NCBI RefSeq assembly: GCF_002072105.2
Contig: NZ_MTBC01000010.1
Location: 1 to 64,000 of the forward strand
DNA: 64,000 nucleotides
Source: Croceivirga radicis
GTDB lineage: Bacteria; Bacteroidota; Bacteroidia; Flavobacteriales; Flavobacteriaceae
Reading direction: 5' to 3'
Shown here: positions 1-64,000 of the stretch, piece by piece
Position numbering within the stretch: the first letter of the stretch is position 1
Layout: each line of letters starts with the position of its first letter
The notes under the pieces: model-generated
What the model was told of the DNA's origin: nothing
The model's database searches: none
What the model saw: the letters and a program-made list of their open reading frames with translations, nothing else
Program-made: the position numbers and the translations under genes

Positions 1-15
1 TTGTTTTTCGGGCTG

Positions 16-49
16 CAAATGTAACACCATTTCCCAATTAATCAACAAA
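16..49 (-). promoter_or_regulatory. Outward-reading promoter at left edge
   Basis: On the minus strand there is an exact TACATTTG (16-23), matching the Bacteroidota -7 consensus TAnnTTTG, with a TTTG at 46-49 and a TTG at 43-45 at 19-22 bases spacing, which fits the -33 element. It reads leftward out of the window, and the sequence after it is GCAGCCCG. The gene it serves is not in view. Confidence 0.5.
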
Positions 50-124
50 CTTTTTACAGGTTTTTTTGTGGAAATTTAGAAACCGCTGATAACCTAATAG
101 TTAGCCCTTGTATTTTTTTCTCTT

Positions 125-2143
125 TTATGAAAAGAAGTTCCATACTAAGCCAAATCGAATTACAAAATCGCGATAAGGGTAGTTAGGAGCAGCATAATAA
201 TTATACTCTTTGGTCCAAATAGTATTTAGATGTTCTGCCTTTAAAAAAATCCTTGTTTGCCTAACTTTTGCATTAATAAACAAGTCTATTAAAGGATAGG
301 CGCCATTATCTTCCAAGGTTTGCGTGTAGAACTCTGCAAGTAATGGATTATAACCATCCATCTTATATGTACTAAAATATTTAAAAGTTACCCCCGTTTG
401 TAGAAACATTGCCTTATCAAACACATCACTACTAAAGTATAATGTGTTTCTAGTAACCAATTGCGGAACATTTAGAACTTCTGCATCTTGGTTTACTTCT
501 TGATACATAAATGTATTATTAAGCGCCCATTTTTTGTATTTAATTTCCTTTTGATACTTAACCTTAAGATAGTTAATAGTACCACTATCCTGAAAAGGCC
601 TCACAAAACTATCTTGATAACCGGCATCTATGGCTTCTTGGGTAATATCTGGTGCAAGACCAAAGTAAGTGTAATTATCTAACAAAGAATAATCTATATT
701 AAGGTTACCAAACCATTTAGATGCAAAACCACCTGACAAGGTTTTAACCTGTTCGTTTTCGAAACTTTCTTTATTGTACCAATTGTAGTTAGTATAATCA
801 CTTTGATATAATAGGTAATTAAAATCTGGAAGTTTAGAACTTAAAAATAACTTACCATATATACGATGGTTGTTGTTAATTTGATAACCTACCTGAGCAT
901 CTAACATATTACCTGTTAACTCTCCAGACACCGTATACCTTAATTTACCATCAACTTCCAAGCCACCTAATTTATTTTTGTAACTCGCAACAACTCCAAT
1001 TTCTTCTCCTTTTAATTGACTCGGAATTACCCCTTCATCCTTAATAACCAAACTCCCAAAAGCATAATCATAATTATATAGACTGATTCCAGCATTGAGA
1101 TTACCAAGATTTTTGTTGCTAAAATTTGCTGTTAATTGATTATAAGTTGTCCTTAAGGTAGATTTATCGTCTATTGGCGAAACAAAAAGTGCTTCACCCA
1201 ACTCATCTACCCTTGCGCTTTGAAGAAATTGATAATATTTGGTTTCGTAGTTAAATTGATGACCAATTGCCAACAAAGTTGACCTACTCTTGATACTATC
1301 CCTTTTAGGTCTTACCAAATTAAATTGATGGTCTAAAAAATAACGCTTACCAACGATTTTATTATCAGCGTTGGTATACCTAAGGTCTATTCTACCTCTA
1401 TCGAGTAAATTCTCATCACCACTTTCAAATTGTAAAACCTTATCCGCGAGACCACCACTTTCTTCCCCTTCTAAATCTTGAGCAGCAAAATGCCCCCTTA
1501 CCCAATACCTATTATTTAGTGTTCTGTAATTAAAGGTTGCCCTAAACCTACCCGCTTGGGTTTGCTCATAATCATATTTACCTAAAGAACGTAATCCTGT
1601 ATAGGCAACTGAAGCATTAAACCTTTTTGAAGTATTTAAGGTTAACAGGGCATCTAATAGTTGACCACGTTCCATTGTAGTCTTAAAAAACAACTCTGTA
1701 AGTGGTGTTGCAACGTTATAATAATTGATATCCTCAAGTTCAAAATAAGCTATATTTCTAGCCGAAGCACCAATACGTGGAAAAAAGTGATATGGATTTT
1801 CTGACCTACTTAATCTATTATAGGCATGCCCTAAATTAGCAAAAGGCATTAGTTCGAAATCATCTTTCCTTAAATAATTAAATTTATACTCTTTATTAAT
1901 GTTTAGCGTGGTATCTAAAATGATGGTATCTCTCTCAAAGTTGATTATCTTATAGTTGGCTATAGTAACATCTTGTACCTCTTTATCTTTTTTCTTTCCG
2001 TTTACGCTATCTTTTTTGGAACGATTAAGATTTAAATCTCCCTTCTTATCTAGCGGCTCTTTCTTTTCGGGCAATTTTGTTTGAGACCAATTAAAATTAG
2101 AAATCAATAAAAATGCCATAAAAACAATAAGGTTATACTTCAT
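125..2143 (-). CDS. Putative porin, outer-membrane beta-barrel
   Basis: A 672-residue protein with a signal peptide (about residues 1-20, ending NFNWSQ), a Lys/Asp-rich linker (about 22-58) and then a long run of alternating aromatic and polar strands that ends in VWNFFS, the aromatic C-terminus usual for outer-membrane barrels. It resembles the Bacteroidota 'putative porin' family (Porin_10), which starts with a segment like the FELMPFANLGHAYN seen near residue 100. The role is inferred to be a passive or specific channel in the outer membrane; substrate unknown. It stands alone, divergent from the large propeller gene at 2299, and an exact TAnnTTTG box lies just upstream. No obvious truncation. 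Confidence 0.8.
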   Translation of the reverse strand: MKYNLIVFMAFLLISNFNWSQTKLPEKKEPLDKKGDLNLNRSKKDSVNGKKKDKEVQDVTIANYKIINFERDTIILDTTLNINKEYKFNYLRKDDFELMPFANLGHAYNRLSRSENPYHFFPRIGASARNIAYFELEDINYYNVATPLTELFFKTTMERGQLLDALLTLNTSKRFNASVAYTGLRSLGKYDYEQTQAGRFRATFNYRTLNNRYWVRGHFAAQDLEGEESGGLADKVLQFESGDENLLDRGRIDLRYTNADNKIVGKRYFLDHQFNLVRPKRDSIKSRSTLLAIGHQFNYETKYYQFLQSARVDELGEALFVSPIDDKSTLRTTYNQLTANFSNKNLGNLNAGISLYNYDYAFGSLVIKDEGVIPSQLKGEEIGVVASYKNKLGGLEVDGKLRYTVSGELTGNMLDAQVGYQINNNHRIYGKLFLSSKLPDFNYLLYQSDYTNYNWYNKESFENEQVKTLSGGFASKWFGNLNIDYSLLDNYTYFGLAPDITQEAIDAGYQDSFVRPFQDSGTINYLKVKYQKEIKYKKWALNNTFMYQEVNQDAEVLNVPQLVTRNTLYFSSDVFDKAMFLQTGVTFKYFSTYKMDGYNPLLAEFYTQTLEDNGAYPLIDLFINAKVRQTRIFLKAEHLNTIWTKEYNYYAAPNYPYRDFVIRFGLVWNFFS

Positions 2144-2160
2144 CCTTCTGAATTGGATTT

Positions 2161-2168
2161 CAAAGGTA
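2161..2168 (-). promoter_or_regulatory. -7 box (TACCTTTG) for the putative porin gene
   Basis: Exact TAnnTTTG match on the minus strand, 18 bases before the porin ATG. No convincing -33 element was found at the usual distance, so the call rests on the -7 box and its position only. Confidence 0.35.
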
Positions 2169-2298
2169 ATTTTTTCGGTTCTAATAAAAAGCTAAAATAT
2201 CAAGCATCAAAAAACATGCAATAGAACGAGTGTTTTACATTCTTAACAAAATATATGATAAGTTTTAAGTATTTTGTTCTCCGTTTTAATAAAAAATT

Positions 2299-5200
2299 AT
2301 GAGAAGAAAGTTACTCCTGCTATTCGTATTATTGACAGGTCTAGCAAATGCACAATTTAATGAGAGTGCTCCTTGGATGAAAAACTTAAAATCATCTACC
2401 GACATTTCCAAATCAAAGAGCAGTACGCTGTCAAACGATACTAAAGCACTTTCCGAGCTCACTAAAGCTTTCAACACATACTGGCAAGGAAAAAATTACA
2501 AGAAAAAGGGAAGTGGATATAAACCTTACAAACGTTGGGAAAACTATTGGAAACATCAATTAAACAGTAATGGAGAAGTTCCAAATGCCAAAGCAATATT
2601 AAATAGTTTTAAAAATAAAAAAAGATTTGGTTCAATAACTCAAAATCTTACAAGCACTTGGACTTCAATTGGGCCAAATAGACCTGGCACTTACTCTGGA
2701 AGTTTACCTGGAACAGGACGAATTAACAGTATTGCGGTAGACCCAAACAATAGTGCCATTTGGTATGCAGGAGCACCTGCAGGTGGTATTTGGAAATCTA
2801 CGGATTCAGGAGAAAATTGGACTAACTTGTTTGATGAATTTCTTCAAATTGGCGTGTCTGGTATTGCCATAGACCCTAACAACTCAGATATAATTTTCAT
2901 AGCCACAGGGGACGATGACGCAGCGGATTCTTACAGTATTGGGGTTTACAAATCTGAAGATGGAGGACTTAACTGGGCGGCCACGAGCTTGAGTGCAGAA
3001 AATGATTCTAATTGGTCTACAGGTAGACTTATGAGTGAAATCCAAATTGACCCTACCAATAGTAAGAATGTATGGGTTGCAACCTCTTTTGGCTTATATA
3101 AATCTGAAGATGCTGGATTAACTTGGAACAGGAAACAAGCAGGCAACATAACTGATTTTAGACTGAAACCAGGAAACAGCAATATAGTTTATGCAATTAC
3201 AGACAATGCATATTATCGTTCGGAGGACGGTGATAATTTCACGGAAATTACGGGTATTCTACCACAATCTTCCGGTAGAAGGGTTTTAGATGTTTCTGCC
3301 AATAATCCAGATATACTTTACATTTTAACCGCTGAAAATGGTCCGGACTTTGAATATCAAGGTCTTTACAAATCTACGGATAGCGGCTTAACCTTTACAG
3401 AATCACCGAACACGCAAAATATAATGGAGTCTAATCAAGCTTGGTTTGACCTGGCAATTTCTGTGAATCCTGAAAATGCAGATGAAGTTTATGTTGGCTG
3501 TCTCAATATTTGGAAAAGTGAAAATGGTGGAAATACGTTTAGTAGATTAAACAACTGGGCAGTAAATAACCAAGCCTATACACATGCAGACATACACACT
3601 ATAAAATTTTATAATAAAATACTTTTTACAGGAACGGATGGTGGCCTATTTACTTCTAGCGACAATGGATTAAACTTTATAGATCGCACGGGAAATATGG
3701 AGATAACCCAACTTTATAGAATTTCTATTGGAAAAAATGACATATCTAGAATTGCTGGTGGCTCTCAGGACAATGCCGGATACGTAGCCACTAACAATAA
3801 TTGGAACGTATTTACCGCTGGTGATGGCATGGACTATGAGGTTGACCCAACCAATAAAGAAATTGTTTATGGATTTACTCAATTTGGTGATAATCTATTC
3901 ATAACTACTAACGCAGGACAATCTGTAGGAGTAATTGGCAGGCCCACCGAAAGCAATAACAATAACGCTTCTACTAATTGGATTACACCTTTGGCAATTG
4001 ATAGCGAAGGCAACGTATTTGGTGGATTCAACCAAAGGATTTTCAAACTTGTTGGGAATGTATGGGAAGAATGGTCAGATTCATTTGGATCGAATTATCT
4101 AGAAGATTTAGAAATCGACCCTACTAATCCACTCATTATGTACGCAGTAGACCAAAATTTCATTTATAGAAGTGATGATGGAGGTGAGACTTTTAACCAA
4201 TTTACTTTTGTTCCAGGCAATATTTCTGATTTAGCAGTTAACCAGCAAGATGGCTCTACAATCTATATTACAACTTCAAATAGGGTTGGAACACCAATAG
4301 CATCTCAACCAGCTAGTCGGGGAATTTACAAGATACCTGTAAACCAAGACGGTAGCAGTGGCGAAATTCAAGATATATCTTATGATATTCCTACAGACCA
4401 AGCATATTTATCTATTGCACACCAAGGAAGAAATGAGGACAATCCAATTTACGTAGGAACAAATTTAGGCGTATACCGTATTGATGATACACTTACCGAA
4501 TGGGAGGATTATAGTAGCGATCTACCCAATGTAGCGGTGAGCGATCTTGAAATTAGTTTAGAAGATGAAGTAATCATCGCCTCAACGTATGGTCGTGGTA
4601 CCTTTAAATCACCTATTCCGGTTACTAAGCCTAATACTGATATTAGATTGGCCGCTATAACCCCAGACAACAATAACATATTTTGTGGGGCTATAATACC
4701 TACTGCCGTAATTGAAAATAAAGGTTTAAGTACCGTAGAAAATATTACTATTGAATATAGTGTAAACGGAGGTTCATCAGCATCAATAAATTGGAGCGGT
4801 AATTTAGCGAGCGAAGAAACACTCTCCATTATTCTGGATGAGTTATCTGGATTAAACATAGGACAGAATAATTTGAATATTAGTGTAAATACCATTAATG
4901 ATGCATTTGCGGACAACAATGGGGCTGATTCACAATTTATACTTACCGCAAATGCGCTAGAAAACACAAATTTTGATTTTGAAACAACGGAAACCAGTCT
5001 TTATACTGTAGATGATAACAGCTCCACAAGTGTTTGGGAAATAGGTGCACCCAACGGTACACTACTCAATAGCACCACATCTGGTTCACAAGTAATAGGA
5101 ACAAATTTAAATGGAAATCACCCAGATGCCACCCTTTCCTATATTTATAGTGGCTGCTATGATTTTACCTCCCTAATCTCACCTACCTTAAAGTTTTCCA

Positions 5201-6585
5201 TGGCTTACGATTTAGAAGTTAATTTTGATATTCTATATGTACAATACACAATAGACAATGGAAATACTTGGTCTAATTTAGGCTCAATTAATAGCAAACC
5301 TAACTGGTACAATAGCGACAGGACCAATGCTTCTTCAGGCAATTCAGATGATTGTCAAAACTGTCCGGGTGCACAATGGACCGGTACTAATACAACCATG
5401 ACAGAATATGCTTATGATTTTAATCTAAACGCAAATAATGGAGAGGTAGACCTAACTTTAGCAAACAATATAATTTTTAGAATAGTTTTTCATTCAGACC
5501 CATCTGTGAACCAAGAAGGAGTGATCATTGATGATTTTCAAGTTAGCGGATTGATAGATGACGAAGATGATGACAATGACGGAGTTTTAGATAATCAAGA
5601 CAATTGCCCTTTAATTGCCAATGCAAATCAATTAGATACAGATGGTGACGGAATAGGAGATGTCTGTGATGAAGACGATGATAATGATGGCATATTGGAC
5701 CTAGAAGACAATTGCCCGAAGGTAGCAAACCCCGGACAAGATGATGATGACAATGATGGTATTGGAAATAGTTGTGATGATGATCTAGACAATGACGGCG
5801 TGCCCAACGAATTTGATTTATGCCCCGATACACCAACTGATTCTACTGTAAATGTTGATGGTTGCGAAATTTTTACCTTGCCGCAAAATAATTTCACGGT
5901 ATTAACAAAGGATGAAACCTGTGCAAATAACAATAATGGTTCTATCACCATTAGCGCAGCAACCAATTTAGACTATACTGCAACACTATTAGGGAATGGA
6001 ACAACACTTACATTTGCTTTTAATGAAGTTCTAGAAATTTCTGATATTACAGCTGGATCATATGATTTATGTGTGGAAATTGCCAATGAATCTTATGAAC
6101 AATGTTTTAGTATTGTAATAGAAGAACCTGAAACACTCGGAGTGAATTCAAAGGTGAACAGTATTGCTTCTACCTTAGATTTAGAACTTACTGGTGGAAA
6201 AGTATATACTATATTATTAAATGGAAAAACTTATGAAACAAGTAAATCTAGTATAACCCTTCCGCTTAATGAAGTTGTAAATAACCTATTGGTACGAACC
6301 GATTTAGACTGTCAAGGTAGATTTGAGCAAACCATATTTACTAATACCGAAATTATGGTTTACCCAAATCCCGTGACCAAGGATAAACTAAATATTTTAT
6401 TAAATGAAGGTTGGTCAGGTATAACCGAAATAAAACTATTCAGTATCAGCGGAAAACAGGTTTACCATAAACAACATAATAGCAAGAAGCCAGAATTAGA
6501 TTTGAGCGCTATTGCTCCAGGTTTGTACATCTTAAATGTGGACAATCAAAACAATACAAGAACATTTAAAATCATGAAAAAATAA
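2299..6585 (+). CDS. Secreted beta-propeller protein with TSP3 repeats and T9SS sorting domain
   Basis: A 1428-residue exported protein. After a signal peptide (1-18, ending GLANA) comes a long region (about 115-770) with many SxDxGxxW/F repeats such as KSTDSGENW, KSEDGGLNW and RSDDGGETF: the Asp-box/BNR pattern of VPS10/sortilin and sialidase-type propellers. Next are a CARDB-like segment (about 778-880), a jelly-roll-like segment (about 890-1085), four acidic DxDxDG calcium-binding thrombospondin type-3 repeats (about 1087-1190), and a C-terminal T9SS type A domain (about 1350-1428) that begins YPNPV and ends RTFKIMKK. It should be secreted by T9SS and anchored at or released from the cell surface. 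No catalytic peptidase or glycosidase residues can be assigned, so the usual label 'glycosyl hydrolase' would be unsafe. The next gene starts 4 bases downstream. Confidence 0.85.
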   Translation: MRRKLLLLFVLLTGLANAQFNESAPWMKNLKSSTDISKSKSSTLSNDTKALSELTKAFNTYWQGKNYKKKGSGYKPYKRWENYWKHQLNSNGEVPNAKAILNSFKNKKRFGSITQNLTSTWTSIGPNRPGTYSGSLPGTGRINSIAVDPNNSAIWYAGAPAGGIWKSTDSGENWTNLFDEFLQIGVSGIAIDPNNSDIIFIATGDDDAADSYSIGVYKSEDGGLNWAATSLSAENDSNWSTGRLMSEIQIDPTNSKNVWVATSFGLYKSEDAGLTWNRKQAGNITDFRLKPGNSNIVYAITDNAYYRSEDGDNFTEITGILPQSSGRRVLDVSANNPDILYILTAENGPDFEYQGLYKSTDSGLTFTESPNTQNIMESNQAWFDLAISVNPENADEVYVGCLNIWKSENGGNTFSRLNNWAVNNQAYTHADIHTIKFYNKILFTGTDGGLFTSSDNGLNFIDRTGNMEITQLYRISIGKNDISRIAGGSQDNAGYVATNNNWNVFTAGDGMDYEVDPTNKEIVYGFTQFGDNLFITTNAGQSVGVIGRPTESNNNNASTNWITPLAIDSEGNVFGGFNQRIFKLVGNVWEEWSDSFGSNYLEDLEIDPTNPLIMYAVDQNFIYRSDDGGETFNQFTFVPGNISDLAVNQQDGSTIYITTSNRVGTPIASQPASRGIYKIPVNQDGSSGEIQDISYDIPTDQAYLSIAHQGRNEDNPIYVGTNLGVYRIDDTLTEWEDYSSDLPNVAVSDLEISLEDEVIIASTYGRGTFKSPIPVTKPNTDIRLAAITPDNNNIFCGAIIPTAVIENKGLSTVENITIEYSVNGGSSASINWSGNLASEETLSIILDELSGLNIGQNNLNISVNTINDAFADNNGADSQFILTANALENTNFDFETTETSLYTVDDNSSTSVWEIGAPNGTLLNSTTSGSQVIGTNLNGNHPDATLSYIYSGCYDFTSLISPTLKFSMAYDLEVNFDILYVQYTIDNGNTWSNLGSINSKPNWYNSDRTNASSGNSDDCQNCPGAQWTGTNTTMTEYAYDFNLNANNGEVDLTLANNIIFRIVFHSDPSVNQEGVIIDDFQVSGLIDDEDDDNDGVLDNQDNCPLIANANQLDTDGDGIGDVCDEDDDNDGILDLEDNCPKVANPGQDDDDNDGIGNSCDDDLDNDGVPNEFDLCPDTPTDSTVNVDGCEIFTLPQNNFTVLTKDETCANNNNGSITISAATNLDYTATLLGNGTTLTFAFNEVLEISDITAGSYDLCVEIANESYEQCFSIVIEEPETLGVNSKVNSIASTLDLELTGGKVYTILLNGKTYETSKSSITLPLNEVVNNLLVRTDLDCQGRFEQTIFTNTEIMVYPNPVTKDKLNILLNEGWSGITEIKLFSISGKQVYHKQHNSKKPELDLSAIAPGLYILNVDNQNNTRTFKIMKK

Positions 6586-6589
6586 CTAA

Positions 6590-7303
6590 ATGAATAAATA
6601 TTTATATACTCTATTAACTGGCTTACTAATCGCCAGTTGTGGTGGATCAGATAGTAGTGGAGGTAGCAGTACAGACGACGTTGAGCCAACTCCAAGTCCA
6701 ACAGCAGCAATCCTCGTATTTCCGGAAGACAATACAGAATGCAATACCGGAGAAATAGTAAACGAACAAGAGAGCAGGGTAACCTTTGTATGGAATGCTT
6801 CAGAGAATACGGATTCATACGAATTAAGCCTAACAAATCTCAATACCAATAACACCATCACCCCTACAGTTAGGGATACCGAATTGAGATTAACCTTACT
6901 CCGTGGTGTTCCCTATGAATGGTCTGTAACATCAAAATCAGATTTTAGCAATGAGGAAGCCACAAGTAGTACATTTAGATTTTTTAACGAAGGATTTGGA
7001 ATAGAAAACTACGCGCCTTTTCCTGCAGAAGTAATTTCACCAGAAAATGGAATTAACCTAATGAACAACACTTCCGAGGTTAATTTAATCTGGGAAGCCT
7101 CAGACTTAGATGAAGACATCGTAAGCTTTGAAGTGCTCTTTGGTAACGAAAATCCACCAGTAGATGTGGTTTCAGAGACTAATGACTCCTTTTTAAATAA
7201 TGTAAACGTTAGTAGCGGGAACACTTATTATTGGAGAATAATTACAAAAGACACCCAAAGTAATTCTTCCATATCCCCCATATTTGAATTTAAGGTATTG
7301 TAA
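6590..7303 (+). CDS. Lipoprotein with two fibronectin-III-like domains
   Basis: A 237-residue protein with a lipoprotein signal (LLIASC, Cys17) followed by a GGSDSSGGSS linker. Two similar beta-sandwich segments follow (about 35-125 and 140-237), each with a 'VTFVWNAS' or 'VNLIWEAS' strand and a 'YEWSVTSK' or 'YYWRIITK' strand, the signature of fibronectin type III-like modules. It begins 4 bases after the propeller/T9SS gene and is almost surely co-transcribed with it, so it may be a surface partner. A strong terminator follows. Function unknown; binding or spacer role is inference. Confidence 0.7.
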   Translation: MNKYLYTLLTGLLIASCGGSDSSGGSSTDDVEPTPSPTAAILVFPEDNTECNTGEIVNEQESRVTFVWNASENTDSYELSLTNLNTNNTITPTVRDTELRLTLLRGVPYEWSVTSKSDFSNEEATSSTFRFFNEGFGIENYAPFPAEVISPENGINLMNNTSEVNLIWEASDLDEDIVSFEVLFGNENPPVDVVSETNDSFLNNVNVSSGNTYYWRIITKDTQSNSSISPIFEFKVL

Positions 7304-7326
7304 ATAATAATAATAATCACTGAATG

Positions 7327-7361
7327 AAAGGTCCAACATTTTTAATGTTAGGACCTTTTTT
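7327..7361 (+). terminator. Rho-independent terminator after the lipoprotein gene
   Basis: Hairpin AAGGTCCAACATT (7328-7340) / AATGTTAGGACCTT (7344-7357) with one bulged A, followed by a T run. It ends the transcript of the T9SS protein and lipoprotein. Confidence 0.85.
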
Positions 7362-7516
7362 ATTAAGCTATACTATTGGTATTTTCCTCAATTTACAATC
7401 ATTAAAATAAAACAAGCTTAGAGAGTTTTAAGGAATAAAAATTACTAAACAACTTAATAAAGACTCGATTAACACGTAGGTTTTAATTCCTTCATAAAAT
7501 TTATATAATACAAACC

Positions 7517-7545
7517 AAAAAAAAGGCTCCTTGTTAAGGAGCCTT
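7517..7545 (-). terminator. Rho-independent terminator of the SusC-SusD operon
   Basis: Minus-strand hairpin AAGGCTCC / GGAGCCTT with a 7-base loop and a T8 run after the stem. It lies 25 bases past the stop of the lipoprotein gene at 7570. Confidence 0.85.
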
Positions 7546-7569
7546 AATATGTAAAGATTTTGAAAAATT

Positions 7570-8295
7570 CTATTGTCTTACCAATGTCATTTCTCTATTG
7601 TCTAAGTTACCTTCAACCGTGTAGAATATAGTTAACTCGCCAGTTGTTGAATCATAAGTACCATTACCAGAAACTGCCAAACCAAAACTATCAGCAATCT
7701 CACCGCCTGTCACTGTAATTTCATTACAAGTATCTGAAATATTGAAGGCATAATCGGTACCAAAAAAATTATCACCACTTACGGTATAAGTAGTTGAACC
7801 TGTTTTTTCAATTGTAACAGATTTTTGGTTACCATCAGTATAAACCCAATCACCTTCCAATTCAGAAGGACAATCTCTAATTAAAGAAATCTCAATTGGC
7901 TCCCCCACTAAGGTACCGTTATCAGAATCATTAACCATATTTAAGATTAAAGACTCACCTGCGTTACTAATCTCCTCATCAATTAAAGAAACAGTAAACG
8001 CCGCTTCGTTACTTCCAGAAGGAATGGTAATGCTTGTTGGTATGGAATATGAGGCAGCACTTGCAGAAGAAGCTTCAGAAACTTGTAATCCTAATACCAA
8101 GTCAGAACCTTGCACTCTAGTTGCATATACATTAAGAGTAATTTCACCAGTACCATCTAAAGCAACCAAGGCAGTAGCCTCATTTGTTTCAAATGATACA
8201 TAATCTGCTGGTGGAACGGTTAAAGAAGGTGCGTCTTCACAATTATAAAATATTGCAGCAATAGCAACAATACATATGTATACTAGTTTTTTCAT
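7570..8295 (-). CDS. SusCD-associated lipoprotein with Calx-beta-like domain
   Basis: A 241-residue protein with a lipoprotein signal (IFYNC, Cys19). Residues about 25-140 contain a TVPPADYVSFE start and a 'TITIPSGSNEAAFTVSLIDEEISNAGESLILNM' type pattern (quoted in part: SGSNEAAFTVSLIDDE-like), which resembles a Calx-beta repeat. The C-terminal part (about 143-241, CPSELEGDWVYTDG to MTLVRQ) looks like a small lipocalin-like barrel. It is the last gene of a three-gene SusC-SusD operon, 17 bases after susD, the place where surface glycan- or peptide-binding lipoproteins usually sit. It is therefore probably a surface-exposed ligand-binding accessory; the ligand is unknown. Confidence 0.7.
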   Translation of the reverse strand: MKKLVYICIVAIAAIFYNCEDAPSLTVPPADYVSFETNEATALVALDGTGEITLNVYATRVQGSDLVLGLQVSEASSASAASYSIPTSITIPSGSNEAAFTVSLIDEEISNAGESLILNMVNDSDNGTLVGEPIEISLIRDCPSELEGDWVYTDGNQKSVTIEKTGSTTYTVSGDNFFGTDYAFNISDTCNEITVTGGEIADSFGLAVSGNGTYDSTTGELTIFYTVEGNLDNREMTLVRQ

Positions 8296-8312
8296 TGCTT
8301 TAAAATTAACCG

Positions 8313-9827
8313 TTAGTTATTTTGATTATTAACAAAAGGATTGTTTTGAATCTCATCTTGAGGAATCTCAAATTGAAAACGCTCATCATTATAAGGAATT
8401 GGTTCTCCTACCAATGACAAGTGGTTGGCACCTCTTGTTACCGTGGCTTTGTTACGTTTCATAGCCAAATAACTTTTACCCTCTCCCCAAAGTTCAATTC
8501 TAGTTTGCAAATAAATCTCATCCAATAACGCCTGACCACTCAATGCATCTACGTAAGCTGAACTTGAAACTCTACGATCCAACAACGCCTTAAGGCTTGT
8601 TCTTGCTGCTGGTTCGTTCCCAGCTTTAGCGTTGGCTTCCGCATTTAAAAGGTAGGCTTCTTCAATTCTCATGTAAACGTAATCTGCAGTTACGGTTTGG
8701 GATACACCTCCAATTGCATCAGACGCATAGAATTTTTGCAAAGGCTGTAGGTACCTGCCACTGCTTGCATCTTGGTTAAATTGGGCTTTTCTTACATCAT
8801 CGGCTGGTATCGCATCATATAAATCTTGATCGATTACTTTATAATCACCAGCCCATGCATAACTATAAGAATAGGCATCCACTTGACCCCACCAAGAAAC
8901 CAATCCTAACCCAAGATTTTCAGTTAAATCAATACCCCACATCCAACTTGGAGTATTTACATCCGCAAAGCCCGTAGTGGTAACCTCGTTGGCCGCCAAC
9001 ATTGTATAGGCACCAGAATTGATAACCTGTTGTGTTAAGGCAGCAACCTCGGCATCTCTACCTCCTTTAGCACCTAAAACGTAAGCTAATATCATACGAG
9101 CAACATCTTGGTTTACCTCGTTTTTCTGAGCTCTTTGGAAGCCCTCCAATAAGGTAATTGCTTCGTTTAAATCTTTCTCCATTTGGTCGTAAATAACACC
9201 TGCAGTTGATTTTGGCTCGTTTGATCCGCCTGGCTCTAAATAAAGAGGTAAAATCTCCTCACTAGCATCATACTCTTTCTGGAAAAACTGAGTTAAATAA
9301 AAATATGAATGTGCACGCATTGCTTTTGCTTGGCCCATTGCATATATATTCTCTGGTGTTTCTGGAATTGCATCATTACCACCTAAATTCGCAATAACCG
9401 TGTTGGCAGAACGTACAATTCTATAGTAATATCTCCAAGGCATTCTATTTTCGCCTAACGTAAAATCCTGCGGAGCCTGTAACTCTGTTATAGAAGCACG
9501 GTACCAACCATAAGTACTCACAGATAGCGCCATATCTCCACAGAGCATATCACTGAATACATCATAAGATTTATGACCAAAATCCGTATGTTGACCTCCG
9601 CTTCCACCAGAATTAAACTCTACCATCTGTGCATACAGTCCTCCAATAAAGGCAGCTGGAATATCTGGATTCTCCAATGAGCCTTCTGCCAACTGAGCAG
9701 AAGTCAACTCCTGTGTAGGCTGACTTTCTCCAGACACCCCACTATTGTTCAATAAATCGTCACTACAACTAGTCGCAAAAAGTACAACCGTAGCCGATAA
9801 GACTATTTGTAAAAAATTTGTTTTCAT
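8313..9827 (-). CDS. SusD/RagB family nutrient-binding outer-membrane lipoprotein
   Basis: A 504-residue lipoprotein (signal ending FATSC, Cys21). It has the features of SusD/RagB proteins: an N-terminal TPR-like helical part with AMGQAKAMRAHSYFYLTQFF (about residue 165), the segment DYVYMRIEEAYLLNAEANAK (about 380) and a C-terminal WGEGKSYLAMKR motif. It caps the SusC barrel directly upstream and binds substrate at the cell surface. The length is typical. It starts 9 bases after the SusC stop, so the two are one transcription unit. The substrate cannot be told from sequence. Confidence 0.93.
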   Translation of the reverse strand: MKTNFLQIVLSATVVLFATSCSDDLLNNSGVSGESQPTQELTSAQLAEGSLENPDIPAAFIGGLYAQMVEFNSGGSGGQHTDFGHKSYDVFSDMLCGDMALSVSTYGWYRASITELQAPQDFTLGENRMPWRYYYRIVRSANTVIANLGGNDAIPETPENIYAMGQAKAMRAHSYFYLTQFFQKEYDASEEILPLYLEPGGSNEPKSTAGVIYDQMEKDLNEAITLLEGFQRAQKNEVNQDVARMILAYVLGAKGGRDAEVAALTQQVINSGAYTMLAANEVTTTGFADVNTPSWMWGIDLTENLGLGLVSWWGQVDAYSYSYAWAGDYKVIDQDLYDAIPADDVRKAQFNQDASSGRYLQPLQKFYASDAIGGVSQTVTADYVYMRIEEAYLLNAEANAKAGNEPAARTSLKALLDRRVSSSAYVDALSGQALLDEIYLQTRIELWGEGKSYLAMKRNKATVTRGANHLSLVGEPIPYNDERFQFEIPQDEIQNNPFVNNQNN

Positions 9828-9836
9828 AGTTTTTTT

Positions 9837-12800
9837 TTAAAATTTAGCTCTTACACCTAAAGTAATGGTAGTTGCTGGCGCATAAATTCTTCTTGCTGAG
9901 CTACCGAACTCTCTAATGGAAGGATTGAAACCTTTTCTAGCCGTTTCTATAAACAAATTGTCCCCAGAAACCCAGAAGCTAAGCCCAGTTAAACCAGTAC
10001 TATCCAAGAAACGATCATTGAATGTATAACCAATTCTAGCATTATTTAAGGCTAAATAATCTGTACTAGTTATAAACCTAGAAGATCCGGAAGTACTATT
10101 CACAACCGCATTATCAGACAACAAGGGCACGTTAGTGATATCGCCAGGTTGTTGCCATCTGTTTCTAATGTCTTGGTGGAAGTTGTTACCTGCTGCCCCA
10201 AAACGATCACTCATTAATTCTGCATATTGTGCATCATATGCGTAACCACCTAAACTATAAGTAAACTGAGTTGAGATATCAATGTTTTTAAATATAGTGG
10301 CGTTAATTCTAAACGCACCTCTTACATCAGGAATAAATGATTTATTAATAAACACCTGTGTTCCCTCTGAATATGTTTTGGTCACTGTTTTCTTTATATT
10401 CGCATCTGACACCAATTTTCGATATTCAAATAATGTATTGGTAGTTGAGGCTTCACCGTTAGGTAACTGAGAAAAATCCCCTTCACCTGCGTCCAATACG
10501 CCATTATCATTTCTGTCATCATAATATTGGTACCACATTGGAGCTCCATCAGATGAATCAACACCTGCCCATTCACGTGTATAGAAATCAAAAATAGAAC
10601 GTCCTTCTGCAAATGCGAAGAATCCACTATCCGTGCTTGATTCTGTATCTATAATCTTTTCTACACCTGTAGAAGGATCTATTGGTAACGTAACCATTTC
10701 GTTATTCAATAATTCCCCATTAAATCCAAGGCTCAACTTAAAACTATCATTATTTACAATATTCGCGTTAACATCAAATTCAAAACCAGAATTTAATACT
10801 TCACCATCATTAACCAAGATAGAAGAGAAACCAGCTGAAGGACCTACACGTCTATTAAAAAATAGATTATCCGTATTCTTGCGATAGTAATCCAAGTTTA
10901 CATCTACCTTATTCCATAAAGACATTTCTAAACCAGCCTGGATTTGTCTTGAGGTTTCCCAAGTCAAATCAGGATCACCAGGAACATTTTCAGATAAGGC
11001 TAATCCTCCAACAAAATTTGCATTAAAAATTGTAAATCCATCAAACGTATCTGCACCATCTTGATCACCGGTAGTACCATAACTAGCTTTCGCTTTTAAG
11101 AAGCTAAAGAAGCTATTCTGTAAGAAACTTTCTTCCGACAATACCCAAGCCAGACCAACAGAACCAAAAGTACCCCACTTTTCGTTAACAAAACGAGATG
11201 AACCGTCCGTTCTTAAGGAACCTGTAAGGAAGTATTTATTGGCAAAGTTATAATTTAACTGACCGAAGTAGGATTCAATACCAGAGTTATCTGCATAACC
11301 TGTGGCAGGGCTAGTACTCAAAGAATAATTAGACAGATTATACAACCCAGGCACAATAACATTTTCTTTAAATTGTTGTGATTGACTGAAACCTCTTTCA
11401 AACGTTTCGTGAGCGGCTAAAACCTCCAAGGTATGGTTACCCCAAGATTTGTTGAAACGTAGCAACTGCAAGAAAGTTTCTGAAAATCTAATCCTATCCC
11501 TTACGTTCAAGGTTCCATTTGGGTTTGCCCCAGTACCGTAAACGTTGTTGGACATATTATTCCTTCTTTCAAAAGAGTACTGTCCACCATACTTCATTTC
11601 AAAGTCCAAGTAATCATTTAGCTTAAAGTTAGCGTAAATATTACCATTAACCGCATTGGTAGTTCTACCATCAAAATCATATAAGGCAGAACCTATGGGA
11701 TTCAACAAGTTTGCATTTGGTCTACTCCTTGTAAATCCATTTAAATCACCAGTTGGACTACCGTAATCGTATTGCGCACCACCGTAAACTGGGTCCGGAA
11801 TAAGCTGCCCAGTACCAGGAAATCTTGCAAAAACCGGATAGATAGGTGCCATTTTATCCGCAAATTCGAATAGGTTTTCAGAACCTTCTATCTGACCATT
11901 ATTTGTACTTTCAGACTGGGTGTATCCTAAATTGGCTCCAATTTTCAACCAAGACTTCACGTTTGAATCTACGTTTAAACGTGCAGTATACCTTTTGTAA
12001 TCTGAATTAACAGAGTACCCCCCATCGTTCAAGTAACCAACAGAAGCAAAATAATTTCCTTTTTCCGAGCCACCGCCCATTCTAAGGTTAGCTTCAGTTC
12101 TAATTCCCGTTCCAAATGCCTCATCCGCATAACTTTCAGGATCAAACAAACGCTGAACACCAGGTCTTACAGACCTTGTAGCAGGGTCTATTAAATCTGC
12201 CGCATTATCTACCGCCCACATATTATACCCGGCTCCAATACCATTATCTCCTAACAAGGTATTATTAGCAAATGCAACTGGATCTGCATCACCAGTAACC
12301 ACACCTCTATTGTACAAACCTTCCCAAACTAAACCAATGTATTCTTCAGGAGAAGACAATACTTGATATCTAGGTATAATTTGCTTGTTAACACCTGTTT
12401 TCATGTCAACTTCAATGTAAGCGTTCTCAGCTTTACCACTTTTAGTAGTAATTAAAACCACACCGTTTGCTCCTCTAGATCCATAAATAGCGGTTGCGGT
12501 TGCATCTTTAAGTACGGTAGTACTAGCAATATCTGCAGGGTTAATAGAGTTCAAATCAAAAGTACCCGCAAATGCAACACCATCTACAACATACAATGGG
12601 GCTCTGTTACCGTTTGGCGAACCATAACCCCTAATACGTATAGTACCAACTGTACCTGGCTGACCAGAAGTATTGATTACGGTAACACCAGCAACCTCAC
12701 CCGCTAAGGCTTGAGTAACGTTAGAGAAACTCTTTGCCTCAATATTCTCGGCAGCAACTACAGAAGCGGTACCTGCGTATGCTTTTTTGGTTGTTGTACC

Positions 12801-13130
12801 ATAACCTACGACAACAACTTCTTCTAATGCTTGAGCATCTTGATCCATTTGAACATTGATGGTGCTTGATGCACCAACTGTTCTTTCTTCAGTTTTTTGC
12901 CCCAAGTAGCTAAAACGCAACACTTGACCTTGACTAGCACCTATTGAATAGTTACCATCAAAATCTGTTTGCGTTCCATTGGATGTACCAACAACTACAA
13001 TGGAGACACCAGGCAATGGCAGACCATCTTGGTCCGTTACATTACCTGAAATCGTTTTCTCTTGTGCAAAAGAAAATGAAAAAGTCAACACCAATAAAGG
13101 CGTCAACATCCACGTTAACATTGATTTCAT
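9837..13130 (-). CDS. SusC/RagA family TonB-linked outer-membrane protein
   Basis: A 1097-residue TonB-dependent transporter of the SusC type. A signal peptide (1-22) is followed by a carboxypeptidase-regulatory-like domain (about 25-100, GNVTDQDGLPLPGVSIVVVG), the TonB-box-like EEVVVVGYG, a plug domain (about 115-230) with PLYVVDG and KDATATAIYGSRGANGVVLI, and a beta-barrel to the C-terminus (TLGVRAKF). It imports an oligomeric nutrient handed over by the SusD lipoprotein. First gene of a SusC-SusD-lipoprotein operon ended by the terminator at 7517. A minus-strand TATTTTTG (13186-13193) fits a -7 box but has no clear -33 partner. Confidence 0.95.
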   Translation of the reverse strand: MKSMLTWMLTPLLVLTFSFSFAQEKTISGNVTDQDGLPLPGVSIVVVGTSNGTQTDFDGNYSIGASQGQVLRFSYLGQKTEERTVGASSTINVQMDQDAQALEEVVVVGYGTTTKKAYAGTASVVAAENIEAKSFSNVTQALAGEVAGVTVINTSGQPGTVGTIRIRGYGSPNGNRAPLYVVDGVAFAGTFDLNSINPADIASTTVLKDATATAIYGSRGANGVVLITTKSGKAENAYIEVDMKTGVNKQIIPRYQVLSSPEEYIGLVWEGLYNRGVVTGDADPVAFANNTLLGDNGIGAGYNMWAVDNAADLIDPATRSVRPGVQRLFDPESYADEAFGTGIRTEANLRMGGGSEKGNYFASVGYLNDGGYSVNSDYKRYTARLNVDSNVKSWLKIGANLGYTQSESTNNGQIEGSENLFEFADKMAPIYPVFARFPGTGQLIPDPVYGGAQYDYGSPTGDLNGFTRSRPNANLLNPIGSALYDFDGRTTNAVNGNIYANFKLNDYLDFEMKYGGQYSFERRNNMSNNVYGTGANPNGTLNVRDRIRFSETFLQLLRFNKSWGNHTLEVLAAHETFERGFSQSQQFKENVIVPGLYNLSNYSLSTSPATGYADNSGIESYFGQLNYNFANKYFLTGSLRTDGSSRFVNEKWGTFGSVGLAWVLSEESFLQNSFFSFLKAKASYGTTGDQDGADTFDGFTIFNANFVGGLALSENVPGDPDLTWETSRQIQAGLEMSLWNKVDVNLDYYRKNTDNLFFNRRVGPSAGFSSILVNDGEVLNSGFEFDVNANIVNNDSFKLSLGFNGELLNNEMVTLPIDPSTGVEKIIDTESSTDSGFFAFAEGRSIFDFYTREWAGVDSSDGAPMWYQYYDDRNDNGVLDAGEGDFSQLPNGEASTTNTLFEYRKLVSDANIKKTVTKTYSEGTQVFINKSFIPDVRGAFRINATIFKNIDISTQFTYSLGGYAYDAQYAELMSDRFGAAGNNFHQDIRNRWQQPGDITNVPLLSDNAVVNSTSGSSRFITSTDYLALNNARIGYTFNDRFLDSTGLTGLSFWVSGDNLFIETARKGFNPSIREFGSSARRIYAPATTITLGVRAKF

Positions 13131-13343
13131 TTAAAAAATTTTTGAATTAGTCAGTTCCAAAAATGATAATTAATCGTTAATATTCCAAAAATATCACACA
13201 ATCGAACCCCTATGTTGTTAAAATATGTTCAATTTTTACAATAAAGCATCAATAAAGACGTTTCCAATGCATTTTATTCAACGTTCAGTTTGTTTCTCTA
13301 ATTTCTATTTATGTTTTTTGTTAAATATTGCAGTTGTTAAGAT

Positions 13344-13940
13344 ATGATTAACAGTTTTTATAAGTCCTTTAACGAAGCCGGAACAGACGAGGCAGGAAGA
13401 GGTTGTTTAGCTGGACCCGTCACGGCTGCAGCGATTATACTACCCAAAAGTTTTGAAAATGAAATTCTTAACGATTCAAAACAATTAACAAAAATCCAAA
13501 GAAACCGTTTAAGAGTTATTCTAGAAGAAGAATGTACTGAATATGGTGTAGTACACATTTCCGAGAAAGAAATAGACAAAATTAATATTTTGAATGCCTC
13601 CATCCTAGGCATGCATCGGGCTTTAGATCAATTAAAACAAATACCCGAACACATACTTGTGGACGGCAATAAGTTTAAACCCTACAAACAAATACCACAT
13701 ACCTGCTTTATAAAGGGAGACTCTAGATTCTTATCTATTGCGGCGGCCTCTGTTTTAGCAAAGACCTATAGAGATGATTATATGTTGAAAATACATGAAG
13801 AATTTCCTGTATATAACTGGGCTAAAAACAAAGGTTACCCAACAAGAGAGCATAGAGCAGCAATACTTAAACATGGGCCTTGCAAATACCACCGTAAAAC
13901 TTTTAAGTTATTACCTGAACAACTTAGTTTTGACTTATAA
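13344..13940 (+). CDS. rnhB: Ribonuclease HII
   Basis: A 198-residue enzyme that cuts the RNA strand of RNA-DNA hybrids and single ribonucleotides in DNA. It has the invariant DEAGRG motif (about residues 15-20, two metal-binding acids), 'HILVDG' (third acid, near 107) and [21 protein letters not shown] (about 124-144) with the fourth acid. The length is normal. It diverges from susC and is followed 35 bases later by a large lipoprotein gene, with which it may share a transcript. Cytoplasmic. Confidence 0.97.
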
Positions 13941-13975
13941 CCAAACCTTTTAACTTTGCTGCAAAAGGCCACTAA

Positions 13976-16432
13976 ATGAACTACAAGTTCCTACTTCCAA
14001 TTCTTCTACTAGTTTTTTCATGTAAACCAAAACCGGTGGTAAAGGAGACCCTACTAGATGTACTACCCCAAGATGCGGCTTTATTTCTAAAAATAAACAA
14101 GCTTGCCAACTTTAGTAGTGAACTTAAAAACAATACGGTTTTACAACAAATTCAAAAAACAAAATACTACGACGATATTCTTGCAAAAACAGCCTATCTA
14201 AATCATATAGCAATTAATGAGGGTGGTGTTTTAGGGTTTTACGAGGTAGGTAAAAATAAATTCGAATTTATTTTTACAACAAAAGCAAACCTGCTTGATG
14301 CTGACCTTGATAAAGTGACCAACAAAAAAATAGAAACCTTAACATATGAAAATAAAGAACTATCCCGTATAACCATTACCAACCAAGTTTTCTATTTGTA
14401 TAAGTTAGAGGATTTATGGGTAGTGGCTTCATCAAAACTGCTTATAGAAAATGTGGTTAGAACCGGAAAGGAAAATAAATTAAATCCTGTTCTTGAAAAA
14501 TTATATAATACCAGTAGCAAAAACACTAGCGCAAGCATTTTCATAAACCTAAAAACAAGTCAAAATATTTTTAAATCCGCATTAAAGGAATCCAAATCTG
14601 CTTCCGTGAAGCATTTTGCAGATTGGCTGGCCATAGAGTTTAACGGTAAACCAGACGAATTGTTTCTTAATGGAATAATACTAGCTAAAGACTCTATAAA
14701 AAACTACACCAGCCTGTTAAGCAACACCACCCCGGTTACAAGTTCATTTACATCTTATACCCCAAAAAACATTGACATTGTAACCGATTATACTTTTAAC
14801 AACTATGAGACTTTCTTGCGAAATCAAAAAATTTATTTGGACGCAAAAGAACCCCTGGATACCGGTATTAAGGGAGTAGAACAGCTAAGTATTTTGCAAC
14901 TTAAATCAGACAAAGCAGTAATGCTCACTACTTTTGACTCGGAAGCCCTATTGGGTTTAATTGAAAGCATAAAAATTGAAGAGAATACTTATCAAGGAAC
15001 TACTTTAATAAAACTGAACAACTCTAATTTTATAAGCAATCGTTTTAATCCTTTAGTAAAAGATTTTGAATCTAATTTTTGCACGGTTTTTGAAAATACA
15101 TATATATTCTCAGAAACGGAATCTGGTCTTCAAACAATTATCGCCAATATTAAAAGTGGCAATACCTTAAGCAATGACCATGCTTATAATACAACCAAAG
15201 ACTTATTGTCCAATGAAAGTAGCATTCAATTCTACGCCACTAAAAATGGACTTTTACGCCTTTCTGAACTACATGGGCTAGATGTTTTAACAGAAAGCAT
15301 TTCCCATTTAGACAATTCTACGGTGCTTGCCGCCCAGGTAACCGCGGATGCTAATTTTTACCATGCCAATCTAGTAATTAAAAAATCTACTATAACAACC
15401 ACAACAACATCTGTAAGTCCACTATTCACTTTAGAACTTAGTAACGATTTAGCCACAAATCCGCAGTTTGTTAAAAATCATAGAAATAATTCATATGAAA
15501 TTGTTGTTCAAGATACAGACAACAACCTATACTTGATTTCTTCTGAAGGAAAAGTGCTTTGGAAAAAGAAGTTAGACGGAAAGATTCAAGGGAAAATTCA
15601 GCAGGTAGATTTATATAAAAACGGAAAGCTACAATTGGCATTTACTACCAATAATCAATTTTTGATTTTAGACCGAAATGGAGAACAGGTATCCAATTTC
15701 AATTTTAAGTTTGAAGGAGGCAACCTAAACCCGTTGGCCGTATTTGATTATGAAAATAATAGAAATTACAGATTCTTAGTTACCCAAGGCACTGCAATTT
15801 ACATGTACAACAGTAGCGCTAGCTTGGTTAAAGGTTTTACCTACACCAAGGCCGAAAGTCCTATTTTACAAGCGCCAAAACATTTTAGGATTGGAAACAA
15901 GGATTATTTGGTGTTTCAATTGGCAAATGGCAGCCTAAAAATTAAACACAGAGCAGGCCAAGATAGAATTAAACTTGAAGAGAAAATTGACTTTTCTAGT
16001 AATGAAGTTTACCTCTACAAAGATAAATTTATTACTACCAATAAAGAAGGGGTACTACACCTTATAGACAGCAAAGGAAAGCTTGCTGCTAGTAATCTTA
16101 AGCTTGGACCTAATCATGGATTGGATGCAACTAGTAAAACCTTAGTATACATGGATGATAACATGCTTAGTATTAGAGGTAAGAAAACAGAATTAGAGCT
16201 TGGCGTCTATGAAAAGCCCAAAATCTTTTATATCGATAACAAATTATATATTTCCGTAACGGACATCCAGAATCAAAAAATTTATTTGTTTGATAGCCAA
16301 TCCAAATCCATTGCCAACTTTCCTGTATATGGCTCCTCTAGCATAGATTTGATAGATATGGACAAAGATGATAAATTAGAGGTGGTAAGCAAAGACCAAG
16401 AAAACTCAATCATAGTGTACAAGCTTAACTAA
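13976..16432 (+). CDS. Large lipoprotein, N-terminal DUF3352-like, C-terminal propeller-like
   Basis: An 818-residue protein with a lipoprotein signal (LLVFSC, Cys16). The first half (about 25-470) begins LLDVLPQDAALFLKINKL, a start seen in DUF3352-like proteins. The second half (about 490-818) holds repeated 'LISSEGKVLWKKKLDGKI', 'FLILDRNGEQV', 'LHLIDSKGKLA' and 'IYLFDSQSKSIANF' strands, the look of a PQQ/WD-type beta-propeller. It is likely periplasmic-facing and membrane-anchored. It follows rnhB by 35 bases. Function unknown; an assembly or scaffold role similar to BamB-type propellers is only a guess. Confidence 0.6.
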   Translation: MNYKFLLPILLLVFSCKPKPVVKETLLDVLPQDAALFLKINKLANFSSELKNNTVLQQIQKTKYYDDILAKTAYLNHIAINEGGVLGFYEVGKNKFEFIFTTKANLLDADLDKVTNKKIETLTYENKELSRITITNQVFYLYKLEDLWVVASSKLLIENVVRTGKENKLNPVLEKLYNTSSKNTSASIFINLKTSQNIFKSALKESKSASVKHFADWLAIEFNGKPDELFLNGIILAKDSIKNYTSLLSNTTPVTSSFTSYTPKNIDIVTDYTFNNYETFLRNQKIYLDAKEPLDTGIKGVEQLSILQLKSDKAVMLTTFDSEALLGLIESIKIEENTYQGTTLIKLNNSNFISNRFNPLVKDFESNFCTVFENTYIFSETESGLQTIIANIKSGNTLSNDHAYNTTKDLLSNESSIQFYATKNGLLRLSELHGLDVLTESISHLDNSTVLAAQVTADANFYHANLVIKKSTITTTTTSVSPLFTLELSNDLATNPQFVKNHRNNSYEIVVQDTDNNLYLISSEGKVLWKKKLDGKIQGKIQQVDLYKNGKLQLAFTTNNQFLILDRNGEQVSNFNFKFEGGNLNPLAVFDYENNRNYRFLVTQGTAIYMYNSSASLVKGFTYTKAESPILQAPKHFRIGNKDYLVFQLANGSLKIKHRAGQDRIKLEEKIDFSSNEVYLYKDKFITTNKEGVLHLIDSKGKLAASNLKLGPNHGLDATSKTLVYMDDNMLSIRGKKTELELGVYEKPKIFYIDNKLYISVTDIQNQKIYLFDSQSKSIANFPVYGSSSIDLIDMDKDDKLEVVSKDQENSIIVYKLN

Positions 16433-16536
16433 CCTTTTATACAGCTAGTAATACCAATTATACAGATTTAGAAACATACTCATTTTCAGTTTACTAATTT
16501 GTGGTAAAACACTTTTAGAACACAAAAATCTTGAAA

Positions 16537-17871
16537 ATGAAATTTCCCTTGAGAACAGTTGGCCTAATGGCGTTCTTATTCCTGTTCACGGCTCCTGTAC
16601 AGAGTCAATTCTTAAAAAAATTAGGTAAAAAGGCTAAAGAAGCTGCAGAACGCACGGTTGAACGCCGTGTTGAACGTGAAACTTCAAAAAAAACAGACCA
16701 AACTTTAGATAGTATTTTGGAGCCCAGCAGTAAAAAACCAGAACCAAAAAGCTTACCCCATCCTCCTAACCAAGATGATGATACGTTAGATACGGATACC
16801 ACTAATGATAATGGCGCTACAAAAAACACAAACAACAACAAGGCAAAAGAAGAACCCAGCTTAGAAGTATACAGCAAATTTGATTTTGTTCCTGGAGATA
16901 CGCCATTGTTCTTTGACGATTTTTCTAACGACTTTATTGGTGACTTTCCTGCAAAATGGAATACAAACGCCGGCGGGGAGGTCGTAAATTTTTCTGACTC
17001 TTCTGAAAAATGGCTTGAACTTAAATCTGGATACAATATATATTTTATTCCAAACTCTCCTAAACTACCAGAAGACTATACTATTGAATTTGATATAAGA
17101 ACGGTTGGTGTGGATAAAAAAACTTCATCACAAGCCTATTTAAGGGTAGACTTGAGTGATGATGATAAATTTAAGGAAGGCCAAAACTTTGTTCAAGGGC
17201 ATATTCCATTGTGCCAGTACACTCCAATTGGTATTACAGCAGAAAATAGGATTAACGGTTCTCGTGAAATTTATAGCACCGTTGAAGCAGATATTCGAGA
17301 CGAAATTCTAAATGTACCGCACATTTCTATTGCCGTTAATAAAGAAAGATTTAGACTTTGGGTAAATGAAACCAAACATATAGACATACCAAAACTAGTA
17401 GCACCAAATGCTGTTTTGAACACGCTAAAATTTCATCTAAATAATTTGAAAGAAGGAAAAGAGCGTGTTTTCCTAACAAATATCAAACTCAATGAAGGTG
17501 GTGTCGACTTAAGAAGAAAACTTATCGCCGAAGGTAAAATCTCTACCAATGGTATTTTATTTGATTCAGGTTCTGCCAACATCAAACCAGAATCTATGGG
17601 TATTATTCGCCAAATCTACCAAGTACTACAGCAAGATTCTTCTATCAAACTTAAAATTGTTGGTCACACAGATGCAGATGGAGATGATACTACAAATCTT
17701 AAATTGAGTGATGCCAGAGCACAATCTGTAAAAAAAGCTTTGACAGATGTATATGGGGTTGCCGCCAATAGACTTACCACAGAAGGTAAAGGTGAACTTG
17801 AACCCATAGCGGACAATACCTCAATAGAAGGAAAGACCCAAAACAGACGTGTAGAATTCATCAAACTATAA
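16537..17871 (+). CDS. OmpA-like protein with N-terminal concanavalin-like region
   Basis: About 444 residues. I use the ATG at 16537; a TTG two codons earlier is possible. Signal peptide ends VQSQ. A charged Arg/Glu-rich stretch and a Pro/Asp/Asn linker (about 25-110) lead to a beta-rich region (about 120-325, FFDDFSNDFIGDFPAKWN) that looks like a LamG/concanavalin-type fold. The C-terminal 110 residues are an OmpA domain: GILFDSGSANIKPESM, VGHTDADGDDTTNLKLSDAR and QNRRVEFIKL, which binds peptidoglycan. Probably a periplasmic or outer-membrane-linked protein tied to the cell wall. The next gene starts 7 bases downstream. Confidence 0.8.
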   Translation: MKFPLRTVGLMAFLFLFTAPVQSQFLKKLGKKAKEAAERTVERRVERETSKKTDQTLDSILEPSSKKPEPKSLPHPPNQDDDTLDTDTTNDNGATKNTNNNKAKEEPSLEVYSKFDFVPGDTPLFFDDFSNDFIGDFPAKWNTNAGGEVVNFSDSSEKWLELKSGYNIYFIPNSPKLPEDYTIEFDIRTVGVDKKTSSQAYLRVDLSDDDKFKEGQNFVQGHIPLCQYTPIGITAENRINGSREIYSTVEADIRDEILNVPHISIAVNKERFRLWVNETKHIDIPKLVAPNAVLNTLKFHLNNLKEGKERVFLTNIKLNEGGVDLRRKLIAEGKISTNGILFDSGSANIKPESMGIIRQIYQVLQQDSSIKLKIVGHTDADGDDTTNLKLSDARAQSVKKALTDVYGVAANRLTTEGKGELEPIADNTSIEGKTQNRRVEFIKL

Positions 17872-17878
17872 AAACATC

Positions 17879-18562
17879 ATGAAAAATCTTATAATCCTGC
17901 TAACTTTAAGTTGTTTTACCTACATGGCCTCCGCGCAATGTAGTAGGTATTATCCGTTAGAAAAAGGAACCACTTTTACTTATGACAACCTCAATAAAAA
18001 AGGTAAATCTGACGGAATTACCCATTACAAAGTAAGCGATGTAAGCACCGCTGGGGGCATTACCACCGCAACCATGGAGGTAAAACTTACAGATGCTAAG
18101 GGAAAAGAGTCTTTTTCCTCAGATTATTCATTTACCTGTGATGGCGATGTGGTACGGATTGACTACCAATCTTTAATGAACACAAAGATGTTAGAACAAT
18201 TCAAAGACATGGAGATGGAAATTACGGGGACAGACGTGGAATTACCCAATAACCTAAACGTAGGACAAGATTTAGCAGACGCGAATGTGGCCGTATCCAT
18301 TAACATGAGTGGCATGAATATGAAAATGAATGTAGATACCGTAAACCGAAAAGTAGAGAAAAAAGAAACCATAACCACTAGTGCAGGCACTTTTGACTGC
18401 TATGTTATCTATAGCGAAATCAAAAGTAAAATGATGATGACCAACCAAACTTTTCCGTCTAGACTGTGGTTGGCAGAAGGTGTAGGATTGGTTAAGCAAG
18501 AAACCTATAATAAAAATGGGAAGCTTATGGGCTCTACCGTGCTTACCAGTTTAGAAATGTAA
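17879..18562 (+). CDS. TapB-family (DUF3108-like) exported protein
   Basis: A 227-residue protein with a signal peptide (ending MASAQC). The mature part begins SRYYPLEKGTTFTYDN and contains TSAGTFDCYVIYSEIKSKM followed by RLWLAEGVGLVKQETYNKNGK, a pattern I know from DUF3108-like/TapB proteins of Bacteroidota. Soluble beta-barrel-like periplasmic protein is inferred. It sits 7 bases after the OmpA-like gene, so they are co-transcribed. A terminator overlaps the facing end of lipB. Confidence 0.65.
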   Translation: MKNLIILLTLSCFTYMASAQCSRYYPLEKGTTFTYDNLNKKGKSDGITHYKVSDVSTAGGITTATMEVKLTDAKGKESFSSDYSFTCDGDVVRIDYQSLMNTKMLEQFKDMEMEITGTDVELPNNLNVGQDLADANVAVSINMSGMNMKMNVDTVNRKVEKKETITTSAGTFDCYVIYSEIKSKMMMTNQTFPSRLWLAEGVGLVKQETYNKNGKLMGSTVLTSLEM

Positions 18563-18584
18563 ATAGACCCAATCAAAAAACGGA

Positions 18585-18617
18585 AGGCCTCGGTATTATA
18601 TCGAGGCTTTTTCTTTT
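18585..18617 (+). terminator. Terminator overlapping the 3' end of lipB
   Basis: Hairpin GCCTCG (18587-18592) / CGAGGC (18602-18607) followed by TTTTTCTTTT. It ends the OmpA/TapB transcript, and its right arm and T tract lie inside the last codons of the convergent lipB. Confidence 0.7.
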
Positions 18618-19312
18618 ATCATTTCTGCCTCAAAAAGCGTTGTGAAATGCTTTAATAATTTTTGCTTCACCTCATCTATGTCCACCTCTTTCTTCCCTAA
18701 CTCTACATTTAAAGAGGTAACGGCCTTGTCTTTAATCCCACAGGGAATCATTAAATCAAAATAGCCTAAATCTGCATTGACGTTCAAAGCGAACCCGTGC
18801 ATGGTTACCCAACGGCTGGCACGTACGCCCATGGCACAAATTTTTCGAGCAAAAGGGGTTCCTACATCTAACCAAACACCCGTTTCACCCTCGGAACGTT
18901 CTGCCTTCAAACCATATTCTGACAGGGTCAAAATGACCATTTCCTCTAAAAAACGTAGGTATTTGTGTATATCGGTGAAGAAATTATCAAGGTCTAAAAT
19001 GGGATAACCCACCACTTGTCCAGGACCGTGATAGGTAATATCTCCACCCCTATTTATTTTATAGAATGTAGCGCCTTTTTCTTCCAGCACTTTATCGTCT
19101 ACCAGAAGATTGGCCATATTTCCACTTTTGCCCAAAGTATACACATGCGGATGCTCTACAAATAGAAAATGGTTTGGAGTTTCTAAACTCGCATCTTCCC
19201 TTCTATTTCTAATCTTTACGTCTACAATATTTTTAAATAACGATTCCTGATAATCCCAAGTTTCTTTGTAATCCTTCTGCCCTAAATCCTCTAAATGCAC
19301 CTTTTTATTCAT
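18596..19312 (-). CDS. lipB: Octanoyltransferase
   Basis: Moves the octanoyl group from acyl carrier protein to lipoyl domains of the 2-oxoacid dehydrogenases and the glycine cleavage H protein. About 238 residues from the ATG at 19312, which I prefer over an ATG 15 bases further out because a promoter-like box lies between them. It carries the family signature RGGDITYHGPGQVVGYPI (about 75-92), the KICAMGVRASRWVTMHG block with the conserved lysine (about 150-166) and PCGI with the catalytic cysteine (near 188). Length is typical. Cytoplasmic. Confidence 0.96.
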   Translation of the reverse strand: MNKKVHLEDLGQKDYKETWDYQESLFKNIVDVKIRNRREDASLETPNHFLFVEHPHVYTLGKSGNMANLLVDDKVLEEKGATFYKINRGGDITYHGPGQVVGYPILDLDNFFTDIHKYLRFLEEMVILTLSEYGLKAERSEGETGVWLDVGTPFARKICAMGVRASRWVTMHGFALNVNADLGYFDLMIPCGIKDKAVTSLNVELGKKEVDIDEVKQKLLKHFTTLFEAEMIKEKASI

Positions 19313-19316
19313 ATAG

Positions 19317-19324
19317 CAAAGATA
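19317..19324 (-). promoter_or_regulatory. -7 box (TATCTTTG) directly before lipB
   Basis: Exact TAnnTTTG match on the minus strand, 4 bases before the ATG at 19312. If used, the transcript would have almost no leader. Confidence 0.4.
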
Positions 19325-19338
19325 CAAAATAGGGCAAT

Positions 19339-20073
19339 CTAGTCTTCTAGTTCTACCTCTATCTGTATAGATTCTGGGTCTTTTAGCATTTCTAGAAAAT
19401 TAGCTTCGTAGATTAAGGTTTTTCCATCCATAGAAAAGGTGGCCTCATTCAAATTAGTTCGCTTTATACGTCTTGGAAAATGATATTTAAAGGTATACGT
19501 AGAACCCCCTAAAAACATCTCTGCACTTGCCAAACTATCTACACTTTGGTTAAATAATGCTTGGTCTACTATTTTAGCTGTTCTTTTAAACGTATTTCTA
19601 TTAAAAGAATAGTCCACCTTTGTTGCGCTACCATCAGCTTGTTTGGGCATGGGTTTGGATCCTGCCGTAGGGCCAACGGTACTAGCATTCTGGAACGCAT
19701 TAAAAGCATCGTTCATCTGAGAAATTTTTTGAAAATCCCCAAACATATCAAACTTCATCAGACCTTCGGCATCGTTCATTTGCATTCGTAAACTAAAAGG
19801 CTCCAAACGCATTAATTCTTCCCGTTCTTTAGGGCTCAGCGTTGCAATACTATCTTTTTTCTCTCTTATTAAATCCTTAAATACAATGGTAGAATCCATA
19901 ACCTCTCCCGTTCTTGCGGAATCTGAGGGTATCATACTCATCATTTCGCTCCCATCAAATCCTATATTCAGCTTTCCAGAGCCATCCGCATTAAGGTAAA
20001 TTTCTTCTGTAAAATTACAGGCTACAATTAGCACTGTTAGCATTAAAGCCAAAATTGATTTAGCTATTTTCAT
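19339..20073 (-). CDS. Lipoprotein of unknown function
   Basis: A 244-residue protein with a lipoprotein signal (LTVLIVAC, Cys19) and mature start NFTEEIYLNADGSGKLNIGFDGSEMM. A coil-forming charged stretch (about 65-90) is followed by beta-strand-like segments such as TKVDYSFNRNTFKR and MDGKTLIYEANFLEML. The opening 'EEIYLNADGSG' is seen in several unnamed flavobacterial lipoproteins. It lies 6 bases after a Pmp3-type membrane peptide gene and 11 bases beyond the lipB start, so the three may be read together. No function assigned. Confidence 0.65.
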   Translation of the reverse strand: MKIAKSILALMLTVLIVACNFTEEIYLNADGSGKLNIGFDGSEMMSMIPSDSARTGEVMDSTIVFKDLIREKKDSIATLSPKEREELMRLEPFSLRMQMNDAEGLMKFDMFGDFQKISQMNDAFNAFQNASTVGPTAGSKPMPKQADGSATKVDYSFNRNTFKRTAKIVDQALFNQSVDSLASAEMFLGGSTYTFKYHFPRRIKRTNLNEATFSMDGKTLIYEANFLEMLKDPESIQIEVELED

Positions 20074-20079
20074 TGGTAT

Positions 20080-20235
20080 TTAGTTTGGATTATTTAATAT
20101 AACGAGTGCCGCGATTACCCCTGGCACCCAACCACAAAAGGTTAATAACAATACAATTAAAAAAGACCCGCATCCTTTACCAATTACGGCTAAAGGTGGA
20201 AATAAAATGGCCAATAATACTCTAATTAAACTCAT
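20080..20235 (-). CDS. YqaE/Pmp3 family membrane peptide
   Basis: A 51-residue protein. It has two hydrophobic helices, ILFPPLAVIGKGCGSFLIVL and LLTFCGWVPGVIAALVIL, with the FPPLAV and GWVPGVIAAL motifs that define the Pmp3/YqaE proteolipid family. These peptides sit in the inner membrane and are often linked to salt or membrane-potential stress. Its stop lies 6 bases before the lipoprotein gene, and its start faces the LuxR-type regulator. A minus-strand TATTTTTG at 20287-20294 could be its -7 box. Confidence 0.88.
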   Translation of the reverse strand: MSLIRVLLAILFPPLAVIGKGCGSFLIVLLLTFCGWVPGVIAALVILNNPN

Positions 20236-20300
20236 GATTTATTTTGATTGATGTATCTATTGGACGTATTTTAGGGTTCTTTGTTACAAAAATAGTTAGG

Positions 20301-21335
20301 GTGCACCAATTACTACGCTTTTTTTTGCTTATACCGATGATTTGCATAGGGCAATATCAATTTAAGGGTTCAGTCACCGATGAACTAAAAAACAAACCCA
20401 TATTCCTATCGCTTATAAACGATTTGAACAAGACAGAACGCGTTTACCAAGACCAAATAATTCAGCAGACCACAACGGATAGCCTAGGTTATTTTCTATT
20501 TGAAGGTGAGCAATTACCCACCAACAACAGCCTGTTAAGATTGCATATAGACACTTGTTCCGATACTATAAGCAACCAGCACTTTATGCAAACTTGTGAA
20601 GACACTAAATCCATATTATTTCTAGCAAAAAATACGGACAGTCTATATTTTCCGATGTCTGATTTTGGCGAAGCTTTTTGCAGCATAGAAGGCACCAATC
20701 CTATTGCTAAAGGCTTTCTAGATTTAGCGTTAATAAAAGATGCGTTTATACATGATTTTACGGGCAAAGAAACTTCTGCTGAGAAACAATTAAAATTTAA
20801 CCAGTGGTTTACCCAATTTCATGAGTTTGCACAAACCCAAAACGAACCGCTTTTAGAAGCTTATCTTCTATTCTATTTGGGTAACCCTACCGCAGAAACA
20901 TATGATGACTACAAGACTTTTATAGCTGAACTACATAATCAGAATCCAATATTTAGCACATCTAACCCCACCAATTTAAACCCCAATTTTAGAGCACAAG
21001 TCAACCAAAAATTAGCTTCGCTTGGTCTAGTTGCCGTAGATGTCAATTCTACATTAAATGGTTTTTGGATTGCACTTAGTATTGTTGGCGTGCTAATGGT
21101 CGTCTTTGTTTTGTATCGCATTGGTAAAAGAACTTCTTCCAAGGCAAAACTAACAGCGATATTAACCCCGCAAGAACTTAAAATTGCCAAAGCAATCGCG
21201 GCTCAAAAAACCAATAAGGAGATAGCAAAAGAGTTATTCATTAGTCTAAGTACTGTAAAAACCCACATAAACAACATCTATAAAAAACTGGGAATTACGG
21301 ACAGAGAAATGCTAAGCAAACACCTATCCGATTAA
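20301..21335 (+). CDS. Membrane-anchored LuxR-type regulator
   Basis: About 344 residues from a GTG at 20301, chosen because it opens a good signal peptide (HQLLRFFLLIPMICIGQYQ). A TTG at 20244 would sit only 9 bases from the divergent Pmp3 start. Exported part about 20-250: it starts like a carboxypeptidase-regulatory strand set (FKGSVTDELKNKPIFLSL) and ends in mostly helical sequence. One membrane helix follows (WIALSIVGVLMVVFVLY), then a C-terminal LuxR/GerE DNA-binding domain (LTPQELKIAKAIAAQKTNKE to LGITDREML). Such one-protein designs put a periplasmic sensor on a cytoplasmic DNA-binding domain. Target genes unknown; the thioredoxin-like gene 92 bases downstream is one candidate. Confidence 0.78.
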   Translation: MHQLLRFFLLIPMICIGQYQFKGSVTDELKNKPIFLSLINDLNKTERVYQDQIIQQTTTDSLGYFLFEGEQLPTNNSLLRLHIDTCSDTISNQHFMQTCEDTKSILFLAKNTDSLYFPMSDFGEAFCSIEGTNPIAKGFLDLALIKDAFIHDFTGKETSAEKQLKFNQWFTQFHEFAQTQNEPLLEAYLLFYLGNPTAETYDDYKTFIAELHNQNPIFSTSNPTNLNPNFRAQVNQKLASLGLVAVDVNSTLNGFWIALSIVGVLMVVFVLYRIGKRTSSKAKLTAILTPQELKIAKAIAAQKTNKEIAKELFISLSTVKTHINNIYKKLGITDREMLSKHLSD

Positions 21336-21427
21336 ATTTCAACCCGGGGTCTAGACCCAATCTCAACCCCACAAAAATTGAAACAAAAATGATTTAGAAT
21401 GATTTTGGCCAAAAAATCCAAAACATC

Positions 21428-21976
21428 ATGAAAAATCTAATTCTTACAAGTTTTACATTACTCTTTATTTACAACCTAAACGCCCAAACCGAACTACAAT
21501 TTAAAAGCGGGGCGCCATTTTTATTGGGAGAAATAGCCCAAGAACATTTAGAAGAACCTCCCTACAAAAACTGGTTTGCTCCTAATTTTGAAAAGGCCAC
21601 CATAGACCAAAACCTAATTACACCATTGGCAGAAAAAATTACCCATAAAAAAATCTTGCTGTTCATGGGTACTTGGTGTGGGGACAGTAAAAGAGAAGTT
21701 CCCACAATTTTGAAATTATTACAGCAACTAAATTTTCCAAACAACCAATTAGAGATTATAGCGGTAGACGGCAGAAAGGAATTTTATAAAACAAGTCCTG
21801 ATGGTAAAGCAACCACCTTTAATCTTAAAAGAGTACCCACGCTAATTGTCCTAGAAAACAATAAAGAATTGAATCGCATTGTAGAAACACCCATTATTTC
21901 TTGGGAAGCAGACCTATTAGCCATTTTAAACCAACAAAAATATGTTCCCAACTATACCACAAACAGAATAGAATAA
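21428..21976 (+). CDS. Exported thioredoxin-like protein with a CxxS site
   Basis: A 182-residue protein with a signal peptide (ending NLNAQ) and a thioredoxin-like fold. KKILLFMGTWCGDSKREVPT (about 76-95) holds the active site, but the usual CxxC is CGDS here, so only one of the two cysteines is present. The cis-proline region is FNLKRVPTLIVL (about 135-146). This Bacteroidota subgroup often reads GTWCGDSKREVP, so the change is a family feature rather than damage. Periplasmic. Substrate unknown; a disulfide relay of full type is unlikely. Confidence 0.8.
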   Translation: MKNLILTSFTLLFIYNLNAQTELQFKSGAPFLLGEIAQEHLEEPPYKNWFAPNFEKATIDQNLITPLAEKITHKKILLFMGTWCGDSKREVPTILKLLQQLNFPNNQLEIIAVDGRKEFYKTSPDGKATTFNLKRVPTLIVLENNKELNRIVETPIISWEADLLAILNQQKYVPNYTTNRIE

Positions 21977-21986
21977 GTTCATGATA

Positions 21987-22026
21987 TTAAAGCGCAAAAG
22001 TGTAATTTTGCGCTTTAATTTTTTTT
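21987..22026 (+). terminator. Terminator between the thioredoxin-like gene and lysS
   Basis: Perfect 13-bp stem (21987-21999 with 22006-22018; core AAAGCGCAAAA) and an eight- to nine-base T run. It ends only 5 bases before the lysS ATG. The stem and loop also contain a TAATTTTG (22003-22010) that fits a -7 box. Confidence 0.85.
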
Positions 22027-22031
22027 AGCCC

Positions 22032-23723
22032 ATGCAACTGTCAGAGCAAGAATTAGTACGTAGAGAAAAATTAGGCAAACTTAGAGCTTTAGGCATAGAC
22101 CCCTATCCAGCTGCGCTATATCCTGTAGACCACACCTCTAAACAGGTCAAGGAAAATTACCAAGAAGGTAAAAAAGTGGTTATTTCCGGACGTCTAATGA
22201 GTAGAAGAATTCAAGGGAAAGCTTCATTTGCAGAACTGCAAGATAGTGCTGGCAGAATTCAAGTTTATTTTAACCGTGACGAAATTTGTCCTGGCGAAGA
22301 CAAAAACCTATACAACGAAGTTTATAAAAAACTTTTAGATATAGGCGATATTATTGGTGTTGAGGGTGAGTTATTCACCACCCAAGTAGGCGAAAAAACC
22401 GTAATGGTTAAAAACTTTACCCTACTTAGCAAAGCCTTAAGGCCATTACCTTTACCAAAAGCCGATGCAGAAGGAAATGTATATGACGAGTTTAACGACC
22501 CCGAAATGCGTTACCGTCAGAGGTACGTAGATTTAGTGGTAAACCCAAAGGTTAAAGAGACCTTTATCAAAAGAACAAAAATTACCAATAGTATACGTGA
22601 ATTTTATAATGCAAAAGGGTATCTAGAGGTAGAGACCCCAATTTTACAACCCATTCCAGGTGGTGCAGCGGCAAGACCGTTTTTAACGCATCATAACGCA
22701 TTAAATATTCCACTATACCTAAGAATTGCTAACGAATTATACCTAAAACGATTGATTGTTGGTGGTTTTGATGGGGTTTACGAGTTTGCTAAGGATTTTA
22801 GAAACGAAGGAATGGACCGCACCCATAATCCGGAATTTACGGTAATGGAATTATACGTTGCCTACAAGGATTACAATTGGATGATGGATACCACCGAGCA
22901 ATTGTTGGAAAAAATTGCTTTGGATGCGAATGGAAGCACAAAAGTAACCGTAGGAAAAAATGAAATTGAATTCAAAGCACCCTACGCACGAGTACCAATT
23001 TTAGATGCTATTAAAGAACATACAGGAATTGATGTTTCTGGTATGGATGAAGGGCAACTAAGAGAAACTGCCAAAAACTTAGGCTTGGAAGTGGATGATA
23101 CTATGGGCGTTGGTAAGTTAATTGATGAGATTTTTGGTGAAAAATGTGAGCACCATTACATACAACCTACATTTATTACAGATTACCCAAAAGAAATGAG
23201 TCCGTTAACCAAAGCACACAGAAGCAAACCAGGATTAACTGAGCGTTTTGAGTTGATGGTAAACGGTAAAGAATTGGCTAATGCGTACTCAGAGCTAAAC
23301 GATCCTATTGATCAAAGAGAACGTTTTGAAGACCAATTAAAACTTTCTGAAAAAGGTGACGACGAGGCCATGTTTATAGACCAAGACTTTTTACGCGCCT
23401 TGGAATATGGTATGCCTCCAACTTCTGGTATTGGTATAGGTATAGATCGCTTGGTAATGTTAATGACCAATAACTCTTCCATACAAGAAGTACTTTTCTT
23501 CCCGCAAATGCGACCAGAAAAGAAAAAGGTAGAACTAACTGAAGAAGAGAAAGCTTTAATAGATATTCTAAAACCACAGGGAGAAATGCCATTGGCAGAT
23601 CTTAAAGCCGCTGCCGGTTTAAGCGGTAAAAAATGGGATAAGAGCACCAAAAACCTATCTAAATTAGGGCAAATTAAAATAGAAAAAATAGCTGATACAC
23701 TTCTGGTTAAGTATACCGGCTAA
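22032..23723 (+). CDS. lysS: Lysine--tRNA ligase, class II
   Basis: A 563-residue class II synthetase that charges tRNA-Lys. The N-terminal OB-fold anticodon domain (about 45-145) contains [20 protein letters not shown]. Class II motif 2 is [18 protein letters not shown] (about 256-273) and motif 3 is [15 protein letters not shown] (about 468-482). Beyond the standard end FFPQMRPE there are about 65 extra residues that fold like a small helix-turn module ([19 protein letters not shown]). Such tails are common in Bacteroidota LysRS. A terminator follows. Confidence 0.97.
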
Positions 23724-23748
23724 AAATAATTATTTACTATTTAATTAA

Positions 23749-23780
23749 GAAAAGGACAGCAATGCTGTCCTTTTCTTTTT
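23749..23780 (+). terminator. Terminator after lysS
   Basis: Stem GAAAAGGACAGC / GCTGTCCTTTTC (23749-23760 with 23764-23775) followed by TTTTT. Confidence 0.85.
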
Positions 23781-23859
23781 GGTCTATATTAAATAACTTA
23801 GATTAACAGAAAATTGTTTAGGTACAAATTAGGCCAATTGCTAATAACCGTATTTTAAA

Positions 23860-24741
23860 TTGATAAACACCAAAAAAACATCTAACCATGGCTTTCTAGG
23901 TCAAAAAATGATAGTTCTTCCAAAACCTATACAGGAACAACTAAAAGAAAATGCACTTTCAAAGAGCTTTTACATTACAGACATTGGATATTATCCAAAG
24001 GCACATGGCCATTATGTTCATAGAGAAAATGGTGCGGAAGAATATATCTTAATCTATTGCACAGACGGTTTTGGTAGCATTGAATATATGAATTTTAAAA
24101 CACAATTAAGTGCTAACACCTATTGCGTCTTACCAAAAAATATAGCGCACATCTATGAGGCCCATTCAAAACAACCTTGGAGCATATATTGGATGCATTT
24201 TAATGGCGACTTGGCCCATGGTATATTTAAAAAGTTTCAAGGTTTATCTAACAAAAATCCAGAAGTAGTCTATACAGAATATAGAATTAGCCAATTCAAT
24301 CAGGTTTACAGGTTAATTAAAAATGAACATGCCCTATCCTATTTAGAATATGCCAATCTTTTAGGGCTAAATTTTATTACCTCTTTGTTATATGCAGATA
24401 TTGAAAAGAATAATCCTGTCCATGCCACTACACTTGTAGAAAAAATCAAAGGTTATCTAAGTCAAAACCTTGACAAAACCTTAAAAACCAAAGATGTTGC
24501 TGAACGTTTTAATTATTCAAATAGCTACGTATTAAACACCTTTAAAAAGCAAACGGGCTACTCGCTAATCCAGTTTTTTAATTTAAAAAAAACACAAAAA
24601 GCCTGTGAATATCTAAAATTCACTGATTTAAGTATAAAAGAAATCAGTTTTAAATTAGGGTTTCAAGACCCATTTTATTTTACTCGCCTTTTCAAAAAAA
24701 ACATTGGCTGCTCACCTTTAGCTTACAGAAAAGCCAATTAA
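23860..24741 (+). CDS. AraC family transcriptional regulator
   Basis: About 293 residues from a TTG; an ATG at 23908 would give 277. I keep the longer form because the HGFLGQKMIVLP start matches what I know of related flavobacterial proteins. The N-terminal cupin-like sensor (about 25-175) has YITDIGYYPKAHGHYVHREN and EYILIYCTDGFG. The C-terminal pair of helix-turn-helix domains (about 190-290) contains KTKDVAERFNYSNSYVLNTF and ISFKLGFQDPFYFTRLFKK. AraC proteins of this kind sense sugars or related small molecules. It lies 127 bases before the cytochrome cassette and is the obvious candidate regulator of it. Confidence 0.9.
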   Translation: MINTKKTSNHGFLGQKMIVLPKPIQEQLKENALSKSFYITDIGYYPKAHGHYVHRENGAEEYILIYCTDGFGSIEYMNFKTQLSANTYCVLPKNIAHIYEAHSKQPWSIYWMHFNGDLAHGIFKKFQGLSNKNPEVVYTEYRISQFNQVYRLIKNEHALSYLEYANLLGLNFITSLLYADIEKNNPVHATTLVEKIKGYLSQNLDKTLKTKDVAERFNYSNSYVLNTFKKQTGYSLIQFFNLKKTQKACEYLKFTDLSIKEISFKLGFQDPFYFTRLFKKNIGCSPLAYRKAN

Positions 24742-24799
24742 AACGTTTAAAGTGTATTATCCATACTTATAGTAATATAGTCCATTTTTATAAGTACGT

Positions 24800-24841
24800 A
24801 TCCTATTAATTTTAAAATCAGATAGGTAGTATCATCCTATC
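24800..24841. promoter_or_regulatory. ATCCTAT repeats, possible operator before the cytochrome cassette
   Basis: Direct repeats of ATCCTAT at 24800-24806 and 24834-24840 (34 bp apart) and an inverted copy GATAGG at 24821-24826 that pairs with CCTATC at 24836-24841. There is no T run, so it is not a terminator. It lies between the AraC gene and the first cassette gene, 28 bases before the start codon. Confidence 0.35.
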
Positions 24842-24868
24842 ACTGAGTAAATTAATAATACTGCATTA

Positions 24869-27592
24869 TTGAAAACTAGAAACTATATTTTTAAAGTAAT
24901 ACTATTTGCATTTTTTAGTGTAGCGTGTAAACCAGATAGGCGTGTAAATTTTAATACACAAATTAAGCCCATCCTAAATAAAAGATGTATTTCTTGCCAT
25001 GGTGGGGTCAAAAAAAGTGGAGGGTTTAGTGTCTTGTTCGAGGAGGAGGCCTTTGCAGCTACCGAATCGGGAAAACCGGCAATCATCAAAGGAGATGCAG
25101 CCGCTAGTGAGTTTATTAAAAGATTACATTCAGATGATCTCGAGGTTCGTATGCCCTACGAGGCTAAAAAGCTACCTGATGAAGAAATTGAACTATTGAC
25201 CAAGTGGATAGACCAAGGTGCGGAATGGGGCGAACATTGGGCGTACTCGCTTCCCGAAAAAGTAGCGGTACCTGCTATTACTGCAGAGGCTAGTTTTGTT
25301 CCTAAGGATGCATCCGATTTTATCAAAAATGACATCGACCATTTCATTTTGGCCAAACTAAACGATAAAGAAATTATTCCCAATGGTCCGGCTCCTAAAA
25401 ATATTATTGCTAGAAGGGCGGCTCTGGATATTATCGGGATTCCTCCATCAGAGAAACAACTGCTAGATTTTGACACGGGCAAAATCACGTACGAAACCTT
25501 AATAGATTCGCTATTAAACAACCCCGCCTATGGCGAAAAATGGGCAACTTGGTGGTTAGATTTGGCAAGATATGCAGACTCTAAGGGTTATGAAAAGGAC
25601 CGGGGAAGAGAAATCTGGAAATATCGTGATTGGGTCATCGATGCCTTAAACCAAGATATGCCTTATGACCAGTTTACCATTGAGCAACTTGCGGGCGACC
25701 TTTTGCCAGACCCTTCGGTAGATCAATTGATCGCAACTGCTTTTCATAGAAACACCATGAATAATGACGAAGGCGGCACGGACGATGAGGAATTTAGGGT
25801 AGCCGCTGTAATAGACCGTGTAAACACAACCTTTTCGGTTTGGCAGAGCACTACTATGGAGTGTGTTCAATGCCACAGCCACCCTTACGACCCCTTTGTG
25901 CATAAGGAGTATTATAACCTAATGGCATTCTTCAACAATACCAGGGATGAGGATGTTCCTAATGAATCTCCTGTTCTAAAAATGTATACGCCAGAGCAGC
26001 AAGAACAAATGCATAAGGTAGTTGACTGGGTTACTGAATATGGCGATAAAGCTACGGTGAAAAAAACAAAGGATTTTTTACAGTTTACCGAACCCGTTTA
26101 CAAATCGCATTTCTTCAAAGAATTCAAAAACAGTGTGTATGATGACCATGCATCAGTGGTTTATTGGGATGATGGCAGCTCCATTATTGAAAATGCCTAT
26201 ACCGAAGAAGCTAGTTTTGTATATCTAAATTATCGCTCCCACTATGATGGCACTAAAATGACGATTAGAAAAGGAGATGCCAACGGGCCTATTTTAGGCC
26301 AGTTTACCATTAATAAATCAAAAAACAATACCACCTCCCGATTTCCCATTAAACCGATATCCGAAAAAACGAATATCTACATTGAAACGCAAAATAACTC
26401 GGTTGCCAAAGAAGTGAATATCCTAAACCTCTATTGGGTGGGTTTTGTTCCTGACATACCGGGAAAAAATGAATCTGGATGGAACAAAATCAATTCAGAT
26501 TTCCTAGAACTCTTGAATACAAACTCCCTTACCGTGCCTATTATGGCCGAGAACCCAGATTATATGAAGCGAACCACACAGTTGTTTGACCGTGGAAGTT
26601 GGCTTACCAAGACCGATACCGTAGAACCTGGTGTACCTGCAAGTTTAAACGCCTGGAACAATGATTGGCCTGATAACCGATTGGGGCTTTCTAAATGGAT
26701 GGTAGATAAAAAAAATCCGTTAACGGCAAGAACGCTGGTAAACCGTGTTTGGCATCAAATTTATGGTCGAGGGATAGTGTCTACGGTAGAAGATATAGGT
26801 TCGCAATCAGAACCGCCGTCCCATCCTGCTCTTTTAGATTGGCTATCTCTCCGTTTTATGAACGAAATGAATTGGAGCCTTAAAGCGCTTATTAAAGAAA
26901 TTGTAATGTCCGGTACATATCGCCAAAGTTCTGAAAGCAGTCCAAAAATGTACCGTTTGGATCCTGAAAATGAGCTGTACGCGCGTGGACCTAGAATTCG
27001 CCTAGGGGCGGAACAAATTAGGGATCAAGCATTGGCCGTAGCCGGAATTTTAAGTACTAAAATGTATGGTCCAGGAGTTATGCCCCCTCAACCCGATGGC
27101 GTTTGGCAAACGGTTTACAATGGCGCCAAATGGGTGGAAAGTAAAGGGGAAGACCGTTATAGAAGAGGGGTATACACTTATTTAAAACGGACAAGCCCCT
27201 ACCCTTCCTTTCTTACCTTTGATGCAGGCTCACGAGAAGTTTGCACAATTAGAAGAACGGTAACCAATACGCCTTTACAAGCATTGGTTACTCTTAACGA
27301 CCCTGTGTATTTAGAGGCTTCCTACCATTTGGCCAAAAACAGTTTTAATGTTTCCGATATAGAAAAAAGTATAGGTAAAGCCTACTCAAAAGCGACCCTT
27401 TCCAAAATAGATAGTAAAAAACTAGAGGCCTTAATGAAGCTTTATGATAGTTCCCTCACGGAATTTAAAAAAGACCCTAAGGCATACGAACTCTTTTTAC
27501 ATTTTGAGGAACAACCAAGCCCGGAACTTAGCGCGCTTACCGTTGTGGCCAATGCCATTATGAATTTGGATGAATTTTTAACCAAAGCCTAA
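24869..27592 (+). CDS. PSD1-type cytochrome lipoprotein (PSCyt1-DUF1549-DUF1553)
   Basis: A 907-residue protein starting at TTG, which is the right start because it opens a lipoprotein signal (FFSVAC, Cys20). A planctomycete-type cytochrome c domain carries the heme motif CISCH (Cys40, Cys43, His44) and a possible Met ligand in EVRMPYEAK. DUF1549/PSCyt2 follows (about 130-360), including a second CxxCH, CVQCHSHPYDPF (332-336). A beta-sandwich insert, possibly CBM6-like, lies about 410-530, and DUF1553/PSD1 fills about 600-870 (LTARTLVNRVWHQIYGRG). It is taken to be an envelope electron-transfer protein; substrate unknown. First gene of a cassette, 10 bases before DUF1501. Confidence 0.88.
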   Translation: MKTRNYIFKVILFAFFSVACKPDRRVNFNTQIKPILNKRCISCHGGVKKSGGFSVLFEEEAFAATESGKPAIIKGDAAASEFIKRLHSDDLEVRMPYEAKKLPDEEIELLTKWIDQGAEWGEHWAYSLPEKVAVPAITAEASFVPKDASDFIKNDIDHFILAKLNDKEIIPNGPAPKNIIARRAALDIIGIPPSEKQLLDFDTGKITYETLIDSLLNNPAYGEKWATWWLDLARYADSKGYEKDRGREIWKYRDWVIDALNQDMPYDQFTIEQLAGDLLPDPSVDQLIATAFHRNTMNNDEGGTDDEEFRVAAVIDRVNTTFSVWQSTTMECVQCHSHPYDPFVHKEYYNLMAFFNNTRDEDVPNESPVLKMYTPEQQEQMHKVVDWVTEYGDKATVKKTKDFLQFTEPVYKSHFFKEFKNSVYDDHASVVYWDDGSSIIENAYTEEASFVYLNYRSHYDGTKMTIRKGDANGPILGQFTINKSKNNTTSRFPIKPISEKTNIYIETQNNSVAKEVNILNLYWVGFVPDIPGKNESGWNKINSDFLELLNTNSLTVPIMAENPDYMKRTTQLFDRGSWLTKTDTVEPGVPASLNAWNNDWPDNRLGLSKWMVDKKNPLTARTLVNRVWHQIYGRGIVSTVEDIGSQSEPPSHPALLDWLSLRFMNEMNWSLKALIKEIVMSGTYRQSSESSPKMYRLDPENELYARGPRIRLGAEQIRDQALAVAGILSTKMYGPGVMPPQPDGVWQTVYNGAKWVESKGEDRYRRGVYTYLKRTSPYPSFLTFDAGSREVCTIRRTVTNTPLQALVTLNDPVYLEASYHLAKNSFNVSDIEKSIGKAYSKATLSKIDSKKLEALMKLYDSSLTEFKKDPKAYELFLHFEEQPSPELSALTVVANAIMNLDEFLTKA

Positions 27593-27602
27593 AACCAAAA
27601 AA

Positions 27603-29123
27603 GTGAAACATCATACCGATATCGTCAATAGATTATTGCGGGAAAAACTAGAAAGAGAGACCCAAGCCAAGACCAGAAGACACTTTATAAAAAGTTGTGC
27701 CCAAGGAATGGGCGGCTTGGCATTGAGTTCCATTTTTATGGGTTGCGATCCGCTGCAAAAACCAAAAGCAATTGCCCAAAACAGTTTCACCGAAAGGGAT
27801 TTGAACCCGTTAGCTACCTTAGCCCCGCATTACGGACCCAAAGTAAAATCGGTTATCTATTTACACATGGCCGGGGCTCCTTCGCAACTAGAAATGTTCG
27901 ATTACAAACCGCAACTTCAGAAATACCATGGGCAAGATTGTCCGCAATCGTTATTAGAAGGGAAAAAATTCGCTTTTATCAAGGGAACCCCCAAATTAAT
28001 GGGGCCTCAAGCCGAATTCAAACAAGAAGGGGAGTCGGGAAATTGGGTGTCTAACTTTCTACCGCATTTTAAAAAGGTGGTTGATGAGGTAGCATTTTTA
28101 AAAGCAGTACACACGGACCAATTTAATCATGGTCCCGCCCAGTTGTTCATGCATACGGGTAGTCCACGATTGGGCAGGCCTAGTATTGGCGCTTGGGCAA
28201 CATACGGTTTGGGTTCTGAAAACCAAAATCTACCCGGTTTTGTGGTGTTGACATCCGGCGGAAACACCCCTGATGCCGGTAAAAGTGTTTGGGGCAGTGG
28301 TTTTCTACCGTCCGTTTATCAAGGTGTACAATGTCGCTCCAAAGGCGACCCCGTGCTGTATATTGAAGACCCAGATGGTATTTCAAGAAACTTGAAGAAA
28401 AGCACCATAGATGCCATCAATAAAATCAATAAAGAGGAATATGCAAAATATGCCGATCCTGAAATTTTAGCGCGTATTAACCAATATGAAATGGCCTACC
28501 GCATGCAAATTGCGGTACCAGAGGTCATGAACATCAACAACGAACCGGAGCATATTAAACAAATGTACGGCGTAGAACCCGGCAAAGAATCTTTTGCCAA
28601 CAACTGTTTATTGGCCAGAAAACTGGTGGAAGATGGGGTACGCTTCGTGCAGCTTTTCGACTGGGGATGGGATACCCACGGTAACGTCCGTGAGGGTTCT
28701 ATTGACCTGGGGTTGCGTAACAAATGCCGTGAAATTGACCGCCCTATGACAGCTTTGATTATGGATTTGAAGCAACGGGGACTTTTAGAAGACACCCTTA
28801 TTGTTTGGGGCGGCGAATTTGGGCGTACGCCAATGCAAGAGAACCGGGGCAACAAAGAAATGGCCTATAAAGGCAGAGACCATCATGGTGATGCTTTTAC
28901 CATGTGGATGGCCGGTGGAGGTATCAAAAAAGGTGCTTCGCAGGGTGCAACGGACGATATTGGCTTTTCTGGAATAGAAGGCAGGGTTTCGGTTCATGAT
29001 GTACATGCAACCATTCTACATTTACTCGGTTTTAACCATGAAGAGTTTACTTTCGATTTTCAAGGGAGACCCTTTAGATTAACCGATGTGGAAGGGGAAA
29101 TTATTAAAGAAATACTGGCATAA
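27603..29123 (+). CDS. DUF1501 protein with Tat signal
   Basis: A 506-residue protein starting at GTG. The twin-arginine motif TRRHFIK (Arg25-Arg26) is followed by a hydrophobic stretch and a possible lipobox FMGC (Cys48), so it is folded before export and probably lipid-anchored. The rest is the DUF1501 fold, related to the alkaline phosphatase/sulfatase superfamily: VIYLHMAGAPSQLEMFDYKP, FNHGPAQLFMHTGS, QLFDWGWDTHGN, IVWGGEFGRTPMQ and KGRDHHGDAFTMWMAGGG. DUF1501 proteins nearly always sit next to PSD1 cytochromes, as here (10-base gap). Their reaction is unknown; Tat export suggests a metal or cofactor inserted in the cytoplasm. Confidence 0.92.
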   Translation: MKHHTDIVNRLLREKLERETQAKTRRHFIKSCAQGMGGLALSSIFMGCDPLQKPKAIAQNSFTERDLNPLATLAPHYGPKVKSVIYLHMAGAPSQLEMFDYKPQLQKYHGQDCPQSLLEGKKFAFIKGTPKLMGPQAEFKQEGESGNWVSNFLPHFKKVVDEVAFLKAVHTDQFNHGPAQLFMHTGSPRLGRPSIGAWATYGLGSENQNLPGFVVLTSGGNTPDAGKSVWGSGFLPSVYQGVQCRSKGDPVLYIEDPDGISRNLKKSTIDAINKINKEEYAKYADPEILARINQYEMAYRMQIAVPEVMNINNEPEHIKQMYGVEPGKESFANNCLLARKLVEDGVRFVQLFDWGWDTHGNVREGSIDLGLRNKCREIDRPMTALIMDLKQRGLLEDTLIVWGGEFGRTPMQENRGNKEMAYKGRDHHGDAFTMWMAGGGIKKGASQGATDDIGFSGIEGRVSVHDVHATILHLLGFNHEEFTFDFQGRPFRLTDVEGEIIKEILA

Positions 29124-29147
29124 ACCATCTACTAAACCAACCAACAC

Positions 29148-30032
29148 ATGATACTTAAGAAGATTTTGACAGCTTTTGCTCTGTCGTTTTTTACCCTTTT
29201 GGGGATGGCACAGTCCACAAAAAAAGTACTTTTTTTTCAAACGGATTGGGGTCGTTCCGTTTCTTGGGATGTCTTTTGCGAAAGAACAAAAGCCTCTGGT
29301 TATGACGGACTAGAAACATGGTTTCCCAACAACGAAAAAGACCAAAAAGAGTTAAAAGCCGCTTTAAAAAAATATGACCTGTTGGTTGGTTTTCTAAACG
29401 GAACCAATAAGTCCATTCCTTTTGAAGAGAGCTTAGCAGCGTACACGAACAACTTCGAAAAAATTGCGGCTTGGAAACCTGCCTACATCAATTGCCATAC
29501 GGGCAACGATTTTTATTCTTTTGAAGAAAACCAGGCCTTTATTGATGCTGCCAACAAGGCCGCAAAGAAATATGGTGTGCCTGTCTACCATGAGACCCAC
29601 AGAGGTAGATTCAGTTTTAACATGGTAGACACCAAAAAGTACTTAAAATCCATCCCAGAACTAAAATTAAACCTTGACATTAGCCACTGGATGGTAGTAC
29701 ATGAATCCCTTTTAACCGCTCAGGAAGATAAACTCGAAGAAGTAATAGAGCGCACGCATCACATTCATGCCAGAGTTGGCCATGCAGAAGGCCCACAAGT
29801 TAGTGACCCACAAGCCCCGGAATGGAGAAAAGCGGTGGATAGGCATCTGGATATTTGGGAGAAAATCATTCGCAGTAAATGGAAAAGCCAAGATACTTTT
29901 ACGGTAACCACAGAATTTGGACCGCCAGACTATATGCCAACCCTACCCTACTCTCATTTACCGGTAACCGACCAGTGGAAGGCCAATGTGTACATGATGC
30001 AAGCCCTAAAACAACGTTTAAATTTGGAGTAA
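29148..30032 (+). CDS. Exported sugar phosphate isomerase/epimerase-like TIM barrel
   Basis: A 294-residue protein with a signal peptide (ending LLGMAQ). The mature part is a xylose-isomerase/AP-endonuclease-2 type TIM barrel: SGYDGLETWFPN (strand 1), INCHTGND, VPVYHETHRGRFSF, LKLNLDISHWMVVHES and THHIHARVGHAEGPQV, with His, Glu and Asp residues placed as in metal-binding members. Although the family is named for sugar phosphates, an exported member more likely works on free or oxidised sugars or polyols in the periplasm. It is 24 bases after the DUF1501 gene and 7 bases before the DUF2231 gene, so it belongs to the same operon. Confidence 0.88.
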   Translation: MILKKILTAFALSFFTLLGMAQSTKKVLFFQTDWGRSVSWDVFCERTKASGYDGLETWFPNNEKDQKELKAALKKYDLLVGFLNGTNKSIPFEESLAAYTNNFEKIAAWKPAYINCHTGNDFYSFEENQAFIDAANKAAKKYGVPVYHETHRGRFSFNMVDTKKYLKSIPELKLNLDISHWMVVHESLLTAQEDKLEEVIERTHHIHARVGHAEGPQVSDPQAPEWRKAVDRHLDIWEKIIRSKWKSQDTFTVTTEFGPPDYMPTLPYSHLPVTDQWKANVYMMQALKQRLNLE

Positions 30033-30039
30033 TTAGTAA

Positions 30040-31428
30040 ATGGAAATAATGCAACAATTACTCGGGCGTTTGCACCCCTTAATCGTACACCTACCCATTG
30101 GCTTTCTAATTTTGGTACTGCTTCTGCAATGGTATGACAGAAAAGCGAATGAATGGCATAAGGTTATTGCCATTGTCTATTTCTGGGCAGGTATTACGGC
30201 CGTATTAGCATGTATTACCGGGTATTTACAATATCAAGGCGAAGGATATTCCTATGATTCCGTAAAATGGCATTTATGGTTGGGAATTATAACCGCCGTT
30301 TTCTGCTTTGCCATGTACCTAAAAATAAGTCCTAAGAAAACCGTTAGTTTTTTAGTGAAAGCACCCATTTCTATCCTAAGCGTTATTGCATTTGTCCTGA
30401 TTTCATTTACGGGGCATCAAGGGGGCAACATTACCCATGGCGAAGCATATTTGATAGAACCATTGCCCAACTCGGTAAAATCGCTATTGGGCTTTGAAAT
30501 AATCGAAGAAAAGGAATTGGCACTGACCGAAGAAAATTGGGAGGACGCCCTCGTTTATGAAGAAGTCATTCAACCTATTTTAAACAGTAAATGCGTTAGC
30601 TGCCACAACCCTAAAAAAGACAAGGGCGCCTTACTGTTGCATTCAAAAGAAGGTATTCTGAAAGGCGGAGAAAGTGGTGCTGTTTTGGCATCGCATAGCA
30701 AAGAGAGTGAACTGTACGCCCGTATGGTATTACCCATGGAGGATGATGACCATATGCCGCCTGAGGGGAAAAAACAACCCTCAAAAGAGGAAATTAAATT
30801 GATTTCTGCGTGGATGGATGCCGGGCATCCGTTTGAAGGTACCGTTAAAGAAATCGGACTAAAAAAGGACCTTTTCATTTCCTTTTTTCCTAGTACAAGC
30901 TATAAAAGCCATCCGGAACTAGAGGTTCCTGAAGCATCACAAGACAGCATTAAGAGCATTGAAAAATACGGAATCTATCTTGACCCCATCAGTGAGTCTA
31001 CCCATTTTTTAAGTGTATCCTGCATTAACAAGCCTAATTTTAAGGATGATGATTTTGATAAGCTTAGACCTGTTAGGGAACAGATCGCCCAGCTCGATTT
31101 GGGAGGTACACAGGTAACGGACGCCATCTTTGAAAAATTGACACAATTTCCTAACCTTTCAACCCTTAAACTGGACAATACTGGCCTGACAGGCAATGGC
31201 ATAGATGCTTTGAAAAATTTAGAATACCTACATACAATCAACTTGTCAGGAAGTTTATTTGACCAACCGGTGGATATTTTTAGCTCCTTTAAAAGTTTAG
31301 AAAAAGTCTATCTCTTTAAAACCAAGGTGGATAAAAAAGGACCAAAATCATTAAAAGATGGGCAACTTATTCTGGATTACGGAGGGTACGAGTTACCCCC
31401 TATTCCATCGGATTCCATCATCTATTAA
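30040..31428 (+). CDS. DUF2231-cytochrome c-LRR membrane protein
   Basis: A 462-residue three-part protein. The N-terminus (1-145) is a DUF2231 membrane domain with about four helices and the LHPLIVHLPIGF start, whose two histidines could bind heme. Next is a planctomycete-type cytochrome c domain (about 175-270) with CVSCH (Cys185, Cys188, His189) and a likely Met ligand in DDHMPPEGKK. The C-terminus (about 330-445) holds leucine-rich repeats (LAQLDLGGTQVTDAIF, LSTLKLDNTGLTGNGI). The layout suggests electrons pass from the periplasmic cytochromes toward the inner membrane, with the LRR as a docking surface; this is inference. Last gene of the tight cassette, 59 bases before the permease. Confidence 0.88.
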   Translation: MEIMQQLLGRLHPLIVHLPIGFLILVLLLQWYDRKANEWHKVIAIVYFWAGITAVLACITGYLQYQGEGYSYDSVKWHLWLGIITAVFCFAMYLKISPKKTVSFLVKAPISILSVIAFVLISFTGHQGGNITHGEAYLIEPLPNSVKSLLGFEIIEEKELALTEENWEDALVYEEVIQPILNSKCVSCHNPKKDKGALLLHSKEGILKGGESGAVLASHSKESELYARMVLPMEDDDHMPPEGKKQPSKEEIKLISAWMDAGHPFEGTVKEIGLKKDLFISFFPSTSYKSHPELEVPEASQDSIKSIEKYGIYLDPISESTHFLSVSCINKPNFKDDDFDKLRPVREQIAQLDLGGTQVTDAIFEKLTQFPNLSTLKLDNTGLTGNGIDALKNLEYLHTINLSGSLFDQPVDIFSSFKSLEKVYLFKTKVDKKGPKSLKDGQLILDYGGYELPPIPSDSIIY

Positions 31429-31487
31429 AAATCAGGCTTTTATAAGAAAGAGAAAAAAACTAGTTTAGGGGACTTATACCGCCAACT

Positions 31488-32918
31488 ATGGATTTGAGTA
31501 AACGATTAGGACTTATTATAGCCCCCTTACTATTTTTAGCCGTTCTTCTTCTACCTTTTGATATGGTGAATCCTAAAGGTGATGCCGTAATAGCGGTTGC
31601 CCTTTGGATGCTTGTTTGGTGGATTACGGAGGCTACCTCAATTTCAGTAACCGCTTTATTGCCTTTGCTTCTTTTTCCATTGTTGGATATTCTGCCCATT
31701 GCAGAGGTAGGCGCAAATTATGGCAGCCCAATTGTTTTTCTGTTTTTTGGAGGGTTTGTAATGGCTCTTGCTTTAGAAAAAGTGAACTTACACAGGCGCA
31801 TAGCCCTAAATATTATTAGAATCACAGGAACAACGCCTAACAAAGTTGTATTAGGCTTTATGATCGCAACTGCCACTCTAAGCATGTGGATCAGTAATAC
31901 CGCTAGTACCGTGGTTATGCTCCCGATAGCCCTTTCCGTAATTAATCTTTTAATTCATGATGATGACGGTTTTACTAAAAAGGATAAACATTTTGCCCTT
32001 AGCGTTATGTTGGGCATCGCTTTTTCTGCAAATGCCGGTGGTATTGCTACTGTAATAGGTACCCCGCCCAATTCGGTCATGATAGGATTGCTAGAAAATG
32101 AATATAACATTCAAATTTCTTTTCTTAAATGGATGGTCATGGGGTTACCGTTTTCCATAATCATGATAGGTATCACCTATGTAGTTTTGGTAAAATTAAT
32201 GTTTCCAACAAAGGGGCTTTCGTTTAACGCATCAAGCTCCGTAATCCAAAACGAACTAAACAAGCTTGGCCCTATGTCTGGAAAGGAAAAGCAAGTACTT
32301 ATTATCTTCGGAGTTACTGTATTTCTATGGATATTCAGGACATTGATCAATTCTATTTTCCCAAGTTTAGGTCTATCGGACACAATGATTAGTATTTTTG
32401 CTGCCTTGGCCTTGTTTGCTATTCCCTACAATACCAAAAAAGCCGATTTTATTATTAAATGGCAAGACACCTCCAAATTAGCCTGGGGCATCCTAATTCT
32501 TTTTGGTGGTGGGTTGGCTTTAGCAAAAGGCATGTCTGTAAGTGGAATTGTAGATTTGGTTGCCAATTACATTGCTACTAGTGATATTAGTATAATACTT
32601 ATGGCCTCGTTTTTAATTTTATTAATGCTTTTTATGACAGAGGTAATGAGCAATGTTGCTTTAGTTGCCGTTTTAGCTCCAGTAGTTGCCGGTATAGCCA
32701 TAGGTTTAGAAATACCTATTTTACATTTATTGATACCCGTAACCATTGCCAGTAGTTGCGCCTTTATGTTACCTATGGCAACCCCTCCCAATGCAATAGT
32801 CTTTGCTAGCGGCCATGTTAAAGTATCACAAATGGCCAAAGTTGGGGTTTTGCTAAACCTAATAGCAGTAGGTTTACTTATTCTGGTTTTTCAGTTTGTG
32901 GTACCTATGCTATTTTAA
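31488..32918 (+). CDS. SLC13/DASS family permease
   Basis: A 476-residue inner-membrane protein with about 11-12 hydrophobic helices. It has the family marks: ALWMLVWWITEATSISVTALLPLLLFP near residue 35-60, two repeats of the transport site (SMWISNTASTVVMLPIALS about 137-155; MTEVMSNVALVAVLAPV about 384-400) and a C-terminal SCAFMLPMATPPNAIVFASG. Members move sodium with di- or tricarboxylates or sulfate. It follows the cytochrome cassette by 59 bases in the same direction and could export or import its product, for example an acid formed by sugar oxidation; that link is inference. Confidence 0.93.
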   Translation: MDLSKRLGLIIAPLLFLAVLLLPFDMVNPKGDAVIAVALWMLVWWITEATSISVTALLPLLLFPLLDILPIAEVGANYGSPIVFLFFGGFVMALALEKVNLHRRIALNIIRITGTTPNKVVLGFMIATATLSMWISNTASTVVMLPIALSVINLLIHDDDGFTKKDKHFALSVMLGIAFSANAGGIATVIGTPPNSVMIGLLENEYNIQISFLKWMVMGLPFSIIMIGITYVVLVKLMFPTKGLSFNASSSVIQNELNKLGPMSGKEKQVLIIFGVTVFLWIFRTLINSIFPSLGLSDTMISIFAALALFAIPYNTKKADFIIKWQDTSKLAWGILILFGGGLALAKGMSVSGIVDLVANYIATSDISIILMASFLILLMLFMTEVMSNVALVAVLAPVVAGIAIGLEIPILHLLIPVTIASSCAFMLPMATPPNAIVFASGHVKVSQMAKVGVLLNLIAVGLLILVFQFVVPMLF

Positions 32919-32919
32919 T

Positions 32920-32946
32920 AAAAAAAGCTCTGGATAACCAGAGCCT
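32920..32946 (-). terminator. Terminator of the LRR gene, in the convergent gap
   Basis: Stem GCTCTGG / CCAGAGC (32927-32933, 32938-32944). The T run (seven bases) is on the minus-strand side, so it serves the LRR gene at 32976; the hairpin may also slow transcripts coming from the permease. Confidence 0.8.
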
Positions 32947-32975
32947 TAATATATCTAATTCAAAATTATAAATGT

Positions 32976-33713
32976 TTATTCCAAGTCAGAAAACTTAAGT
33001 TTTGCAGCCCTAGACTCTGTCTTAGAAAAGTCTATTTGCTTAAAACCATTTTTTTCTATGGCAATATCCGTTAAGATAATTTGTTGACTTGCCAGTGTCT
33101 TTAGATTATTTAAATCATTAAAATTGTTATTGGCCAAATAAAGTCCTTTAAGGTTCTTTAGTTGCTCCATTCCTAAAGGCATTTTACCTTCCAATTTATT
33201 GTTTGTTAAAACCAAATTTTCTAATTGCTGCAATTCAGTCAAAGAATTGGGCAACTCGCCGCTTAGTTGGTTATTGGCCAAATTAAATTCCTTTAATTTT
33301 TTTAACCTATTAATGGTAGACGGTATTTTACCCTTGAAATGATTACCACTTAAATCTGCAACCAAAAGATGGTTAAACTTTCTTAACTCAACTGGTATTC
33401 TACCTTCTAGTTTATTGTTGGATAAATCCAATACCCTTAAATTTCTTAGGTTACCAATTGTTAGCGGTAAATTACCCACAAGGTTATTATTAGAAAGTTC
33501 TAAACCTACAACCTTACCATCCTCTACCGTAATTCCGTACCAAGTACGAACTGGTTTAGTTTGGTCCCATTTGTGAGTCCAATTTTCTCCATTAGTCCTA
33601 GCCCTTAATTCTAGTAATGCAATAATTTCCCTATCACTTACTTCCTGCGCGTTTAAGCTACCAAAAGTGGCACCCAAACAAATAAAGGCTAAGATGTACT
33701 TTGTAAATTTCAT
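32976..33713 (-). CDS. Exported leucine-rich repeat protein
   Basis: About 245 residues from the ATG at 33713, which gives a clean signal peptide ending GSLNAQ; a start 51 bases upstream would spoil it. An N-terminal cap (SDREIIALLELRARTNGENW, with TWYGITVEDGKVVGLELSNN) is followed by about six plant-type LRRs with the LxxLxLxxNxLxGxIPxx pattern (about 75-215). The C-terminal 30 residues are unlike the repeats. Such proteins bind other proteins; the partner is unknown. It stands alone with its own terminator. Confidence 0.82.
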   Translation of the reverse strand: MKFTKYILAFICLGATFGSLNAQEVSDREIIALLELRARTNGENWTHKWDQTKPVRTWYGITVEDGKVVGLELSNNNLVGNLPLTIGNLRNLRVLDLSNNKLEGRIPVELRKFNHLLVADLSGNHFKGKIPSTINRLKKLKEFNLANNQLSGELPNSLTELQQLENLVLTNNKLEGKMPLGMEQLKNLKGLYLANNNFNDLNNLKTLASQQIILTDIAIEKNGFKQIDFSKTESRAAKLKFSDLE

Positions 33714-33858
33714 GGTATAAAGATTTGGTAAAACAAATTTGAGATAGATCAATAGACTGCACAAAAAAAAGTGGCCAATTCATATCTATTTGTTGTCAAA
33801 ATAGCAAAAATCTCCAACGGATAGATAAAAGGGTCTTTTTTTTCGATGAACTACAATA

Positions 33859-33888
33859 AAATAGCCCAATTCTAGAATTGGGCTATTT
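33859..33888 (-). terminator. Terminator of the LPxxFxxY repeat-protein gene
   Basis: Perfect inverted repeat AAATAGCCCAATT / AATTGGGCTATTT centred on CTAG, with a short T-rich tract on the minus strand. An ACTA tetranucleotide run (33891-33906) lies between it and the gene. Confidence 0.7.
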
Positions 33889-33940
33889 CAACTAACTAAC
33901 TAACTCAAAATTTGATAAAATGAAACATCTTATCGTTTCT

Positions 33941-34663
33941 TTATTTTGCGTACGCATTAAAATTAACAGGTAATAGAGATACATCTGTTTGTACGTTTTC
34001 CATATCCTTAATGTCTATATAATTTACATTCTGCAATACGTTGCCCACGCTGTATGGGTCAAAATTTTCTGGCAAATAATCAACGGTATCAAAACCTAGC
34101 TCCACTTCCTCTAAAGCTTCAATTTCAATATAATTCACACTGCTGATATCAAAATAAAAGCTATACGGATCAAAACCTTCTGGCAAATACTTTTTTGAGT
34201 CAAAATCTATCTCCTCTTCTATTTCTGTATAACTTACATTCATAATGTTCGCTGGTGCGGCATAGGCATCAAAATTAGAAGGTAAGTAGTCTTTGGTGTC
34301 AAACCCCAAGTCATTCCCCTCCTCAATTTCGTCATATACCATATCATTTAAATTTGCATAGTATTTGTAAGGATCAAAGTTTTCCGGAAGGTAATCTTTT
34401 GTATTAAAATCTAACTCTTCCAAGTCCTCTAGGTCTATATACTCAATATCCTCTACCGTTAAATAGGTAGTTTTATCTTCAGAAATTGGCTTGGATAAAA
34501 AGGTGGTTACCTCTAATTCTCTTGATTTTGCTTCTATAGAAGCTAGTTGGTCTTGAACTAAAACTTCATTTTTAAGCACTTCAACATTTTCTACTTGCTG
34601 TGTCTCTGGCATGGGACTATTTCCTAAAAATAGCGCTCCATAAATCATTACTAATTTGTACAT
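33941..34663 (-). CDS. Protein of tandem LPxxFxxY repeats
   Basis: A 240-residue acidic protein. After a weak N-terminal hydrophobic stretch (LVMIYGALFLG) and a charged segment (about 20-75), it is built of four full and one partial repeat of about 35-40 residues. Each carries FDTKDYLPENFDPY or a close form (DYLPSNFDAY, KYLPEGFDPY, DYLPENFDPY and a final LLPVNFNAYAK) followed by a strand such as VNYIEIE. The spacing suggests a solenoid or beta structure. I recall similar repeats in other flavobacteria but know no function. It is divergent from the metalloprotease at 34930 and may be exported. Confidence 0.7.
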   Translation of the reverse strand: MYKLVMIYGALFLGNSPMPETQQVENVEVLKNEVLVQDQLASIEAKSRELEVTTFLSKPISEDKTTYLTVEDIEYIDLEDLEELDFNTKDYLPENFDPYKYYANLNDMVYDEIEEGNDLGFDTKDYLPSNFDAYAAPANIMNVSYTEIEEEIDFDSKKYLPEGFDPYSFYFDISSVNYIEIEALEEVELGFDTVDYLPENFDPYSVGNVLQNVNYIDIKDMENVQTDVSLLPVNFNAYAK

Positions 34664-34929
34664 TTTTTGATTGATTTGATGATTGATGTCTTTGCAAATA
34701 AGACCGCTATTTTTAAGTTTTGTTACAGCAGCATTTTCATTTTAACATTTTTTCAATACTCCCCTTATCCCAACTATAATGCACATTACAAGCCATAACA
34801 CCAACAAAAGGCAGGACTCCCAAAGGTTAGACAATATGCTTAAAATATTCAGCATTAATATTCTTTTAACACCATTACGAATTAATTTTTAGGTTCTTTG
34901 AAAGTATTGACTAATCCAAAGTGACTAAA

Positions 34930-37431
34930 ATGATTCAAAAATTACTTCCAAAAGCACTGCTTTTGGTGTTGTGCATGGGGCTCGTAACTCCTTCCTCGGC
35001 ACAATTATTTAAAAAAAAGAAGAAAAAAACAGAACAGAATTCTGCTCCTAAACCTAAAAAGGGAGACATTCAACCTTATTCCAAGGTAATCACTAAAGAA
35101 GCTAAAACAGACGATGGCTTGTTTAAGGTACATACCTTGGATGACAAGCATTACTACGAAATTCCAGATTCTCTATTTAATAGAGAAATGCTTATGGTTA
35201 GCAGAATATCCAAGACTGCTACCGGAATTGGTTTTGGTGGTGGAAAGATCAATACCCAAGTAATGCGTTGGGAAAAAAAGCCTAAAAAAGTATTATTACG
35301 CGTTGTTTCTTATGAAAATTTTGCAGCCGATTCTTTACCCATCCACGAAGCTGTAGTAAACTCTAATTTTGAACCTGTACTTTACTCTTTTGATATTAAG
35401 GCCTTTAATAAAAAGGATTCTATAAACCCGGCTACGGTTATAGAAATAGACCCATTATTTACCAAAGACGTTAACGCATTGGGGCTACCATCTGGCTACA
35501 GAAAAAGATACAAGGTTAGTAGATTAGATGGTGATAGAAGCTATATTGAAAGTGTAAAAAGTTATCCATTAAACATAGAGGCTAGGCACGTTAAAACGTA
35601 TTTTGCGAGTAGTGCTCCTAGCAATAGTAGCCTTGGCTCTATTTCTTTGGAAATAAACAACTCTATGATTCTTTTACCTAAAGAACCTATGAAACGTAGG
35701 TATTTTGATGAAAGAGTTGGTTGGTTTGCCCGCGGACAGGTAGACTACGGTCTGGACGCGCAAGAAAGTAAAACAATCACTTACTTAGACAGATGGCGCT
35801 TAGAAGTTAAAGACGAGGACATCGAAAAATTTAAAAGAGGTGAATTGGTAGTACCTAAAAAACAAATTGTTTATTACATAGATAGGGCCACTCCAAAAAA
35901 ATGGATTCCTTTTATAAAACAAGGTATAGAAGATTGGCAAGTAGCTTTTGAAGCGGCAGGTTTTAAAGATGCCATAATAGCCAAGGACCCACCTTCTAAA
36001 GAAGAAGACCCAGAATGGAGCCCAGAAGACGTTAGATATTCTGTTGTAAGATATTTAGCCTCTCCTATACCCAATGCCAACGGACCCCACGTAAGTGACC
36101 CAAGAAGCGGTGAAATTTTGGAATCTGACATTAATTGGTACCATAACGTAATGACATTGTTACGCAATTGGTATTTTGTACAAACTGCCGCAATCAATCC
36201 TGAAGCACAGTCAACCGAGTTTAAAGACGAAATCATGGGGCGTCTTATTCGATTTGTTTCCTCTCATGAAGTGGGCCACACCTTGGGTTTACCCCATAAC
36301 ATGGGCAGTAGTGTTGCCTATCCGGTAGACTCTTTACGCTCTGCATCGTTCACTAAAAAATACGGTACCGCCCCTTCCATTATGGATTATGCGCGTTTTA
36401 ATTATGTGGCGCAGCCTGGTGATGAGGGTGTTGCGCTTATGCCAGATATTGGGGTTTATGATAAATATGCAATTGAATGGGGTTATCGCCCTATATTGGA
36501 TAAATCCGCAGAAGAAGAAAAACCAGTTTTGAATAAATGGATTTTGGCGCACGAAGGCGATCCCTTATATCGTTTTGGGCACCAACAGGTAGGGGATATA
36601 CATGACCCAAGTTCCCAGACGGAAGATTTAGGTGACGATGCGGTAAAAGCTAGCTTGTATGGCATAGCCAATCTTAAGCGCATAGTACCCAACTTAATCA
36701 AATGGACTACCAAAGAAGGTGAAAATTATGATGAGTTAGAAACCATGTACGGCCAAGTATTAGCACAGTTTAATAGATATACCGGCCATGTAGCCAATAA
36801 TATTGGCGGTGTATATGAATACCACAAAACTGCGGACCAAGAAGGCGCCGTTTACATACATGTATCCAAAGAACATCAGAAAAAATGTATGGACTTTTTA
36901 CAGGCCGAGTTATTTACAACGCCAGAATGGATGCTAGACGAAGACATTATTAGAAGAACACAATACTCTGGGGTTGTTGAACGTATAAGAGCATTACAAG
37001 AAAGTAGGCTAAAAACAGTCTTAGGATTGGGTAAACTTGCCAGGGCTATAGAAAATGAAGCCTTAAACGGTAAAGAAGCATATACCATTACAGCTATAAT
37101 GTCTGACCTAAGAAAGGGACTTTGGTCAGAAACGAGAACGGGTAAAACTCTAGATACCTACCGTAGAAATTTGCAAAAAGCACATATTGATCAATTAGCG
37201 TATTTAATGACGGCCGAAAATCAAAGAAAACTTCCAGATTTTGGAGGTTACCGTAAATCTACCGCTGTAAATACTAGTCAGTCAGATATTAGATCGGTAG
37301 CTAGGGGGGAGTTAACCAACCTCAAAAGGGATATTAGAAATGGTTTGGCTAGAACTAGTGACCAAATGTCTAGATATCATTACCAAGATGCTCTGTACCG
37401 TATTGAACAAATACTAGACCCCAGCAATTAG
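34930..37431 (+). CDS. Large exported zinc-dependent metalloprotease (DUF5117/DUF5118 type)
   Basis: About 833 residues from the ATG at 34930; a GTG three codons earlier is possible. Signal peptide ends TPSSAQ. The metzincin zinc motif HEVGHTLGLPH starts at His446, with Glu447 as the base. DUF5118/DUF5117-like regions lie before it (about 40-320; LFNREMLMVSRISKTATGIG) and a long helical C-terminal domain follows it (about 600-833), which matches the DUF4953-type proteases of Bacteroidota. Probably periplasmic or surface-located; substrate unknown. Alone in its unit with a good terminator. Confidence 0.9.
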   Translation: MIQKLLPKALLLVLCMGLVTPSSAQLFKKKKKKTEQNSAPKPKKGDIQPYSKVITKEAKTDDGLFKVHTLDDKHYYEIPDSLFNREMLMVSRISKTATGIGFGGGKINTQVMRWEKKPKKVLLRVVSYENFAADSLPIHEAVVNSNFEPVLYSFDIKAFNKKDSINPATVIEIDPLFTKDVNALGLPSGYRKRYKVSRLDGDRSYIESVKSYPLNIEARHVKTYFASSAPSNSSLGSISLEINNSMILLPKEPMKRRYFDERVGWFARGQVDYGLDAQESKTITYLDRWRLEVKDEDIEKFKRGELVVPKKQIVYYIDRATPKKWIPFIKQGIEDWQVAFEAAGFKDAIIAKDPPSKEEDPEWSPEDVRYSVVRYLASPIPNANGPHVSDPRSGEILESDINWYHNVMTLLRNWYFVQTAAINPEAQSTEFKDEIMGRLIRFVSSHEVGHTLGLPHNMGSSVAYPVDSLRSASFTKKYGTAPSIMDYARFNYVAQPGDEGVALMPDIGVYDKYAIEWGYRPILDKSAEEEKPVLNKWILAHEGDPLYRFGHQQVGDIHDPSSQTEDLGDDAVKASLYGIANLKRIVPNLIKWTTKEGENYDELETMYGQVLAQFNRYTGHVANNIGGVYEYHKTADQEGAVYIHVSKEHQKKCMDFLQAELFTTPEWMLDEDIIRRTQYSGVVERIRALQESRLKTVLGLGKLARAIENEALNGKEAYTITAIMSDLRKGLWSETRTGKTLDTYRRNLQKAHIDQLAYLMTAENQRKLPDFGGYRKSTAVNTSQSDIRSVARGELTNLKRDIRNGLARTSDQMSRYHYQDALYRIEQILDPSN

Positions 37432-37451
37432 ATAAGCATACAACTTACATA

Positions 37452-37484
37452 AAAAGGCCTGTTTTTCTTACAGGTCTTTTTTTT
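37452..37484 (+). terminator. Terminator after the metalloprotease gene
   Basis: Stem AAGGCCTG (37454-37461) / CAGGTCTT (37471-37478) with one G-T pair and a T8 run. Confidence 0.8.
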
Positions 37485-37587
37485 GTCTATAGTTTTGTAC
37501 ACTTCACCTACAGTAAATTGCCATTCACAACAAATTTGAATTTGGAGCAGAACCTTTTACTACTTTAGAAGTCCCAAATTCTTACAA

Positions 37588-37779
37588 ATGAAAGCATATA
37601 AAATTAAAAGCTTACTGTACTTTGCTGGTTTTGTTGCTGCAGCGGTTATGTATTATAATCTTGAGCAACAAGATACTTTCCAAGAAAAAATAACAACTTC
37701 TACCGTAGTTGAAACGCAAGCAGAAGATTTACCGCAAGCGGAATTAGATACAGAAACTTTTGAGAAAGAACTAAATTAA
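37588..37779 (+). CDS. Small single-span membrane protein
   Basis: A 63-residue protein with one hydrophobic helix near the N-terminus (SLLYFAGFVAAAVMYY) and an acidic, Glu/Gln-rich tail. It lies 89 bases before a Spy-like gene with the same direction. No family recognised. The ATG is clear, and the reading frame is open between two terminators, which supports a real gene. Confidence 0.5.
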   Translation: MKAYKIKSLLYFAGFVAAAVMYYNLEQQDTFQEKITTSTVVETQAEDLPQAELDTETFEKELN

Positions 37780-37868
37780 TTTTGTTCAGTTAAAGTATTC
37801 TAAAATTAATATCTCGTTTAAACCTTTCATTCAATCCATCGTCTTAATAGTAAATCAAAACTATTATA

Positions 37869-38321
37869 ATGATGAGGAAGTTAAGAACATTTTTAGTGGC
37901 GTTTCTTGTTACAGGAACAATGGTATTTGCACAACCCAGACATAAAGATGGGAATAAAGAGAAGCGAAACAACTATACGCCAGAACAAATTGCCACTTTA
38001 CAAACAAAACGGTTAACCCTAGCGCTAGACCTTTCAGATAAACAGGCCGAACAGTTTATGAGTTTGCATTTAGAACATGCAAAACTTAGGGAGAAACAGC
38101 ATACTTTACGCAAGTCTAGAGAGGAAGAAGACAGAACAAAGCTAACTGAAGAGGAGCGTTATGCTATGCAAAATGCTAGACTAGACCAGAGAATAGCTTT
38201 TCAAAAAGAAGTTAAAAAAATACTCTCTGAAGAACAGTTTGAAAACTGGAAAAAAATTAGAAGGCATCACGGCAGTAAAAGGCATAAGATGTTGAGAGAA
38301 GGTGAACGGCACAGTAGATAA
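37869..38321 (+). CDS. Spy/CpxP-like periplasmic protein
   Basis: A 150-residue protein with a signal peptide (ending TMVFAQ). The mature part is basic and helical: YTPEQIATLQTKRLTLALDL, SDKQAEQFMSLHLEHAK, and a C-terminal ILSEEQFENWKKIRR. The paired 'T-P-E-Q-x-A-x-L-Q-T-x-x-L' and 'L-S-x-E-Q-x-x-x-W' helices are those of Spy/CpxP-type (LTXXQ-like) proteins in Bacteroidota. Such proteins act as periplasmic chaperones or as sensors that hold back stress signalling. Ends in a clear terminator. Confidence 0.7.
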   Translation: MMRKLRTFLVAFLVTGTMVFAQPRHKDGNKEKRNNYTPEQIATLQTKRLTLALDLSDKQAEQFMSLHLEHAKLREKQHTLRKSREEEDRTKLTEEERYAMQNARLDQRIAFQKEVKKILSEEQFENWKKIRRHHGSKRHKMLREGERHSR

Positions 38322-38344
38322 TGTTTTTTTTGTTGATGTTTTTT

Positions 38345-38386
38345 ATCCCTTGTATTTTTAAGTAAATACAAGGGATTTTCTTTTTT
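38345..38386 (+). terminator. Terminator after the Spy-like gene
   Basis: Stem of 13 bp, ATCCCTTGTATTT / AAATACAAGGGAT (38345-38357, 38364-38376), then TTTTCTTTTTT. Confidence 0.85.
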
Positions 38387-38408
38387 AATGCTACTTCCTT
38401 TTTATGCG

Positions 38409-38485
38409 TTTCGCTTTTTTAAGCGATATATTTATTATTCGTTTATTTAAACGATATGTAAAAATATCGGATATTTATACGATAT
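38409..38485. promoter_or_regulatory. Three palindromic iterons upstream of satD
   Basis: Three near-identical 21-bp units end at 38429, 38457 and 38485. Each begins TTCG/TATCGG-like and ends with CGATAT; the CGATAT copies start at 38424, 38452 and 38480, exactly 28 bp apart. The first two are inverted repeats, TCGCTT-4-AAGCGA (38411-38426) and CGTTTA-2-TAAACG (38440-38453). The last unit ends 7 bases before the satD ATG at 38493. This looks like a multi-site operator, probably for the HTH domain of SatD itself. Confidence 0.65.
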
Positions 38486-38492
38486 TTACCGT

Positions 38493-39116
38493 ATGAATAA
38501 TCACGTAGCAATTTTAACAGGAGATATTATCAATTCTAGATCTATAGCAACACAAGATTGGTTAACCCAATTAAAAGCTATCCTAAATCTATACGGCGAT
38601 ACCCCAAAGCAATGGGAAATTTATCGAGGAGACAGTTTTCAATTAGAAGTTACACCAGTAAAGGCACTAGAAACTGCAATATTAATTAAAGCTGCCCTTA
38701 AACAACATAAAAACCTAGATGTTAGAATTTCAATAGGAATTGGGCCAAAGGAATATAATGCAGAAAAAATTACGGAATCTAACGGTGTTGCCTTTATTCG
38801 TTCAGGAGAGGCTTTCCATGAAATGAAAAAACAAACTTTGGTAATTAATACAGCCCAACCAAAACTAAATGAAACGCTTAATTTAATGCTAAAACTTGGC
38901 CTTTTGACTATGGATAATTGGCAACCTGCAACTGCGCAGACAGTTATGGTGGCGCTGACGAACCCCTTAGCACAACAAAAAGATTTAGCCAAACAATTGG
39001 GAAAATCACAAAGTACGATAAGCGAGGCCCTATTACGGGCCGGATTTGATGAAATAAGTCAATTACTGGCGTATTATGCAAAAAACATAACAAACAATGA
39101 TACTTTTACTACTTAA
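38493..39116 (+). CDS. SatD family protein with C-terminal HTH
   Basis: A 207-residue protein recognised as SatD family. The N-terminal 140 residues include HVAILTGDIINSRSI, WEIYRGDSFQLEV, VRISIGIGPKEYN and ESNGVAFIRSGEAFHEM. The 'TGD' and 'RGDSFQ' motifs with 'SIGIG' look like the palm fold of GGDEF or class III nucleotide cyclases (inference). The C-terminus (about 155-205) is a helix-turn-helix: QQKDLAKQLGKSQSTISEAL. Three palindromic repeats sit right before the start, which suggests self-regulation. The gene overlaps the DUF3307 gene by 20 bases, so the two are co-translated. Biochemical role not known to me. Confidence 0.82.
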   Translation: MNNHVAILTGDIINSRSIATQDWLTQLKAILNLYGDTPKQWEIYRGDSFQLEVTPVKALETAILIKAALKQHKNLDVRISIGIGPKEYNAEKITESNGVAFIRSGEAFHEMKKQTLVINTAQPKLNETLNLMLKLGLLTMDNWQPATAQTVMVALTNPLAQQKDLAKQLGKSQSTISEALLRAGFDEISQLLAYYAKNITNNDTFTT

Positions 39117-39837
39117 GCTTTTAGCTGCTCATTTTATAGGAGATTTTGTTTTACAGCCCAAGAAATGGGTTGTTCATAAAGAAAAACACAAAGTCAAATC
39201 CAAATATTTGTATGCACATATTGGCGTACATGCGATGTTATTGTTGCTGTTTTTGGGTTTTAAACACACTTGGACAGTGGTTTTTATTGGTGTAACACAT
39301 TTTCTCATAGACTGGGGAAAACTTGCGTTCAGTACGCCAAAAAACAGTCGTGTACTATTTCTTGTAGATCAATTAGCACACCTCTTAATACTAATTCTAG
39401 CTTACTACATTATAGAACCATTTTCTATATCCTGGTCCAATTATTTTGATGTACAATTTTACCTATTGTTATTGTTCATAGTCCTTGCCACTTTTGTTTC
39501 TGCAATACTTATTAAAATGTTTCTTACGCCCTATATAAATCTATTAAACTTGGATGAAGGCAAAACAGACCAATCTACAGAAGGAGAACCACTACCCAAT
39601 GCTGGGCTGTATATTGGAATCTTGGAAAGGTTGTTTGTTTTTGGATTTATTATTGCCAATCAATGGGCAGCAATTGGGTTATTAATCGCGGCTAAATCTG
39701 TCTTCAGATTTGGAGACTTGAACAAAGGAAATAATAGAAAACTTACAGAATACGTTCTCATAGGAACACTACTGAGTTTTGGCTTGGCTATTCTGTGTGG
39801 CCTAGGGTACACTTATCTTATAGTCCAATTGTCCTAA
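39097..39837 (+). CDS. DUF3307 integral membrane protein
   Basis: A 246-residue inner-membrane protein. The N-terminus (LLKLLAAHFIGDFVLQPKKW, then HIGVHAMLLLLF and GVTHFLIDWGKL) is the DUF3307 domain with conserved H, D and Q residues in or near the helices. About five to six membrane helices in all; the C-terminal half is a second hydrophobic part (LYIGILERLFVFGFIIANQW, AAKSVFRFGDL). It overlaps satD by 20 bases, a tight link that I know from other Bacteroidota. The pairing of a possible nucleotide-binding DNA-binding protein with this membrane protein suggests a signalling unit. A weak hairpin follows at 39887-39913. Confidence 0.85.
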   Translation: MILLLLKLLAAHFIGDFVLQPKKWVVHKEKHKVKSKYLYAHIGVHAMLLLLFLGFKHTWTVVFIGVTHFLIDWGKLAFSTPKNSRVLFLVDQLAHLLILILAYYIIEPFSISWSNYFDVQFYLLLLFIVLATFVSAILIKMFLTPYINLLNLDEGKTDQSTEGEPLPNAGLYIGILERLFVFGFIIANQWAAIGLLIAAKSVFRFGDLNKGNNRKLTEYVLIGTLLSFGLAILCGLGYTYLIVQLS

Positions 39838-39940
39838 AAAAATATCACAAATGCGATTATTTTCGATAAAAAATATAGGAATACACAAAAACCATAGTTT
39901 TTTTGTGGTTTTTATGCAATATCTAATGGAAATAAGGAAT

Positions 39941-40057
39941 TAATTTGCAGCGTGTTAACATTAACCACAAATTATTCTGGTAGCACAATTGGGGGTACTA
40001 CCTTAATAAACTTAAACACAAACGCAAAAGCCTGCTATAAGCAGGCTTTTCTTTTTT
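39941..40057 (+). ncRNA. Possible small RNA in the gap after DUF3307
   Basis: A gap of 238 bases. An AATTAATTTGCAGCG stretch (39939-39953) looks like a Bacteroidota promoter with one mismatch, followed by about 100 bases with a hairpin (GGTAG 39979-39983 / CTACC 39998-40002) and a strong terminator at 40026-40057. DUF3307 already has a possible weak terminator at 39887-39913. No open frame fits. It could also be only the long 3' end of the DUF3307 transcript. Confidence 0.3.
40026..40057 (+). terminator. Strong plus-strand terminator before the hemL 3' end
   Basis: Stem AAAAGCCTGC / GCAGGCTTTT with a 5-base loop TATAA and the tail CTTTTTT. The stem is almost symmetrical in A/T flanks, so it can also stop the minus-strand hemL transcript. 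Confidence 0.85.
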
Positions 40058-40075
40058 ATGGTATCCGGGGTTTTC

Positions 40076-41356
40076 TTAAAGTTTGCATTTTTCTACCGCC
40101 TCTATAGTCTTATCCAAGTCTTGATAAGAAATAGCATCATTTAAAAAATAACTTTCAAATGCCGAGGGTGGCAAATAGACTCCTTGGTCTAACAAGCCAT
40201 GAAAATAGGCTTTAAAACGGTCGTTATTACCTAACGCGGAAGAAGCAAAATCCGTTACCGGTTGGTCGCAAAAATGAACCGAAATCATACTGCCAAATCT
40301 ATTTATTTGGTGAGTAATCCCACGTTTTGTCAATACAGATTCAATTCCTTTATGAAGGTATTCCGTTTTTGCTGCTAAACTGGTAAACACTTCTGGTTTC
40401 TCATCTATTTCTGTAAGCATAGCCAAACCAGCACTCATAGCCAATGGGTTACCGCTTAACGTACCTGCCTGGTAAACAGGACCTTCTGGAGCCAAATGAG
40501 CCATAATTTCTGCTCGTGCAGCAAAAGCACCTACGGGCAAGCCACCACCAATAACTTTACCGAACATAACAATATCTGCATCTATCCCCAAGGCTTCTTG
40601 GGCACCACCAGCGGCCAACCTAAAACCGGTCATTACCTCATCAAACAACAATAAAATACCTTCTTGGGTACACAGTTCACGTAAACCGTGGATAAAATCG
40701 TCCTTAGGAATTATACATCCCATATTACCAGCAACTGGCTCTAAAATTATAGCAGCAATTTCGCCTTTGTTAGCTGCTACCAACTGTTTTACTCCTGCCA
40801 AATCGTTATAATTGGCCAACAAGGTATCTTTTGCGGTTCCTTGGGTAACACCAGGACTGTTTGGACTTCCAAAGGTTACCGCTCCACTACCCGCTTGTAT
40901 TAAAAACGAATCTGAGTGACCATGATAGCACCCAGCAAATTTTATGATTTTATCCCTACCAGTATATCCTCTAGCCAAGCGTACCGCACTCATACATGCC
41001 TCTGTACCAGAATTAACAAAACGTATCTTGTCTATGTTGGGCACCATTTTCACCGCTAATTGTGCCAATTTGGTTTCTATTTCTGTAGGAATACCAAAAG
41101 AGGTTCCTTTCTTAGCTTTTTCTATTACCGCATTCAGCACAGGTGCATAGGCGTGGCCAAACAATAAAGGACCCCATGAGGCAATATAATCAATGTACTC
41201 ATTGTCATCTTCATCTGTTAAATAAGCTCCTTTGGCATGTTTTATAAAAATAGGTTCCCCGCCCACTGCTTTAAAAGCTCTCACAGGTGAGTTTACACCG
41301 CCTGGAATGTATTTTTTTGCTTCGGTAAATAATGCACTGCTTCTTTGGTAACGCAT
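40076..41356 (-). CDS. hemL: Glutamate-1-semialdehyde 2,1-aminomutase
   Basis: A 426-residue PLP enzyme that turns glutamate-1-semialdehyde into 5-aminolevulinate, the first committed step to heme by the C5 route. The N-terminus [26 protein letters not shown] is typical, as are [32 protein letters not shown] and the PLP lysine in [14 protein letters not shown] (Lys267). Length matches the family. Last gene of a four-gene minus-strand operon, 17 bases after the glucosaminidase gene. Cytoplasmic. Confidence 0.97.
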
Positions 41357-41373
41357 GTAATTTTATTTTACTA

Positions 41374-42237
41374 TTAATTGGCTCTCGCCTTTCTAATATT
41401 TAATACTTGCCCAATAGACAAGGTTGTATCTCTTAAATTATTCAATCGCATTAATTCGTCTACGCTAATGGCATACATTCTAGACAATGCGTACAAGGTA
41501 TCCCCTTTAGCCACCACATGCGTAAAAACGTCGTATTGTTTTGGTTTTCTAACCGTTTCCAAGCCTTTCTCTACCACTTCTTCATCATATTGATGTAAGT
41601 TGTATTTGTCTATGAGGTAGATTAATTTATTGGGGTATTTTGGATCTGTAGCATAACCCGCTTTTTTAAGTCCGTAAGCCCACTTTTTGTAATCGTCTTT
41701 AGCGTAATTAAAAAGAAAACGATAGCGAGAACGGGATGCAAGAAAAATACTATGGTCCCTAAAACTAAACATAGGGTGATTGTATTTTCTAAAACACTCC
41801 CCTTTGGCATCATCATCATGAAAATCAAACTCGCCTTGCCACCCCGTATGGCATTTGATACCAAAGTGATTGTTTGTTTTTAGCGTTAATTCCCCTTTAC
41901 CAGACCCACTTTCTAAAATACCTTGGGCCAAGGTAATACTTGCCGGTATGCCAAAAGCACGCATTTCATACTGTGCCATTTCATGAAACTCCGCTATATA
42001 CTCAGTTGTATTTGCAACGGGAAATTTCTTAAAATATCCTGGGTCTTCTGGCAGCGGATACAATTCTGACTTATTGAACTTAGTTCCCTCCAAACCATCA
42101 TTTGGTTTGTATATTCCATTCTTTGTTGTTGTTGTTTTGGCACTAATTGGTCTACTAGAGTTGGTTCTTTTTTTCTTAGCACCACAGCTGGCCAAAAGCA
42201 ACGCCACCGTTATCAGGGCAATCCATTTTCTTATCAT
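41374..42237 (-). CDS. Glucosaminidase lipoprotein with LysM domain
   Basis: A 287-residue lipoprotein (LLLASC, Cys18) with an N-acetylglucosaminidase domain (about 85-225). PASITLAQGILESGSGKGEL holds the likely catalytic Glu, followed by TNNHFGIKCH, a FRKYN segment and the tail KKAGYATDPKYPNKLIYLI. One LysM peptidoglycan-binding repeat closes the protein (about 240-283, HVVAKGDTLYALSRMYAIS). It cuts the glycan chains of the cell wall. Its first codons overlap the end of the ACC-deaminase-like gene by 4 bases (ATGA type), which shows translational coupling. Confidence 0.93.
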   Translation of the reverse strand: MIRKWIALITVALLLASCGAKKKRTNSSRPISAKTTTTKNGIYKPNDGLEGTKFNKSELYPLPEDPGYFKKFPVANTTEYIAEFHEMAQYEMRAFGIPASITLAQGILESGSGKGELTLKTNNHFGIKCHTGWQGEFDFHDDDAKGECFRKYNHPMFSFRDHSIFLASRSRYRFLFNYAKDDYKKWAYGLKKAGYATDPKYPNKLIYLIDKYNLHQYDEEVVEKGLETVRKPKQYDVFTHVVAKGDTLYALSRMYAISVDELMRLNNLRDTTLSIGQVLNIRKARAN

Positions 42238-43139
42238 AAATCCAATACCGGTAAATTTCTCCGTCTTAATTGTTGGTTCATTCCTTTTATTCCTTGCAAA
42301 CCACCCGTATGAATGGCCAAAATTTTAGTGCCTTTAGTAAAATTGCCTTGAATTATACTTTTCCATATTCCAAATAGCATCTTGCCAGTGTAAATAGGGT
42401 CTAAAGGAATGCCCGTGTCTCGTTTAAATTCATTGATGAACTGTACCAAAGGTTCCGTTACTTTAGCATAACCACCAAAATGATAGTCGGTTACCAATTG
42501 CCACTGCTCATTGGTTGCAAATTTATCAATTTCAGCTTTCAGAAAATTACCCTTAAGCGCCGGATATGCCAAAACATGTTGATTTTCTGTTAAACTATTG
42601 ATGATACCGGCCACGGTACCGCCTGTCCCTACGGCACATGCAACGAAATTAAACCTCTCGTCTTCTTTTGTTAAAATTTCTTCGCAACCCTTTACGGCTA
42701 ATGCGTTAGTTCCACCTTCTGGAATAAGGTAAAAATCACCAAATTCATTTTTTAGTTTCAATATGTAGTCGGCTTCCGTTTTAAGACGATAGGCTTCTCG
42801 AGTTACAAATAAAAATTGCATCCCATAAGCAGCTGCTTGCTCCAAAGTAGGGTTCGTTTTCCATTTTTCCTTCAACTCCTCTCCCCTAATAACCCCAATA
42901 GCTTTTAACCCTGCCTCTTTTGCCGCACAAGCAGTAGCCACAATATGGTTACTGTAGGCACCGCCAAAAGTAAGTATTGTTTTTTGCCCTAGCGCTAGAG
43001 CGTCTTTTATGTTGTATTTAAGTTTTCTAAACTTATTGCCACTTATTATAGGGTGTAGCAGGTCTTCTCGCTTTATCCAAAGTGCTACTTGTTGTTGTTT
43101 TAAAAGTGGATGTTGTATTTGTTGATTGTAAGAAGACAA
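42234..43139 (-). CDS. ACC deaminase / D-cysteine desulfhydrase family PLP enzyme
   Basis: A 301-residue fold-type II PLP enzyme. The PLP lysine lies in the N-terminal HPIISGNKFRKLKYNIKDAL, and the following GAYSNHIVATACAAKEAGLKAIGVIRGEE and ACAVGTGGTVAGII (phosphate loop) fit 1-aminocyclopropane-1-carboxylate deaminase and D-cysteine desulfhydrase. Which substrate it uses cannot be decided from sequence; flavobacterial members are often annotated as either. It is shorter than typical ACC deaminase (about 335), which mildly favours desulfhydrase-like or broader activity. Cytoplasmic. Part of the hemL operon. Confidence 0.87.
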   Translation of the reverse strand: MSSYNQQIQHPLLKQQQVALWIKREDLLHPIISGNKFRKLKYNIKDALALGQKTILTFGGAYSNHIVATACAAKEAGLKAIGVIRGEELKEKWKTNPTLEQAAAYGMQFLFVTREAYRLKTEADYILKLKNEFGDFYLIPEGGTNALAVKGCEEILTKEDERFNFVACAVGTGGTVAGIINSLTENQHVLAYPALKGNFLKAEIDKFATNEQWQLVTDYHFGGYAKVTEPLVQFINEFKRDTGIPLDPIYTGKMLFGIWKSIIQGNFTKGTKILAIHTGGLQGIKGMNQQLRRRNLPVLDL

Positions 43140-43141
43140 GT

Positions 43142-43474
43142 TTACGGGCGAAAAAGAAAATTTATAAAGCTATACGGTTTTCGTCTTGCAAGATACCCTA
43201 AATCATTTTCACTTGCATAAGCCTCACGTTCAAAACTAATATTTTGATAGGCACGGTAACTATCTAAATACAAAACCGTTCTTAACAGCCATTCAATGAT
43301 ATACCAGATGTAAAAGAAGAACACTAAAAGTTCTTTTTGTTGGCGTAAATGAATCCGTTCATGATTAATTAAAATAGTATCTTCTTTATAACAATGCTCC
43401 TTAACAATAATAAACGGCCAAAGTGTTAGGCCCACATAGTTTTTTCTAAAAAAGTGTCGAAATACCAATATCAT
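43142..43474 (-). CDS. Small HExxH membrane protein
   Basis: About 110 residues from the ATG at 43474. A TTG at 43513 lies inside the TATCTTTG promoter box and is unlikely. HERIHLRQQ (about residues 38-46) is an HExxH zinc motif directly before a hydrophobic segment (LLVFFFYIWYIIEWLLR). The frame HERIHxRQ with following YxxxxFEREAYA resembles the core of M56/BlaR1-type or 'M48-like' membrane peptidases, here reduced to one short domain. First gene of the operon that runs to hemL, 2 bases before the next gene. Peptidase activity is inference. Confidence 0.65.
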   Translation of the reverse strand: MILVFRHFFRKNYVGLTLWPFIIVKEHCYKEDTILINHERIHLRQQKELLVFFFYIWYIIEWLLRTVLYLDSYRAYQNISFEREAYASENDLGYLARRKPYSFINFLFRP

Positions 43475-43510
43475 TATAACAAAATTCAGACTAGGTTTCC
43501 CCGGAACCTC

Positions 43511-43518
43511 CAAAGATA
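43511..43518 (-). promoter_or_regulatory. -7 box (TATCTTTG) of the hemL operon
   Basis: Exact TAnnTTTG match on the minus strand, 36 bases before the ATG at 43474. It supports that ATG as the start. No good -33 element found. Confidence 0.45.
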
Positions 43519-43626
43519 ATTTTTAATGACCAATGAAATCTATTTCCCAGTTTAACAACGGGTTTATTTCGATAAATGCGTTAAAACATTTTTAAAACTA
43601 AAGAACCCCAGTTAATTTTGAATTAA

Positions 43627-43803
<177 letters not shown>

Positions 43804-43877
43804 CTCTAATTTCGGCATAATAATTGATGCTTAATTTTTGTTAGCAAGCTCATTTTTAACATGATAAAAAAATTAAT

Positions 43878-44456
43878 ATGAAAAAGTTTAAGTGGATAGT
43901 ACTACCTCTTCTTACGGTAGTTTTCTTAAGTTCTTGTGCCACCGTAAACGTAATTACGGATTATGATAGGCAGGCCGATTTTAAAGAATATAAAAGTTAT
44001 GCGTTTTACAAAACAGGAATTGATAAAGCACAGATTTCTGATTTAGACAAAAAACGAATTTTAAAAGCCATTGAAACCGAAATGGCAAATAGAGGTTTTG
44101 TAAAATCTCAGGATCCAGATATTTTAGTAAGTATTTTTACAAAAGAACGTGAGCGTGTAGATGTCTACAACAACGTAGGCTGGGGCTGGGGCGGCTTTTA
44201 CAGCCCTTGGGCCTGGGGTCCTGGCTGGGGCTGGGGCTGGGGCGGCGGTTTTGGCCCCAACGTTAGCGCACGCACAGAAGGCTCTTTATATATAGACCTT
44301 ATAGATGCCAAGGATAAAGAATTGGTTTGGCAAGGACGTGGCGTTGGCACATTGAATAACACCAAAGATATAGCCAAAAAAGAAGAACGAATTCGTGAGT
44401 TTGTTGCGCAAATTTTAAAGGAATATCCACCTATGCAGATAGTAGCAGCTAAGTAA
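43878..44456 (+). CDS. DUF4136 lipoprotein with a Trp/Gly-rich insert
   Basis: A 192-residue lipoprotein (VFLSSC, Cys20) of the DUF4136 family: NVITDYDRQADFKEYKSYAF at the start, IDKAQISDLDKKRILKAIETEM, then SLYIDLIDAKDKELVWQGRG and AKKEERIREFVAQILKEYPP. In the middle (about 98-127) is a stretch of WGWGG and WGPGW motifs, which is common in DUF4136 proteins but long here. Outer- or inner-membrane anchored. Ends in an unusually long structured terminator. Confidence 0.88.
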   Translation: MKKFKWIVLPLLTVVFLSSCATVNVITDYDRQADFKEYKSYAFYKTGIDKAQISDLDKKRILKAIETEMANRGFVKSQDPDILVSIFTKERERVDVYNNVGWGWGGFYSPWAWGPGWGWGWGGGFGPNVSARTEGSLYIDLIDAKDKELVWQGRGVGTLNNTKDIAKKEERIREFVAQILKEYPPMQIVAAK

Positions 44457-44475
44457 TAGGCTAAAAAATAGTTAG

Positions 44476-44540
44476 GCGAAGCATCTACCGCAAGTTTGAG
44501 TGTTCATCAGTGCGGTTTTAGGTAGGTGCTTCGCTTTTTT
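44476..44540 (+). terminator. Long structured terminator
   Basis: Outer stem GCGAAGCA-CTACC / GGTAG-TGCTTCGC (one unpaired base each side), an inner stem CCGCA / TGCGG and a small apical TGA/TCA pair, then TTTTTT. About 60 bases folded, far longer than a plain terminator. Confidence 0.75.
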
Positions 44541-44595
44541 ATTGCCAGTAACGTAAGTTTTAATACATTTATACTTAACCGTTAAAATATTAAGT

Positions 44596-44823
44596 ATGCT
44601 TTCTACGAACTTTTTAGGAATGATAGGTCCATGGCAAATTATTTTAATACTAATTTGCCTATTAGGTATTATACCGACTTTGATTGCTTTAATTGATATT
44701 TTAAGAAATAAGTTTGAAGGAAACAACAAGTTAATTTGGACACTTGTTGTTCTATTTTTTAACCTATTGGGAGCTGTGCTCTATTTTACTATTGGAAAAA
44801 AACAAAAAATCAAACTTCAATAG
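44596..44823 (+). CDS. PLDc_N-type small membrane protein
   Basis: A 75-residue protein with two membrane helices, WQIILILICLLGIIPTLIAL and WTLVVLFFNLLGAVLYFTIG, the phospholipase D N-terminal (PLDc_N) module on its own. The W-x-L-V-x-x-F-x-N-x-x-G-x-x-x-Y pattern is diagnostic. Inner membrane. These free-standing modules have no assigned role. Upstream TACATTTA is one base off the -7 consensus. Confidence 0.82.
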   Translation: MLSTNFLGMIGPWQIILILICLLGIIPTLIALIDILRNKFEGNNKLIWTLVVLFFNLLGAVLYFTIGKKQKIKLQ

Positions 44824-44850
44824 GTTTATTTATTTAGCGTAGCTATTTGG

Positions 44851-45312
44851 TCAAAGCAGCGGAAACCGATAATCCTGCTTCGCTTCTTTAAGTCCGAAGG
44901 CACTTTTTACAGCACCTATATTGGGCAAAGTAGCCACACGTTGCTTTGCAAAAGTGTAGTAGGCATCCAAATCTTTTACCATCACTTTTAGTAAAAAATC
45001 GAACTCCCCTCCTACCACAAAACACTCTACCACTTCTGGAAAATCTTGTATCTGAGCAATAAACTGGTCCATAAACTCTGCTTTTTGCACTTCCAAAGAC
45101 ACAAAACTGAATACGGTGATACTTTCAGCAATCTTTTCTTTATCCAAAATAGCGGCGTACCTTTTTATAAAACCTTCCTTCTCCAATCGCCTAATACGGT
45201 CGTAAACAGGAGTTTTTGTAAGTCCCAGTTGCTCCGCAATGGTCTTGGCCACCATTTTACCATCTTGTTCTAAAAGTTTCAATATCTGTTTATCAATAGT
45301 ATCTAATTGCAT
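44851..45312 (-). CDS. Lrp/AsnC family regulator
   Basis: About 153 residues from the ATG at 45312; an upstream ATG at 45375 would add 21 residues outside the family. N-terminal helix-turn-helix: LDTIDKQILKLLEQDGKMVA and AEQLGLTKTPVYDRIRRLEKEG. C-terminal RAM/AsnC ligand domain: VVECFVVGGEFDFLLKVMV and TLPNIGAVKSAFGLKEAK. Such proteins respond to amino acids. It diverges from the aromatic amino acid hydroxylase, a common arrangement in which AsnC-type proteins control aromatic amino acid breakdown. Confidence 0.93.
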   Translation of the reverse strand: MQLDTIDKQILKLLEQDGKMVAKTIAEQLGLTKTPVYDRIRRLEKEGFIKRYAAILDKEKIAESITVFSFVSLEVQKAEFMDQFIAQIQDFPEVVECFVVGGEFDFLLKVMVKDLDAYYTFAKQRVATLPNIGAVKSAFGLKEAKQDYRFPLL

Positions 45313-45478
45313 ACATTCCTTTTTTATCAAATAAAATCGATTGGATTTAACACTTTTTCCTTCTAATATAAACATTATCAGGAATTATTTCTGTTTATAA
45401 TTCTTATAACACTTTATAAAGCCACTTTATTTTAATTTTAAAGGAACTGCAATTGACTAAAACAACAAACTGAAACTC

Positions 45479-47245
45479 ATGAAAGAACAGCTGTACGAAA
45501 GCAATCCTGTTCTGGATAAATTACCAGAACATTTAAGACAATATATAAAACCGCAGAATTACGAGGAATATACTCCCGTAGACCAAGCCGTGTGGCGCTA
45601 TGTGATGCGTAAAAATGTGGACTACCTGAGTAAAGTGGCACACAAATCTTACGTAGATGGCTTGCAAAAAACAGGCATTTCCATAGATGCCATTCCCAAT
45701 ATGTATGGAATGAATAGGATTTTAAAGGAAATTGGCTGGGCGGCAGTGGCAGTAGACGGGTTTATACCGCCTTCTGCATTTATGGAGTTTCAAGCATATA
45801 ACGTATTGGTGATTGCTTCGGATATTAGACAATTGGAAAACATAGAATACACGCCGGCTCCAGATATAATTCACGAAGGTGCCGGCCATGCTCCAATTAT
45901 TGCCAATCCAGAATATTCAGAATATTTAAGGCGATTTGGAGAAATTGGCGCTAAAGCCATTTCTAGTGGAAAAGATTACGAACTATATGATGCCGTACGG
46001 CATTTATCCATCATAAAGGAAGCCGAAGGAACGCCTCTCGAGGCTATTGAAAAGGCAGAAAAACGTATTGAAGCGTTACAACAAAACATGGGGAAACCTA
46101 GTGAAATGGCCCTATTGCGGAACCTACACTGGTGGACCGTAGAATACGGGCTAATAGGTACTCTAGAAAACCCAAAGATATACGGTGCAGGTTTGCTCTC
46201 GTCTATTGGGGAAAGCGCGTGGTGCATGACGGATAATGTTAAAAAACTCCCCTATACCTTAAATAGTGCCACGACCGATTTTGATATTACCAAACCCCAA
46301 CCACAGCTTTTTGTAACGCCAAACTTTGCTCATTTAAGTCAGGTTTTAGAAGATTTTGCCAATACTATGGCGCTGCGTACGGGCGGTTTATCTGCTGTTC
46401 AAAAATTAATTGACTCCCAAGCCTTGGGCACACTGGAACTAAGTACGGGATTACAAGTGTCTGGTTATTTTGAACGTGTGTTAAGTCACGATGGCCTGCC
46501 TATCTATTTTACTACAAAAGGCGCCACGGCCTTGGCCTATCATGACAAAGAATTGGTAAATCATGGCACCACACAGCATCCAGAGGGTTTTGGTTCTCCC
46601 GTTGGAAAGCTCAAAGGCATAAATCTAGCCATAGAAGATATGAGTCCACGAGATTTAAAAGCGTATAATATTTTTGAAGGCGAAAAAGTAGAACTGGAAT
46701 TTGTTGGTGGCGTTACCGTCTCTGGAGAAATTATAACAGGCACCCGTAATTTACAGGGTAAAATCATCTTAATCACCTTCCAAAATTGTACGGTAACCTA
46801 CCAAGACGAGGTGCTATTTAAACCCGATTGGGGTCTTTACCATATGGCTGTGGGTAGAAAAGTAAGTAGCGGATATAACGGACCGGCAGATTTAAAAAGC
46901 TTTAATTTGGTTTCTCATGCGTTGAGTGATACTACCGTAAAAAAGAACAGAGACGATAATAAATTAGCCCTTGAGGAATTTTATCAACGTGTGCGTGATT
47001 ATAGAGAGGGAAAAAACACCATTATTTCTAGGGGCAAACTGTTTCAAGAATTTATAAGCCGTTTTCCAAAAGACTGGCTGCTACCTGTAGAGTTATATGA
47101 GCTTGCTGTAAAAGGAAACAGAACTGTATTAGCCACAGAAATAAAAGCACATTTGGAACAACTAAAACTGGACCGCCCTAAAGTAGGTCACCTTATTGAT
47201 GATGGTTTGGCTTTAGTGGACCAAGGCCTTAAAATTGATGCTTAA
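45479..47245 (+). CDS. Aromatic amino acid hydroxylase with C-terminal extension
   Basis: A 588-residue pterin- and iron-dependent enzyme related to phenylalanine 4-monooxygenase (Phe to Tyr). The iron ligands can be placed: HEGAGH (His132, His137) and WWTVEYG (Glu222). The catalytic domain ends near residue 310. The remaining 280 residues, which include IYFTTKGATALAYHDKELV, a small beta module (VEFVGGVTVSGEI-like, about 405-440) and a helical tail, have no counterpart in the short (about 280-residue) bacterial enzymes. I recall the long form in other Bacteroidota. No pterin dehydratase lies nearby. Divergent AsnC-type gene likely regulates it. Confidence 0.9.
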   Translation: MKEQLYESNPVLDKLPEHLRQYIKPQNYEEYTPVDQAVWRYVMRKNVDYLSKVAHKSYVDGLQKTGISIDAIPNMYGMNRILKEIGWAAVAVDGFIPPSAFMEFQAYNVLVIASDIRQLENIEYTPAPDIIHEGAGHAPIIANPEYSEYLRRFGEIGAKAISSGKDYELYDAVRHLSIIKEAEGTPLEAIEKAEKRIEALQQNMGKPSEMALLRNLHWWTVEYGLIGTLENPKIYGAGLLSSIGESAWCMTDNVKKLPYTLNSATTDFDITKPQPQLFVTPNFAHLSQVLEDFANTMALRTGGLSAVQKLIDSQALGTLELSTGLQVSGYFERVLSHDGLPIYFTTKGATALAYHDKELVNHGTTQHPEGFGSPVGKLKGINLAIEDMSPRDLKAYNIFEGEKVELEFVGGVTVSGEIITGTRNLQGKIILITFQNCTVTYQDEVLFKPDWGLYHMAVGRKVSSGYNGPADLKSFNLVSHALSDTTVKKNRDDNKLALEEFYQRVRDYREGKNTIISRGKLFQEFISRFPKDWLLPVELYELAVKGNRTVLATEIKAHLEQLKLDRPKVGHLIDDGLALVDQGLKIDA

Positions 47246-47331
47246 ACCTAATAAAAAGTAGATTATTAAAGTCTTTTCGAATCCTTGAAGAATAAAAGGT
47301 GAGAAATCTCCTTGAGTTAATAAAATTTTGA

Positions 47332-47949
47332 CTAATCCTTCAACTGTTGTTCTAGGTCGCTAAGTTCTGCAACGGTTTGGTTTTGATAAATAAGCGTCCA
47401 ACCCATAGAATTGGTTAGCACCAACAATTTAGACAATTCACTTACCAATCGGTCATTGGCATTGGTATATAAAGTAGAGGCTTCAACTTTTTTTAAAAGT
47501 GAAGCCTTTACGTTTTTCTTTATTTTATTGTAATCGGCTGCTGCAAATGGATTTAAATAATCCTGAGTAACATCGTAGTACTCAAAGTCTGGATGTAGTT
47601 TTATTTCTGGCTCTGGAATGTGGGTTATCTGCACCGTTTTAGTTTCCTCATCTACTGCAAATGAAACTTGTTTAAGGTCAAATACCACCTCTACATCAGC
47701 ATTAACCACCACCAACGCTTTTTTTTCTGCGGTTACCAATGGTCCAAATAATTCCTTGCTATCCTTATAATTATAAACTTCCGCAAAATGACCTTCGGTT
47801 ACTATCAACTTAGAAACCTGAGCAATTTGCTGCTCAATGAGCATGGAATTTTCCTTTAGGATGGAGCGCTCCTTTTGGGTATTCCTATAACTATTGTAAA
47901 TGAACACCACTGCCAAAGCGACTATGATTCCTGCAAGGACTTTTTTCAT
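47332..47949 (-). CDS. DUF4230 protein
   Basis: A 205-residue protein anchored by one N-terminal helix (VLAGIIVALAVVFIY). The DUF4230 core includes SKLIVTEGHFAEVYNYKDS, ALVVVNADVEVVFDLKQVSF and VQITHIPEPEIKLHPDFEYY. Most likely faces the periplasm. It starts 6 bases after alaS, so it rides on the alaS transcript. Function unknown. Confidence 0.85.
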   Translation of the reverse strand: MKKVLAGIIVALAVVFIYNSYRNTQKERSILKENSMLIEQQIAQVSKLIVTEGHFAEVYNYKDSKELFGPLVTAEKKALVVVNADVEVVFDLKQVSFAVDEETKTVQITHIPEPEIKLHPDFEYYDVTQDYLNPFAAADYNKIKKNVKASLLKKVEASTLYTNANDRLVSELSKLLVLTNSMGWTLIYQNQTVAELSDLEQQLKD

Positions 47950-47955
47950 TGCTGT

Positions 47956-50571
47956 TTAATTCAGGTATTCCTTAACCTTGTCCAGTGCTTCTGGTATACC
48001 GGCTGGATTTTTACCTCCTGCTGTTGCAAAGAAGGGTTGGCCACCGCCACCGCCTTGAATGTATTTACCCAGCTCTCTAACTATTTGGCCCGCATTTAAT
48101 TCTTTGGCTTTAGCCAGCTCTTTAGAGATATAGCAACTCAACAATGCTTTGCCGTCTTTATCCGCAGCCAACAGCACAAACAAATTGTCTTTATTGGCTC
48201 CCATCTCAAACAACAAATCTTTGATACCCGTAGCATCCAAATCTACTTGTTTGGCTAAGAAATCTACCCCGTTTACGTTGGTAACTTCATTCAACAATTC
48301 TGACTTTAACCCTTTTGCTTTCTCTTTAAGCAATTGCTCTACTTGTTTGCGCAATTGGGCATTTTCGTCTTGCAAATCTGCCACCGCTTTTACAGGGTCT
48401 TTCGCTTTATTCAAAAGACCTTTAATATCGGATAAAGTAGCATCGTTCTCTTGGTAAAACGCTTTTACGGCATCAGAGGTAATCGCCTCTATTCTTCGGA
48501 TACCTGCGGCCACTGCGCCTTCTGAGGTTATTTTAAAGTGCCATATTTCACTGGTATTTTGCACGTGCGTACCGCCACACAATTCAATAGAATTTCCAAA
48601 TTTAATGGTACGTACGGTATCGCCATACTTTTCTCCAAACAATGCCATTGCCCCTGCTTCTAACGCTTGTTTTACAGGAACGTTTCTATTTTCTTCTAAG
48701 GGAATCTGGCCTGCAATACGGGCGTTTACAAATTGTTCTACCGCTTCTAATTCCTCTGGAGTAACTTTAGCAAAATGACTAAAATCAAAACGTAAATGCT
48801 TGGAATGAACCGCAGAACCTTTCTGCTCTACATGGGTTCCTAAGATTTCCCTTAATGCTTGATGTAGCAAGTGTGTTGCCGTATGGTTACTAGCCGTGCG
48901 TTGACGTTGTTTTTTATCTACCACTGCTTTGAACGTGCCCGCTAAATCTGCTGGCAAGTTTTCCGCAAAATGTACAATTTCGTTATTCTCTTTTTTTGTA
49001 TCTAAAATATAGGTTACATCGCCATTAGCTGCTTCTAAATAGCCTTTATCCCCTACTTGGCCACCACCTTCAGCATAGAAGGGGGTTGGGTTAAAAACCA
49101 ATTGGTAACGGTCTCCTTCCTTCTTAGTGGTTACCTTACGGTATTTTACCACTTTAACCTGTGCTTCTAAGGCATCGTACCCAATAAATTCTTGTTCAGT
49201 ATCTTGTTCCAATACCGTCCAATCGCCTTTACTTATTTCAGAAGCGGCTCTAGAACGTGCTTTTTGCGCTTGCAATGCCTGTTCAAATCCTTCCGTATCT
49301 AGAGCAAAACCTTTTTCTTCTAGAATCAAGGCTGTTAAATCTATAGGGAAACCAAAGGTATCATATAGTTCAAACGCCTTATCGCCATCGACTTTTTTAT
49401 CCTTGGCAGATTTCATCACCGAATCTAACAATACCAATCCTTGTTCTAAGGTAGATAAGAACGAGTTTTCTTCTTCTTTAATCACGTTCTCTATCAGTTG
49501 CTGTTGGTTCTTCAACTCTGGAAATGCCGCACCCATTTGTGAGGCTAGCGTATTCACCAAACGATAAATAAACGGCTCTTTGGTATCTAAAAACGTAAAT
49601 CCGTAGCGGATTGCTCTTCTTAAAATTCTACGGATAACATATCCAGCTCCAGTATTGCTGGGTAATTGCCCATCTGCAATAGCAAAGGCTACCGCTCTTA
49701 CGTGATCCGCAATTACACGGATAGCAATGTCGGTTTCCTCATTTTTACCGTATTTGCTTTCGGTTATGGCTTCAATTTCGCGAATTAAAGGGGTAAACAC
49801 ATCGGTATCGTAATTACTTTGTACGCCCTGTAAAACCATACACAAACGCTCAAAGCCCATACCGGTATCTACATGCTTTTCTGGTAAATTCTCCAGTTGG
49901 CCGTTTGCTTTTCTGTTGTATTGAATAAATACCAAATTCCAAATTTCCACCACTTGTGGATGGTCCATATTTACCAATTCCGCACCTGGTGTTTTGGCTT
50001 TTTCTTCCGCAGAGCGGATATCTACATGGATTTCTGAACAAGGTCCACAAGGTCCTTGATCACCCATTTCCCAAAAGTTATCTTTTTTGTTACCCATTAA
50101 GATGCGTTCTTCTGGCACAATAGCTTTCCAGAAATCGTACGCTTCCTTATCCATGGCTAACTGGTCTGCATCTTCACTCCCTTCAAACACGGTAACATAC
50201 AAACAGTCTTTATCAATTTTATAGACTTCGGTCAACAACTCCCAAGCCCATGCAATGGCTTCTTTTTTAAAATAATCGCCAAAGCTCCAGTTCCCCAACA
50301 TTTCGAACATGGTATGGTGGTAGGTATCTTTACCCACCTCTTCCAAATCGTTATGCTTACCACTAACACGCAAACATTTTTGGGTGTCCGATGCGCGTTT
50401 AAATGTAGGTTTGGTGTTACCAAGAAAATACTCTTTAAACTGGTTCATCCCCGCATTGGTAAACAGCAAGGTTGGGTCATTTTTCATAACCATTGGGGCA
50501 GAAGGAACTATCTTGTGCTCCTTATTCTTAAAAAAGTTTAAAAACTGTTCTCTAACCTTTTGGGATGTCAT
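47956..50571 (-). CDS. alaS: Alanine--tRNA ligase
   Basis: An 871-residue class II synthetase that charges tRNA-Ala. The N-terminus has [37 protein letters not shown] and ARVDTQKC-like [20 protein letters not shown]. The editing domain shows the zinc motifs [14 protein letters not shown] (HxxxH) and ELCGGTH. The C-terminal DHHA1 domain ends with [16 protein letters not shown]. Full length and intact. First gene of the alaS-DUF4230 unit, divergent from the M23 peptidase. Confidence 0.97.
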
Positions 50572-50622
50572 ATGGAGAGTGCTACTTTAAATTATTTTTA
50601 ACTCAACAAACAAAACAATTTT

Positions 50623-50630
50623 TATATTTG
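50623..50630 (+). promoter_or_regulatory. -7 box (TATATTTG) for the M23-MerR-LemA-TPM operon
   Basis: Exact TAnnTTTG match, 46 bases before the M23 peptidase ATG. The upstream region is A-rich without a clear TTTG -33 element. Confidence 0.45.
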
Positions 50631-50676
50631 TTTGTTACCATAAATTGAAAGCCCAAAAATAGGATAAATTACCTTC

Positions 50677-51654
50677 ATGAGTAAAGTAAAGTACTATTAC
50701 GATCCAGATACCCTTTCTTACCGAAAAATAGAGCCTAAAAAATCTAAACGATACCGGAATGTATTTTTGTTTTTGGCAGCTGCGGCACTGTTTGGTTTTC
50801 TGGGGCTTACCGTTCTATTGAATACCAATTTGGTAAATACACCTAAAGAACTCTCCTTGGAAAGGGAGGTTCAGAATTACGAACTACAGTACGAGATTTT
50901 AAATAAAAAAATGGACCAAATGGAACAGGTCCTTGCCAATATAGAAGATAGGGACAACAACATCTATCGGTTGTACTTTGAGGCCAACCCAATTCCAGAA
51001 GAGCAGCGAAAAGCTGGTTTTGGCGGGGTAAATCGCTATAAATCCTTAGAGGGTTATAATAATTCTGAGATGATCGTAAATACCACCAAACGGTTAGATA
51101 TAATCCAGAAACAAATGGTTATCCAATCCAAGTCTTTAGATGAAATTACCCTCTTGGCAGAAGAAAAAGAAAAACTATTGGCGGCCATACCCGCCATACA
51201 ACCAGTACGAAACGAAGATTTGACCCGTATGGCTTCTGGTTTTGGCTGGAGAACGGACCCCTTTTTAAAAACACGTAAAAAACATTGGGGAATGGATTTT
51301 ACGGCCCCACGTGGAACACCCATATTTGCTAGTGGCGATGGTAAAATTTCACGTGCAGACAATAACTCTTCTGGGTACGGTAAGCACATAAGAATAGAAC
51401 ATGGCCATGGCTACATGAGCCTATATGCCCACTTAAGCAAATACAATGTTACACCTGGCCAAAAGGTAAAACGTGGTGATTTAATAGGGTTTGTTGGCAA
51501 TACAGGCCGTTCAGAAGCACCCCATTTACATTATGAGGTGTGGAAAGATGGCGAACGTATAAACCCCATAAACTTCTACTACGGAAGTTTATCTCCAGAA
51601 GAGTTCGAAAGCATGTTGAAGTTTGCCACCCAAGAAAACCAATCGCTAGACTAA
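50677..51654 (+). CDS. M23 family metallopeptidase
   Basis: A 325-residue envelope endopeptidase that cuts peptidoglycan cross-links. One membrane helix (NVFLFLAAAALFGFLGLTVL, about 26-46) is followed by a coiled coil (about 55-165) and a LytM/M23 domain. The zinc ligands are HWGMD (His203, Asp207) and HLHYE (His283, His285), with GYGKHIRIEHGHGYMSLYAH between, so it looks active rather than an activator-only form. Its stop overlaps the start of the MerR gene (TAATG). First of a five-gene operon. Confidence 0.95.
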   Translation: MSKVKYYYDPDTLSYRKIEPKKSKRYRNVFLFLAAAALFGFLGLTVLLNTNLVNTPKELSLEREVQNYELQYEILNKKMDQMEQVLANIEDRDNNIYRLYFEANPIPEEQRKAGFGGVNRYKSLEGYNNSEMIVNTTKRLDIIQKQMVIQSKSLDEITLLAEEKEKLLAAIPAIQPVRNEDLTRMASGFGWRTDPFLKTRKKHWGMDFTAPRGTPIFASGDGKISRADNNSSGYGKHIRIEHGHGYMSLYAHLSKYNVTPGQKVKRGDLIGFVGNTGRSEAPHLHYEVWKDGERINPINFYYGSLSPEEFESMLKFATQENQSLD

Positions 51655-51983
51655 TGCATATAGACCTACCAGAAAAACGTTATTACGGTATTGGAGAAGT
51701 CGCCGATGCATTTGGTGTCAACACCTCATTGATTCGTTTTTGGGAAAAAGAATTCGACATCCTTCAACCTAAAAAAAATGCAAAGGGCAATAGAAAATTT
51801 ACTCCTGAGGATATTAAAAATCTTAAATTGATTTTCCACTTGGTTAAAGAGCGTGGATTTACTTTAGAAGGAGCAAAAATTCATTTAAAAGAAGAAAAAC
51901 ACAAAACCCTTTCTCGTTTTGAAGTAATTGAAAAATTACAACGGGTTAAAGCCGAATTAATAAAAATTAAAGAACAACTATAA
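51654..51983 (+). CDS. MerR family regulator
   Basis: A 109-residue protein starting in the TAATG overlap with the M23 gene. RYYGIGEVADAFGVNTSLIR is the winged HTH, with FWEKEFDILQPKKN and FTPEDIKNLKLIFHLVKERG following, then a short coiled coil. No effector domain or metal-binding cysteines, so it is a minimal MerR. In flavobacteria this gene commonly sits between an M23 peptidase and lemA. Target unknown. Confidence 0.92.
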   Translation: MHIDLPEKRYYGIGEVADAFGVNTSLIRFWEKEFDILQPKKNAKGNRKFTPEDIKNLKLIFHLVKERGFTLEGAKIHLKEEKHKTLSRFEVIEKLQRVKAELIKIKEQL

Positions 51984-52002
51984 CACTAATAAACACTAGA
52001 AG

Positions 52003-52602
52003 ATGAAAAAATGGTTAATTCCGGTTGCTATCATAGCGGTGATAGCAATTGCAATCTATTCTTGGGCCGTAGGTTTTAATAATACTGCGGTAAAACTAAA
52101 AGAAACAACCACAGAAGCCTGGGGCAAGGTAGAAAGTTCTTACCAAAGACGTAACGATCTTATTGGTAATCTGGTTAAAACCGTACAAGGGGCGGCAGAC
52201 TTTGAAAGAGGCACCTTAACAGATGTTATAGAAGCGCGCGCCAAAGCAACAGCTACCACTATAGACCCTGCAAATATTACCCCAGAGCAACTACAGGCAT
52301 TTAACCAAGCACAAGGTGGATTAAGCTCTGCTTTATCTCGCTTATTGGTTACAGTAGAACGCTACCCAGATTTAAAAGCCAATCAGAATTTCTTAGAACT
52401 ACAATCGCAATTAGAAGGTACGGAAAACCGAATTAACGTCGCCAGAGACCGTTTTAATGAAGCTATTAGACCTTACAATACCCACATTAAAACGTTCCCC
52501 AATTCTGTTTTAGCAGGTTGGTTTGGTTTTGATGAATTGGCATACTTTAAAGCAGAAGCTGGAGCGGAAAAAGCTCCTGATGTTGATTTTAATTTTGACT
52601 AA
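52003..52602 (+). CDS. lemA: LemA family protein
   Basis: A 199-residue protein with one N-terminal membrane helix (WLIPVAIIAVIAIAIYSW) and a long helical-bundle domain: EAWGKVESSYQRRNDLIGNL, GGLSSALSRLLVTVERYPDL and QLEGTENRINVARDRFNEAI, all LemA hallmarks. The soluble part probably faces the periplasm. It is followed with a one-base overlap (TAATG) by two TPM-domain genes, the usual lemA-TPM set linked to membrane stress and protein turnover. Confidence 0.95.
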   Translation: MKKWLIPVAIIAVIAIAIYSWAVGFNNTAVKLKETTTEAWGKVESSYQRRNDLIGNLVKTVQGAADFERGTLTDVIEARAKATATTIDPANITPEQLQAFNQAQGGLSSALSRLLVTVERYPDLKANQNFLELQSQLEGTENRINVARDRFNEAIRPYNTHIKTFPNSVLAGWFGFDELAYFKAEAGAEKAPDVDFNFD

Positions 52603-53042
52603 TGAACGCTAAGGTAGAAGCCTTTTTAACTGCAGAAGAAGAACAAGAAATAGTAACGGCCATTATTGAGGCGGAAAAAAACACTTCTGGAGAAATACGA
52701 GTACATATAGAAGCCACAACGCAATTGGACCATTTTAGCAGGGCACAACAAGTGTTTCATTTTTTAAAAATGGATAATACCAAAGATGAAAATGGCGTAT
52801 TGCTGTATGTTGCCGTACAAGACAAACGCTTTGTTATCTACGGTGACCGTGGTATAGATCAAGCCGTACCCAAAGGGTTTTGGGAATCTACCAAAGAAGT
52901 AATTGCCCAGCATTTTAAAAGGGGGGCTTTTAAAGAGGGGATCGTAGCGGGCGTGTTAAAAGCTGGTGAAGAATTACAAACACATTTTCCTTGGCATCAT
53001 GGAGATGTTAATGAATTGAGCGATACCATTTCTAAAGGGTAG
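52602..53042 (+). CDS. TPM domain protein, soluble form
   Basis: A 146-residue protein of the TPM (TLP18.3/Psb32/MOLO-1) family: FLTAEEEQEIVTAIIEAEKN, SGEIRVHIE, KDENGVLLYVAVQDKRFVIY and GDRGIDQAVP. There is no signal peptide or membrane helix, so it likely stays inside the cell or is held by partners. It overlaps lemA by one base and precedes the larger TPM protein by 5 bases. Confidence 0.9.
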   Translation: MNAKVEAFLTAEEEQEIVTAIIEAEKNTSGEIRVHIEATTQLDHFSRAQQVFHFLKMDNTKDENGVLLYVAVQDKRFVIYGDRGIDQAVPKGFWESTKEVIAQHFKRGAFKEGIVAGVLKAGEELQTHFPWHHGDVNELSDTISKG

Positions 53043-53047
53043 ATAAC

Positions 53048-53854
53048 ATGACCAAAACACTGGGTATAAAGTATCTTATAGGCGTTACGCTCAGCATTTT
53101 TAGCTTACAACTAGCTTGGGGGCAATTTAACATTCCAGAAAAACCTAAAGTAGAAACCAGTGTTTACGACTACGTTAATCTTCTGTCTCCATCTCAGAAA
53201 AATCAGCTAGAACAAAAATTAATTCGTTACTCAGATAGCACTTCTACCCAAATAGTAATAGCCATTATAAATTCTACCGAAGGGGAGAATATTAATTATT
53301 TAGGGGCCCAATGGGGTCAAAAATGGGGAATTGGCCAAGCTAAGGAAGATAATGGAATACTAATACTCTTGGCCAGAAACGACCGAAGAATAGCCATTAA
53401 TACCGGCTATGGCGTAGAAGAATTCTTAACGGATTTTATGAGTAGGCGTATTATAGAACAGGTTATTATTCCCCAATTTAAACAAGATAACTACTACGCA
53501 GGGTTAGACAAGGGGGCAGACGCTATCTTTCAAGTATTAAACGGACAGTTTACAGAAGACCGCAATTTTAATAAGCAACCGTTTTTTAAAGACGCCCTAC
53601 CATTTATCATTTTCATCATCATCCTTTTTGTTATTATCAGTAGCAGCAAACGCAATGGAGGCGGAAGAAACAATCGGGGAGGAAAAGGCGGCCGTGGTTT
53701 GGATATTTGGGACATGATTATCCTTAGCAATATGGGCCGTGGCGGTGGTTCCTCTGGCGGATTTGGCGGTGGCGGCAGCTTTGGAGGTGGTGGCTTTGGC
53801 GGCGGCTTCGGAGGCGGTGGTTTTGGTGGTGGTGGCGCCTCTGGTGGTTGGTAA
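53048..53854 (+). CDS. TPM domain protein with Gly-rich tail (YgcG-like)
   Basis: A 268-residue exported membrane protein. Signal peptide ends LAWGQ; the TPM domain (about 38-160) has VYDYVNLLSPSQKNQLEQKL, STQIVIAIINSTEGE, KEDNGILILLARNDRRIAIN and GYGVEEFLTD. One membrane helix (PFIIFIIILFVIISS, about 182-196) and a Gly/Ser/Phe-rich C-terminus (about 200-268, GGGFGGG units) follow, as in YgcG/Rhombosortase-linked TPM proteins. Last gene of the M23-to-TPM operon. Confidence 0.92.
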   Translation: MTKTLGIKYLIGVTLSIFSLQLAWGQFNIPEKPKVETSVYDYVNLLSPSQKNQLEQKLIRYSDSTSTQIVIAIINSTEGENINYLGAQWGQKWGIGQAKEDNGILILLARNDRRIAINTGYGVEEFLTDFMSRRIIEQVIIPQFKQDNYYAGLDKGADAIFQVLNGQFTEDRNFNKQPFFKDALPFIIFIIILFVIISSSKRNGGGRNNRGGKGGRGLDIWDMIILSNMGRGGGSSGGFGGGGSFGGGGFGGGFGGGGFGGGGASGGW

Positions 53855-53947
53855 ACCTACCTCATCGCTAACTTCACTGTTTTCAGGGTAATTACACGTA
53901 CGTTTTAACCGTAAATTGCGTTAGATTACTAGCGGTAAACCTAACCC

Positions 53948-56900
53948 ATGAAAAACATTAGCAAACTATTCGTTTTAACAGCCTTATTACTTGTAGGTGC
54001 CTGTAAAAAACAAGACGCAAACCAACAAACCGATAATCTTTTCAAATTCAAAGAATACATTGGTTACCATACCATGGGTAGACAAAGTATAGGTACCCCC
54101 ATTACTATTGGCCTTAATCAAGTTTTAACCGATTTTGAAATTAGCCAAGAACTAAGTAAAGATATCCTAAGCATAAGTCCTAAAACGGAAGGCGTCTTAA
54201 CTGTAGAGAACGGTCAAAAATTAATTTTTGTACCCACAGAATTACTACAACCCAATACCACATATTCGGTTAGTTTAAAGCTGAATAAGTTATTACCAAA
54301 AGTTCCAACAGCATTTAAAACCTATAGGTTTGAATTTCAAACACTGGAACCCAATTTTAAAATTAACCTTGACCAATTACAATCTTACACCAAAGACCTA
54401 CAATATATAAGTGGCACCCTAGAGGCCAACGACTTGTTACCCTTTCAAGATTTAAATTCCCTACTCTCGGTTACGCAAAACGGCAAACCACTCTCCGTAA
54501 AATGGAACGAGGCCAATAGGCCTAGCCTATTCTATTCCTTTACCATAGATAGTATCACCAGAAAAGAAAAGGACAGCAAAATAGAAGTTTCATGGAACGG
54601 CAAAGCTGTTGGCGTGGCAAACAACGGAACAACAGAATATACAATTCCAGGGCGCAACAAATTGGTAATAACTAATGTTAAAACCTCCGCATCACCCAAT
54701 GCCATTCTAACCGTAAATTTTTCAGAACCCCTAGAGGCCAATCAGAACCTAAATGGTTTGGTACAAATTGAAGGTGCAGAAGCATTGAGATATGAGGTAA
54801 GCGGCAACTTGCTTAGGGTTTATCCTTCCAATAAAATAACGGGAACGGTAAACGTAAAAGTTTTTGAGGGCATTAAGAGTATCTATGGTTATACCTTAAA
54901 AAATACCTTTTCAGAATTCGTTTCTTTTGAACAACTTAAACCGGGCGTTCGCATGCTATCCAAGGGTACCATTTTACCTAATTCTAGCGCCACACCCATC
55001 TATTTTGAAACCGTAAACCTTTCTAAAGTTGAAGTAAGGGTAATTAAGGTATACCAAAGCAACATGCTTCAATTTTTACAATACGGTAATCTATACCAGA
55101 CCTATAGCTCAGATTTGCGCCCAGTGGGCAGAAAGGTTGCTTATAAGCTATTGGATTTAGAGAAAAACCAGGCTACAACCGGTGCATGGACCGCCCATGC
55201 ATTAGACCTTTCTAAATTGATACAAGTAGACCCAGGTGCCATGTATAGAGTCGAGTTCAGTTTTAACCATGACCATATTGTTTATGATTGTGGGGCTTCC
55301 AACCTGGATACCGAAACATTATTCACTACTACTTCCTATAATGATTCTGCCGAAGCGGAAGAGCGCTACTGGGACAACGAAATTTATTATTGGCGAGACC
55401 AAAACTATAATTGGGAAGAACGGAATAATCCTTGCCACCCTGCTTTTTATAACCAAGACCGCTTTGCTTTTACCAATTTATTGGGTAGTGATTTGGGTCT
55501 AATTGTAAAAAAGGGAAACAATAAAACCTATCATTTTGCAACTACCAATCTATTAACGGCACAACCCGAACCAAACACTAGTATAGGCCTATACAATTTT
55601 CAACAACAAAAAATTGCTTCTATAAAAACGGATGGAGAAGGTTTTGCCATTTATGATGGAGCTAAAACAGTAACTTTTGCCATTGCAGAAAACAACGGCA
55701 ATTTTGCCTATGCCAAACTAATGGATGGAAACTCCCTTTCGTTAAGCAAGTTTGATGTATCTGGAGAAACCCTACAAAAAGGATTGCAAGGTTTTACCTA
55801 TTTAGAAAGGGGTGTTCACCGCCCTGGAGATATAGCACACCTAACCTTTGTTTTAGACGATAGTGCCAACCCTTTACCCAAGAACCATCCTGTAGTTTTG
55901 GAGGTAACCGATGTAAATGGAAAATTGGTACAACGTAATGTTCTAAAAGATGAGCCCGTTACCGTTAACGATAGCCTATTTGCCAAAAAAACCAATAACT
56001 TCTATTATTTTCCCATACCCACCCAAGAAGATGCACCAACAGGAAGTTGGTTGGCAACCATTAAGGTAGGGGGCGCACAATTTTCAAAAACCTTACGAAT
56101 TGCCACAGTAAAACCAAATCGTTTAAAAGTAGCACTTGCCTTTGAGAATGAAATTTTACGAGCCAACACGCCCAATGCAGGTACCCTTAATGTAAATTGG
56201 TTGCATGGTGCCCCTGGAAGAAATCTAAAAGTGGCGGTAAATGCGGTACTCGAAACCGAAAACAATCCGTTTACAAATTATAAAGACTACGAATTTACAG
56301 ACCCGGTTAGAGACTATTCCAGTTCCGAAATTCAATTTTTAGAAGGAACGGTAGATAACCAAGGAGAACTAAAATTAAACAAAGAAATAGCCGTTAATGG
56401 GAAGGCGCCCGGAATGTTAAAAGCTACCTTTACCACTTTAGCTTTTGAAGGAGGTGGAGACTACAGTTTAGATGTATTTTCCAAAAAAGTAGCTCCCTAT
56501 TCCCATTTTGTGGGATTAAAGTCGCCTAAAGCCAAAGAATACGGTTCCTTTTATACAGATGAAAACAACACCTTTGAGGTACTATCCGTAGACGATTCTG
56601 GAAAAGTAATAGCCAATAGGGAATTAGAGGTGCAATTGTTTAAAATAGAATGGAGATGGTGGTGGAACCGGGGTTACGATAACTTATCGCGCTACGAAAA
56701 CGCAACCATTCATAGACCTTATAAAAACATGTCCATTAAAACAAATGGTTCTGGAAAAGGGAATTTTAATTTTAATATTCCAGATGAAGATGGCGGTAGG
56801 TTCTTAATCCGGGTACTCGATAAAAAGTCGGGCCATGCAACTGGCAGGGTGGCTTATTTTTATAAGAATTGGTGGCAACGCCCTAATAATGCGGATTCGG

Positions 56901-59497
56901 AAAGCTCAAAAATTCTACTATTCACTGCAGAAAAAGACTCCTACAAAACAGGAGAAACTGCTACTATTTCTTTTCCATCAGAAGCTGGGAACAAGGCATT
57001 ATTAAGTATTGAAAATGGCAGTGAGGTACTATTGCAACAATGGATTAGCACAACAGCCAAAGAAACCAAAACTTCTTTTGCCATTACCCCAGAAATGGCA
57101 CCAAATATTTATGTAAACATATCCTTGTTACAACCCCACGGACAGGTAAAAAACGATATGCCAATACGGCTTTACGGCATTGTTCCGTTAAGGGTAGAAA
57201 ATCCAGAGACCATTTTAAAACCTATACTAGAGATGCCAGAGGTTTTAAAACCAAAATCTAGTTATACGGTAAAGGTTAACGAGAGTAATGCAAAACCCAT
57301 GACCTACACTTTGGCCGTAGTAGATCAAGGGCTTTTAGATTTAACTAGGTTTAAAACACCAGACATACATAGCGCCTTTTATAGCAGACAAGCATTAGGG
57401 GTAAAAACCTTTGATATTTTTGACGATGTTATGGGTGCCTATTCGGTAAGCGTAGATAACATTTATGCCATTGGGGGCGGTGGTATGGCAGACGATGCCA
57501 AAAATAGAAAAGCACAACGTTTTAAACCCGTGGTAACCTATTTAGGACCCTTTTATTTAAAAGCTGGGGAAAAGGCAACCCACACTATAGACATGCCCAA
57601 TTATGTAGGTGCCGTAAGAACTATGCTAATAGCCGGCAACAATACTGGTGCCTATGGTATGGTAGAAAAAAATGTTCCGGTTAGGCAACCCCTCATGGTT
57701 TTAAGTTCCGTTCCAAGAAAGCTTACGGCCGGTGAAACCCTTACCGTTCCCGTTACCGTATTTGCCATGGAAAAAGGTATACGTAACGTTTCGGTGGATA
57801 TTTCTACCTCTGAGGCTTTAGAAGCCCTAGAAGGAACACATAAAAGCTTAACTTTTGACGCTGTAGGCGATAAAATTGTGAACTTTAAATTCAAAGTCAA
57901 AGCCCACCCGAACCACCAAACCTTAACCGTTAAGGTAAATGGCCATGGTAAAAAAGCAAGTACAACAACAGAAGTACAGATTGTTAATCCCAATCCAATT
58001 ACAACTAAGAGCACCCTTTATCAATTAGATGGAAATGCAACGGAAGCGATTACTATCTCGCCTTTTGGTACATCTGGCACAAATGCGGCCAGCCTTGAAT
58101 TCTCTACCCTTCCGCCAATGGATTTTTCTAAACGTTTGGCATATTTAATACAATACCCGCACGGATGCGTAGAACAGACTACTTCTGCCGTTTTTCCTCA
58201 ATTGTACTTAAATGATGTGGTAGATGTAACCTTTGAAAAGCAAAAAGAAACCGATAAAAATATTAAAGCGGCTATTCGAAAATTAAGCGACTTTCAATCG
58301 CCGGAAGGAGGCTTAAGCTATTGGCCTGGATATGGTTCCGTAGATGACTGGGGCACCACATATGCTGGTCATTTTATGTTAGAGGCAAAGAGAAAAGGCT
58401 ATCAGTTACCGCTCACCTTTCTTAGTAACTGGCTAAAATACCAAAGTACCACTGCTAGACAATGGAGTAGACAACAACAGCGATACAACACAGATTTGAA
58501 CCAAGCTTACCGTTTATACACCTTGGCGTTGGCCCAACAGCCAGAGCTCGCGGCAATGAATCGCCTAAGGGAAAGTTCTAAATTAAGCAACGAAGCCAAA
58601 CTTAGGTTGGCGGCCGCCTATGCCTTAGTAGGCAAAGAAAGCATTGCCAAAAACTTAGTAGATAGTGCCAATATAGAGACCAAATCCAGTAATTACGATT
58701 ATTACACCTATGGTTCTGTATTTAGAAATAGAGCCATGGCTTTGGAGACTATGGTATTGTTGGCGCTAGACGAACAGCGGGAATTTGCCTTGTCCTTGGC
58801 TAAGAATTTAGCTTCACAAGAATGGTACAGTACTCAAGAAACAGCGTTTGGATTAATCGCGTTGGCAAAAATGGCAGAAAAAAACGGTGGTAAATCTATA
58901 GACGTCTCTTACGTTTACAATGGCAAAAGTGTTACTGTAAAAACGGAAAAAGCAATTGCAAATAGAGAACTTCCTATTATTGGCAATTCTGAAACTATCA
59001 CCGTAAAAAACAACAAAGGCAATGTATTGTATGTTACGTTAAACCAAAAAGGGAAGTTACCCGTTGGAGAAGAATTGGCACAACAAAGCAAATTAAAAAT
59101 AACCGCAACATACACCTTCCCAAATGGCAGTACCACGTCTGTAGACAATTTAAAACAGGGCACTGTATTTACGGCAAAACTCACCGTAAATAATCTAACC
59201 AATGATGGCGTTTCCAATATGGCTCTAACGCATATTATTCCAAGCGGATGGGAGATTGTAGACACCTCTTTTGCTGCAGCCACAAATAGGAATCAAGGTG
59301 TAGATTATATGGATATACGTGATGACCGTTCCTATATATATTTTGATTTAGAAGCGAAACAATCCAAAACGTTCTATATAAAACTAAACGCATCTTATTT
59401 AGGCAGCTACTACTTACCAGGAACACAAGTAGAAGCTATGTACGATCATACCTACCAAGCTAGGAACAAAGGAAATTGGGTAACCATTAGCCAATAA
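53948..59497 (+). CDS. Bacterial alpha-2-macroglobulin
   Basis: An 1849-residue lipoprotein (LVGAC, Cys19) that traps proteases in the periplasm. Macroglobulin-type beta domains fill the first 1150 residues. The thioester is intact: HGCVEQTTS with Cys1407 and Gln1410, followed by the helical thioester domain (ESPEGGLSYWPGYG-like segment, then YAGHFMLEAKRKGYQ). The SGYGSVDDWGTTYAG block and a C-terminal receptor-like domain complete it. It sits 5 bases before the PBP1C gene, the known yfhM-pbpC pairing in which one traps proteases and the other repairs broken wall. Length is normal for the family. Confidence 0.93.
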   Translation: MKNISKLFVLTALLLVGACKKQDANQQTDNLFKFKEYIGYHTMGRQSIGTPITIGLNQVLTDFEISQELSKDILSISPKTEGVLTVENGQKLIFVPTELLQPNTTYSVSLKLNKLLPKVPTAFKTYRFEFQTLEPNFKINLDQLQSYTKDLQYISGTLEANDLLPFQDLNSLLSVTQNGKPLSVKWNEANRPSLFYSFTIDSITRKEKDSKIEVSWNGKAVGVANNGTTEYTIPGRNKLVITNVKTSASPNAILTVNFSEPLEANQNLNGLVQIEGAEALRYEVSGNLLRVYPSNKITGTVNVKVFEGIKSIYGYTLKNTFSEFVSFEQLKPGVRMLSKGTILPNSSATPIYFETVNLSKVEVRVIKVYQSNMLQFLQYGNLYQTYSSDLRPVGRKVAYKLLDLEKNQATTGAWTAHALDLSKLIQVDPGAMYRVEFSFNHDHIVYDCGASNLDTETLFTTTSYNDSAEAEERYWDNEIYYWRDQNYNWEERNNPCHPAFYNQDRFAFTNLLGSDLGLIVKKGNNKTYHFATTNLLTAQPEPNTSIGLYNFQQQKIASIKTDGEGFAIYDGAKTVTFAIAENNGNFAYAKLMDGNSLSLSKFDVSGETLQKGLQGFTYLERGVHRPGDIAHLTFVLDDSANPLPKNHPVVLEVTDVNGKLVQRNVLKDEPVTVNDSLFAKKTNNFYYFPIPTQEDAPTGSWLATIKVGGAQFSKTLRIATVKPNRLKVALAFENEILRANTPNAGTLNVNWLHGAPGRNLKVAVNAVLETENNPFTNYKDYEFTDPVRDYSSSEIQFLEGTVDNQGELKLNKEIAVNGKAPGMLKATFTTLAFEGGGDYSLDVFSKKVAPYSHFVGLKSPKAKEYGSFYTDENNTFEVLSVDDSGKVIANRELEVQLFKIEWRWWWNRGYDNLSRYENATIHRPYKNMSIKTNGSGKGNFNFNIPDEDGGRFLIRVLDKKSGHATGRVAYFYKNWWQRPNNADSESSKILLFTAEKDSYKTGETATISFPSEAGNKALLSIENGSEVLLQQWISTTAKETKTSFAITPEMAPNIYVNISLLQPHGQVKNDMPIRLYGIVPLRVENPETILKPILEMPEVLKPKSSYTVKVNESNAKPMTYTLAVVDQGLLDLTRFKTPDIHSAFYSRQALGVKTFDIFDDVMGAYSVSVDNIYAIGGGGMADDAKNRKAQRFKPVVTYLGPFYLKAGEKATHTIDMPNYVGAVRTMLIAGNNTGAYGMVEKNVPVRQPLMVLSSVPRKLTAGETLTVPVTVFAMEKGIRNVSVDISTSEALEALEGTHKSLTFDAVGDKIVNFKFKVKAHPNHQTLTVKVNGHGKKASTTTEVQIVNPNPITTKSTLYQLDGNATEAITISPFGTSGTNAASLEFSTLPPMDFSKRLAYLIQYPHGCVEQTTSAVFPQLYLNDVVDVTFEKQKETDKNIKAAIRKLSDFQSPEGGLSYWPGYGSVDDWGTTYAGHFMLEAKRKGYQLPLTFLSNWLKYQSTTARQWSRQQQRYNTDLNQAYRLYTLALAQQPELAAMNRLRESSKLSNEAKLRLAAAYALVGKESIAKNLVDSANIETKSSNYDYYTYGSVFRNRAMALETMVLLALDEQREFALSLAKNLASQEWYSTQETAFGLIALAKMAEKNGGKSIDVSYVYNGKSVTVKTEKAIANRELPIIGNSETITVKNNKGNVLYVTLNQKGKLPVGEELAQQSKLKITATYTFPNGSTTSVDNLKQGTVFTAKLTVNNLTNDGVSNMALTHIIPSGWEIVDTSFAAATNRNQGVDYMDIRDDRSYIYFDLEAKQSKTFYIKLNASYLGSYYLPGTQVEAMYDHTYQARNKGNWVTISQ

Positions 59498-59502
59498 GCT
59501 TT

Positions 59503-61866
59503 ATGCCTATACTAAGTGTATTACTTAAAAAACACAAACTTAAATTGGGCATTGCCTTAACCCTATTTATTGTTTGGTTGTTTTGCTTACCCAACGCACT
59601 ATTTAATCAGCCTACTTCTACGGTTGCCCTATCTGCCAATGGCCAGTTAATGGGGGCAAGAATAGCAAAGGATGGGCAATGGCGGTTTCCTGCAATGGAC
59701 ACCATTCCATACAAATACGAGCAATGTATTTTGCTCTTTGAGGATGAATACTTTTACCAACATCCGGGTTTTAATCCCATTTCTATCTTAAAAGCTATAC
59801 ACCACAATATTACCAAGAAGAGCCGTAGAGGTGGTAGTACAATTACCCAACAAGTAATCCGGTTAAGTAGGGGGCACAGAAAAAGAAATTATGCCGAAAA
59901 GTTAATAGAACTGGTACAGGCCACCCGTCTGGAAGCACGTTTTTCTAAAAACGAAATTTTACGCTTGTATGCTAGCCATACCCCTTACGGTGGAAACGTT
60001 GTAGGTTTGGAAACTGCGGCTTGGCGTTATTTTGGTATAAGTGCAAAAGATTTAAGTTGGGGACAAACTGCGACCTTGGCCGTTTTACCCAACGCTCCCG
60101 CACTTATATTTCCTGGCAAAAACGATAACGCCTTACTAAAAAAAAGAAACCGTTTGCTGCAAAAGTTACACGATAAAAAAATTCTGGATGCTACGGAATT
60201 AGAATTGGCCTTGCTAGAACCTTTACCCCAAAAGCCATTGCCACTTCCCAATTTTTCCCCACATCTAACGGAACGGATACAGCATGAACATACTGGAAAA
60301 CAAATAAGAACTACAATAGATGCCACCTTGCAAAAAAGGCTCAATCGTTTAGCCAAGGCGCATCATCAATCCCTTGCCAAAAATGAAATTAATAATTTGG
60401 CCATATTGGTATTAGATGTTACCACCCGGAATGTTTTAGCCTATGTGGGGAATGCCCCCAATACAGATACAGAGGCCTATTTTGTAGATATCATCAATAA
60501 AAAAAGAAGTACAGGTAGCACCTTAAAACCACTTTTATTTGCTGCGTTAATGGACGAAGGCCAAATATTACCCAACACCTTGGTAAAAGATATACCAACG
60601 GTAATAAACGGGTATCAACCTGAAAATTTTACCAACACCTATGCCGGGGCCGTGCCAGCGTCCAATGCCTTGGCCCGTTCTTTAAACATACCAGCCGTAC
60701 GATTGCTGCAAGCATATGGCTTGCAAAAATTCTATAATAAATTACAACAGGTACAATTACCATCTTTAAACAAGCCCGCTTCGCATTATGGACTACCATT
60801 AATTTTGGGTGGTGCAGAAGCTACCCTTTGGGAACTTACCGCTGCTTATGCCAATATGGCTTCTGTTGTAAACCATTTTTCCAAAAATAGTAGTACCTAT
60901 AGGGTACATGAGTTTAAGCCTCCCAATTACTTGGCCAACCAAACCTATAACTTTGGCAATGACCAAGAAGATGCAACTGTGTACAGTGCAGGAGCCATCT
61001 TTGAAACCTTACAGGCCTTACGTAAGGTTAACAGACCAAAGGGTGAGGAAAACTGGCATTTTTTTAGCGATTCACAACCATTGGCTTGGAAAACGGGTAC
61101 GTCTTTTGGTTTTAAAGACGCTTGGGCCATTGGGGTAACTCCAAAATACGCCATTGGCGTATGGGCCGGAAATGCAGATGGAGAGGGCAGGCCGGGACTA
61201 ACCGGAATTACTGCCGCAGCACCTTTGCTTTTTAAAGCGTTACAGCAATTACCGCAATCTGGTTGGTTTGCTACACCTTATGATGATTTAATGGAACTGC
61301 CAATATGTGATAAAAGCGGATTTGAAGCTTCGCCCTTATGTGAGAAAACGAATAAAACATATGTTCCATTGGCTGCCAAAAAAGGGCTTAATTGTCCATA
61401 TCACCAGCAATTGTCCTTAGACGAAACAGGCGCATTTCAAGTTAATGCCAACTGCTATCCTATTGAAAATATAGTTACCAAACCTTGGTTTGTCTTACCT
61501 GCCACCATGGCATTTTATTATGAAAAACAAAGCTCGGAATATAAAAGCCCTCCTCCATTTTTAAGCAATTGTGGTGAATTTAATCAACAGGAGTTGGTAT
61601 TCTTATACCCTAGAAAAGGAGAAACACTTGTATTACCCAAAGACCTTGGCAACCAAACGCAAGAAGTGCTGGTTAAAGTTGCCCATAAACTAGAAGACTT
61701 ACCCGTACATTGGTATTTAGATGAAGGCTACGTGGGAACAACTACTCAATTTCATGAGCTCTTATTACCCCTAAAACCTATGTCTTATAAATTAAGTGTA
61801 ATGGACGACAACGGAAATCTAATAACCCAAAACCTGAGGGTAATAACCACAGGCATGGAAAGGTGA
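59503..61866 (+). CDS. pbpC: Penicillin-binding protein 1C
   Basis: A 787-residue bifunctional wall enzyme. One membrane helix (LGIALTLFIVWLFCLPNALF) is followed by a glycosyltransferase domain (about 60-240: FEDEYFYQHPGFNPISILKA, RRGGSTITQQVIRLSRG), a transpeptidase domain (about 290-585: STLK with Ser339 and Lys342, SNALARSLN, KTGTSFGFKDAW with Lys530) and a C-terminal PBP1C domain (about 695-787). It lies in one unit with the alpha-2-macroglobulin. Its stop lies one base from the stop of the convergent barrel gene. Confidence 0.95.
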   Translation: MPILSVLLKKHKLKLGIALTLFIVWLFCLPNALFNQPTSTVALSANGQLMGARIAKDGQWRFPAMDTIPYKYEQCILLFEDEYFYQHPGFNPISILKAIHHNITKKSRRGGSTITQQVIRLSRGHRKRNYAEKLIELVQATRLEARFSKNEILRLYASHTPYGGNVVGLETAAWRYFGISAKDLSWGQTATLAVLPNAPALIFPGKNDNALLKKRNRLLQKLHDKKILDATELELALLEPLPQKPLPLPNFSPHLTERIQHEHTGKQIRTTIDATLQKRLNRLAKAHHQSLAKNEINNLAILVLDVTTRNVLAYVGNAPNTDTEAYFVDIINKKRSTGSTLKPLLFAALMDEGQILPNTLVKDIPTVINGYQPENFTNTYAGAVPASNALARSLNIPAVRLLQAYGLQKFYNKLQQVQLPSLNKPASHYGLPLILGGAEATLWELTAAYANMASVVNHFSKNSSTYRVHEFKPPNYLANQTYNFGNDQEDATVYSAGAIFETLQALRKVNRPKGEENWHFFSDSQPLAWKTGTSFGFKDAWAIGVTPKYAIGVWAGNADGEGRPGLTGITAAAPLLFKALQQLPQSGWFATPYDDLMELPICDKSGFEASPLCEKTNKTYVPLAAKKGLNCPYHQQLSLDETGAFQVNANCYPIENIVTKPWFVLPATMAFYYEKQSSEYKSPPPFLSNCGEFNQQELVFLYPRKGETLVLPKDLGNQTQEVLVKVAHKLEDLPVHWYLDEGYVGTTTQFHELLLPLKPMSYKLSVMDDNGNLITQNLRVITTGMER

Positions 61867-61867
61867 T

Positions 61868-64000
61868 TTACATTCTATAGAAACGCCTGCCTCCTTGCCG
61901 TTTAGGAGCGCCATTACCACCAAAGGAATCAAACTTAATAGTAAGGCTTCCCATGAAATACCTTCGCAGTACGGTACCCTGAAAGTCTTGTATAAAATCA
62001 TCACCAGTAGTTCGCCGCGTATTAATGTTCTGGTTTAATAAATCATAAGCCAATACTTTTAGGGTTGCTTTTTTCTTAAACAGTTGCACTCCAAGACTCA
62101 TGTTCCAAAAAAGCGCGTCCTTATCAAAACCCGGTCCAACATTGCTGTTATAACTGTAAGTAATATCATTGCCAAAAACCCAGTTGCGTGGCCAATAACT
62201 CGTTGTTCTTAAGCCTATGTTATGGGTAACAAAAGAAACATCGTCCAAACGGTCTAAATTGTATTGGGTCTGATTGTAGTTAAAACGGTAAGATGGCTCT
62301 ACTTCTAATAGCTCTTTTACATTTAAAGTAGCCGACACTCTTGGACTAACACTAAATCTTTTTGCTTCTAATAATTGGCCATTGCTAAAGCTTTTTTGTT
62401 TGCTATAGTTAAAACCAGGATTAATACGAAAACCTAAGGTATACAAGGTATCTTTTTTAATATTCTTGGAATAATTGATTCCTGCCCAACCCTGGTAATT
62501 ACCAGAAATATTGGTGTAGGTGGTTGTTCTTATCAAGTTATCGTCCGTTGTAGTTACGGGTACAATTTGGTCGTCTACAAAACCTATACTGGCGTAGGCA
62601 AAAAGTCCTGTACGTTCTTTCCAATTGTAATTGTTAAAATTTAAATAGATATCCTTGGAACGTATAGGTTCCAAGTCCGGATTTCCTTGTATAATATTCA
62701 ACGGATTGCTTACATCTGCAACAGGTTGTAACTGACTTACGTTTGGCAACCTAATGTTATTATTATAGTTTAGGTACAAGCGCGTGTTTTTGCCAAAGGT
62801 ATAATTGAACCAACCCTCCGTTGTAAAAATGCGATACTCTTTGTTAAATTGGGTTCCTTGTAAAAAATCAGCATTTTCTAAGCTTAGGATATTCCAGTCT
62901 GCATTAACCCCAAAACGCATTTTTTTATTGTTCATTTGAAAACCTATAGAAGGAATGTTTCGGGTTACATGGAATTCAAAATCCGAACTTAGTAACTCAT
63001 TAAAATCCGTGTACGAAGCTGTTGTTTCCTCCAAATTAAAAACCGTTCTATTGTTTTTCTCTTGTTCGCTTTCATAGGTGTAACCAAAATTTAAATAAAC
63101 ATCTTTCTTTAATGGCTGTCTAAACCTAGCGCTTAGGGTATAATTATCTTCTTTACGATCAACCAGGGTTTGTTGGTCTAATGCTGTTTGTTCATCCCCA
63201 GTAAAAACTTCACTTAAGGCATTAAGATTTGCCGTATTCTCTGTTCTATTATTGGTATTTCTAATACGTATACGTATATATTTACCAAGTGTATCTAGCC
63301 GTTTCATAATACTTGTTGTATTGTTAAAACCACTATTAAAACCGTCCTCTCTTGTAGTCGTACTATTCCTGTTTATTAAATCGCCAAAAGCATCTGAGCT
63401 TTCCGTTGTGTTTTGGTTTAGCGAGTTATACCTATTAACACTTAATGTAGGTTCAACAGTAATTCTAAAGGTAGGGTCTATATCAAATTCCAGATTTGCA
63501 GAACCCCGATTAGAATTGGTATTACCTGCAAAATTACGTTCTGTATTGGTAAAGAAATTACCCGTAGGCAGTATGTTTTCTCTAGAAATTACTTCGTTGT
63601 TGTAAGAATCACTGTATGCAAAAAAATAATTTGCATCTATCTCATACTCATTTTTCTTTTGGTCTGCAAAGCTACCACCCAAGGTGCTAGAGGTTACTAT
63701 ACCGCTACCAAAACCTGAAGGCAATTGACCTAGGGAAACCCCTGCATTCTCATTAAAATTAAAGCCACTACCTCTAGAATTACCTACCATTTCATAAATC
63801 TCATCAAAAGAAAAACCCGCATTATTGATGTTATTGGAACTGGCCAATAAACTTAATCGCTTGGTCTTGTTAAAGTAGTTAAGTAAACCGTTACCCTGGT
63901 ACCTTTCGTCTGAACCATACCCACCAGAAACACGGCCCATATAGCCTTTGTTTTTATCTTCTTTAAGTGTTAGGTTGATGGTTTTGGTTTGCCCATCACC
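61868..64000 (-). CDS. Outer-membrane beta-barrel / TonB-dependent receptor-like protein, cut by the right edge
   Basis: At least 710 residues; the frame stays open to base 64000, so the start lies outside the window. The visible part begins in GDGQTKTINLTLKEDKNKGY, then MGRVSGGYGSDERYQGNGLL, which is the typical plug-to-barrel junction of flavobacterial outer-membrane barrel proteins with an N-terminal carboxypeptidase-like domain. The rest is beta-barrel, including YNNNIRLPNVSQLQPVADVS and IQGNPDLEPIRSKDIYLNF, a motif pair seen in this family. It ends RQGGRRFYRM. Likely a TonB-dependent transporter without SusD partner here. The substrate cannot be told. Confidence 0.88.
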   Translation of the reverse strand, partial: GDGQTKTINLTLKEDKNKGYMGRVSGGYGSDERYQGNGLLNYFNKTKRLSLLASSNNINNAGFSFDEIYEMVGNSRGSGFNFNENAGVSLGQLPSGFGSGIVTSSTLGGSFADQKKNEYEIDANYFFAYSDSYNNEVISRENILPTGNFFTNTERNFAGNTNSNRGSANLEFDIDPTFRITVEPTLSVNRYNSLNQNTTESSDAFGDLINRNSTTTREDGFNSGFNNTTSIMKRLDTLGKYIRIRIRNTNNRTENTANLNALSEVFTGDEQTALDQQTLVDRKEDNYTLSARFRQPLKKDVYLNFGYTYESEQEKNNRTVFNLEETTASYTDFNELLSSDFEFHVTRNIPSIGFQMNNKKMRFGVNADWNILSLENADFLQGTQFNKEYRIFTTEGWFNYTFGKNTRLYLNYNNNIRLPNVSQLQPVADVSNPLNIIQGNPDLEPIRSKDIYLNFNNYNWKERTGLFAYASIGFVDDQIVPVTTTDDNLIRTTTYTNISGNYQGWAGINYSKNIKKDTLYTLGFRINPGFNYSKQKSFSNGQLLEAKRFSVSPRVSATLNVKELLEVEPSYRFNYNQTQYNLDRLDDVSFVTHNIGLRTTSYWPRNWVFGNDITYSYNSNVGPGFDKDALFWNMSLGVQLFKKKATLKVLAYDLLNQNINTRRTTGDDFIQDFQGTVLRRYFMGSLTIKFDSFGGNGAPKRQGGRRFYRM

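Follow-up and report, generated by a model that had tools for sequence, protein, structure and literature searches.

Transcriptional regulators of the PucR/CdaR type, such as MabR, combine a GGDEF-like domain with a helix-turn-helix (HTH) domain (PMC11617747), and in MerR and other families the residues of the recognition helix correlate with the letters of the operator (Prot-DNA-Korr, PMC5045206). The SatD family (PF16264) has the layout GD...GDxFQ...HTH. The searchable papers describe neither an operator array nor a recognition code for this family, and a literature search on SatD and DUF3307 found nothing functional.

Here, a satD-DUF3307 gene pair is analysed in a stretch of 64,000 nucleotides from Croceivirga radicis (the window). 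The SatD protein has the layout of PF16264, and its orthologues at ∼50% identity exceed the curated cut-off of that family over their full length. Like the PucR/CdaR regulators, SatD is a putative transcription factor in which an all-helical HTH part comes after a palm or GGDEF-like domain; it differs from them in its short length, in retaining both metal-binding aspartates, and in being coupled to a membrane partner and a private operator array. The palm finds its best fold and sequence match among the class III nucleotidyl cyclases (Ma1120; PycC of the Pycsar system), with the metal Asp pair aligned, whereas the Asn-x3-Arg pair of these enzymes is missing and an HTH is present. With the diguanylate cyclases SatD shares the palm topology, but a hairpin reading RGD[S/E]FQ stands at the position of the GG(D/E)EF signature. 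The evidence that relates helix and operator is of the same kind as in the MerR family; SatD differs in that an individual array stands at the promoter of nearly every copy, and each genome therefore supplies a matched helix/operator pair without reconstruction of a regulon. The co-diverging helix-operator code and the mobile distribution described below are new relative to a first-pass annotation of the locus.

Organization of the satD-DUF3307 locus

In the window, a terminator-like hairpin consisting of a 13-bp perfect stem and a T-rich run (38345–38376, forward strand), found by an inverted-repeat search and in the sequence, ends the preceding gene, and satD therefore most likely has its own promoter. 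The putative promoter region is filled by an array of three operators. Operator 1 (38409–38428) is composed of the half-sites TTTCGC (38409–38414) and GCGATA (38423–38428), operator 2 (38437–38456) of ATTCGT (38437–38442) and ACGATA (38451–38456), and operator 3 (38465–38484) of TATCGG (38465–38470) and ACGATA (38479–38484). All three were identified from the sequence, a repeat search and the comparison of loci. The repeat units are 19–22 bp long and end in CGATAT. The first-pass annotation had placed the CGATAT copies at 38424, 38452 and 38480, 28 bp apart, with the last one ending at 38485, 7 bases 5′ of the satD ATG at 38493, and had reported an overlap of 20 bases between the two genes; all of these coordinates are confirmed. 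Its view of the first two units as the clear inverted repeats does not hold in the same way: the repeats are real, but copy 3 is the sole exact palindrome (TATCG-N10-CGATA), and the left arms of copies 1 and 2 deviate from it (TTTCG and ATTCG). An assignment of the repeats as iterons of a plasmid replication origin was rejected, as the array lies at a chromosomal promoter and is unique to satD.

The satD gene (38493–39116, forward strand; assigned from its open reading frame, AlphaFold and Foldseek) encodes a SatD-like putative autoregulator of 207 residues. The overlapping downstream gene (39097–39837, forward strand) encodes a DUF3307 membrane protein of 246 residues (Pfam PF11750, E = 3.6e-27; alignment and AlphaFold). 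Upstream of satD lies a gene for a small secreted protein (37869–38321) with weak similarity to the DUF4890/LTXXQ/heavy-metal-resistance group, relatives of which were found close to satD in 17 of the 80 named loci. Downstream, a terminator-like inverted repeat, AAAGCCTGCTATAAGCAGGCTTTTC (40027–40060), separates the DUF3307 gene from a convergent gene for a hemL-like class III aminotransferase (40076–41356).

Predicted structure of SatD

The AlphaFold model of SatD (pLDDT 94.6) contains two domains, a palm of β-α-β-β-α-β topology (approximately residues 1–120) and an all-helical part with a C-terminal HTH (approximately residues 145–200). The closest structure in the PDB according to Foldseek is the class III adenylyl cyclase Ma1120 (4wp9; E = 1.7e-4, TM-score 0.54 by target, for the predicted model). 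Further top folds include GGDEF domains, Cas10/Csm1, GTP cyclohydrolase III and the Pycsar-type cUMP synthase 7r65 (PycC-type), and the PucR-like structure 3onq is found among the weak matches. The cyclase/GGDEF-like palm with an HTH, as proposed in the first-pass annotation, is thus supported by the predicted model and its fold matches.

In a profile alignment of the N-terminal domain, D11 (codon 38523–38525, forward strand) and D47 (codon 38631–38633, forward strand, in RGDSFQ) coincide with the metal-binding motifs FTDI and QGDGF of Ma1120, at an E-value of 0.014 that is weak by itself; D11 falls in the FTDIEES segment of the cyclase. In the sampled Bacteroidota, Gammaproteobacteria and Alphaproteobacteria the residues D11, S15, G46, D47, Q50, R78, A100 and G105 are invariant, and the alignments show D11 to be invariant in the Bacteroidota and in the plasmid and prophage homologues alike. 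A palm with a metal site, in which D11 and D47 are the putative first and second metal-binding aspartates, can be predicted with good confidence, and the conservation of this site argues for a working nucleotide site. In the alignments the transition-state pair Asn-x3-Arg is absent, the matching segment reading G-x-A-xxx-SG without a conserved Asn/Arg pair, and RGDSFQ or RGDEFQ takes the place of the GG(D/E)EF motif. SatD therefore belongs neither to the standard class III cyclases nor to the diguanylate cyclases.

The name SatD, given to the protein in the first-pass annotation, is justified only indirectly. PF16264 does not match the window protein at E ≤ 1, whereas orthologues exceed the Pfam cut-off in 23 of 120 family genomes, mostly at the orthologous satD locus and over the full length. 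Pfam, NCBIfam and PADLOC yield only weak HTH matches for the protein, and GGDEF_2 and HTH_30 are not among its Pfam matches at E ≤ 1.

Operator arrays upstream of satD

A search with the window SatD against 300 genomes of its family (Flavobacteriaceae) gave matches in 163, and 149 loci were read in detail. Dyad autocorrelation over the 250 bp upstream of satD in these 149 loci gave 205, 129, 86 and 58 dyad pairs at lags of 14, 28, 42 and 56 bp, as compared with 3.2, 2.2, 1.9 and 1.1 in shuffled sequence. The half-sites thus alternate in direction every 14 bp, and full palindromes recur every 28 bp. A dyad pair at 28 or 29 bp is present upstream of satD in 39 of 69 family loci, as against 0–2 of 69–73 in each of four control windows from the same loci, and among the named loci the count is 53 of 77 upstream and 0 of 77 in the control window. 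This comparison between loci is the strongest indication that the repeats are no product of chance. With a site finder anchored on TAT, three palindromes were counted in 73 loci, four in 51 and five in 15, separated by intervals of 28 bp (329 cases), 29 bp (47) and 27 bp (11). In many loci a promoter box of the Bacteroidota type, TAnnTTTG, keeps a fixed phase of +8/−20/−48 from the site centres; it begins 8 bp to the right of a centre, so that its TA belongs to the right half-site. The promoter of satD in the window contains no perfect copy of this box. Three repeats (84 bp) correspond, at 10.5 bp per turn, to eight helical turns, which would suit three dimers arranged in a regular screw, although this is arithmetic and not evidence.

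According to the first-pass annotation, a lack of conserved repeats upstream of other satD genes would refute control by the array. The comparison of upstream regions shows that the repeats do recur; what is kept, however, is the architecture and the spacing, and not the letters of the half-sites. Several distant Bacteroidota homologues (e.g. L279 and L280) have no evident array. In the C. radicis genome the pattern CGATA-N23-CGATA occurs twice in forward and three times in reverse orientation, as compared with 2 and 6 for a reversed control pattern, and satD is the only place where these matches form a triplet with palindromes. No second array of this kind was found in the C. radicis genome or in genome G125, and no wider SatD regulon was seen in C. 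radicis at the sensitivity used.

Covariation of operator letters and recognition helix

The half-sites conform to the consensus A/T-A/T-TAT-N1N2N3, in which the letters of TAT are each retained in 92–97%, in part because the site finder rewards TAT, whereas 23 different N1N2N3 trinucleotides occur in the set, including CGT, CTG, TAG, AAG, TCC, CAC, ATG and TAC. These letters are private: the form of TAT-N1N2N3 differs from genome to genome and matches the recognition helix of the SatD encoded there. In the window this helix comprises residues 173–183, QSTISEALLRA (39009–39041, forward strand; assigned from the covariation and the AlphaFold model). CGT half-sites accompany helices beginning QSTISE or QNTVSE, CTG half-sites QSNISE, TAG and AAG half-sites QGNISQ or QSAVSQ, TCC half-sites QDAVSK, CAC half-sites QNAVS[S/T], ATG half-sites QSN[I/V]S[T/A/Y], and TAC half-sites QATASR or QSNISK.

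Among the columns of the SatD alignment, column 178 ranks first for N1, N2 and N3 alike, which identifies residue 178 (codon 39024–39026, forward strand) as the main candidate specificity position. Glu178 goes with N1 = C in 29 of 30 cases, Gln178 with N2 = A in 57 of 58, and Lys178 with N2 = C in 21 of 25. Contacts of Glu with C, of Gln with A, and of Lys with the G opposite are those expected on chemical grounds.

Kinship was controlled in four ways, by strata of N-terminal identity, leave-out prediction, an independent-pair test, and comparison with other Bacteroidota families. When stratified by N-terminal identity, the effect of column 178 is 1.45 mismatches, as compared with a mean of 0.03 and a standard deviation of 0.2 over 166 columns, and it thus lies ∼7 standard deviations above the column mean after control for relatedness. 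At every kinship level below 85% identity, proteins with the same residues at positions 174, 175 and 178 have an identical trinucleotide in 48–69% of pairs and those with different residues in 3–16%; for pairs at 30–40% identity the values are 64% and 7%. With relatives at ≥50% identity left out, a predictor that uses only the helix gives all three letters correctly in a fraction of 0.43, against 0.10 for the nearest allowed relative. An independent-pair sign test on well-supported branches gave 4.4 changes in the same and 0.1 in the opposite direction, its six pairs being too few for significance. In other Bacteroidota families (Reichenbachiella, Lacihabitans, Agaribacillus and others) Glu178 goes with N1 = C in nine of nine cases, and in the eight of these proteins that bear N, S or T at position 175, N2 is T with Asn175 and G with Ser175 or Thr175.

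These observations provide strong evidence, at the level of sequence, for binding of SatD to the array beside its own gene, since the half-site letters follow the recognition helix of the same genome. This covariation lends strong support to the earlier proposal that SatD uses the repeats to control its own operon. As each copy contains both the reader (the helix) and the text (the operators), the recognition code can be read from hundreds of genomes without experiments. The matched pairs include loci that are apparently in the middle of a change: upstream of satD in L067 and L068 the arrays are mixed, with distal CTG-type and proximal TAG-type repeats and a helix of the TAG type, and they possibly represent operator sets in transition between specificities. 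In Gammaproteobacteria, half-sites of the types TTAGCC, GTAACC and TCAACC accompany Lys-bearing helices. A cross-phylum rule from Lys178 to CC is suggestive only, the register being shifted by one base, and is not claimed.

The DUF3307 partner

The alignment of DUF3307 proteins shows an N-terminal domain with the conserved motifs HxxGDFxxQ, HxxxH, HxxxDxxK and DQxxH, and a strongly conserved C-terminal membrane domain with the motifs LERLFxF, AAKSxFRFxDL and TEYxLIGTLLSF. The AlphaFold model is all-helical and has no fold match in the PDB, the best E-value being 1.3. In 147 of 149 loci the DUF3307 gene adjoins satD, mostly with an overlap of 4 or 7 bp; beside the satD of L039/L334 no DUF3307 gene was detected. 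DUF3307 is present in 93 of 150 family genomes, 85 of which also have this satD. Among the remaining eight genomes, a divergent SatD-like gene stands immediately upstream of DUF3307 in seven, in several cases with palindromes of its own, and the eighth has a short, stand-alone DUF3307. The pairing is therefore close to obligate. Beyond the pair itself no conserved neighbours were found except through close kinship, and no defence genes recur in the Bacteroidota flanks. The analysis makes one defined unit of two previously nameless families and gives it a testable mechanism.

Plasmid and prophage-like copies

Homologues on plasmids were found in Vibrio, Salinivibrio, Pseudoalteromonas, Enterobacter, Sphingomonas, Pseudomonas, Klebsiella and Escherichia coli and, within the Bacteroidota, in Segatella, and DUF3307 adjoins satD in all of the records that were read at the gene level. 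Upstream of satD, palindromes at a spacing of 28 or 29 bp are seen in Vibrio lentus, Salinivibrio, Pseudoalteromonas and Enterobacter, as well as in the IMG/VR contigs L314, L316 and L317, as assessed partly by eye; a strict dyad test is positive for L311, L314 and L317. The half-sites of these non-Bacteroidota arrays again differ between copies. The Sphingomonas plasmid copy L312 has no evident array.

The E. coli plasmid pEC34A (L323, NC_019077.1; 3770 bp) encodes Rop, MobA and one small hypothetical protein besides satD-DUF3307, and on Klebsiella plasmids of 3.8–4.4 kb the pair is the main cargo; on pEC34A and the small Klebsiella plasmids, palindromes of the TCAACC/GGTTGA type lie upstream of satD. 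On two unrelated plasmids, from Sphingomonas (L319) and Enterobacter (L321), a complete Gabija system is located upstream of satD-DUF3307, and the former also carries Pycsar and a ThsB-like TIR protein. The IMG/VR copies are found near terminase, integrase, virion or replication genes, on prophage-like contigs. The non-Bacteroidota loci are a handful, a small sample. No copies of satD-DUF3307 were found in recorded phages, and PADLOC, which has no model for either protein, gave no match for DUF3307.

Proposed mode of action and biological role

Most likely, satD-DUF3307 is an autoregulated, mobile regulator/effector pair with the membrane protein as its output. SatD dimers would attach through the C-terminal HTH to the palindromes spaced 28 bp apart at the promoter of their own gene, where the variable letters of each TAT-N1N2N3 half-site would be read by residues 174 and 175 and most of all by residue 178. 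Binding would repress the satD-DUF3307 operon; repression is the most likely outcome because the operators overlap the promoter, and on the basis of this position it is a simpler reading than activation. The N-terminal palm is probably a site at which a nucleotide is bound or converted; this would lift or adjust the repression and in this way determine how much DUF3307 membrane protein is made. Direct binding by SatD, repression, a nucleotide ligand and a membrane output are thus what we infer, and to the whole proposal of a nucleotide-tuned, one-component autoregulator we assign a probability of roughly 0.75. As the array was found at satD alone in each of the two genomes examined, the regulator appears to act on its own operon only, and freedom from the constraint of a regulon would explain the joint drift of operator and helix. 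That another regulator binds the repeats, with satD merely as its target, is very improbable: the letters track residues 174, 175 and 178 of the adjacent SatD and not other columns, also across clades and families, and in both genomes the array stands at satD and nowhere else.

What the autoregulated pair does for its host can be read in several ways. In streptococci the name satD stands for 'secretion and acid tolerance', which suggests a housekeeping unit of the envelope, in which SatD would sense a nucleotide and adjust a membrane enzyme or transporter, DUF3307, as part of normal adaptation to stress. The single-copy, chromosomal occurrence in about half of the family genomes fits such a role, and the conserved His/Asp pattern of DUF3307 could bind a metal, but the Salinivibrio copies have lost some of the metal-type residues, DUF3307 has no fold match in the PDB, and the carriage on plasmids and prophages outside the Bacteroidota also tells against this role; the housekeeping role is plausible, though we would not give it even odds. 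By analogy with Pycsar, the pair may instead be a mobile anti-phage or conflict module, in which SatD, as a synthase or sensor of a nucleotide signal, keeps its own operon down and DUF3307 acts as the membrane effector. The predicted palm with both metal aspartates and the PycC-type synthase among its fold matches point in this direction, as do the carriage on plasmids and prophage-like contigs, the proximity to integrase and terminase genes, the adjacency to Gabija and, in one case, to Pycsar and the TIR protein, the near-sole cargo status on the 3.8-kb E. coli and Klebsiella plasmids, and the patchy distribution (163 of 300 genomes). Against it stand the missing Asn/Arg catalytic motif, the lack of PADLOC models and of copies in recorded phages, the Bacteroidota flanks devoid of recurring defence genes, and the small number of non-Bacteroidota loci seen. 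This anti-phage or conflict role is held tentatively.

An addiction pair of the toxin-antitoxin kind, with SatD as an autorepressing, possibly enzymatic antitoxin and DUF3307 as the membrane toxin, appears rather unlikely. The regulator-first operon with overlapping ends and an operator array at the promoter, the residence on small plasmids and prophages, and the virtual absence of full-length DUF3307 without a SatD-like gene agree with it, and an autoregulating first gene in an obligate pair is indeed what the sequences suggest; however, one satD copy (L039/L334) lacks a detectable partner, and DUF3307 is a large polytopic protein rich in invariant polar residues, which sets it apart from typical membrane toxins, which are small. 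A broader version, also possible but speculative, would be a so far unrecognised mobile conflict module for defence or addiction, in which a cyclase-like signal handler is its own repressor, a polytopic membrane protein the effector, and lineage-diversified operators insulate resident from incoming copies, as in prophage immunity. Since the pair occurs on 3.8-kb E. coli and Klebsiella plasmids and next to Gabija and Pycsar, a role in defence or addiction can be tested directly in laboratory strains of E. coli.

Related satD genes

The C. radicis genome contains a second, bona fide PF16264 gene (G000:C15:38103–38609, reverse strand; loci L071/L151), which is its sole match to this family. It is preceded by three TTTCC-N7-GGAAA palindromes 29 bp apart, ending ∼3 bp before the ATG, and is followed by a gene for a small membrane protein that resembles the C-terminal half of the DUF3307 protein (hhalign probability only 20%). 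In a divergent SatD subfamily (L326–L332), encoded directly upstream of DUF3307, (I/L)IKGDY(L/I/V)EC replaces RGDSFQ, and several members have palindromes spaced near 28–30 bp. The satD copies of genomes G246, G138 and G173 contain in-frame stop codons and are likely to be decaying copies or assembly errors.
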